Shown: piece after piece, positions 1-35,022 of the stretch | Numbering within the stretch: the first letter of the stretch is position 1 | How the letters are laid out: the number at the start of each line of letters is the position of its first letter | Origin: an uncultured Clostridia bacterium | Lineage (GTDB): Bacteria > Bacillota > Clostridia > TANB77 > CAG-508 | Assembly: GCA_947632035.1 (NCBI GenBank) | Contig: CANRNR010000018.1 | Coordinates: forward strand, 1-35,022 | Direction of reading: 5' to 3' | DNA: 35,022 nucleotides | Program-made: the position numbers and the translations under genes | The notes under the pieces: model-generated | Told to the model about the DNA's origin: nothing | Databases searched by the model: none | Seen by the model: only the letters and a program-made list of their open reading frames with translations

Positions 1-1752
1 GGAGTTCAACCACAAACAGAAACAGTTTGGAGACAAGCAGATAAATACATGGTACCAAGAATGGTATATGTTAATAAAATGGATACAACAGGTGCTGACT
101 TTATGCTTTGCGTTGATCAATTACGCAATCGTTTAAAAGCAAATGCTATTCCAATTGAATTACCAATAGGCTCAGAAGAAAACTTTAAAGGTATTGTAGA
201 CCTAGTAAAAATGAGAGCATTTATTCATAAAGACGATTTAGGAAAAGAAATCGAAGAATGTGATATACCAGCAGAATTACAAGCTCAGGCAGAAGAATAT
301 AGAGCAAAATTAATAGAAGCTGCTGCTGAACAAGATGATGAATTAATGATGAAATATTTAGATGGTGAAGAACTATCTGAGGAAGAAATCAAAAAAGGTA
401 TTAGAATTGGAACAATAGCTAATAAAATAGTTCCAGTATGCTGTGGTTCATCATATAAGAACAAAGGTGTACAAGAATTATTAAACGCAGTTGTAGATTA
501 TATGCCTTCACCACTTGATATTCCAGATATCAAAGGTGTAGACGAAAATGGAGAAGAAGTAGAAAGAAAAACATCTGATTCAGAACCATTCTCAGCATTA
601 GCATTTAAAATTGCAACTGACCCATTTGTTGGAAAACTTTGCTTCTTCAGAGTATATTCTGGAACATTAGATGCAGGTTCAACAATATTAAATGCAAATA
701 AAGATAAGAAAGATAGAATGGGAAGAATCCTATTAATGCACGCAAATCACAGACAAGATATTGAAAAAGTATATGCAGGTGATATTGCAGCAGCAGTTGG
801 ATTAAAAGAAGTATCTACAGGTGATACACTTTGCGACCCAGCACACCCAGTTATTCTAGAATCAATGGAATTCCCAGAGCCTGTTATTGATATCGCTATT
901 GAGCCAAAAGATAAAGCAAATAGTGAAAAAATGGGTATTGCTCTTGCAAAACTTGCAGAAGAAGACCCAACATTCAAAACATGGACAGACCAAGAATCTG
1001 GTCAAACAATTATAGCTGGTATGGGTGAATTACACTTAGACATTATAGTAGACCGTTTAAAGAGAGAATTCAAAGTAGAGTGTAATGTAGGTAAACCACA
1101 AGTTTCTTACAAAGAAACAATTAGAAATAAAGTTAAAGTACAAGGTAAATTCATTCGTCAATCTGGTGGACGTGGACAATACGGTGATGTATGGCTAGAA
1201 ATGGAACCATTAGAGCCAGGTAAAGGAATTGAATTTGAAAGCAAAATCGTTGGTGGTGTTGTTCCAAAAGAATACATTAAACCAATCGAGGATGGCGTTA
1301 GAGAGGCAGCTCAAAGTGGTGTATTAGCAGGTTACCCTGTTATAGACTTTAAAGCTACATTAGTAGATGGTTCATACCATGAAGTTGACTCATCAGAAAT
1401 GGCCTTCAAAATTGCTGGATCTATGGCCTTCAAGGAAGGATGTAGACAAGGTAAATCAGTTATTCTAGAACCAATCATGAGAGTAGAAATAACAGTTCCA
1501 GAAGAATACATGGGAGATGTTATTGGAGACGTTAACTCAAGACGTGGAAAGCTAGAAGGTATGGAATCTATTCAAGGAAACCAAGTTATCAGAAGCTTTA
1601 TTCCATTATCAGAAATGTTTGGTTATGCAACAGACTTACGTTCAAAAACACAAGGTAGAGGTACTTATTCAATGGAACCAAGTCATTACGAGGAAGTTCC
1701 AAAATCAGTATTTGATACAATTGTTGCATCAAGAGCTAAAAAACAAGAGTAA
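1..1752 (+). CDS. fusA: Elongation factor G, 5'-truncated by the window edge
   Basis: EF-G is the ribosomal translocase GTPase of the cytoplasm. The reading frame is open from base 1, where the codons read [16 protein letters not shown], the conserved stretch just before the NKMD guanine-specificity motif (VYVNKMD). The first ATG seen, at 49, is therefore internal. About 583 residues are present, so roughly 110 N-terminal residues, including the P-loop and switch regions, lie outside the window. Domains II to V follow, with typical blocks such as [14 protein letters not shown] and the domain IV segment [13 protein letters not shown]. The codons are those of a highly expressed gene. tuf follows 182 bases downstream on the same strand, the usual end of the str operon. 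I see no clear intrinsic terminator between them, so some readthrough into tuf is possible. The assignment is very secure. Confidence 0.97.
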
Positions 1753-1800
1753 CATTATAACAATTTACTAAATTTTGTAATAAAAATAAAACTTATAAAA

Positions 1801-1843
1801 AACACTTGCTTTTATAGGAAAAATAGTATAGAATACAAGTGTT
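1801..1843 (+). promoter_or_regulatory. tuf promoter inside an inverted repeat
   Basis: A sigma-A type promoter can be read as TTGCTT (1806-1811), a 17-bp spacer and TAGAAT (1829-1834). It is bracketed by perfect 8-bp inverted arms, AACACTTG (1801-1808) and CAAGTGTT (1836-1843). The left arm runs into the -35 and the right arm begins just after the -10. This implies that tuf has its own promoter besides readthrough from fusA. The arms could be an operator or chance. Confidence 0.5.
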
Positions 1844-1879
1844 ACAAAACTAGATTTTAATATTAAAAAATATAAAAGT

Positions 1880-1914
1880 AGCAAGTGGAAACTAAAAAAC
1901 AATTCCACCAAGCT
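1880..1914 (+). other. Leader hairpin upstream of tuf
   Basis: GTGGAA (1885-1890) pairs with TTCCAC (1903-1908). The outer AGC (1880-1882) and GCT (1912-1914) can extend the stem across small internal loops. It ends a few bases before the tuf ribosome binding site AGGAGG. It may be a structured 5' leader; no known riboswitch is recognised. Confidence 0.3.
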
Positions 1915-1934
1915 AAAATAAGGAGGAAAATTAA

Positions 1935-3137
<1,203 letters not shown>

Positions 3138-3160
3138 TTAAATTTAAGCTAAATATATAA

Positions 3161-3201
3161 ATAACAAGGGTTACAAATAATGTAATACCTTGTTATTTTT
3201 T
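3161..3201 (+). terminator. Intrinsic terminator of tuf
   Basis: ATAACAAGG (3161-3169) pairs with CCTTGTTAT (3188-3196) and is followed by a T-rich tract to 3201. The loop is long but itself partly self-complementary. It sits 24 bases after the tuf stop codon. Confidence 0.85.
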
Positions 3202-3300
3202 ATGTAATAAAAAACCTTGTAAAGCAAAGAAACTTAAAACTTTCTTTAAAAATCAGTATAAAAATTAATAAAATATAATGTGAAATATTTTGTAGAATAA

Positions 3301-3329
3301 TTGACTTTTTTAGAGTTTAATTATATACT
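3301..3329 (+). promoter_or_regulatory. Sigma-A promoter of the NlpC/P60 gene
   Basis: TTGACT (3301-3306), a 17-bp spacer and TATACT (3324-3329). It lies about 55 bases upstream of the start codon and after the tuf terminator, so the hydrolase gene is transcribed independently. Confidence 0.7.
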
Positions 3330-3386
3330 GTAAGCAACTTAAGGAAAAATAACGAATATACTAAAATATAAAGGAGAAAATCTTTA

Positions 3387-4991
3387 ATGAATACTATGAA
3401 AAAAGTAATTCTAACAGGAGCATTGACTGTAGCAACAGTATCTATAATGGCTACATGCTCACAAGCTACTACTGTTAAAGTTACAGGAGATACCATAAAC
3501 GTAAGAAAAGGTGCTTCTACAAGTTCAGAAGTAATAGCTATGTTATCTAAAGGTGTAGAGTGTGAACTTTTAGAAGAAGTAGATGGTTGGTATAAAATAA
3601 AGTATAAAAGTTATACCGGTTATATTAGCAAAGATTACTCTAAAAAAGTAGAAGATAATAGTAGTCAAAATAGTGAAAGTCCTAACTTAAGTAGTGGAAA
3701 CAATAATGAAACTAGTGACAATAAAAACAATGAAACCACAAACAACAATGAAGCAAATAACCAAAGTACAAATAGTCAAACTACAGATAATCAAACTACA
3801 AATAATGAGACTACAAACAATCAAACTACAAATAGCCAAAACAATGATGAAAATGCCAATAATTCAAATAGTGAAAATGTAGACAACAATTCAGAAACAG
3901 GAAGTAATAATTCTGATGTAGAAGAGCCAAGAGAAGTAAAAGTTGTATATAAGAAATTTTTACAAAATACAGATGTAAAAATCTTACCACTAATTTATTC
4001 AAGTGAAATTGGAAATGTAAAAAAAGGTGTAGAAGTTATTATAATTACTGAAACAACAGGAGGATGGTCATATATTCAAACTGATACATTTAATGGTTGG
4101 GTAAGAACAAGCTCATTAGGAGAAGCAAAAACTGTAACTACGACTATAGGGGGAACTACAGCTACAGAAGATAACGATACTTCTGAAGAAAAAGTAGGAT
4201 ATGTTAATGAGCAAGGTGTTAATTTAAGAAAAGGTGCAGGAACTAATTATAATGTTGTTAAAGTTCTTTACTTAAACACTAAAGTTACAATTCTTAAAGA
4301 AGAAGGAACATGGTATCAAGTAAAAGCTGGAAATGATACAGGATATATCTCTAAAGAATTTGTATCAGATACTAAAATTACTTCAACAAGAGGAAATAGT
4401 AACACTAGAACTTTAGATGATGAGGAAAAAGAAGAAGAATCTAATTTAACTAGTGCAAGCACACAAAGTCAAAAGACAGAAAATGTGAAAGAAGAAAAAA
4501 CTACTCAGAAAACAGAAACAAAAAGTACGGAGACTCAAAATAATAACACTTCTAAAACAGAAGAAACTTCAAAAGATAGTAAAAATGAAAGTACAAGTTC
4601 TAAATCAATTAACGCATCAGAAGTAATAAGTTATGCAAAAAAATATCTAGGTTGTAAATATGTGTATGGTGGAGATGGCTCAAACAAAACATTTGACTGC
4701 TCAGGCTTTACAATGTATGTATTTAAAAATTTTGGAATAAGCCTTCCACATGGTGCGACTTCACAATATAATAGTGGAAAAGGAACTAAAATTACAAAAC
4801 AAAGTGATTTGAAGGCAGGAGACCTTGTATTTTTAACAGATTATGAAACAGGGGTAGGAATAGGACATTGTGGAATTTATATAGGTGATGGAGATTTTAT
4901 CCATGCATCTACAACAACAAATACAGTAACTATTTCTAGTTTAAATACAATGTATAAGGGTAGATTTTATGCAGGTCTTAGAGTAATTTAG
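3387..4991 (+). CDS. Secreted SH3b-domain NlpC/P60 peptidoglycan hydrolase
   Basis: This is a probable exported cell-wall endopeptidase cutting peptide bonds in peptidoglycan stems. A signal peptide covers residues 1-27 (cleavage likely after CSQA). Three bacterial SH3 domains lie at about 28-86, 183-245 and 268-326, each with the NVRKG or NLRKG type start or a W-Y/Y-I-Q core. The C-terminal NlpC/P60 domain is at about 410-534. The catalytic triad is visible as Cys438 in FDCSGF, His494 in GHCGIYIG and His506 in FIHAS. A low-complexity Asn/Thr/Ser linker (about 90-180) separates SH3 domains 1 and 2. A Lys/Glu/Thr linker (about 335-405) precedes the catalytic domain. The ATG at 3387 is chosen because AAGGAG lies 10 bases upstream; a second ATG at 3396 is less well placed. 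It is monocistronic by context. The family is secure; the exact bond cut is unknown. Confidence 0.93.
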   Translation: MNTMKKVILTGALTVATVSIMATCSQATTVKVTGDTINVRKGASTSSEVIAMLSKGVECELLEEVDGWYKIKYKSYTGYISKDYSKKVEDNSSQNSESPNLSSGNNNETSDNKNNETTNNNEANNQSTNSQTTDNQTTNNETTNNQTTNSQNNDENANNSNSENVDNNSETGSNNSDVEEPREVKVVYKKFLQNTDVKILPLIYSSEIGNVKKGVEVIIITETTGGWSYIQTDTFNGWVRTSSLGEAKTVTTTIGGTTATEDNDTSEEKVGYVNEQGVNLRKGAGTNYNVVKVLYLNTKVTILKEEGTWYQVKAGNDTGYISKEFVSDTKITSTRGNSNTRTLDDEEKEEESNLTSASTQSQKTENVKEEKTTQKTETKSTETQNNNTSKTEETSKDSKNESTSSKSINASEVISYAKKYLGCKYVYGGDGSNKTFDCSGFTMYVFKNFGISLPHGATSQYNSGKGTKITKQSDLKAGDLVFLTDYETGVGIGHCGIYIGDGDFIHASTTTNTVTISSLNTMYKGRFYAGLRVI

Positions 4992-5134
4992 TTATATAAA
5001 AAGGATTAAATATAATTATTTTATTTAATAAAAAATGCAAAAATCATATAATTAAATAAAAAACAAATTAAAGTAATTTATTAGAATTATAAAATAAAAA
5101 GACAAAATTGGGGCAAACGAAAGGAAATTTAACA

Positions 5135-7709
5135 ATGAAGATGTGTGTTGCCTCAATAGGAACCATTTTAGGAATTATAATGGGGCTATACTTAAAAAGT
5201 ATAGCCTTTTTTGTGTTTCTAATTTCTTTTATATTTCTGTTACTAATATTTACATGTAAAAAAGTATTTATAAAGAAAAACATAACTTTATGCTTAATAT
5301 TTCTTGTATGTATATTAATTTTTTATTTATATGTCGGTTTTTTAGAAAGTAAATATAACAGAATATATCAATATGATAATGATGAATTAAAGTTAGAAGC
5401 AATAGTAGTTACTGATGCAGAAAAACAGGAATATAAAGATGTATATACAATTAAGGTATTAAGTATTGAAGCTTTATCTAACAATTTACAAGAAAACAGC
5501 TTACAAGAAAAAAGCCCACAAGAAAAAAATGAGCGAATTGAAGAAGAAAATAAACTAACGTCCAAAGATAATAAGATATCTACAAAGTTACTATTATATA
5601 TAAAGAAAAATTCTAATAGTATAAACCAATTAAATTATGGTGATAAAGTTGAGATTACTGGCATATATGAAAAGCCAGAAGCGGCACGAAATGAAGGCGG
5701 ATTTGATTACAGTATATATTTAAAAGAGAAAGAAATTTCAGGTATTATAACTGCTAAAAGTGTAAAAGTAATAGAAAATAATAAAATAGGTTTAATTCAA
5801 AAGTGTAGTCATGATTTAAAGAAAAATTTAATAGAAAAAATAAGAGAAGTTCTACCAGAAAAAGCATCATCACTTTGTATTGGCTTAATATTAGGAGATA
5901 AATCATATATTTCAGAAGAAGTGCAAGATAGTTTTAGACAAAGCAATTTATCACATATGCTGGCTATTTCGGGTGCACATGTATCATATATATTGCTTGG
6001 AATTACTAACTTATTTCAATTCTTAAAAGTCCATAAAAGGTGGGGCAATGTTTTAGTTATATTATTTTTAGTCTTCTTTATGATGCTTGTAGGCTTTACG
6101 CCATCTGTTACAAGGGCATGCATAATGTGCATTTTAACCTTAGCCTCTAATATATTTTTTACAAAGCCTAATGTTTATACTAGCTTAGCGATTAGTAGCA
6201 TAATAATATTACTTATAAATCCATATTACTTATTAGATATTGGTTTTCAGCTTTCATTTGGTGGAACAATTGGAATTATTCTACTAATGAATAGAAAGTT
6301 AGAAAAAAAGAATATAGAAAGCGAAGACAAGAAAAATATTACTAATAAAGTAATAGAAGAAAATAAAGAATGGAAATCAAAAATACTTTCAAAAATTTTT
6401 TCATATATAAAACCAATTGCTCAGGTTTCAATATCTGCAAACTTAATAATTCTTCCAATTATGGTATATCATTTTAACACTATTTCATTAACTTTCATAA
6501 TTTCAAATTTATTAGCCTCACCAATACTAGCAGTTAGCTTAATAGGAAGCATGATATTTATATTTCTTCTACTCGTATTTAAACCACTAGCAGTACTTAT
6601 TTCGTTTATACTAAGTCCGATTTTAGAGCTTTTAACATTTATTGCAAAAATAACAGGTAAACTTCCATTTTCACAAATCCTAATTCCAACACCAAATATG
6701 TGGCAAATACTTTTATATTATTTATTTTTAATATTATATAAATCTAAAAATCAAATAAGCGAATTAAAAAATAAATTCTCAAATAAGTCAAAAATTAAGC
6801 CTATAATTACATTTATAAAACTTAAAAAAATAATTTTAATTTTAGTAATATTTTTGATTTTAGCACCATATTTTATTAAATTTCCAATGTCAAATTTAAG
6901 CCTTAAATTCATTGATGTAGGACAGGGAGACAGCACTTTAATAGAAACACCATCGAGGAAAACAATTTTGATAGACGGTGGCGGAAGTGAAGTAGGTAGT
7001 TTTGATGTTGGAGAAAAAACACTACTGCCATTTTTGTTAGATAATAATATAATGCAAATAGATTATATGCTCTTTTCACACCTAGATACAGACCATTGCG
7101 GGCGGGCTACTTACATTGTTAGAAAAAATAAAAGTAAAAAATATCATAATTTCTAAACAAGGAAAAAATAGTGAAAATCTTCAAAAATTAGTTAGTCTAG
7201 TAAAAAGATCAAAAACAAATGTAATCAAAGTAAAAGCTGGAGATAAAATTCAAATTGATAAAAATTCTTATTTCAAAATACTTTTTCCTAAAGAGGATTT
7301 AATTTCACAAAACATTTTAAATAATAACTCAATCGTAGCTAAATTTTGTTATCAAAAAAATCTAAAAACTAATCCCTTTACAATTCTTTTCACAGGCGAT
7401 ATTGAAGAAATTGCAGAAAATAAATTAGTAGAGCTTTATTTAGGAACGACAGAATTAAAAGCTGACATTTTAAAAGTTGCACATCATGGCTCCAAATCGT
7501 CATCAACTCAAAGTTTTATAGAAATGGTTAAGCCTAAGATTGCGTTGATAGGTGTAGGAGAAAATAATCATTTTGGACATCCAAATGAAGGTGTTTTAGA
7601 AAGGCTTAAAGCAATTGGTGCAAGAATTTATAGAACAGATAAAAGCGGAGAAATAATGCTTACTTTGGATTATAAAGGTAGGGTTAGAATTAAAGAATTT
7701 ATAGAATGA
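5135..7709 (+). pseudogene. comEC: ComEC/Rec2 competence DNA channel, frameshifted
   Basis: ComEC forms the inner-membrane channel for single-stranded DNA in natural transformation. Membrane helices begin near residue 5, followed by the soluble DUF4131-like region (about 60-220). The Competence domain (about 235-500) contains GLILGDKS and LSHMLAISGAHVSYI. The metallo-beta-lactamase domain starts at about 587 (IDVGQGDSTLIET). The frame breaks inside the metal-binding motif: SHLDTDHCG should be followed by GLLTLLEKIKVKN, which is found in the +1 frame. Removing one G from 7100-7102 restores a continuous protein to the stop at 7709, including the HHGSKSS motif. As it stands, the upstream frame ends at 7156. 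It is either a real mutation or a base-calling error. The start chosen is ATG 5135, preceded by AAAGGA; a TTG at 5108 has no better site. A terminator-like hairpin lies inside the first codons. Confidence 0.92.
5184..5212 (+). terminator. Intrinsic-terminator-like hairpin inside comEC
   Basis: GGCTATACTT (5184-5193) and AAGTATAGCC (5197-5206) form a perfect 10-bp stem with a 3-base loop. Six Ts follow (5207-5212). It lies about 17 codons after the comEC ATG, within the first membrane helix. Form and T-run are those of a strong Rho-independent terminator, which would attenuate comEC transcription. Confidence 0.7.
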
Positions 7710-7724
7710 AATGAGGAAGTGGTT

Positions 7725-7787
7725 ATGATAAAAAAGCAACTAAAAATAGTTGCAAAAAAGGAAGGAATGTTGTATAATTATGAGTAA
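7725..7787 (+). CDS. Possible 20-codon leader ORF overlapping hicA
   Basis: The ORF has an ATG at 7725 behind GAGGAAG and encodes MIKKQLKIVAKKEGMLYNYE. Its stop at 7785-7787 overlaps the hicA start by 8 bases, which would suit translational coupling. It is Lys-rich and matches no family I know. It may be fortuitous. Confidence 0.25.
   Translation: MIKKQLKIVAKKEGMLYNYE
7750..7778 (+). promoter_or_regulatory. Candidate promoter overlapping the hicA start
   Basis: TTGCAA (7750-7755), a 17-bp spacer and TATAAT (7773-7778). The spacing is ideal, but the -10 ends one base before the hicA ATG at 7780. A transcript starting about 7 bases downstream would miss that ATG. Either it is fortuitous or it makes an hicB-only message. 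Confidence 0.4.
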
Positions 7788-8037
7788 AGTAGAAAAACTA
7801 ATAAATAAATTAAAACATAAGCCAAGAGATTTTACATATGAAGAAGCAAAAAAATTATTAGAAAATTTAGGATTTATTGAATATAATAAAGGTAAAACGT
7901 CAGGTTCAAGAGTTTCATTTATAAATAAAGAAGCACATATAAAAATAGAATTACATAAACCACATCCTAATAATATACTAAAATTATATGTAATTAAAAA
8001 TTTATTAGATGTTTTAAGACAAATGAAAGTAATATAA
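7780..8037 (+). CDS. hicA: HicA-family toxin (mRNA interferase)
   Basis: HicA toxins are small ribosome-independent mRNA interferases with a double-stranded-RNA-binding fold, neutralised by HicB. The product is 85 aa, a normal length. It shows the variant common in Firmicutes: a start KVEKLINKLKHKPRDFTYEEA, the glycine-rich KTSGSRVSF hairpin, then ELHKPHP, whose histidines probably supply the active site. Start ATG 7780 is preceded by AAGGAAGG about 14 bases away, a longer gap than ideal. A longer reading from TTG 7750 has no support. hicB follows after 58 bases. The gene sits about 70 bases after the broken comEC and could be read from it. The family call is strong; activity is inferred. Confidence 0.88.
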   Translation: MSKVEKLINKLKHKPRDFTYEEAKKLLENLGFIEYNKGKTSGSRVSFINKEAHIKIELHKPHPNNILKLYVIKNLLDVLRQMKVI

Positions 8038-8058
8038 AATTTGAAGAAAGGAGAAAAA

Positions 8059-8080
8059 TCTAATTATTTATATAATTAGA
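8059..8080. promoter_or_regulatory. Inverted repeat between hicA and hicB
   Basis: Perfect 9-bp arms TCTAATTAT (8059-8067) and ATAATTAGA (8072-8080) with a 4-base centre, followed by TATAAT (8086-8091). It lies between AAGGAG (8048-8053) and the hicB ATG. It could be the operator bound by the HicB ribbon-helix-helix domain at an internal hicB promoter, or an RNA hairpin that brings the distant ribosome binding site closer. Confidence 0.45.
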
Positions 8081-8095
8081 TTATGTATAATATAA

Positions 8096-8434
8096 ATGAA
8101 AAATATAATGGAATATAAAGGTTATATAGCTAAAATAGAATATAGTGATGAAGATGAGTGTTTCTGTGGAAAAGTAGAGGGACTAAAAAATGATTTAATT
8201 TGTTTTGAAGGCAATACAGTAAAGGAATTGAAAAAAGACTTTAAAGCTGCTATTGACCATTATTTAGAGTGTTGTAAAAATTTAAATGAAAAACCTGAAG
8301 TACAATGTAAGGGCTCTTTAAATATAAGACTAGGACCTAAGCTTCATACTGAAGCAAAAATAAAGTCCGAAGAAAAAAATATGTCAATAAATGAGTTTAT
8401 AAAGCAAGCAGTAGCGAATTATATAAAAAATTGA
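8096..8434 (+). CDS. hicB: HicB-family antitoxin
   Basis: HicB neutralises HicA by direct binding and usually represses its own operon. The N-terminal partial RNase-H-like domain (about 1-68) shows YKGYIAKIEYSDEDECFCGKV and the TVKELKKDFKAAIDHYL helix typical of HicB. The C-terminal ribbon-helix-helix DNA-binding part (about 73-112) reads GSLNIRLGPKLHTEAKIKSE then NMSINEFIKQAVANYI. Length 112 aa is usual. The start is uncertain: ATG 8096 or ATG 8108 (MEYKGY, the more typical HicB start). Neither has a close ribosome binding site; the nearest good one, AAGGAG, is about 43 bases upstream beyond an inverted repeat. It is paired with hicA in the common toxin-first order. Confidence 0.9.
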   Translation: MKNIMEYKGYIAKIEYSDEDECFCGKVEGLKNDLICFEGNTVKELKKDFKAAIDHYLECCKNLNEKPEVQCKGSLNIRLGPKLHTEAKIKSEEKNMSINEFIKQAVANYIKN

Positions 8435-8473
8435 TGAAATTAAACTAAATATTATTAGAAAGAAGAAATAAAT

Positions 8474-9526
8474 ATGAAAGCTAAATATTCAAATCAAAAA
8501 GAGAAATTAAATATTAAAGAAATAGAAGAAGCAGCAGAAGAAATAAAAAAAGGAAATTTAGTATTATTTCCAACAGAAACTGTATATGGCATAGGAGCAA
8601 ATGCTTTAGACGAAAAAGCTGTAAAAAGAATATTTGAGGCAAAAGGCAGGGCAGGAGATAACCCACTAATAGTGCATGTTTCAAATATTAAAATGGTAGA
8701 AGAAATAGTAAAAGAAATTTCAGATGTAGAAAGAAAGTTAATAAATAAGTTTTGGCCTGGACCTTTAACAATTATTTTTAATCGTAAATCAAAAGAAGTT
8801 ATACCAAATGTAGTGACAGCTAATTTAGATACTGTTGGGGTACGTATGCCAAATAATGAAATCGCACTTGAACTTATAGAAAAAGCAAAAGTTCCTATTG
8901 CAGCACCAAGTGCTAATATATCAGGAAAGCCAAGTGGCACAAACGTTGAAGATATTATAGAAGAATTACAAGAAAAAGTAGATTATATTTTGGATGGTGG
9001 GTTTACAGATATAGGGTTAGAGTCAACAGTAATTAGAGTTATAGGAAATGAAATTAATATATTAAGACCTGGAAAAATTACAAAAGAAGAATTAGAAGAA
9101 GTAGTAAATGATGTAAAAGTAGATAGCCATGTTTTAGGAAAAGTAGGAAAAGATGATGTAGTTGCGTCTCCAGGCATGAAATATCGTCATTATGCACCAA
9201 CTACAAGTTGTATGATGATATATAGTGATGATGAAAACAAAATGATTTCAAGAATAAATGAAGAAGTAAAAAAGTTAGAACAAGAAGGTAAAAAGATATT
9301 AATATTAGGAAAAAAAGAACATTTAGATAAATACATAGTAGATAATAAATGGAACATGGGTAATGACTTAAATGAAATTGCAAAAAATATTTTTATGCTA
9401 CTTAGAAAAGTTGACAAGGAAGATTTCGACTTTGTTATAATAGAGGGTGTTGAGAGCAAAGGCTTAGGACTTGCAATTACTAATAGATTAATTAGAGCTT
9501 GCGCTTATAATTATATAATAGTGTAA
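8474..9526 (+). CDS. ywlC: L-threonylcarbamoyladenylate synthase (Sua5/YwlC type)
   Basis: The enzyme makes threonylcarbamoyl-AMP from threonine, bicarbonate and ATP, the first step of t6A formation at position 37 of ANN-decoding tRNAs. At 350 aa it is the long Sua5 form. The YrdC-like catalytic domain (about 12-205) contains LVLFPTETVYGIGANA, the KGRAGDNPLIVHV loop and APSANISGKPSGT. A linker holds SPGMKYRHYAP (about 233-243), diagnostic of Sua5. The C-terminal Sua5 domain follows (about 245-350). The start ATG 8474 is preceded by AGAAAGAAG. An 11-bp hairpin without a T-run overlaps its stop (9523-9546). The downstream BofC-like gene is 71 bases away on the same strand and may be co-transcribed. 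The function is highly likely. Confidence 0.95.
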   Translation: MKAKYSNQKEKLNIKEIEEAAEEIKKGNLVLFPTETVYGIGANALDEKAVKRIFEAKGRAGDNPLIVHVSNIKMVEEIVKEISDVERKLINKFWPGPLTIIFNRKSKEVIPNVVTANLDTVGVRMPNNEIALELIEKAKVPIAAPSANISGKPSGTNVEDIIEELQEKVDYILDGGFTDIGLESTVIRVIGNEINILRPGKITKEELEEVVNDVKVDSHVLGKVGKDDVVASPGMKYRHYAPTTSCMMIYSDDENKMISRINEEVKKLEQEGKKILILGKKEHLDKYIVDNKWNMGNDLNEIAKNIFMLLRKVDKEDFDFVIIEGVESKGLGLAITNRLIRACAYNYIIV

Positions 9527-9546
9527 AATTTATGAATAAATTTTAC
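9523..9546 (+). other. Hairpin at the end of ywlC
   Basis: GTAAAATTTAT (9523-9533) and ATAAATTTTAC (9536-9546) form a perfect 11-bp stem over a 2-base centre, starting in the ywlC stop codon. No T-run follows, so it is not a standard terminator. It may protect the 3' end of the message. Confidence 0.4.
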
Positions 9547-9597
9547 CAAAATTTCTCATACTAACTATAAATAGAAAAAACGGAAGGAAGTAGAAGT

Positions 9598-10200
9598 ATG
9601 AGAAAAGAATGGATAATTGCAATAGTGTGTATTATACTATTAATATTAGGAGTAATAGCGGGGATATATGTTTATCAAATAAATAATACAAAAGACAGTA
9701 ATAATCTAGATGGAAGAAAGCTAGCACAAAATAATAGTGGAAATAATGATTATGAAAATATTGATAAAGAACAAGTTGTACTTTCTACATCATGGAGCGA
9801 GGAAAGGCTTTCACCAAGCGCTAAGCTAGTTGAAAGAGAATATTTTAAAGGTTGTAATCATATAACTACTAATACAAGAGATTTGCCAAATACACTAGCA
9901 AATTGCAATGTAGAAGAATTAGCTGAAAAGTGTGATGGATGGCAAATAGAAGAATTTGCAAATAATGAAGTTACACTTTATAGGGAGCAGGACGGATTTT
10001 GTGATGAGCATTATCTAATAAAAGAGCATAATGGTGTACTTGGTATTTATACAACTGATGAAAAAGGAGAAGAAACTTTTAAAGAGGATACAGATATTCA
10101 AACAATGTACTTAACGGAAGCAGATTTAACAGAGGTTAGAAATGGGATAGAGGCAATAGGAGATGTAGAGCTTCATAGCGTGCTAGAAGATTTTGAGTAA
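9598..10200 (+). CDS. Membrane-anchored protein with a BofC C-terminal-like domain
   Basis: The product is a 200-aa protein with one N-terminal membrane helix (about 5-27) and an extracytoplasmic remainder. The last 70 residues resemble the BofC C-terminal domain: EHYLIKEHNGVLGIYTTDE, then a Leu at the start of a helix and ending NGIEAIGDVELHSVLEDFE. In Bacillus subtilis, BofC restrains SpoIVB in the signal that activates sigma-K. Whether this protein has that role is unknown. The middle holds four cysteines (GCNH, ANCN, KCDG, FCDE) that could form disulfides. Start ATG 9598 has GGAAGG upstream. It faces pgsA across a large palindrome that probably ends both transcripts. The domain call is by recognition of pattern only. 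Confidence 0.65.
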   Translation: MRKEWIIAIVCIILLILGVIAGIYVYQINNTKDSNNLDGRKLAQNNSGNNDYENIDKEQVVLSTSWSEERLSPSAKLVEREYFKGCNHITTNTRDLPNTLANCNVEELAEKCDGWQIEEFANNEVTLYREQDGFCDEHYLIKEHNGVLGIYTTDEKGEETFKEDTDIQTMYLTEADLTEVRNGIEAIGDVELHSVLEDFE

Positions 10201-10233
10201 GAGCTACTATATATATTAAAAATTATAAAAAAT

Positions 10234-10389
10234 AAGTAAAATAGTTTTTGTGTAGCAACGCGCAGCGTTCAAGCGGAACGAAGTGAAGTGCGTTTGGAGC
10301 AACCTACATATATAATATGAAAAAATTGTATCTACAATTTTTTCATAAAAGGTTGCGACAGCAAGTTGCAAACTAAAACTATTTTACTT
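10234..10389. repeat. 156-bp nested palindromic element between convergent genes
   Basis: The outer 15-bp arms are perfect: AAGTAAAATAGTTTT (10234-10248) and AAAACTATTTTACTT (10375-10389). Inside are GCAAC/GTTGC (10255-10259, 10365-10369), GCAACCT/AGGTTGC (10299-10305, 10350-10356) and a perfect 14-bp stem with a 2-base centre (10317-10330, 10333-10346). A small AACGC-GCA-GCGTT hairpin lies at 10257-10269. The left half (10251-10304) is far richer in GC than its surroundings. It may be a bidirectional terminator, a MITE-like mobile repeat or a structured RNA. Confidence 0.8.
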
Positions 10390-10427
10390 TATTTATTATT
10401 TTGAATTGCAGTTATTTTAAACTATAA

Positions 10428-11030
10428 TTATTTAGCATTATCATCATTTTTTATTTTTAAATTCTCTTTTTTCAAGTATCCTTGTTTGTAGAAAGTAATG
10501 TAATACATAACAAGTGAGAATATAGTTGTAATTAAAGCTAAGTAGTATATCCATAAATCAAATTGTGGCATAGGGGCTACAGAGTTACCAGGTGCTAAAG
10601 CAATGTTATTCCAATACTTAATGAAGAATGAGCAAGCAATAGCAAAATAGAAAAGTACAGTAGCAAGCTTGCCAAACCATCTACTAGAAACAACAAGCTC
10701 TTTTCCATAAAGGAAAGATGCACCAGCTATCATAGTAGCTTCTTTTATTACAACAATTATAATAATCCAAAAAGGAATAATTCCTTTAAAAGAAATTGCC
10801 AATAACACAGAAATCTGAGTTGCCTTATCTGCTAATGGATCTACTAATTTTCCAAAGTTAGTAATAAAATTGAATTTTCTTGCAATAAAACCATCTAATA
10901 CATCAGTTAAGCCTGAAAGTATAAGAAATATTAAAGCAAGTATGTATTCCTCTGTTATAATAAAATAAATTATTAAAGGTATTAAGAAAAATCGTGCTAT
11001 TGTTAAAATATTAGGTATGTGCTTTGCCAT
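10428..11030 (-). CDS. pgsA: CDP-diacylglycerol-glycerol-3-phosphate 3-phosphatidyltransferase
   Basis: PgsA makes phosphatidylglycerol phosphate from CDP-diacylglycerol and glycerol-3-phosphate at the inner membrane, the committed step to phosphatidylglycerol and cardiolipin. The CDP-alcohol phosphotransferase signature is complete: D43, D46-G47, A50-R51, G60, D64 and D68 in the D-x2-DG-x2-AR-x8-G-x3-D-x3-D spacing. About six membrane helices fill the 200 residues, the normal length. The start follows AAGGAG on the minus strand, 12 bases after the clpE stop, so the two form an operon. Its 3' end faces the 156-bp palindrome. Other CDP-alcohol transferases share the motif, but size and MAKHIPNILTIARFFLIPL fit PgsA best. 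Confidence 0.92.
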   Translation of the reverse strand: MAKHIPNILTIARFFLIPLIIYFIITEEYILALIFLILSGLTDVLDGFIARKFNFITNFGKLVDPLADKATQISVLLAISFKGIIPFWIIIIVVIKEATMIAGASFLYGKELVVSSRWFGKLATVLFYFAIACSFFIKYWNNIALAPGNSVAPMPQFDLWIYYLALITTIFSLVMYYITFYKQGYLKKENLKIKNDDNAK

Positions 11031-11042
11031 ATAAATATCTCC

Positions 11043-13400
11043 TTATTTTTCTACATTAAATTCTAGATGTGCTTCATTTAAAGTAATTGTAACTCTATTA
11101 CCATTTTGAAGAGTTCCTCTTAATATCATGTCGGAAAGTTCATCTTCTAAATATCTTTGAATAGCTCTTCTTAAAGGTCTTGCACCATATTTAATATCAG
11201 TTCCTTTTTCTAGTAAAAACTTTTGAGCTTCATTTGATATATTCATAGTAATATCTTTATCAGCTAAAGCTTTTCTAGTATCATTTAACATTAAGTCTAC
11301 AATCTTTAATAATTGGTCAGAATTTAATTGCTCAAATATAACAATTTCATCAACCCTATTTAAAAATTCTGGACGGAAAGTTTCTTTTAAGCTATCCATT
11401 ACTTTATCTTGACTCATACGCATACCGCCAAAACCTATTGAATTAGTATTTTGGTTAGAACCTGCGTTAGATGTCATAATAATTATAGTATTTTCAAAAC
11501 TAACAGTATTACCTTGACTATCTGTTAATCTTCCATCATCTAATACCTGTAATAAAATATTGAAAACATCTGGATGAGCTTTTTCAATTTCATCTAATAG
11601 AACTATTGAATATGGATTTCTTTTAACTTTTTCTGTTAGCTGACCTGCATCATCATAACCAACATATCCTGGAGGTGAGCCGATTAGCTTAGAAGTAGAA
11701 TGACTTTCCATGTATTCAGACATATCTATACGAATAATAGAATTTTCATTTCCAAACATTTCATAAGCAAGAGATTTAGCAAGCTCAGTTTTACCAACAC
11801 CAGTAGGACCTACAAATATAAATGAAGGAGGTCTTTTAGTGCTTTTTAAGCCTGCACGATTACGCCTAATTGCTCTTGATACAGCCTCAACAGCTGAATC
11901 CTGCCCAATAACTCTTTTATGTAAGTTGTCCTCTAAATTTAATAGCTTTTGAGTTTCCGCTTCTGTAATTTTCTTAACAGGAATTTTAGTCCAGCTTTCA
12001 ATTACTTCAGCTATATCCTGAACAGTTATACTTTTTAGCTTCATTTTTTCATTTAAATCATCTATTTGCTCAATTAAACTACACTCTTTAGCTTTTAATT
12101 CGGCAGCTTTTTTATAATCTTCAGTAGAATCAGCAAGAGCAGCTTCTTCCTTTTCTTCTTGAACTGATTTTAGCTCGTTTTTCAAAACTTCTAATCTATA
12201 CAATTCTTTATTATTCAAATTTATACGAGAGCAAGCTTCATCAAGAATATCAATAGCTTTATCAGGTAAAAATCTATCATGAATATATTTTTCAGACATA
12301 ATAACTGCCTGTTTTATAACATCATTAGATATTTTTACCTTGTGATAATCTTCATAATACTTTTTAATACCTTCTAGAATATCGATAGAATCTGTTATAG
12401 AAGGCTCTTCAACAATAACAGGTTGAAATCTTCTCTCTAAAGCACTATCTTTTTCAATGTACTTACGATATTCTTTTAAAGTGGTAGTGCCAATTAACTG
12501 AACTTCACCATTAGAAAGAGAAGGCTTTAAAATATTTGCAGCATTCATAGAATGTTCTGCATCGCCAGCACCTATAATATTGTGAATTTCATCAATAACT
12601 AAAATAATATTTCCTAAATTTTTGCACTCATCAATAATAGCTTTCATACGAGCTTCAAATTGACCTCTAAATTGAGTACCTGCAACAATAGCTGTCATAT
12701 CTAATAAATATACTTCTTTGTTTAATAATTTTGCAGGAACATTTCCACTTGCAATTTTAATAGCTAAACCTTGTGCAATAGCTGTTTTACCAACACCAGG
12801 CTCACCAATTAAACATGGGTTATTTTTAGTACGACGATTTAAAATTTGAATCATTCTTTGAATTTCTTTATCTCTACCAATTACCATATCTAATTGATTA
12901 TTTTGTGCTTTTAAAGTTAAGTTAGTGCCATAAGTTTCTAAAGTTTTTCTACGTTTATCTTTTCTCTTATCTTTATCAATTTTAACCTTTTTCTTTTCAC
13001 TAGAAGCTGAATTACTAGAAGTTTCATTATTAGCAGAATCACCATTAGAAGTTCCGAACATATTAGAAAAAATAGAACCTAGTGGAATAGCGCCAAATTG
13101 AATAGCACCATTTCTTTCTATATCTTCCATTTCCTCAGGATCCATATTATCCATTTGCTCAGAAATAGCATCCATATCTATATTTTCAGCCATGTTACTT
13201 ACTATATTTTCAATTTGTTTAGTCATTTCACTTAAATCTTTTTCAGATAAATTGGCTTGTTTCATCATAGACTCTATTGGATTAATTCCTAATTTTTTAG
13301 CACATTCAGCACAATAACCTTTTACTTTTGAATTGCCATTTTCATCTTTTTTATTTGTAAATATCACAGCAGGATTTTTATTACATATTGAACATAACAT
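11043..13400 (-). CDS. clpE: ClpE-type ATP-dependent Clp protease ATPase
   Basis: This is an HSP100 unfoldase that feeds substrates to ClpP in the cytoplasm. An N-terminal zinc finger has Cys3, Cys6, Cys30 and Cys33. There is no ClpN repeat domain, which separates ClpE from ClpC. AAA domain 1 has Walker A GEPGVGKT (199-206) and Walker B LVIDEIHN. A middle coiled-coil segment (about 400-460) carries Glu/Lys-rich helices. AAA domain 2 has GPTGVGKT (531-538) and VLLDEIEKAHPDV. The ClpP-docking tripeptide IGF is at 655-657. A Ser/Asn/Lys-rich linker follows the finger (about 100-160). Length 785 aa is somewhat longer than usual ClpE. It is first gene of clpE-pgsA, with a good minus-strand promoter 45 bases upstream. 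No CtsR-type GGTCAAA repeat was seen. Confidence 0.93.
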   Translation of the reverse strand: MLCSICNKNPAVIFTNKKDENGNSKVKGYCAECAKKLGINPIESMMKQANLSEKDLSEMTKQIENIVSNMAENIDMDAISEQMDNMDPEEMEDIERNGAIQFGAIPLGSIFSNMFGTSNGDSANNETSSNSASSEKKKVKIDKDKRKDKRRKTLETYGTNLTLKAQNNQLDMVIGRDKEIQRMIQILNRRTKNNPCLIGEPGVGKTAIAQGLAIKIASGNVPAKLLNKEVYLLDMTAIVAGTQFRGQFEARMKAIIDECKNLGNIILVIDEIHNIIGAGDAEHSMNAANILKPSLSNGEVQLIGTTTLKEYRKYIEKDSALERRFQPVIVEEPSITDSIDILEGIKKYYEDYHKVKISNDVIKQAVIMSEKYIHDRFLPDKAIDILDEACSRINLNNKELYRLEVLKNELKSVQEEKEEAALADSTEDYKKAAELKAKECSLIEQIDDLNEKMKLKSITVQDIAEVIESWTKIPVKKITEAETQKLLNLEDNLHKRVIGQDSAVEAVSRAIRRNRAGLKSTKRPPSFIFVGPTGVGKTELAKSLAYEMFGNENSIIRIDMSEYMESHSTSKLIGSPPGYVGYDDAGQLTEKVKRNPYSIVLLDEIEKAHPDVFNILLQVLDDGRLTDSQGNTVSFENTIIIMTSNAGSNQNTNSIGFGGMRMSQDKVMDSLKETFRPEFLNRVDEIVIFEQLNSDQLLKIVDLMLNDTRKALADKDITMNISNEAQKFLLEKGTDIKYGARPLRRAIQRYLEDELSDMILRGTLQNGNRVTITLNEAHLEFNVEK

Positions 13401-13444
13401 ATTTTATTTTTAGCTCCAATCTTTTTTAGTTTAAATATGTATAT

Positions 13445-13473
13445 ATAATACAACAAAATGGGTTTTAAGTCAA
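13445..13473 (-). promoter_or_regulatory. Proximal clpE promoter
   Basis: On the minus strand: TTGACT (13473-13468), a 17-bp spacer and TATTAT (13450-13445). It gives a leader of about 38 bases before the clpE ATG. A second, distal minus-strand option is TTGACA (13560-13555), 17 bp, TATATA (13537-13532). Confidence 0.65.
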
Positions 13474-13552
13474 TGGAATTTGCTGTATTTTAAAAAGCCT
13501 AAAAGTTATTTCAAAAGTTAATTTGAAAGGCTATATAATAGCTATTTGCAAG

Positions 13553-13569
13553 TATGTCAAATTGACATA
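13553..13569. promoter_or_regulatory. Palindrome shared by two back-to-back -35 boxes
   Basis: TATGTCAA (13553-13560) and TTGACATA (13562-13569) are perfect 8-bp arms around one base. Each arm contains a TTGACA -35, one for the plus-strand orphan gene and one for a distal minus-strand promoter toward clpE. It is a candidate operator for divergent control. Confidence 0.5.
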
Positions 13570-13590
13570 AAGCAGCAAAAATGGTATAAT
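13562..13590 (+). promoter_or_regulatory. Consensus promoter of the 106-aa orphan gene
   Basis: TTGACA (13562-13567), a 17-bp spacer and TATAAT (13585-13590), with TGG just before the -10 (extended -10). This is the best sigma-A promoter in the window. It yields a leader of about 107 bases containing the palindrome CCTTATAAGG (13629-13638) beside an SD-like AGGAGG. Confidence 0.85.
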
Positions 13591-13703
13591 ATATATATGT
13601 AAATATTTTATATTTGCAAATTTAGCCCCCTTATAAGGAGGAAGGGTAGAAAGGTCAAACAACAGTCAAAAACAACTATGTTTAAAACAAAGGAGATTAC
13701 ATT

Positions 13704-14024
13704 ATGAAGAAGAAAAACGAAATCATTATTACGATCGTACCCTACGAAGAGGACAAGAAAATCATCATTCGGAAAGAAATCAGCAATATATTTACTGAGG
13801 AAGAGATGACTAGAGTAATAGCTCCTTTTTTAAAGGAGAATATAGAATCTGTCAAAATCATTAGCCCAGATGATGACTTTCTTTTAAGTGGCAGACCATT
13901 TCTGGGTTGCTGGAATATGGTAAGGCTAGACCTGTCAAAGGTTAAGCATTTATTAGAAATTTCTCATAGTATGCTTGATGGCTGTGGGGGTATCCGAAGA
14001 GTAAAATACCCTAGAAATTGGTAA
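13704..14024 (+). CDS. Hypothetical 106-aa protein, own promoter and terminator
   Basis: I do not recognise this family. The product is a soluble, mixed-charge protein without signal peptide or membrane helix. The N-terminal half is Lys/Ile/Glu-rich (KKKNEIIITIVPYEEDKKII). The C-terminal half has two Cys (GCWNM, DGCGG) and ends in a basic RRVKYPRNW. The start ATG follows AAAGGAG. It stands alone between a near-perfect extended -10 promoter and a strong terminator, which suggests high expression. The first codons use ATC, ACG, CCC and TAC more than neighbouring genes do, hinting at a different origin or selection for expression. A 9-codon ORF in the leader (13678-13707) ends in TGA overlapping the start codon as ATGA. 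Function is unknown. Confidence 0.75.
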   Translation: MKKKNEIIITIVPYEEDKKIIIRKEISNIFTEEEMTRVIAPFLKENIESVKIISPDDDFLLSGRPFLGCWNMVRLDLSKVKHLLEISHSMLDGCGGIRRVKYPRNW

Positions 14025-14043
14025 AACATCTACTTAATGCAAA

Positions 14044-14080
14044 AAAATCGCGAGTTAATTCTCGCGATTTTCATTTTTTT
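14044..14080 (+). terminator. Strong intrinsic terminator
   Basis: AAAATCGCGAG (14044-14054) pairs perfectly with CTCGCGATTTT (14061-14071) over a 6-base loop and is followed by a T-rich tract. It ends the orphan 106-aa gene. Confidence 0.93.
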
Positions 14081-14214
14081 TATATATAATATAGAACAAT
14101 AAAAAAATGTATGGTATAATTATTAAATAATAGGGAAAATTGAAAAATACATTATTTGGTTTATAGGTAATTCCATATAAAACCTAAATATATTATAAAG
14201 GATGAAATTTAAAT

Positions 14215-15060
14215 ATGCCAAAGTATAAAATTATGTATATAGTAATTGGTATTATATGTGCTATTGCAATTATTATAGGAATTTATGTGCAATTTTTTGT
14301 ACAAGACCAAGATAAGAACAATTTGATTTTACCTACATTAAATGTGTTAGGTGGAGATGAACAAACAGATAAAACACAAGAAGAAATAAAAGCACAATTT
14401 ATGGGGCTATTTACAAACCAATTTTTATCAGAAAATAATAGTAATATAAATATAACTAAATTAGATTATACAAAAGATATTGTTTATACTGCATATGAAA
14501 GTCATGAACAAAATGAAAACTATGAAGTTGATATCTATTTACCAGTAATTAATATATCAGCAGATATACCAATAAATTTTAATAATAATACACAATCAAT
14601 ATTTGCAAATAAAGCTGCCGAAATTTTAAGCAATCAAAATACAGAAAAGACAATTTATAGCGTATATTATACTGCAAATATAACTGGAAATATTTTATCA
14701 GTAGCTATAGAGTCAAATTTGAAAGTTGGAAATAATCCCCAAAGAGTAATAGTTCAAACATATAATTATAATTTATTAACTGGAGAAGAAGTAAAACTTG
14801 TAGATTTAATAGCAAGCAAAAATATACTTAGAAGCGATGCTCATAAAAAGATTATGGATGTAGTTCAAAAGGCAGATGATAATGCTAAAAAATTACTTGA
14901 ATCAGGATATAGTGTATATAGCAGAGATTTAACTAGTAGTATATATCAAATAAATAATATAAATACATTCTTCTTAGGAAAAAGTGGAGACTTATATGTA
15001 ATATTTCCATATGGAAATAACAATTATACATCAGAAATGGATGTATTATGGTTTGAATAA
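14215..15060 (+). CDS. Membrane-anchored DUF4163/DUF3298-like protein
   Basis: The product is 281 aa, with one N-terminal membrane helix (about 6-28) and an extracytoplasmic domain. The middle part (about 95-175) contains YLPVINI, the NFNNNTQSIFANKAAEIL helix and YYTANITGNILSVAIES. The C-terminal part holds QTYNYNLLTGEEVKLVDLI and ends LYVIFPYGN and EMDVLWFE. This layout is like the DUF4163 plus DUF3298 modules of RsiV anti-sigma factors and PdaC-type cell-wall proteins. RsiV itself binds lysozyme, but no sigma-factor gene is adjacent, so that role is not supported here. An extended -10 (TGGTATAAT, 14112-14120) upstream may be its promoter. The family call is moderate; the function is unknown. 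Confidence 0.65.
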   Translation: MPKYKIMYIVIGIICAIAIIIGIYVQFFVQDQDKNNLILPTLNVLGGDEQTDKTQEEIKAQFMGLFTNQFLSENNSNINITKLDYTKDIVYTAYESHEQNENYEVDIYLPVINISADIPINFNNNTQSIFANKAAEILSNQNTEKTIYSVYYTANITGNILSVAIESNLKVGNNPQRVIVQTYNYNLLTGEEVKLVDLIASKNILRSDAHKKIMDVVQKADDNAKKLLESGYSVYSRDLTSSIYQINNINTFFLGKSGDLYVIFPYGNNNYTSEMDVLWFE

Positions 15061-15196
15061 TATGGGCTAATTTAAGTAATACTTATTAAGTAAAATTTGC
15101 TTGATATAAAGAAGTATTCTTATATTTTAATTTTACTAAAAACATAAATTAATTATTTTTATAAAAAGTTAAATTAGAACAAAAGGAAAAATAAAG

Positions 15197-17329
15197 ATGT
15201 CTAAAAATCTACTAATTACTGAAAAGCCATCTGTAGCTATGGAATTTGCAAAAGTACTAAATTGTGGTGGAAACAGAAAAGATGGTTATATAGAATCAGA
15301 CACTTGGATTATCACATGGTGTGTTGGACATTTAGTAACAATGAGTTACCCTGAAAAATATGATGAAAACTTAAAGTTTTGGAGATTAGACACACTACCA
15401 TTTATGCCAAAAGAGTATAAATATGAAGTAATACCAAATGTAGAAAAACAATTTAATATAGTAAAAAGCCTACTAATTAGAGAAGATGTAGGCTGTATTT
15501 ATGTTGCAACCGACTCTGGGCGAGAAGGAGAATACATTTATCGTTTAGTAGAAAATCAAATAGGAAAAGTAAATGCTACAAGAAAAAGAGTATGGATAGA
15601 TTCACAGACAGAAGAAGAAATAAAAAGAGGAATTAATGAAGCAAAAGATTTATCAGAATATGATAGCTTATGCAACTCTGCATACCTTAGAGCAAAAGAG
15701 GATTACCTTATAGGAATAAATTTTTCAAGGCTCCTTTCAATAATTTATGGAAGACGAATGGCAAAAGATATAGGAGAAGAAAAAATTTCAATTTCTGTTG
15801 GTAGAGTTATGACCTGTGTACTAGGAATGGTAGTACAAAGAGAAAGAGAGATTTTAAGCTTTAAAAAGACACCATATTATAAAATAATAGGAACATTCGG
15901 AAATGAAGGAAGTTCTTTTTCAGCAGAATGGAAGGTTACAGAAAAATCTTCACTTTTTGAATCAGCTAAACTATATAATGAAGCGGGCTTTAAAAGCGAA
16001 GAAGAGGCTAAAAAATTCATTGTATCACTTGAAAATAAAAAGGCAGTTATAACAGAAGTTAAGAAATCAAAAACAAAAGAAAATGCGCCACTTCTTTTTA
16101 ACTTAGCAGAAATTCAAAATGAAGCTACCAAGCGTTTTAAAATAAAACCAGATGAAACATTGGATATAATACAAAATTTGTATGAAAAAAAGTTAGTTAC
16201 ATACCCTAGAACAGATGCAAGAGTGCTATCTACTGCTGTTGCAAAAGTAATATCAAAGAATTTAAATGGACTTGCAAAAGGATTCCATGATGAAGAAATA
16301 CAAGGCTACCTTAAAAAAATGGCAGAAGAAAAATATTCAACAAATTTAGTGAAAACCAAGTATGTAAATGATAGTAAAATTACGGACCACTATGCAATAA
16401 TTCCAACAGGACAAGGCTTTGAAAATTATGATAGCTTGCCAGAGCTACATAAGCAAATGTACAGAGTAATAGTAAAAAGATTTTTAAGCATCTTTTTCCC
16501 ACCAGCAGAATATAGCAAAATATCAGTTACGATAGAAGTTGAAAATGACGATTTTAGGGAGCAATTTTCTGCAAGTGGTAAAGTTTGTGATAAAAAAGGA
16601 TTTTTGGAGATTACTAAAGGGGAAGAAAATAAAGATAATTCAAATAAAAAGCTAAGTATAAATAATCAAGAAAAATATGCAAGTAATATTGAAATGCAAA
16701 TAAATGAAAAGAGTATTGATAAAAAAGGTGAAAGCCAAGCAGATAAAAAGAGCATTGATAAAAATAACGAAAGCCAAGTAGATGAAAAAAGTATTGATAC
16801 CAATAATAAAAGTCAGGAAAATTTAATAGAAAATGCAAATGAAGAGAGCGAAGAAGAAAATAACTTAGACATTTTGAAGAAACTAAAAAAAGGTGAGCAA
16901 ATAGGTGTGATAAACTATGAGACCAAAACATCAGAAACATCTCCACCAACAAGATATAATTCAGGCTCAATGATACTTGCGATGGAAAATGCAGGAAAGC
17001 TAATTGAAGAAGAGGAGCTAAGAGAGCAAATAAAAGGAGCAGGAATAGGTACAAGTGCAACAAGAGCAGAAATAATAAAAAAGTTAGAAAGAATAGGCTA
17101 TATTGCAATAAATACAAAAACACAAATAATTACACCTACTGTAAAGGGAGAAAAAATTTATGATATAATTTTTCAGTCAATGCCTGACATGTTAAACCCA
17201 AAGCTTACAGCAAGTTGGGAAAAGGGCTTAGACATGGTTGCAAAAAAAGAAATTGAGCCAGATGAATTTATGAAAAAATTAGAGGCATATATTCATTCTA
17301 AAATAGATAAGTTAGTAGTTAGAAGGTAA
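15197..17329 (+). CDS. topB: DNA topoisomerase III
   Basis: This type IA topoisomerase passes single DNA strands, decatenating and resolving recombination intermediates. The Toprim domain (about 1-135) has LITEKPSVAMEFAKVL and the acidic motif ATDSGREGEYIYRL. The catalytic tyrosine is Tyr336 in TYPRTDARVLS. Conserved blocks further on include SKITDHYAIIPTG and GAGIGTSATRAEIIKKLERIGY. Length 710 aa is normal, but residues about 470-555 form a hydrophilic, disordered insert containing three 13-residue repeats. The ATG at 15197 follows AAAGGA. The patatin gene starts 28 bases after the stop and is probably co-transcribed. The assignment is secure; it could be a plasmid-type TopB, but nothing mobile surrounds it. 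Confidence 0.95.
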   Translation: MSKNLLITEKPSVAMEFAKVLNCGGNRKDGYIESDTWIITWCVGHLVTMSYPEKYDENLKFWRLDTLPFMPKEYKYEVIPNVEKQFNIVKSLLIREDVGCIYVATDSGREGEYIYRLVENQIGKVNATRKRVWIDSQTEEEIKRGINEAKDLSEYDSLCNSAYLRAKEDYLIGINFSRLLSIIYGRRMAKDIGEEKISISVGRVMTCVLGMVVQREREILSFKKTPYYKIIGTFGNEGSSFSAEWKVTEKSSLFESAKLYNEAGFKSEEEAKKFIVSLENKKAVITEVKKSKTKENAPLLFNLAEIQNEATKRFKIKPDETLDIIQNLYEKKLVTYPRTDARVLSTAVAKVISKNLNGLAKGFHDEEIQGYLKKMAEEKYSTNLVKTKYVNDSKITDHYAIIPTGQGFENYDSLPELHKQMYRVIVKRFLSIFFPPAEYSKISVTIEVENDDFREQFSASGKVCDKKGFLEITKGEENKDNSNKKLSINNQEKYASNIEMQINEKSIDKKGESQADKKSIDKNNESQVDEKSIDTNNKSQENLIENANEESEEENNLDILKKLKKGEQIGVINYETKTSETSPPTRYNSGSMILAMENAGKLIEEEELREQIKGAGIGTSATRAEIIKKLERIGYIAINTKTQIITPTVKGEKIYDIIFQSMPDMLNPKLTASWEKGLDMVAKKEIEPDEFMKKLEAYIHSKIDKLVVRR
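16706..16822 (+). repeat. Three 39-bp tandem repeats within topB
   Basis: The units are at 16706-16744, 16745-16783 and 16784-16822. They encode the 13-residue units EKSIDKKGESQAD, KKSIDKNNESQVD and EKSIDTNNKSQEN (residues 504-542). Units are similar but not identical, lie in frame and sit in the acidic linker before the C-terminal conserved blocks. Confidence 0.85.
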
Positions 17330-17357
17330 TATAAAAATAAACAAAGGAGAAGAAATA

Positions 17358-18197
17358 ATGAAAATAGGTTTAGCACTATCAGGTGGCGGAGTAAAAGGAG
17401 CTGCCCACATAGGCGTTTTAAAAGCATTAGAAGAAAATAATATTAAAGCATCTGTAATAGCAGGTACTAGTATAGGAAGCATAGTATCAGCTTTATATGC
17501 AATGGACTACACATCGGATGAAATGTTAAAATTATTTCAGTATTTTTCTAAAAGCATTTTAAAAGCAGACCCAAGATATTTATTTTCAAATATAAGAACA
17601 ACGAAAAGTATTTTAGGAAATGGTCTTATTTCAGGTGAAGCAATAGAAGAAATTATGAATGAGTGTGCAAGACTAAAAGGCTATAAATACATTAAAGATA
17701 TTCAAATGCCAATTTCAATACCAACAGTGGACATCAAAACAAGAAAAAAATATGTATTTACTAACCAAAAAATAGATAAGGACTGCTATATTTCAAACAT
17801 AGAAATAGGAAAAGCAGTAAGAGCAAGTTGCAGTTACCCCGGGCTTTTTGCACCACTAGAATATGAAGACAAGATATTTGTAGATGGTGGTGTACTTAAC
17901 AATATTCCAGAAGAAGAATTATCTTTATTAGGTGCAGAAAAAATTTTAACAGTAAGATTCCCTGCAAAAGATGGCGAAGACCCTAAAAATGCAATTGACC
18001 TATTATTTAGGTGTGTAGATATTATATTTGATGATAGAGATACTTGTAAATTAAAGAGTAGCAATTATATTCTTGATATAGCGCTAAATTCATCTACTGT
18101 GTTTGATGTTAAAAAGATTGATTTTTGCTATGCTAAGGGTTACAAGATAGCAAATCAAAATATGGAAAAGATTAAAGAAAAGTTAGAAATAATGTAA
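17358..18197 (+). CDS. Patatin-like phospholipase
   Basis: A lipid acyl hydrolase with a Ser-Asp dyad. The oxyanion motif SGGGVKG covers residues 8-14. The nucleophile elbow GTSIG at 36-40 makes Ser38 the nucleophile. The DGG motif starts at Asp176 in FVDGGVLNNIP. There is no signal peptide, so it is likely cytoplasmic or peripheral to the membrane, like the RssA/YchK group. Length 279 aa fits that group. The start ATG follows AAAGGAG and lies 28 bases after topB, suggesting one operon. A terminator hairpin occurs about 80 bases after the stop, within the first 120-bp direct repeat. The substrate is not predictable. Confidence 0.9.
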   Translation: MKIGLALSGGGVKGAAHIGVLKALEENNIKASVIAGTSIGSIVSALYAMDYTSDEMLKLFQYFSKSILKADPRYLFSNIRTTKSILGNGLISGEAIEEIMNECARLKGYKYIKDIQMPISIPTVDIKTRKKYVFTNQKIDKDCYISNIEIGKAVRASCSYPGLFAPLEYEDKIFVDGGVLNNIPEEELSLLGAEKILTVRFPAKDGEDPKNAIDLLFRCVDIIFDDRDTCKLKSSNYILDIALNSSTVFDVKKIDFCYAKGYKIANQNMEKIKEKLEIM

Positions 18198-18263
18198 AAA
18201 TGTGAACAAGTTAAGGCAATTAGAAATAGAAGTAATAATTGTAAAGTATGAAAGAATTTACAC

Positions 18264-18383
18264 AACACAAGTGTAAAAGGAGAGAACTTTGAAATTTCAG
18301 AGTCTCTTCTTTTTTTAAAAAAATATAAGAACAAAATTTCGCAAAAACTATTGAAAAGGATTTAGAAATATGATATAAATTTA
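18264..18383 (+). repeat. 120-bp direct repeat, copy 1 (terminator plus promoter)
   Basis: This block matches 20036-20153 with only scattered differences. It begins with AACACAAGTGTAAAAGGAG and includes a hairpin around 18281-18307 (AGAG...CTCT with an inner TGAA/TTCA stem) followed by T7. It ends with a promoter, TTGAAA (18351-18356), 17 bp, TATAAA (18374-18379). It therefore ends the topB-patatin transcript and starts the BRO-type gene. Confidence 0.88.
18351..18379 (+). promoter_or_regulatory. Promoter of the truncated BRO-type gene
   Basis: TTGAAA (18351-18356), 17-bp spacer, TATAAA (18374-18379). The same promoter occurs in the second repeat copy upstream of dinD. Confidence 0.6.
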
Positions 18384-18447
18384 AGAAATAAAAAAGAATT
18401 TGAGTTGCTTGGAATTTCCGGACAAACTAAGAAAGAGAGGTAAAAAC

Positions 18448-18873
18448 ATGGAACAAGATAATCAATTAAAAATATTTGAAGATAAAAAAATTAGAGCAAA
18501 ATGGGATGAGGAACAAGAAAAATGGTATTTTTCAATAGTAGATGTTGTGGCTGTTTTAACAGAGAATGATTATCAAAAAGCAAGGACTTATTGGAAAGTG
18601 TTAAAAAGCAGACTATTAACGGAGGGAAATGAAACGGTTACAAATTGTAACCAGTTGAAAATGATGGCATATGATGGGAAATTAAGATTAACTGATGTGG
18701 CTAATATAGAGCAAATTTTAAGATTAATTCAATCAATTCCTTCTAAGAAAGCGGAGCCTTTTAAATTGTGGTTAGCACAAGTTGGAAAAGAAAGAATAAA
18801 TGAAGCATATGACCCAGAAATTGCAATAAATAGAGCATTGGATATATACAGGAAAAAAGGTTATATCAGATAA
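18448..18873 (+). pseudogene. BRO/Bro-N phage-antirepressor-type protein, C-terminally truncated
   Basis: The 141 residues match the N-terminal half of prophage and chromosomal Bro-N proteins: KIRAKWDEEQEKWYFSIVDV, then VTNCNQLKMMAYDGKLRLTDV and LIQSIPSKKAEPFKLWLAQV. Full-length relatives are about 270-290 aa and continue after the KKGY motif with a second helical region. Here the frame stops three codons after GY. The following bases do not resume the missing half in any frame, so the end was lost by deletion or rearrangement rather than a simple frameshift. A short N-terminal protein could still fold and bind DNA. The start ATG 18448 follows AGAGAGG. It lies between the repeat copy 1 promoter and the SUMF1 gene. 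Family secure; function unknown. Confidence 0.82.
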
Positions 18874-18919
18874 AAACGCTAAAGAGATAAGGAAACTAAA
18901 ATAATTTACATAAATATAC

Positions 18920-18948
18920 TTGAAAAAATCAAGAAACGGTGTTATATT
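18920..18948 (+). promoter_or_regulatory. Promoter of the SUMF1-fold gene
   Basis: TTGAAA (18920-18925), 17-bp spacer, TATATT (18943-18948). A small hairpin ATGGC-AAGA-GCCAT (18958-18971) would lie at the very 5' end of the transcript. Confidence 0.55.
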
Positions 18949-19012
18949 ATTAACATAATGGCAAGAGCCATATAGAAACCGATTAAAATATTAGCAGGAG
19001 GAGGCAAAAGAC

Positions 19013-19966
19013 ATGAAAGATCGGTATAAAAAATTTGTGTATGAAGATGAAAGAGGTACATCTATTGAGGTTAATGCCTCAAAAGGAAGAACTTTGAAAG
19101 TCTTAGAAGGAGCAGACGGAGAGTTAATTATCAGAGAGATGAACGATGATAAAGCTAAATTTATTCCCAAAATCTATTTAAACTATGCTGATCCACCAAT
19201 TTTAGATGGATACAAGCATGTTTGTGGAGAATGGAACAATGGCTTTGTAATTGAAAGAATCTCTGATGGAAGTCAGTTCGTGTGGATTCCTGTAGGAAGC
19301 CTAGATTCTGATGGAACACTTGACGGCGAGCATTTTTCTGAAAAATTTGGCAGAAGAAACTATCGGAATTATAATTTTTCGGATAGCGGATACCATGAAC
19401 CTTTAGAATGTGAACTGCTTGAGCAACTTGAAAGTGTTAAAAAATACGGGGGATTTTATATTTCTCGTTATAACATTTCCAAAAATTCAGAAGGACAGCC
19501 ACAGTCTGTAAAAGGAGTTAAGCCATGTAGATCCATCAATTTTAACGATACTAAGGAAGCGGCAGCTACTATCGAAAACAATGAAGCAGTTAAGAGTCAT
19601 CTAACTTTTGGGGCAGAATATGATTCGGTATTAGCATGGTTTATCAAATCAGGGGCAAAAACACTTAAAGAAATTGCAGAAGGTTCTAGCCAATGTGGTA
19701 ATTATCGGTATTCTGCGATAGAAATAGTTAAAACAGGAAGTCATGAAGAATGGCGTACTAATAACATTTATGATCTTGCAGGTAATGTGCGTGAATTGAC
19801 ACAAGAAAAGTTTGGTAGTTTGTATTATGTTATCCGTGGTGGTAATTGCTACAGTCATGGTTTCATTTTTCCTGTTGCCTATCGTAGTTGTTACGATCCT
19901 GAGCGTATCAATCCTAATGACGACTATAGCGACCTTAGTTTTCGTGCTGTGCTTTGCATAAAGTAG
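19013..19966 (+). CDS. SUMF1/FGE-fold protein, candidate DGR variable protein
   Basis: The 317-aa product has the formylglycine-generating-enzyme (SUMF1) fold, a C-type-lectin-like scaffold. Landmarks are FVWIPVG (about 97-103), KKYGGFYISRYNIS, LTFGAEYDSVLAWF, NNIYDLAGNVRELTQE (about 250-265), VIRGGN and the final SFRAVLCIK. There is no signal peptide or membrane helix. True FGE oxidises a sulfatase cysteine, but gut Firmicutes also use this fold for ligand-binding variable proteins of DGRs. The last part, RGGNCYSHGFIFPVAYR onward, has conserved residues separated by positions that look randomised, and nearly all codons there end in T or C. The start ATG follows the very strong AGGAGGAGG. It lies between two 120-bp repeats, downstream of a broken BRO-type gene and upstream of dinD. 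Fold secure; DGR role inferred. Confidence 0.85.
   Translation: MKDRYKKFVYEDERGTSIEVNASKGRTLKVLEGADGELIIREMNDDKAKFIPKIYLNYADPPILDGYKHVCGEWNNGFVIERISDGSQFVWIPVGSLDSDGTLDGEHFSEKFGRRNYRNYNFSDSGYHEPLECELLEQLESVKKYGGFYISRYNISKNSEGQPQSVKGVKPCRSINFNDTKEAAATIENNEAVKSHLTFGAEYDSVLAWFIKSGAKTLKEIAEGSSQCGNYRYSAIEIVKTGSHEEWRTNNIYDLAGNVRELTQEKFGSLYYVIRGGNCYSHGFIFPVAYRSCYDPERINPNDDYSDLSFRAVLCIK
19823..19948 (+). other. Candidate DGR variable region (VR)
   Basis: Of 42 consecutive codons, 41 end in T or C; the exception is GAG at 19901. All Arg codons here are CGT and all Gly codons GGT, whereas the first two thirds of the gene use AGA and GGA freely. In DGRs, AAY codons of a template are mutated at A, leaving NNY codons, which gives exactly this pattern. 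The template repeat is not in the window. Confidence 0.55.
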
Positions 19967-19977
19967 TACTAACTACT
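19962..19977 (+). other. Hairpin at the SUMF1 stop codon (DGR cruciform position)
   Basis: AGTAGT (19962-19967), loop ACTA, ACTACT (19972-19977): a perfect 6-bp stem with a 4-base loop overlapping the TAG stop (19964-19966). No T-run follows, so it is not a terminator. DGR targets often carry a short stem with a tetraloop just after the variable region. Confidence 0.5.
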
Positions 19978-20035
19978 GTAAACTCTTATGTTTGATTTGT
20001 AAGCTCACGAAAATAACTGCACAAATTTGTTTGTA

Positions 20036-20153
20036 AACACAAGTGTAAAAGGAGAGAACTTTGAAATTTCAGAGTCTCTCTTTTTTTGAAAAAATATAAG
20101 AACAAAAATTCGTAAAAACTATTGAAAGGGATTTAGAAATATGATATAAATTT
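20036..20153 (+). repeat. 120-bp direct repeat, copy 2 (terminator plus promoter)
   Basis: It is near-identical to 18264-18383, offset about 1772 bp. It holds the same hairpin with T7 and the same promoter, TTGAAA (20122-20127), 17 bp, TATAAA (20145-20150), here serving dinD. Similarity stops just after the promoter, so the downstream genes differ. Confidence 0.88.
20122..20150 (+). promoter_or_regulatory. Promoter of dinD
   Basis: TTGAAA (20122-20127), 17-bp spacer, TATAAA (20145-20150), in repeat copy 2. No LexA-type GAAC-N4-GTTC box is visible nearby, so SOS control is not supported by the sequence. Confidence 0.6.
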
Positions 20154-20197
20154 ATTAAATAAATTAAAAACTAGAATGAAAGGAATGGTGAACATTT

Positions 20198-21046
20198 ATG
20201 GGAAATGATTTAGTAAATAAAACAGAAAAAGATTTTGAAAGTATCAAACGCGTAGATGAAAACGGGACTGAATTTTGGTATGCTAGAGAACTAATGGTAA
20301 TGCTTGAATATAGTAAATGGGGAAATTTTATTAAAGTAATTGATAAAGCAAAAGAATCCTGTAAAAACAGTAATATCAATATATTGGATCATTTTGCCGA
20401 CGTCGGCAAAATGATAATAGTAGCAAAAGGGGCAGAAAGAGAAATTGAAGATTATAAATTAACTAGATATGCATGTTATCTTATAGCACAAAACGGAGAT
20501 AGTAGAAAAAAAGCAATAGCTCTTGCCCAAACTTATTTTGCAGTACAAACTAGAAAACAAGAAATATCAAGACAAGAATATGAAAGTTTAAGTGAAGATG
20601 AAAAAAGATTATACACTAGAAAAAATGTAAAAGATAAAAATAAATATTTATTTGATACAGCAAAGCTAGCAGGTGTAAAAAATTATGGAAAATTTAATAA
20701 TTATGGTTATAGAGGATTATATAACGGAGAAACAGCAAAAGACATTGCAAATAGAAAAGGTATATCTGAAAAAGAAGATATATTAGACTATATGAGTAGT
20801 ACAGAACTTGCAGCAAATTTATTTAGAATTACGCAAACTGACGAAGTCTTAAAAAATAAAAATATTAATAATGAAGACGATGCTTGCAAAACTCATCATA
20901 ATGTAGGACAAGCTGTTAGACAAACTATAAAAAGAATAGGTGGTACTATGCCAGAAGACTTACCAACTCCGAGCAAAAGTGCAAAAAAGATTGAAGAAGA
21001 AAAGCAGAAACAATTAAAATCTAATACGAAAAAAAGTCTAAAATAA
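20198..21046 (+). CDS. dinD: DinD-like DNA-damage-inducible protein D
   Basis: The 282-aa product matches the DinD family, whose E. coli member modulates RecA. The N-terminal BRO-like domain (about 1-115) has [47 protein letters not shown] and [15 protein letters not shown]. The C-terminal part contains [19 protein letters not shown] and a helical region with [26 protein letters not shown], and ends in a Lys-rich tail. Length is normal. The start ATG 20198 follows AAAGGAATGG. Codons 64-73 carry a perfect 28-bp palindrome with C-ending codons (GCC GAC GTC GGC) unlike the rest of the gene. It lies at the right edge of the accessory island, before murA. Family secure; regulation unknown. Confidence 0.9.
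20388..20415. repeat. Perfect 28-bp palindrome inside dinD
   Basis: The left half is ATCATTTTGCCGAC (20388-20401) and the right half GTCGGCAAAATGAT (20402-20415). They are exact reverse complements without a spacer. The core CCGACGTCGG is GC-rich in an AT-rich gene. It encodes [10 protein letters not shown], which fits the family consensus. Confidence 0.95.
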
Positions 21047-21118
21047 ATTCATTACATTCACCTTTTATGGAAAGCAAACATAATATATAGCAAAATAAAA
21101 ACAGAAAGGGTGAAACAA

Positions 21119-22375
21119 ATGGCAAGCTACATAATAGAAGGAGGAAGAAAATTAGAAGGAGAAGTAACAATATCAGGCTCTAAAAATGCCTCTTTGCCAA
21201 TTATAGCAACAAGTATTTTAAATGCAGGAACCACAAAATTATATAACATTCCAAACATTCATGATACACAAATTACCCTAGAAATTTTAAAATATTTAGG
21301 ATGTAAAATAAAAAAGTCTCATGGAAAAATAGAAATAAATAGTAAAAATATAAATAAAAAAGAGATTCCAGAACATTTAATGAATCAAATGCGTTCAACT
21401 GTTATACTTGCGGGAGCAATAATAGGAAGATTTAAAGAAGCAAAATTTTCATATCCTGGTGGATGTGACATTGGAGCAAGGCCTATAGACCTACATTTGA
21501 ACGCTTTTCAAAAATTAGGAATAAATATTAGCGAAAACTCTGGATTTATTACATGCAAATGTGATAAAATAATAGGTGCAAATATTAACCTCGATTTTCC
21601 AAGTGTGGGAGCAACCGAAAATATTATTCTAGCAAGCATTTATACAGAAGGCACAACACAAATTACAAATGCAGCAATGGAGCCAGAAATAGTGGATTTG
21701 GCGAAGTGCTTAAATAAGATGGGTGCAAAAATAGAGGGTGCTGGAACAAATGAAATAAAAATTACAGGGGTTCAAAAATTAAAAGATATAAGTTATAGCG
21801 TAATGGAGGACAGAATAGAAGCGGGTACTTTACTTTGTGCAGGTGCAATTACAGGTGGAAATATAAGTTTTCCATATAGAAATCCAGAGCATTTAACACC
21901 AATTATTCACAAATTAGAAGAAACAGGATGTAATATTAAAATAGCAAACAAAAAAATATATCTTCAAGCACCAAAAAAGCTAAAAGCAGTTGATATAAAA
22001 ACACTTCCATACCCGGGTTTCCCAACAGATATGCAGTCTATATTTGCAAGTGTTCTAACAATTGCAAAAGGTACATCTGTAATAATTGAAAACATTTTTG
22101 AAAATCGTTATCGTTATACTGCAGAGCTTAAAAAAATGGGAGCAAAAATTACTATTGAAGGGAAAACTGCAGTTATTAAAGGAGTAAGAAGGCTATCAGG
22201 TGCAAAGGTAAAATCTACAGATTTAAGAGGTGGAGCATGTTTAGTATTAGCAGGTTTAGCAGCCAGAGGAATAACTGTAGTAACAGATATAGAGCACATT
22301 TTAAGAGGTTATGAAGGATTAGAAAAGAAATTAAATGCATTAGGTGCTAAAATTATTAAAGAAGGAGAAAAATAG
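21119..22375 (+). CDS. murA: UDP-N-acetylglucosamine 1-carboxyvinyltransferase
   Basis: MurA transfers enolpyruvate from PEP to UDP-GlcNAc, the first committed step of peptidoglycan synthesis and the fosfomycin target. It has 418 aa, the usual length, with the EPT fold. The N-terminal block is SGSKNASLPIIATSIL. The catalytic cysteine is Cys116 in PGGCDIGARPIDLHL, so a fosfomycin-sensitive type is expected. Later blocks are PYPGFPTDMQS and ENRYRYTAELKKMGA. ATG 21119 is chosen over GTG 21110 because AAAGGGTG lies 8 bases upstream. The stop directly abuts the ftsQ start, so the two are translationally linked. It opens the division operon murA-ftsQ-DUF881-DUF881-sbp. No strong promoter could be read upstream. 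Confidence 0.97.
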   Translation: MASYIIEGGRKLEGEVTISGSKNASLPIIATSILNAGTTKLYNIPNIHDTQITLEILKYLGCKIKKSHGKIEINSKNINKKEIPEHLMNQMRSTVILAGAIIGRFKEAKFSYPGGCDIGARPIDLHLNAFQKLGINISENSGFITCKCDKIIGANINLDFPSVGATENIILASIYTEGTTQITNAAMEPEIVDLAKCLNKMGAKIEGAGTNEIKITGVQKLKDISYSVMEDRIEAGTLLCAGAITGGNISFPYRNPEHLTPIIHKLEETGCNIKIANKKIYLQAPKKLKAVDIKTLPYPGFPTDMQSIFASVLTIAKGTSVIIENIFENRYRYTAELKKMGAKITIEGKTAVIKGVRRLSGAKVKSTDLRGGACLVLAGLAARGITVVTDIEHILRGYEGLEKKLNALGAKIIKEGEK

Positions 22376-23629
22376 ATGGTTAAAAAGCAAAAGAAGAAAA
22401 AAGAAAATACAAAAGATAATTCCTCTTTTGATTTAGATAATGAAATCATAATTGGAATTACACCATTAGAAGATAACAAGCCTTTAAAAAATAAAAAAAG
22501 TACTACTAATGCAAGAAACAAAAAGATAAAAGATAGAGATTCAATAAATAAAAAAGCAAAAGATAAAAGGCAAAAAACTAAAAAGTTAGCTGATAAGAAA
22601 AAGAAAGGCAATACAAAAAAAATTGAAGATGATGACGAAAAGATACCAGATGAGCTAGCTATAGAAATACAAGGAATAAAAATAAAAGATGAAAAAAATA
22701 GCAAAAATATTAAAAACAAAAAAGTAAATAGAAAAGTAAAAAAGAATAGACAGGAAGACAACAAAAAAGATAATAAAAAAAATAATAAAAAATCAAATAA
22801 AACAGTAAACAAAAGAAAAGAAGAAAAGTTACAAAGAGCAGATCAATTAGTAGAAAATGATAAAAATGTTAAAGAAGCAGATATAGCAAAACAAAAAAGA
22901 ATGTCTACTTTTCATATAGTTAAATGGACAAGCTTAGTAATTATTATAATAGCAACAGGTATATACTTTATGCTATCACCATTTTTTAATATAAAAGAAA
23001 TAAATGTACAAGGGATAGAAAGACTTACAGCAGAAGAAGTAATAAGTTTATCAAGGATAAATTTAGATGAAAACACTTTTAAAATTCAAGCTAGTGAAGT
23101 TCAAAAGTTAATTAAACAAAATGCATATGTTGATAATGTTTATGTAAAAAGGAGATTACCAGACAAAATTGAAATACAGGTAATAGAGAGAAAACCTACA
23201 TTCATGATTTTATTTGGAAATGCATATGTATATTTAAATAACCAAGGATATTTATTAGAAGTAGCAAAAGAGCCACTTGAAATTCCTGCAATAGTAGGAT
23301 TCGTAACTCCAGAAAATGAAATACATGAAGGAAATAGATTATGTAGTGAAGATTTACAAAGATTGGATCAAGTTTTGCAAATAATGAAATCTGCTGAAAG
23401 TAATGGAATAAAAGACCTTATTACTAAAATAAATATACATGATAAGCAAGACTATATATTAGAACTAAAAAGTGAGAAAAAGACAGTTCATATTGGAAAT
23501 ACTACAAATTTAAGTACAAAAATGTTGTATGTGGATAGCATTTTAAATGAAAATAAAGGTGTAGAAGGAGAAATCTTTGTTAATACAGATTTAAATAATA
23601 AGGGAGCAATCTTTAGAAAGAAAATTTAA
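22376..23629 (+). CDS. ftsQ: Cell-division protein FtsQ/DivIB with long Lys-rich N-terminus
   Basis: FtsQ/DivIB is a bitopic divisome protein that holds FtsB/FtsL at the septum. Residues 1-178 are cytoplasmic, low-complexity and extremely Lys/Asn/Asp-rich, much longer than in model species. A membrane helix follows at about 181-202. The POTRA domain (about 203-275) shows SPFFNIKEINVQGIERLTAEEV and NAYVDNVYVKRRLPDKIEIQV. The FtsQ domain runs to about 410. The start ATG abuts the murA stop, and the GAAGGAG serving it lies in the last murA codons. Total length 417 aa. The context, murA before and DUF881 genes after, supports the call. The basic tail could bind nucleic acid or acidic partners; that is inference. 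Confidence 0.93.
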   Translation: MVKKQKKKKENTKDNSSFDLDNEIIIGITPLEDNKPLKNKKSTTNARNKKIKDRDSINKKAKDKRQKTKKLADKKKKGNTKKIEDDDEKIPDELAIEIQGIKIKDEKNSKNIKNKKVNRKVKKNRQEDNKKDNKKNNKKSNKTVNKRKEEKLQRADQLVENDKNVKEADIAKQKRMSTFHIVKWTSLVIIIIATGIYFMLSPFFNIKEINVQGIERLTAEEVISLSRINLDENTFKIQASEVQKLIKQNAYVDNVYVKRRLPDKIEIQVIERKPTFMILFGNAYVYLNNQGYLLEVAKEPLEIPAIVGFVTPENEIHEGNRLCSEDLQRLDQVLQIMKSAESNGIKDLITKINIHDKQDYILELKSEKKTVHIGNTTNLSTKMLYVDSILNENKGVEGEIFVNTDLNNKGAIFRKKI

Positions 23630-23679
23630 ACCTAACTTTAGAATAATTATTAATATGTTAGTAGGAAGGAGAAGATTTA

Positions 23680-24408
23680 ATGCTTAAAAAGCAAATATCA
23701 ATTACATTAGGAATAATGTGCTTTGCATTAACAATGGCAATTGTAATACAGTTAAGAACTGTACATAGTAGTACTTCAACAGTTCCACAATCTTTGGTAG
23801 AAGATAGCCTAAGAGATGAAGTATTAAGGTGGAAAGAAAAATATGATAATGCATATGCAGAGCTAGCAATTTCAAACAAAAGGTTAGAGGAGGTAAGAAA
23901 ACTTGCCACTCAAAATGATATTACATCAATGGCTAAACAACAAGAAATAACAGAAAGTAATATGTTATTAGGTTTAACGGAAGTAACTGGTCCGGGATTT
24001 GAAATTATCTTATCAGATAATAATACAGGACTTACTTCAGAAGGAAATAAAGTATTGGATATAACTAGCCAAATTGTACATTATGACGATTTGTTGCAAG
24101 TAGTAAATGCTCTAAATAATGCAGGTGCAGAAGCAATATCTATAAATGGTAATAGAATAATACAAACTACCGCGATTACTTGTGAAGGAAATATTATAAA
24201 AATAAATGGTCAAAGAATAAGCTCACCATTCGTAATTAAAGCGATTGGTTCTCCTGCAATACTTTCAGGCTCTCTTACCATGATAGGTGGCTACCTATAT
24301 CTTATGGAAGAAGATGGCGTAAATGTACAAACAAATCAGTCAGATAATTTAGTTGTAGAAGCATACAATGGCGTTATTAGTTATAAATACATAAAATCAA
24401 AGAAATAG
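23680..24408 (+). CDS. DUF881 family protein (YlxX/YlxW-like), first copy
   Basis: The product has 242 aa, an N-terminal membrane helix (about 5-24), a coiled-coil segment (about 42-90, EVLRWKEKYDNAYAELAISN) and an extracytoplasmic DUF881 domain. That domain has GLTEVTGPGFEIILSDNN, LLQVVNALNNAGAEAISING and RISSPFVIKAIGSPAIL. In Bacillus the two DUF881 genes ylxX and ylxW stand at the same place between divIB and sbp. Their molecular role is not established; location suggests division or envelope work. The start follows AGGAAGGAGAAG. It lies 50 bases after ftsQ and 12 before the second copy, so all are one operon. Confidence 0.9.
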   Translation: MLKKQISITLGIMCFALTMAIVIQLRTVHSSTSTVPQSLVEDSLRDEVLRWKEKYDNAYAELAISNKRLEEVRKLATQNDITSMAKQQEITESNMLLGLTEVTGPGFEIILSDNNTGLTSEGNKVLDITSQIVHYDDLLQVVNALNNAGAEAISINGNRIIQTTAITCEGNIIKINGQRISSPFVIKAIGSPAILSGSLTMIGGYLYLMEEDGVNVQTNQSDNLVVEAYNGVISYKYIKSKK

Positions 24409-24420
24409 GGGTGTAAGGTT

Positions 24421-25131
24421 TTGAAAAAAGAAAAGAAAAATGAAATTATAATGAATGTTATAATTGGCGCAGTATGTGTTGTTCTTTTTGCTGTTATGTT
24501 TATGCAATTTAAAACCATTGAAGAAACCGATATCACCGCTATTGAAAACATGAGAGAAACTGAATTAAGAACAGCTATTGCAGAATGGAAAGGAAAATAC
24601 GAAGAAGCAGAAGAACAGCTAGAGGAAAATAGAAAGTCAATTATAGAATATGAACAAACAATAGAAGATAATGGAGAAGCATCTGAACTTGTAGATAAAG
24701 ACTTAAAGGAAGCAGATATGAAACTTGGTAGAACTGATATATATGGAGAAGGAATTGAAGTTACAATAAAAAATACTGATGATTATCAAGTTAGAGCAAT
24801 TGATTTAATAGATTTAGTAAATGAATTAAGATATGCAGGTGCAGAAGCAATCTCAATAAATGATGTGCGTATTTTTAGTACTAGCTATATAGTACAGCCA
24901 ACAGATGGATTAACTCTTGTAAGTGATCAAAGAATAACATCTCCTTTTGTTATAAAGGCAATAGGAAATCAAACATATTTATCTAGTAGCTTAAGCTTGA
25001 AAGATAGTGGTTATATAGATAGAAATAAAGCAAGGGGAATGGATATAGATTTAGAGACCAAAAATAGTATTCAAATATTAAAGAATACAAGCAATAGAGA
25101 AGTAAAATATATGAAGGAAGGGGAAAAATAA
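24421..25131 (+). CDS. DUF881 family protein (YlxX/YlxW-like), second copy
   Basis: The product has 236 aa. It has a short basic N-terminus, a membrane helix (about 10-28), a coiled coil (about 45-85, Glu/Lys-rich) and a DUF881 domain with GRTDIYGEGIEVTIKNTDD, LVNELRYAGAEAISINDV and RITSPFVIKAIGNQTYL. It is clearly paralogous to the preceding gene. The start is TTG at 24421; GGGGTG and AAGG lie just upstream. The next in-frame ATG (24451) would cut into the basic tail before the helix. The stop is one base before the sbp ATG, and the ribosome binding site for sbp lies in this gene's last codons, implying coupling. Confidence 0.9.
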   Translation: MKKEKKNEIIMNVIIGAVCVVLFAVMFMQFKTIEETDITAIENMRETELRTAIAEWKGKYEEAEEQLEENRKSIIEYEQTIEDNGEASELVDKDLKEADMKLGRTDIYGEGIEVTIKNTDDYQVRAIDLIDLVNELRYAGAEAISINDVRIFSTSYIVQPTDGLTLVSDQRITSPFVIKAIGNQTYLSSSLSLKDSGYIDRNKARGMDIDLETKNSIQILKNTSNREVKYMKEGEK

Positions 25132-25132
25132 T

Positions 25133-25516
25133 ATGATTTTAATTGCAATTGTAATAGGATGTATTTTAGGAGCGGTTATAGGAATTTATGCACCAATGGT
25201 TCCATACACATACTCAGGTTATCTAGCTATTGCTATAATTGCTGCATTAGATTCTGTTTTTGGAGGAATTGCTGCAACGCTAAATAAAAATTTTGATTTA
25301 AAAATATTTGTTACAGGATTTTTTGGAAATGCTATTTTATCAATATTACTTACATATTTAGGACAAAAGTTAAATGTAGATATTTATTTAGCAGCAATAG
25401 TAGTTTTTGTAGGAAGGATGTTTAATAATTTAGCAATAATTCGTCGTTATTACTTAAATAAATGGACACCAAATAAAAAAGAAGATAATGAAAATTCTGC
25501 TAAAATACAAAAATAA
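25133..25516 (+). CDS. sbp: Small basic protein Sbp (DUF1290)
   Basis: The product is a 127-aa integral membrane protein with about four helices. The first reads LIAIVIGCILGAVIGIYAP, then TYSGYLAIAIIAALDSVFGGIAA, NKNFDLKIFVTGFFGNAIL and LAAIVVFVGRMFNNLAIIRR. This is the DUF1290/Sbp family found just before ftsA in Firmicutes. Molecular function is unknown. The ATG follows AAGGAAGGGG and sits one base after the previous stop. It is the last gene of the murA operon; a 246-base gap with its own promoter separates it from ftsA. No clear terminator follows, so readthrough into ftsA is possible. Confidence 0.93.
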   Translation: MILIAIVIGCILGAVIGIYAPMVPYTYSGYLAIAIIAALDSVFGGIAATLNKNFDLKIFVTGFFGNAILSILLTYLGQKLNVDIYLAAIVVFVGRMFNNLAIIRRYYLNKWTPNKKEDNENSAKIQK

Positions 25517-25588
25517 AACATAGGAATAATTTTTATTTTGAATAAGGATAATTATATAAAATCTAGGAATAATTTGATAATAATCGAC

Positions 25589-25632
25589 ATATTACAAACA
25601 TATTACAAAAATATTACAAATTTATTACAAAA
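25589..25632 (+). repeat. Four phased 11-bp repeats upstream of ftsA
   Basis: The units are ATATTACAAAC, ATATTACAAAA, ATATTACAAAT and TTATTACAAAA, head to tail, one per helical turn. They end five bases before the ftsA -35. An inverted copy of the core, TGTAATATT (25656-25664), overlaps the -10. The arrangement suggests a regulator binding one face of the DNA. Confidence 0.85.
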
Positions 25633-25637
25633 TTCTA

Positions 25638-25666
25638 TTGACTTTTTTCGAAAAATGTAATATTCT
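25638..25666 (+). promoter_or_regulatory. ftsA promoter
   Basis: TTGACT (25638-25643), 17-bp spacer, TATTCT (25661-25666). The spacer contains the 12-bp palindrome TTTTTCGAAAAA (25644-25655). It gives a leader of about 90 bases before the ftsA TTG. Confidence 0.65.
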
Positions 25667-25762
25667 TTACCCAGTAATTATTTAATTATCTTACTATGGC
25701 AAAATATAACGAAATAACAAATGACGAACTATATTAAGACAATCAAAATGGAGGAATGAGTT

Positions 25763-26992
25763 TTGGCGGTTGGAGATATAATTGTAGGAATTGACATTGG
25801 GACTTCCAAGGTTAGCCTAGTAATTGGAGAAGTTAATAGCTTTAATCAAATTGAAGTCATTTGCACAGCCAGTCATAAATGTAATGGAATAAAAAAGGGA
25901 AAAATAGTAGATGAAAATGAAATTGCTAAATTAATTCATCGTTCAATAAAAGAAGCAGAATCAGAAGCAGGTTTAAAAATTAATTCTGCATATATCAATA
26001 TTCCAGGAAAATATGTTACAATCGTGCAAAATAGTATTTCAAAAGAAGTAAAAGATAGATTTGCAGGAATTTCAGCAAAAGATGTTGCAAATGCAATAAT
26101 GCAAGTGAAAGATATTGATGTTCCTGATGATAAGCAAATAATAGATGTTGTAGAAAATCAATTTATTCTAGAAAATGGTAAAATTGTAACAGACCCAATA
26201 GGAAATTTAAATGCTAGCTTTACCTTAAAAGCTCAAGTTATATTAGCTGATAAAGAATATATGAGACAGATTGCAACAATATTTAGAAAAGCAAACTTAG
26301 ATATAGATGGACTAGTCCCAACAACATTAGCTCAAAGAAGCATAGCTTTAGATACTAACGAATTAAATGACAATGTAATGCTATTAGACATAGGAGCAGG
26401 TAATACAGATATAGGAGTATTTGAAGGTTCAAACTTTGTATATACAAATACAATTCCATTAGGTGGAGATAACATTACAAACGATATAGCAGTTGTTTTA
26501 AATATATCAACTGAAGAAGCAGAAAAATTAAAAAGACAATACAGTCTAGCATTAAAATCATTTATAGATAATGATAATGAAATCTTGCTTACAACTTGTA
26601 AAGATGAAAATGGAAAGAAAATAATTAGAAGTTCACAATTAATTGAAATAATGGAAGCAAGAATAGAAGAAATGTTTTCAATAATAAATAAAGACATTAC
26701 AGCCCAAGGAATAAAATCTAGAATAAATAATGTTGTTTTGATAGGACAAGGAATTACCACTATTAACAAAAGTGATGTAGCAGGAAAAATTATTCTAAAT
26801 ATTCCAGTAAAAATTGCAACAGGAAGACTAATTAGTGTAGTAAGACCAGAATACAGAGCAGCATACGCATTAGTAAGATATGTAGCATCAAGACCATTTG
26901 CAAAAACAGTAGGAAGTAGCATAGATTCAGATGCAGATGAAAGTATGTTTAAAAATTTAATGGAAAGAATTAAAGAATTCTTTTATTCGTAA
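25763..26992 (+). CDS. ftsA: Cell-division protein FtsA
   Basis: FtsA is the actin-like ATPase that anchors FtsZ filaments to the membrane. Phosphate motif 1 is GIDIGTSKVSLVIGEV at the N-terminus and phosphate motif 2 is MLLDIGAGNTDIGVFEG. The adenosine motif region contains NNVVLIGQGITTI. The SHS2T subdomain 1C lies between. The C-terminal amphipathic membrane-targeting helix reads MFKNLMERIKEFFYS. At 409 aa it is normal. The start is TTG 25763, preceded by GGAGGA at 7 bases; no in-frame ATG fits. It has its own promoter with phased repeats upstream, and ftsZ follows after 147 bases. Confidence 0.95.
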   Translation: MAVGDIIVGIDIGTSKVSLVIGEVNSFNQIEVICTASHKCNGIKKGKIVDENEIAKLIHRSIKEAESEAGLKINSAYINIPGKYVTIVQNSISKEVKDRFAGISAKDVANAIMQVKDIDVPDDKQIIDVVENQFILENGKIVTDPIGNLNASFTLKAQVILADKEYMRQIATIFRKANLDIDGLVPTTLAQRSIALDTNELNDNVMLLDIGAGNTDIGVFEGSNFVYTNTIPLGGDNITNDIAVVLNISTEEAEKLKRQYSLALKSFIDNDNEILLTTCKDENGKKIIRSSQLIEIMEARIEEMFSIINKDITAQGIKSRINNVVLIGQGITTINKSDVAGKIILNIPVKIATGRLISVVRPEYRAAYALVRYVASRPFAKTVGSSIDSDADESMFKNLMERIKEFFYS

Positions 26993-27139
26993 AATTTAAA
27001 GCAATAAATTAACAAATTTGATTTAAGCTTAAAAATAAAAAAGTACATAAATTTTATAATATTGATTTTAATTTTAAATTAAATATAAATTTTAAGGTTA
27101 CAAAAACCGTAAGAAAGGAATTAGGAGGAGAGAAGCTTT

Positions 27140-28267
27140 ATGATGATGGATAATAATATGGAAGATAACACAATGTTAGACGGAACAGCTACAATCAAAG
27201 TAATTGGTGTAGGTGGCGCAGGAAACAATGCTGTAAACAGAATGGTAGAGTCAGGAATTAAAAATGTAGAATTTATAGCAGTAAATACAGATAGACAAGC
27301 TCTACTACTTTCAAAAGCAGCAACTAAGATACAAATAGGGGAAAAAATTACAAGAGGTTTAGGAGCAGGAGCAAATCCTGATATTGGAGCACAAGCTGCT
27401 GAAGAAAGCAAAACAGAAATAGCAGAAGCACTTCGTGGAGCAGACATGGTATTTGTAACCGGAGGTATGGGCGGTGGAACAGGAACTGGTGCCGCACCAA
27501 TAGTAGCAGCTGCTGCAAAAGAAATGGGAATATTAACAATAGGTGTTGTAACAAAACCATTCACATTTGAAGGAAAGAAAAGATTATCACAAGCAGATAG
27601 AGGAATTGAAAGCATGAAAGGCAAAGTTGATACATTAGTAGTAATTCCAAATGACAAATTACTACAAATTATCGACCGCAAAACTTCTATAGTAGAAGCA
27701 TTCAAAATGGCAGATGATGTATTAAGACAAGGTGTACAAGGTATATCAGACTTAATTGCAATCCCAGGATTAGTAAACCTAGACTTTGCAGATGTTAAAA
27801 CAATAATGTTAAATACAGGAATGGCACATATGGGTATTGGTAGAGCATCTGGAGAAAACAGAGCAGAAGATGCTGCAAAACAAGCTATTCAAAGCCCATT
27901 ACTAGAAACATCTATCGAAGGAGCAAGAGGAGTCATTATTAATATTACTGGTGGACACAACTTAGGATTACATGAAGTTAACACAGCAGCAGAATTAGTA
28001 CAAAGAAGTGTAGACCCAGAAGCAAACATCATCTTCGGTGCAGTAATTGATGACAGCTTAGATGAAGATATTGTTATCACAGTTATTGCAACAGGATTTG
28101 ATAAAGAAGAAGGACCATTATCAAGCAATATTCCAGTAGGAGATATAATAGACAAAGCATGGGACAAAAAATTAAACTCAATCCCAACAACAACAGATAG
28201 CTCAAGTTCACAAGGAGATATCGAAATTCCTACTTTCTTAAGAAACAACAAAAGACTTAATAAATAG
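27140..28267 (+). CDS. ftsZ: Cell-division protein FtsZ
   Basis: FtsZ is the tubulin-like GTPase that forms the division ring. The N-terminal GTP-binding part includes [17 protein letters not shown], and the tubulin signature GGGTGTG is at residues 111-117. The T7 catalytic loop shows [12 protein letters not shown] short linker (about 325-358) leads to the conserved C-terminal peptide [14 protein letters not shown] that binds FtsA. Length 375 aa is normal. The start ATG follows AGGAGGAG; three Met codons open the gene (27140, 27143, 27146). A TATAAT (27055-27060) in the gap after ftsA lacks a good -35, so ftsZ is probably read from the ftsA promoter. A strong terminator follows. Confidence 0.98.
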
Positions 28268-28317
28268 CTAACTATATTGTTAATCATATATATTTCTCCT
28301 TTGCATAAACATAAATT

Positions 28318-28348
28318 AAAAAATCGCCTAAATAATAGGCGATTTTTT
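28318..28348 (+). terminator. Intrinsic terminator of ftsAZ
   Basis: TCGCCTA (28324-28330) pairs with TAGGCGA (28336-28342), extended by A6/T6, with a 5-base loop and T-run. Confidence 0.92.
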
Positions 28349-28432
28349 GTATAAATAAACCAATTTTATAATGTGGCAGTTTGCAAGTATTGAATATACG
28401 AATTTATCAATACGCGAATTTGACTACATCTA

Positions 28433-28503
28433 TTGTAATATACATAAAATCATGATATAATCATGCATATAAAATTTAACCAAATACATCGTTCTATTAG
28501 AAC
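28433..28503 (+). promoter_or_regulatory. Promoter and leader of lipoprotein gene 1
   Basis: TTGTAA (28433-28438), 17-bp spacer, TATAAT (28456-28461). The -10 lies in the palindrome CATGAT-ATA-ATCATG (28451-28465). The leader holds the hairpin GTTCT-ATT-AGAAC (28491-28503) directly before AAAGGAGG. The same block occurs before all four lipoprotein genes. Confidence 0.8.
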
Positions 28504-28517
28504 AAAGGAGGAGCATT

Positions 28518-28949
28518 ATGAAATTAAAACGGTTTTTAACTATCATTGCATTACTCATTCTTACAATGATTATGCTAACAGGGTGTGGGGAAAAGGACAC
28601 AAATCCTAAGGTATTAATGAAATTTGATAGCCAAACAATAACCTTAAAATCAGACCAAAAAGGTTATGCCTATCTTGAAATTAATGTTAAAGATGGAGAT
28701 TATGAAGTTACTTTTGAAGAACGCTTCAAAGTCTCTAAAAATAAAACATTAACTATAGGGATAGAAGATATTGAAAAAGATTTCTTTAGTAAAAATGCAC
28801 AAATATGTAATGTAGCAGTAGTTAAAGCTACTAGCGTAGTGTATGAATTGGCTATAATTTGGTTTTACTTTATACCTGCAATTATCCTTATTGCTTTTAT
28901 GGTGGTTATTATTGTGCAAAAAGATAAAAACCGAAGAAACAACACCTAA
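28518..28949 (+). CDS. Small lipoprotein, tandem copy 1
   Basis: The product has 143 aa with a lipoprotein signal peptide: basic MKLKRF, a hydrophobic run and lipobox LTGC (Cys23 lipidated). An extracytoplasmic domain of about 80 residues follows, with conserved KFDSQTITL, YLEINVKDGDYE, RFKVSKNKTLTIGIEDI and FFSKNAQICNV. A C-terminal membrane helix (about 108-133) precedes a basic tail. Both ends would thus be membrane-attached. I do not recognise the family. The stop codon lies inside the left arm of its terminator. Compared with copies 2 and 3, the region after NAQICNV has diverged (ATSVVYELAIIWFYF instead of TTKE...IG). The unit lies between ftsZ and spoIIGA. Function unknown. Confidence 0.85.
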   Translation: MKLKRFLTIIALLILTMIMLTGCGEKDTNPKVLMKFDSQTITLKSDQKGYAYLEINVKDGDYEVTFEERFKVSKNKTLTIGIEDIEKDFFSKNAQICNVAVVKATSVVYELAIIWFYFIPAIILIAFMVVIIVQKDKNRRNNT

Positions 28950-28975
28950 GTAAAATTACTTAGGTGTTGTTTCTT
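28934..28975 (+). terminator. Terminator of lipoprotein gene 1
   Basis: A 20-bp perfect stem, arms 28934-28953 and 28956-28975, with an AA loop. The core is AACACCTAAGTAA/TTACTTAGGTGTT. The left arm includes the stop codon. Confidence 0.88.
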
Positions 28976-29026
28976 GTGATTTTAATGCTAATTTTGTAGA
29001 TAAGTTTTTAAAACGACATCCATAAA

Positions 29027-29059
29027 ATGACATACTTTTCAAAAATAAGAGAGTATAAT
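29027..29059 (+). promoter_or_regulatory. Orphan spoIIG-like promoter, copy 1
   Basis: ATGACA (29027-29032), 21-bp spacer, TATAAT (29054-29059), within a block almost identical to the one before spoIIGA (30640-30706). The long spacer resembles the Bacillus spoIIG promoter, which needs Spo0A. ACGACAT about 10 bases upstream partly matches a 0A box. Confidence 0.45.
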
Positions 29060-29065
29060 AAAAGT

Positions 29066-29150
29066 GTAAAATAGCAAAATTATTTATTTTAAATGAAATG
29101 CAATAATTATATAAAATACAAAAAGTTTGCAATGTATTGCAAACTTTTTT
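29066..29150 (+). ncRNA. Possible ~85-nt RNA from orphan promoter, copy 1
   Basis: A transcript starting about 7 bases after the orphan -10 would end at an excellent intrinsic terminator. The terminator is AAAAAGTTTGCAA (29120-29132), a TGTA loop, TTGCAAACTTTTT (29137-29149). No convincing ORF is present. This and the sequence up to 29243 account for the 379-base gap between lipoprotein genes 1 and 2. Confidence 0.4.
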
Positions 29151-29243
29151 AAAAGAAAAGCAATATTTGCAATCTGAAGAAAAGTATTATGCAACTTATG
29201 TAACAATGAGATATTCTATATTAGGAAGATTTAACCATATCTA

Positions 29244-29318
29244 TTGTAATATACATAAAATCATGGTATAATCATGCATATAAAATTTAACCAAATACAT
29301 CGTTCTATTAGAACAAAG
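29244..29318 (+). promoter_or_regulatory. Promoter and leader of lipoprotein gene 2
   Basis: TTGTAA (29244-29249), 17-bp spacer, TATAAT (29267-29272). The -10 palindrome has one mismatch (CATGGT). The GTTCT-ATT-AGAAC leader hairpin is conserved. Confidence 0.8.
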
Positions 29319-29328
29319 GAGGAGCATT

Positions 29329-29766
29329 ATGAAATTAAAACGGTTTTTAACTATCATTGCATTACTCATTCTTACAATGATTATGCTAACAGGGTGTATG
29401 GAAATGGAAACAGACGCTAAGGGATTGCTGAAATTTGATGACAAGAAAATAAGTATAACCCCAGACAAATACAATTATGTCTATCTTGAAATTGATGTTA
29501 AAGATGGAGATCTTGAAGATACTTTTACAAAACGCTTCGAAGTCTCTAAAAATAAAACATTAACTATAGGGCTAGAAGATATTGCAAAAGATTTCTTTAG
29601 TGAAAATGCGCAAATATGTAATGCAAAAATTGTTAAAACTACTAAAGAAATAATAGGAACAATGATAATTGTGATTGTGCTATTTATATTTATTATAATT
29701 ATGCTGATTCTTCAATTCTTCGATTCTTTTAGGCGTACTTCATACAGAGTATGTATCTATTATTAG
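29329..29766 (+). CDS. Small lipoprotein, tandem copy 2
   Basis: The product has 145 aa. The first 23 residues, ending in lipobox LTGC, are identical to copy 1. The extracytoplasmic domain is related: LLKFDDKKISI, YLEIDVKDGD, DTFTKRFEVSKNKTLTIGLE, FFSENAQICNAKIV. A C-terminal membrane helix (about 107-130) is followed by a longer tail ending RRTSYRVCIYY, not seen in the other copies. The start follows AAAGGAGG. It lies in a unit 811 bp after copy 1 that repeats promoter, gene, terminator and downstream block. Near-identity of the 5' end with divergence in the middle suggests gene conversion or selection on the signal part. Function unknown. Confidence 0.85.
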   Translation: MKLKRFLTIIALLILTMIMLTGCMEMETDAKGLLKFDDKKISITPDKYNYVYLEIDVKDGDLEDTFTKRFEVSKNKTLTIGLEDIAKDFFSENAQICNAKIVKTTKEIIGTMIIVIVLFIFIIIMLILQFFDSFRRTSYRVCIYY

Positions 29767-29780
29767 TATAAAAACCGAAG

Positions 29781-29819
29781 AAACAACACCTAAGTAAAAT
29801 TACTTAGGTGTTGTTTTTT
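29781..29819 (+). terminator. Terminator of lipoprotein gene 2
   Basis: AAACAACACCTAAGTAA (29781-29797), AA loop, perfectly complementary arm to 29816, then further Ts. Confidence 0.9.
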
Positions 29820-29870
29820 GTGTTTTTTATGCTGATTTTGTAGATAAGTTTTTAAAACGACATCCATAAA

Positions 29871-29903
29871 ATGACATACTTTTCAAAAACAAGAGAGTAT
29901 AAT
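29871..29903 (+). promoter_or_regulatory. Orphan spoIIG-like promoter, copy 2
   Basis: ATGACA (29871-29876), 21-bp spacer, TATAAT (29898-29903), in a block repeating that of copies 1 and 3. Confidence 0.45.
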
Positions 29904-29909
29904 AAAAGT

Positions 29910-29995
29910 GCAAAATAGCAAAAATATTTATTTTAAATTAAATGCAAATAATTATATAAAATACAAAAAGTTTGCAATATATTGCAAACTTTTTT
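29910..29995 (+). ncRNA. Possible ~85-nt RNA from orphan promoter, copy 2
   Basis: As in copy 1, the orphan promoter is followed by a terminator: AAAAAGTTTGCAAT (29965-29978), AT centre, ATTGCAAACTTTTT (29981-29994). This and the following conserved block fill the 406-base gap between lipoprotein genes 2 and 3; no ORF is apparent. Confidence 0.4.
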
Positions 29996-30087
29996 AAAAG
30001 GAAAGCAATATTTGCAATCTGAGAAAAGTATTATGCAACTGATGTAACAATGAGATATTCTATATTAGGAAGATTTAACCATATCTA

Positions 30088-30160
30088 TTGTAATATACAT
30101 AAAATCGTGATATAATCATGCATATAAAATTTAACCAAATACATCGTTCTATTAGAACAA
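30088..30160 (+). promoter_or_regulatory. Promoter and leader of lipoprotein gene 3
   Basis: TTGTAA (30088-30093), 17-bp spacer, TATAAT (30111-30116). The left half of the -10 palindrome has one change (CGTGAT). The leader hairpin is conserved. Confidence 0.8.
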
Positions 30161-30172
30161 AGGAGGAGCATT

Positions 30173-30574
30173 ATGAAATTAAAACGGTTTTTAACTATCG
30201 TTGCATTACTCATTCTTACAATGATTATGCTAACAGGGTGTCAGGAAGCAGAAATAGACGCTAAGGTATTGCTGAAATTTGATAACCAGCAAATAAGCAT
30301 AAACACAGACAAATGCAATTATGTCTATCTCGAAATTGATGTTAAAGATGGAGACTATGAAGATACTTTTACAAAACGCTTCAAAGTCTCTAAAAATAAA
30401 ACATTAACTATAGGGCTAGAAGATATTGCAGAAAATTTCTTTAGTGAAAATGCACAAATATGTAATGTAAAAGTTGTTGAAACTACTAAAGAAATGATTG
30501 GAGCAGTTATAATTGTGATTGCGATAGTGACAATTTTTAGTCTTGTACTATTCATACTGTTTGAAAGACCATAA
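30173..30574 (+). CDS. Small lipoprotein, tandem copy 3
   Basis: The product has 133 aa. The signal peptide and lipobox LTGC match copies 1 and 2 except one residue (TIVAL). The domain reads LLKFDNQQISI, YVYLEIDVKDGDYEDTFTKR, KVSKNKTLTIGLEDI and NAQICNVKVVETT, closest to copy 2. A C-terminal membrane helix (about 108-129) ends the protein with a short ERP tail. It is the last tandem unit; its downstream block holds the promoter that probably drives spoIIGA. The start follows AAAGGAGG. Function unknown. Confidence 0.85.
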   Translation: MKLKRFLTIVALLILTMIMLTGCQEAEIDAKVLLKFDNQQISINTDKCNYVYLEIDVKDGDYEDTFTKRFKVSKNKTLTIGLEDIAENFFSENAQICNVKVVETTKEMIGAVIIVIAIVTIFSLVLFILFERP

Positions 30575-30585
30575 GAACCGAAGAC

Positions 30586-30622
30586 ACAACACCTAAGTAA
30601 AATTACTTAGGTGTTGTTTTTT
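30586..30622 (+). terminator. Terminator of lipoprotein gene 3
   Basis: ACAACACCTAAGTAA (30586-30600), AA loop, perfectly complementary arm (30603-30617), then a T-run. It isolates spoIIGA from the lipoprotein promoter. Confidence 0.9.
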
Positions 30623-30673
30623 GTGTTTTTAATGCTAATTTTGTAGATAAGTTTTTAAAACGACATCCATAAA

Positions 30674-30706
30674 ATGACATACTTTTCAAAAACAAGAGAG
30701 TATACT
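30674..30706 (+). promoter_or_regulatory. spoIIGA promoter with 21-bp spacer
   Basis: ATGACA (30674-30679), 21-bp spacer, TATACT (30701-30706), about 43 bases before the spoIIGA ATG. The overlong spacer is like the Spo0A-dependent spoIIG promoter of Bacillus. ACGACAT (30660-30666) is a partial 0A-box match. Confidence 0.55.
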
Positions 30707-30748
30707 AAACATGCAAGATGAAAAAAAGATTAAAAATGAGGAATAAGG

Positions 30749-31681
30749 ATGACAATATATTTAGATGTAGTGCTATTAGAAAATATATGCATGAACTATA
30801 TCATTTTATTTGCAACCGCTTACATAATGAAACTAAAAAGAAAACATATAAGAATTTTTCTATCTAGCTTGCTAGGAGCAGTATATTCAGTAGTTTATTA
30901 TTTAGAAATACTGCCAATATACTCAAACTTTATTATGAAAATGCTACTCTCAGTTGGAATGGTATATATTGCATATAAGCCTGAAACTATTAAAGGTTTA
31001 GTAAAGCAGTTAATAATTTTTTATTTAACATCATTTGTATTTGGAGGGTGCGCCTTTGCATTACTTTACTTTGTAAGACCACAAGATATATTCATGAAAA
31101 ATGGTGTATATATAGGAACATATCCGCTAAAAATAGCACTTCTTGGAGGAATAATAGGATTTATCATAACATACATAGCATTTCAAGTCGTAAAAACTAA
31201 ACTAAGAGAAAAAGATATGATATATACTATTAAAATAAAATTAAAAGAAAAAGAAATTTCTATAAAAGCCATGCTAGACACGGGAAATTTATTAAAAGAA
31301 CCAATTACAGGAATGCCAGTAATTGTGGTAGAAAAAGAAGAACTATATAATATTTTGCCAGAAAATTTATTAAATCATATAGAAGAATGGATGGGAGGTG
31401 AAGGAGATAAAACAATAAGCGACTTAGGAGAAGAAGAATATGTTACGAAATTTAGAGTAATACCTTTTTCTTCTATAGGAAAACAACATGGGCTCATGTT
31501 AGGATTAAAAGCAGATGAGGTAACAATAAAAAAAGAAGAAGAAATAGAAAAAAGAGATGATGTAATTATAGGTATTTTTCCATATAAACTTAGTAAAAAT
31601 CATGCCTATACTGCTTTAATAGGACTTGACCTGTTAGAAAGGAGGAAAACAAATGAATTTATTACAAATTTTGAAAGATAG
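30749..31681 (+). CDS. spoIIGA: Sporulation sigma-E factor-processing peptidase SpoIIGA
   Basis: SpoIIGA is the membrane-bound aspartic protease that removes the pro-sequence of sigma-E in the mother cell after a signal from the forespore. About five membrane helices fill residues 1-150, starting [20 protein letters not shown]. The protease domain follows, with the catalytic Asp177 in [18 protein letters not shown]. The C-terminal end ([20 protein letters not shown]) overlaps the sigE start by 29 bases, so the two are translationally coupled. At 310 aa the length is normal. The start ATG follows GAGGAATAAGG. Upstream is a promoter with a 21-bp spacer at the end of the lipoprotein repeat. The call is firm. 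Confidence 0.95.
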
Positions 31682-32384
31682 CATTAGCACATTATATGTA
31701 AGATATATAGGTAATGATGAACTAGAAAACCTTCCTATTTATTATATTGGAGGAAGTCAAACTCTGCCACCACCACTATCTGCAGAAGAAGAAAATGAAA
31801 TACTTCAAAAACTATCAGAAGGAGATACAAGTGTTAGGCAAACTTTAGTAGAAAGAAACTTAAGGTTAGTAGTATATATTGCTAAAAAGTTTGAAAATAC
31901 AGGGGTTGGAATAGAAGATTTAATCTCAATAGGAACAATAGGATTAATGAAAGCAATAAACACATTTAACACTAACAAAAAAATAAAGTTAGCTACATAT
32001 GCTTCAAGATGCATTGAAAATGAAATTTTAATGTTTTTAAGGAGAAGCAGTAGAATAAAAGGAGAAATTTCCATTGATGAACCACTTAACCAAGATGGTG
32101 ACGGCAATGAGCTTTTATTATCAGATATATTAGGAACAGACCCAGACATAACTTCAAGAAGATTAGAAGACGAAGTAGATAAAACCTTACTTAGAGCATC
32201 TATTGAAAAGCTAAACAATAGAGAAAGAAACATTATGGAGCTTCGATTTGGCTTTATTAGTGGAACAGAAAAAACTCAAAAGGAAGTTGCAGATATGCTA
32301 GGAATTTCTCAAAGTTACATATCAAGGTTGGAAAAGAAAATTATAAATAAGATGAAAAAAGAAATTATGAGTAAAACTGGGTAA
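31653..32384 (+). CDS. sigE: RNA polymerase sigma-E factor, mother-cell specific
   Basis: Sigma-E directs early mother-cell transcription and is made as an inactive precursor. The first about 27 residues ([20 protein letters not shown]) are the hydrophobic/amphipathic pro-sequence cut by SpoIIGA. Region 2 reads [31 protein letters not shown] and [18 protein letters not shown]. Region 4 ends with [20 protein letters not shown], the helix-turn-helix for the -35. Length 243 aa is usual. The ATG lies inside spoIIGA with AAAGGAGG upstream. sigG follows after 154 bases containing its own promoter signals. Confidence 0.97.
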
Positions 32385-32447
32385 AGTTCCAATAAATTCT
32401 TATACAAACTATATAATATTAATTTTAAAAAGCTAAAAATAATTAAG

Positions 32448-32454
32448 TGTCGAA
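32448..32454 (+). promoter_or_regulatory. Spo0A-box-like heptamer upstream of sigG
   Basis: TGTCGAA, an exact match to the Spo0A heptamer. It lies 19 bases before the predicted sigma-F/G -35. A single heptamer may be chance. Confidence 0.35.
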
Positions 32455-32472
32455 ATTTGAAGAACGATAATC

Positions 32473-32501
32473 GAATAGATAAAGCTTCTTTTGGAAATAA
32501 T
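32473..32501 (+). promoter_or_regulatory. Sigma-F/sigma-G type promoter of sigG
   Basis: GAATA (32473-32477), a 15-base spacer and GGAAATAAT (32493-32501). The -10 fits the GG-N-R-A-N-A-N-T forespore consensus, and the -35 fits at four of five positions. It is placed about 38 bases before the sigG ATG, as expected for autoregulation. Confidence 0.5.
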
Positions 32502-32538
32502 GAAAATAATTAAGTTATTTCTAAAAGGAGTTTTTATT

Positions 32539-33309
32539 ATGAATAAAGTTGAAATTTCAGGTGTAAATACAGCTAAACTACCATTACTTTCTTCAGAAGA
32601 AAAAGCTGAGCTAATGAAAAAGGTAAAACAAGGAGATGAAGTAGCTAGACAAGAATTCATAAATGGAAACTTAAGATTAGTATTAAGTATAATAAAAAGA
32701 TTTAATGGAAAAGGTGAAAATTTAGATGACCTATTTCAAGTAGGTTGTGTGGGTTTGATAAAAGCAATAGACAATTTTGATGTAAATCAAAATGTGCAAT
32801 TTTCCACTTATGCAGTTCCAATGATAATAGGAGAAATTAGAAGATATTTAAGAGATAACAATACAATTAGGGTAAGTAGGTCTGTGCGCGACTTAGCCTA
32901 CAAAGTGCTTGCAATAAAAGAAAAAGTAAATAGAGAAGAACAAAGAGAAGCATCAGTAGAAGAAATTGCAAAAGAATTAGGAATAGAAAAAGAAGATGTT
33001 ATAATGAGCTTAGATGCTATTCAAGAGCCAATCTCACTTCAAGAGCCTGCATATAGTGAAAATACAGAAAACCTTTGCATTATGGACCAAGTAAGTGATA
33101 AAAAGAATACAGACGATTTATGGGCTCAAAATATTACAATATTAGAAGCAATGAAAAAGCTAAATGAAAAAGAAAAGATGATTATAAATAAAAGATTTTT
33201 TGAAGGAAGAACACAAATGGAGGTTGCAGAAGAAATAGGAATTTCCCAAGCACAAGTATCTAGATTAGAAAGAACAGCAATTAGCCATATTAGGAGAATT
33301 TATAAATAG
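32539..33309 (+). CDS. sigG: RNA polymerase sigma-G factor, forespore specific
   Basis: Sigma-G directs late forespore transcription. The 256-aa product starts MNKVEISGVNTAKLPLLSSE, the typical sigma-G N-terminus with the SpoIIAB-interaction region. Region 2 reads NLRLVLSIIKRFNGKGENLD, FQVGCVGLIKAIDNF and STYAVPMIIGEIRRYLRDNN. Region 4 ends EVAEEIGISQAQVSRLERTAI. ATG 32539 is chosen because AAAGGAG lies just upstream; a longer reading from 32491 adds 16 residues that no homologue has. It follows sigE as in other Clostridia and Bacilli. A bidirectional terminator shared with the inverted lipoprotein gene follows. Confidence 0.97.
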   Translation: MNKVEISGVNTAKLPLLSSEEKAELMKKVKQGDEVARQEFINGNLRLVLSIIKRFNGKGENLDDLFQVGCVGLIKAIDNFDVNQNVQFSTYAVPMIIGEIRRYLRDNNTIRVSRSVRDLAYKVLAIKEKVNREEQREASVEEIAKELGIEKEDVIMSLDAIQEPISLQEPAYSENTENLCIMDQVSDKKNTDDLWAQNITILEAMKKLNEKEKMIINKRFFEGRTQMEVAEEIGISQAQVSRLERTAISHIRRIYK

Positions 33310-33315
33310 ATAAAA

Positions 33316-33348
33316 AACAACACCTAGTAATTTTAATTAGGTGTTGTT
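33316..33348. terminator. Bidirectional terminator between sigG and lipoprotein gene 4
   Basis: AACAACACCTA (33316-33326) pairs with TAGGTGTTGTT (33338-33348). The run of As before the left arm gives a T-run on the minus strand, so it ends gene 4 best. It shares the AACAACACCTA core with the terminators of lipoprotein genes 1-3. Confidence 0.8.
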
Positions 33349-33375
33349 CTAGGTTTTTAATGTTTCTTTAATTTC

Positions 33376-33783
33376 TCATTTTTCTTTAATTGCATGACAA
33401 ACTGCTAATACAACTCCTAACAAAACTAAAAATGCAATCACAAATAGCATTGTACCCATAAATTCTATAGTAGTTTCTACTACTTTTACATTACATATTT
33501 GTGCATCTTTAGTGAAAAAATCAGGTACGATATCTTCTATCCCTATAGTTAATGTTTGATTTTTAGAGACTGCGAAGCGCTTTACATAAGTATCTTCAAA
33601 ATCTCCATCTTTAACATCAATTTCAAGATAGACATAACCGCGTTGGTCTGAATTCAGTTTTATTGTTTGAATATCAAATTTTAATGATACGTTAGCAGTT
33701 GATGGTATTTCTACACATCCTGTTAGCATAGTCATTGCAATAATAAGTGATGCAATGAGAGTTAAAAACCGTTTTAATTTCAT
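33376..33783 (-). CDS. Small lipoprotein, inverted copy 4
   Basis: The product has 135 aa. MKLKRFLTLIASLIIAMTML then TGC shows the same signal peptide and lipobox as copies 1-3 with several changes. The domain has SLKFDIQTIKL, YVYLEIDVKDGDFEDTYVKR, AVSKNQTLTIGIEDI and KDAQICNVKVVETT, then a C-terminal membrane helix (about 106-128) and a basic tail AIKEK. It is the most diverged member. It stands on the opposite strand after sigG, in the place where ylmA/ylmC normally begins. Its promoter and leader hairpin are conserved with the others, and it shares a terminator with sigG. Function unknown. Confidence 0.85.
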   Translation of the reverse strand: MKLKRFLTLIASLIIAMTMLTGCVEIPSTANVSLKFDIQTIKLNSDQRGYVYLEIDVKDGDFEDTYVKRFAVSKNQTLTIGIEDIVPDFFTKDAQICNVKVVETTIEFMGTMLFVIAFLVLLGVVLAVCHAIKEK

Positions 33784-33786
33784 GAT

Positions 33787-33868
33787 GCTCCTCCTTTGTT
33801 CTAATAGAACGATGCATTTTGTTAAATTGGATATGTATAATTATATCACGATTTTATGTATATTACAA
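33787..33868 (-). promoter_or_regulatory. Promoter and leader of lipoprotein gene 4
   Basis: On the minus strand: TTGTAA (33868-33863), 17-bp spacer, TATAAT (33845-33840), then the GTTCT-ATT-AGAAC hairpin and AAAGGAGG. The right half of the -10 palindrome is degenerate. The rest of the gap up to 34132 is AT-rich and I see no other feature in it. Confidence 0.75.
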
Positions 33869-34132
33869 TAGACATGGTTAAATTCTGATATTTAAAATAA
33901 AAAATAAATTTAAGAATAGCAACTTTTTTAAATCTTCTTCATATAATAAAAAGAAAACAATTGAAAAACAAAATTACAAATACAGTTTAAATTATAAATT
34001 CAATTGAATAAAATTTATAAAGGGAGAAGATTATTTTAAATAAAACAATAATTAGACTTGTACTTAAAAAGTAAAGTGTAAATATGTAACTAAAATTTAA
34101 AATAATCAAAAAGAAATATGGGACAGAGAGGA

Positions 34133-34286
34133 ATGGATTTTAAACACAAAGAAGTCATAAATATTAAAGACGGAAGAAGGCTTCGGATTTGTGCAAGATG
34201 TATGTGCAGACTTAGAAAGTGGAACAATCACATCTATAATGGTTGCAAAAAAGAGAATAGGTACAAATGTAACAAATCCTTTATAA
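34133..34286 (+). pseudogene. ylmC: YlmC/YmxH family sporulation protein remnant, frameshifted
   Basis: The frame opens MDFKHKEVINIKDGRRL, the N-terminus of the YlmC/YmxH (PRC-barrel-like) family. One extra base at about 34181-34184 then shifts it. Dropping one base gives GFVQDVCADLESGTITSIMV, the next family block. After that the restored frame ends AKKRIGTNVTNPL and a stop at 34284. The last third (the usual IPW...IG.D.ILV) is missing. In the unshifted frame translation can run on to 34423 as an unrelated Lys/Cys-rich sequence. In Bacilli and Clostridia ylmC lies just downstream of sigG, so synteny supports the call. The gene is decayed, apparently since the inverted lipoprotein copy came between. 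Confidence 0.75.
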
Positions 34287-34429
34287 AAGGTGAATATATA
34301 TGTTTTTCATTTGAAAGAGAATGTAGAAAAAAAGATTATATTACAAAGAATAATCAAAAAAGAACAGGCTATACAGTAAGAGAAAAATATGAATATGATG
34401 TGATTTGTAAAATGGAATTGTAGGATTTA

Positions 34430-34454
34430 AGGGCATATGAAAATATGCTCTTTT
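34430..34454. terminator. Bidirectional terminator with GAAA loop
   Basis: AGGGCATAT (34430-34438), loop GAAA, ATATGCTCT (34443-34451) with one G-T pair, T-run on the plus strand. It lies between the ylmC remnant and the DUF3006 gene and can serve both. Confidence 0.8.
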
Positions 34455-34470
34455 AAAAATGAAAAACTAA

Positions 34471-34806
34471 TTAATCTAATTTTTTCAAATTGTCCATCTT
34501 TTGTCTAATTCTATTAGATACATTTTTAGTTTCTTCATTGTCAACTACATAAGAACCATTAGAGAGTCTTAAAATATCGCCTTCTTTTGCATTCGTAGGA
34601 ATATCAGAAATAGGAATATCAGTCATTTTTTTCGTATTTCTATTTTCTAAAATAGCAAAATTACCTTCGAAACGATCTAATGTATATAAGGGATTAGAAC
34701 TTTTATCTAAATAATTTTTCAATTCATTGATAAAAGATTCAATAAAGTTATTAGAATGATTTGAGAAAATGTTTTGATTTAGATTATTGAATAAATCAAA
34801 TTTCAT
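34471..34806 (-). CDS. DUF3006-containing protein
   Basis: The product has 111 aa. Residues about 41-110 match the short DUF3006 domain: YTLDRFEGNFAILEN, IPISDIPTNAKEGDILRLSN, and a C-terminal helix ETKNVSNRIRQKMDNLKKL. DUF3006 proteins often stand next to, or are fused with, ComEC-type metallo-beta-lactamase proteins; here the gene is about 27 kb from comEC. The N-terminal 40 residues (Asn/Phe-rich helix) are an extension I do not recognise. The start ATG at 34806 has AAAGAGGTG upstream on the minus strand. There is no signal peptide. The domain is likely; its function is unknown. Confidence 0.75.
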   Translation of the reverse strand: MKFDLFNNLNQNIFSNHSNNFIESFINELKNYLDKSSNPLYTLDRFEGNFAILENRNTKKMTDIPISDIPTNAKEGDILRLSNGSYVVDNEETKNVSNRIRQKMDNLKKLD

Positions 34807-34920
34807 ATGTTTTGAACACCTCTTTAAAATAATAATATAGAAATAAGTTTAAAACATTATACAAGCAAAATTAAAATTTATCAATATTTTTGTAAAAATA
34901 TGTAAAAATTTTAATTTAGA

Positions 34921-34949
34921 TTGAAAAAAATAAAATTATACAATATAAC
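34921..34949 (+). promoter_or_regulatory. Candidate promoter near the window end
   Basis: TTGAAA (34921-34926), 17-bp spacer, TATAAC (34944-34949). It lies in very AT-rich sequence and may be chance. It would transcribe toward the hairpin at 34985-35003. Confidence 0.35.
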
Positions 34950-34984
34950 GGAAGTTTGACACTTTTATGAAACAAAATTTGATG

Positions 34985-35010
34985 TAAGCATTAAAAATGC
35001 TTAATTTTTT
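34985..35010 (+). terminator. Intrinsic terminator at the window end
   Basis: TAAGCATT (34985-34992), AAA loop, AATGCTTA (34996-35003), then a run of Ts. No plus-strand gene precedes it, so it ends either a very short RNA (about 34956-35010) or acts as an attenuator for a gene beyond the window. Confidence 0.65.
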
Positions 35011-35022
35011 TGTCAATTTTTT

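Follow-up and report, generated by a model that had tools for sequence, protein, structure and literature searches.

A probable remote target gene of a diversity-generating retroelement in an uncultured Clostridia bacterium, and a matching template on murA-inserted elements of its relatives

We analysed a stretch of DNA from an uncultured Clostridia bacterium that spans the whole of contig C18 (35,022 bp), referred to here as the window. The draft genome to which it belongs is 1.69 Mb long, comprises 43 contigs and is 94% complete. A small island flanked by core genes carries a gene for a variable protein (VP). The gene order is topoisomerase III, patatin, Bro-N, VP (19013-19966), dinD-like, murA and ftsQ, with the names of topoisomerase III, murA and ftsQ given from sequence. 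The features discussed below, including those defined by comparison with a diversity-generating retroelement (DGR) found on a mobile element in relatives, are as follows.

18199..18276, + strand: 25-codon frame resembling the C-terminus of the element's MqsA-like antitoxin (81.7% over 71 bp, E 6e-11 against L106)
18264..18392, + strand: additional VP tail preceding the Bro-N gene (alignment; two VP-tail copies in the assembly)
18400..18873, + strand: Bro-N domain gene of the same island (PF02498)
18920..19012, + strand: upstream region in common with the element's VP gene, with a TGGC-(4)-GCCA palindrome (alignment)
19013..19966, + strand: VP gene, 317 aa, of a DGR target family related to FGE-sulfatase/SUMF1 (ORF and homologues)
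19828..19947, + strand: variable region (VR), aligned to the element's template; start and end approximate
19901..19915, + strand: insertion of five codons that the template lacks (GAG CGT ATC AAT CCT), placed by hand
19940..19966, + strand: invariant 3' end of the gene, the place of the IMH in known DGRs (comparison with G008)
19962..19977, + strand: hairpin spanning the stop codon, with a stem of 6 bp and a loop of 4 bases (6/6 pairs)
20036..20163, + strand: VP tail and upstream region of the dinD-like gene, a direct repeat with 18264-18392 (122/129 identical)
20051..20087, + strand: terminator-like hairpin closing the conserved VP unit (fold -14.9 kcal/mol)
20198..21046, + strand: dinD-like gene, the 3' member of the island (NF008573, E 6e-110)
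21455..21466, + strand: uninterrupted place in murA, equivalent to the insertion site of the element in relatives (sequence comparison)

Elsewhere in the window, four short paralogous lipoprotein-like ORFs have nearly identical N-termini (28518-28949, 29329-29766, 30173-30574 and 33376-33783). A ComEC-like reading frame, named from sequence, apparently falls into two ORFs that overlap and lie in different frames (5108-7156 and 7116-7709).

The 3' end of the VP gene is built almost entirely of codons ending in T or C (NNY). The initial annotation had drawn attention to this run, and our count agrees with it: all codons at 19823-19948 except GAG at 19901 are NNY (41 of 42). Among 32 other main ORFs of the window, picked by hand from the ORF list, 4163 of 9656 codons (43%) are of this type, and the richest 42-codon window contains 32. 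At a 43% background, the probability of at least 41 NNY codons in 42 is 2.5e-14 per site and 2.5e-10 over all codons. Arginine is CGT in all four cases within the stretch and glycine is GGT in all three. The annotation had further stated that the first two thirds of the gene use AGA and GGA. In the part that precedes the run, usage is mixed rather than pure (Arg: AGA 7, CGG 3, CGT 3; Gly: GGA 13, GGT 5, GGC 3, GGG 3). The stem-loop that it placed over the stop codon is present, with all six pairs formed.

Homology connects the VP to SUMF1-type proteins. PF03781 matched 19 of the 22 family members scanned, but it did not match the window protein itself, and the SUMF1-type assignment made from the sequence alone is thus supported through the homologues. 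A profile search reached a SUMF2 chain only at E 0.03. The protein is without two Trp residues conserved in the family (SQCGNYR and VRELT stand in their places), and its predicted structure was too poor for use (mean pLDDT 40). We searched 144 genomes, comprising the window's own and those of its genus, family and order. VP relatives, many of them distant, were found in 99 genomes (protein search, E <= 0.001), and RVT_1 reverse transcriptases (RTs) of all kinds, not of DGRs alone, were found in 92. Both were present in 71 genomes, the VP only in 28, an RT only in 21 and neither in 24. A scan of one genome per species yielded 24 VP loci. A tblastn search of IMG/VR, which reaches close relatives only, returned no VP relative, and phages gave no match. 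The window's own genome encodes two more distant VP relatives, L082 2410-3726 (C4) and L083 2661-3992 (C10), which have hydrophobic N-termini and a weaker NNY bias (at best 28 and 29 of 42 codons).

Complete DGR cassettes are present in relatives of the window's genome. In G028 (on the same contig as L113), a VP relative has an Avd gene, an RT gene and a template repeat downstream of it, in that order. The VP variable region differs from its own template at 24 positions, 22 of which are template adenines. The same cassette was found in L103, L104, L105, L106, L108 and L114, with VP, Avd, RT and the template and variable repeats together. Across the seven elements, the VP differs from its own template at 14-23 adenines each and at 0, 0, 1, 1, 2, 4 and 5 non-adenine positions (of 84-89). 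The L106 cassette matched PF22296 (Avd) and PF00078 (RT); its Avd scored 78.6 bits, which is below the NCBIfam cut-off of 80 and above the Pfam cut-off. On plasmids, a search with the element RT gave 26 records, all below 60% identity. In L104 7995-8915, the VR repeats one already mutated 15-base unit exactly, a change in VR length by duplication, in the region of the window's own 15-base insertion. A repeat scanner reported further pairs, which we leave uninterpreted, in L107, L109, L124, L069, L075 and L070 (besides the clear DGR pair of L070).

We looked for the template in 23 genomes, namely the holders of this VP plus the window's own. Ten of them carry the template at 96-100% identity, and in two of these ten (G153 and G162) the adjacent RT is only partly present. 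The other 13 have no copy of the family template at >= 96%, and the target is thus often without machinery, although three of the 13 (G155, G163 and G164) have the VP gene at a contig end. We then looked at the 14 AAY codons of the template in 17 relatives that were picked as free of 3' indels, with the window and G008 excluded. Codon positions 1 and 2 carry 0.98-1.92 bits of variation, and position 3 carries 0-0.52 bits except in two codons (0.79 and 1.14). A codon-bias or low-complexity artefact would explain the NNY run without a DGR. Nothing beyond the missing RT in this assembly speaks for such an artefact, and the family-wide variability of the template AAY codons and the match between VR and template make it exceedingly improbable.

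Alignment of the window VR to the G028 template gave 85 identities. Changes were found at 16 of 36 template adenines and at 4 of 69 other bases (Fisher p 4e-6), an adenine-directed but imperfect match to a template carried by relatives. A codon-wise alignment made by hand gave 18/36 adenines and 5/66 others. The templates of the six other elements differ from the window VR at 4-8 of 68-69 non-adenine positions. The insertion at 19901-19915 has a counterpart of equal length in that region of L104.

The initial annotation had placed the RT and template of the presumed DGR elsewhere. We found neither in the own assembly, a 94% complete draft, in which the RVT_1 profile and the element RT returned no RT. 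Besides the VR itself, the VR repeat has only 14-29-base matches in the own genome (E >= 0.2), and the G028 template matches the VR alone. Within the window, on both strands, the best other template-like place has 19 disallowed mismatches over 126 bases (6 in the first 63) and lies in A-rich sequence near 22.7 kb.

Several candidate sources were tried and rejected. G008 has its own RT and template (contig C17), but this template does not fit the window VR. The template on G002:C33 does not match the VP upstream of murA in G002, and L116, L118, L119, L102 and L109 did not match those parts of their own genomes that resemble a template or carry an RT. The own-genome template of L110 was rejected as the exact source of the L110 VR because that VR fits the G028 template better (2 versus 5 non-adenine mismatches); the RT in this genome is only partly present.

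These results indicate that 19013-19966 is very probably a SUMF1/C-type-lectin-like remote (orphan) DGR target, with a 3' segment that derives from the near-identical template of relatives through adenine-directed errors. The annotated reading of a remote or relict DGR target is supported by the homologues in complete cassettes of relatives and by the concentration of mismatches at adenines of the cassette template. Membership in the class of target genes is well supported; a complete DGR in the own genome is not.

The cassettes of relatives reside on an element inserted in murA. We scanned the domains of this carrier on L106, plus one gene of L114. Upstream of the cassette are a helix-turn-helix gene and a MobV relaxase gene (NF041497 in L106), joined in L106 by a DDE transposase gene. 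Downstream is a DUF6076 gene, and the last gene codes for a 558-aa large serine recombinase (Recombinase, PF07508, in L106). Between these two, L106 has a DUF4258 gene and an MqsA-like antitoxin gene, and L114 has a Bro-N/DinD-like gene. In six genomes (G028, G002, G149, G157, G162 and G165), the left end of the element is joined by a murA fragment that ends near residue 121. In L106 and L114, where both ends lie on one contig and the large serine recombinase was seen, the remainder of murA follows the recombinase and provides the second junction. The carrier thus combines a relaxase, a site-specific recombinase and a defined insertion site, the same in six genomes, as integrative mobilizable elements do. 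Judged from its gene content, it is apparently mobilizable. The DGR element was noted at a single murA site in L106, L114, L113 (L071), L079, L120 and L124. A second full-length murA-like gene, 46-49% identical to the window's murA, is present in 10 of the 11 genomes checked; none is listed for G028. DGRs and remote targets are already known, and to our knowledge a murA-inserted carrier with many orphan copies is new. We met no DGR within a murA-inserted element in the literature searched, a scope that excluded most subscription papers and all preprints.

We examined how much of the window is homologous to this element. Homology to L106, L113 and L114 begins at 18920 and stops at 20087 (L106), 20091 (L113) or 19982 (L114). 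The homologous unit, 18920 to ~20087, consists of the upstream region, the gene and the terminator. Isolated VP units also occur in other contexts, in L107 (three in tandem), L110, L111, L115 and L116. We dropped a retrocopy origin of the orphan units because they contain the upstream region. Apart from one stretch of ~1.05 kb, L111 and L115 have nothing in common at E <= 1e-10. L117 and L118 also include short pieces of the element's left end, and L109 and L102 resemble elements from which a deletion removed Avd, RT and template. In the window, the Bro-N gene is related to a gene on the L114 element (50% aa, 68.5% nt). The second VP tail is perhaps the remnant of another VP gene. Because this tail and the antitoxin-like frame lie just upstream, the island itself may be the remnant of a related element. 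The direct repeat formed by the two tails precedes two genes of the Bro-N family.

These arrangements bear on the last step in the history of the gene, that is, on how its VR came to be written. One alternative is that the VP was diversified in cis on the element, after which either a deletion stranded it or it moved elsewhere as a unit of promoter, gene and terminator; in this case the VR would be a frozen relict. The deletion-like L109 and L102, the VP units that stand alone in several contexts (e.g. L111/L115), the antitoxin-like remnant and element-like Bro-N gene of the window, and the RT that was not found in the own assembly are all in keeping with this origin. A closely related genome argues against it.

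G008 belongs to the same genus and has the same gene in the same island and the same place (on a contig that is also L101). The isolate name of this metagenome-assembled genome, Lapin-022, suggests a rabbit. Differences between the window and G008 number 53/1461 in 16500-17999, 6/900 in 18000-18899 and 4/113 in the leader. Within the VP gene they rise from 10/288 in 19013-19300 to 88/519 in 19301-19822 and 35/108 bases plus 15 gap columns in 19823-19945. They fall to 2/1088 in 20061-21149 and 5/450 in 21150-21599, and number 35/900 in 21600-22499. Third positions differ at 1/283 sites in the dinD-like gene and 1/158 in the Bro-N gene, versus 25/422 in murA and 18/280 in patatin. The low divergence of the island and these third-position counts suggest that the island was recently exchanged and that the gene has changed since, the VR most of all. 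Family membership, the template match with its adenine bias and this localized recent divergence were all observed. The initial annotation had named as evidence against itself a lack of RT and template in the complete genome together with no excess variation in the segment. RT and template are missing here from a 94% complete draft only, and excess variation is present, judged by the one sister genome G008. A comparison of 18000-21600 with L069 gave 6/900 differences before the VP gene and 7/1653 after it; in the genes that flank this stretch the two species differ by 3-4%.

The VR of G008 occupies the same gene and place within a little-diverged island and is very different in sequence. One VR of the pair, if not both, must therefore have changed in situ. 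We consider the cis-then-relict origin rather unlikely.

The VR is hypervariable among relatives, yet further patches upstream of it also diverge between the window and G008. Identity is 86% in 19301-19350, 74% in 19351-19432, 69% in 19490-19560 and 77% in both 19661-19762 and 19763-19822. The stretches between them (19121-19300, 19433-19489 and 19561-19660) are 97-99% identical. The template cannot account for the upstream patches, which point to likely mosaic recombination between VP genes. Such recombination may have brought in the VR as well. Also against a simple DGR account are the two missing Trp residues and the differences between the VRs of the window and G008 at 13 of 66 non-adenine positions. 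In a second alternative for the last step, homologous recombination imported both the VR and the patches from other VP genes, and the DGR was active only in the donors. The patchwork itself, in which 19351-19432, 19490-19560, 19661-19822 and the VR are 63-77% identical to G008 amid nearly identical stretches, speaks for such an import. We searched 26 other VPs for a donor of the divergent segments of both genes and found no close patch match (best 71-88%). The 3' boundary of the divergent segment also falls where DGR homing would stop. Import of the VR in this way is, in our judgement, likewise rather unlikely.

The position of this boundary was compared across genomes. The template match of the window VR ends at the 3' end of the gene, and that end is like G008: the two are identical over 19946-20060 (0/115 differ), and 6/21 bases differ from the G028 element VP. 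The stop-codon hairpin is complete in the window and G008, and 22 other sequences form 0-5 of its 6 pairs on the top strand. On the bottom strand, most sequences keep the hairpin via G-T pairs (88.9% of cells paired in 9 distinct rows). Covariation in these 9 rows was not significant.

We next compared silent sites. Third positions of the window VR equal those of the element template in 32 of 35 cases, and those of the gene body equal the element VP in 180 of 258 cases (p 0.0037 before correction for 28 genes and not significant after it; the NNY constraint also raises chance third-position identity). Among the 28 genes in this test, from which L117 was left out, p was below 0.02 in four (the window, L118, L119 and the G148 orphan) and not in the other 24, many of which are close to the element throughout. 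G008, L116, L121, G065 and G078 are diverged yet lack the signal. G148 carries both the element and a diverged orphan, and the frame of this orphan has an internal stop. The nearness of the window VR to the template at silent sites counts against a VR inherited with the whole gene from a cis-diversified ancestor. It is suggestive only, and would favour writing from the template.

Taken with the in situ difference from G008, these observations lead us to prefer writing of the VR by mutagenic retrohoming in trans, a tentative choice to which we give somewhat less than an even chance. A murA-type element would first enter the lineage. Its RT and template would then act in trans on the resident VP gene and rewrite its VR segment as far as the invariant 3' end. 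The element would finally be lost, or be left unassembled, and the resident VP gene would stay. We infer that the protein might bind a changing ligand.

The wider form of this model is an itinerant DGR, in which a mobilizable element, its single template almost invariant, travels between gut Clostridia via murA and rewrites resident orphans in trans. This is conceivable, though we lean slightly away from it as a general account. If it is true, hosts would retain a diversified receptor-like gene without its mutator, and several species would have one template as a common diversification programme. Trans rewriting would also mean that a mobile mutator can diversify genes outside its own cargo. 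The window and G008 differ little outside the gene and strongly within it, a contrast that offers a ready natural comparison.

We compared the locus to known systems. The DGR of Bordetella phage BPP-1 comprises Mtd, Avd, bRT, TR, IMH and a hairpin. The system described here resembles it in the adenine-directed differences between template and variable repeats, the Avd and RT genes and, as far as the window and G008 show, the invariant 3' end and the hairpin near the VR. BPP-1 diversifies a phage tail protein in a cis organisation, whereas the window gene is a chromosomal orphan that codes for a SUMF1-like protein. Integrative mobilizable elements with a large serine recombinase are a known kind. 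The carrier is like them in its MobV relaxase and in the large serine recombinase that adjoins its right end, and it differs in its DGR cassette cargo and its murA insertion site. Remote targets have also been described in a genome with Tery locus tags, presumably Trichodesmium. That study reports remote DGR targets with localized hypervariability in metagenomic reads; the RTs lie in the same genome, and no mobile carrier is described in the passages considered (PMC8867640). For the window gene, no RT was found in its own assembly.

In Thiohalocapsa PB-PSB1, remote targets without an RT of their own match a template elsewhere in the same genome, and trans diversification was inferred for DGRs 4 and 5 from perfect non-adenine matches (PMC10907252). 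The window gene is similar in that it lacks its own RT and has a VR that matches a distant template. It differs in that a search of its own assembly did not find this template, which other genomes carry on an element inserted in murA, and in that its non-adenine match is less than perfect (4 of 69 differ). A census of DGRs in genomes and metagenomes found them to be commoner in Firmicutes and gut samples and proposed early carriage on mobile elements (PMC8144416). The census seeks variable repeats beside the RT and states that remote targets would be missed (PMC8144416); the window gene is very probably a remote target of this kind.
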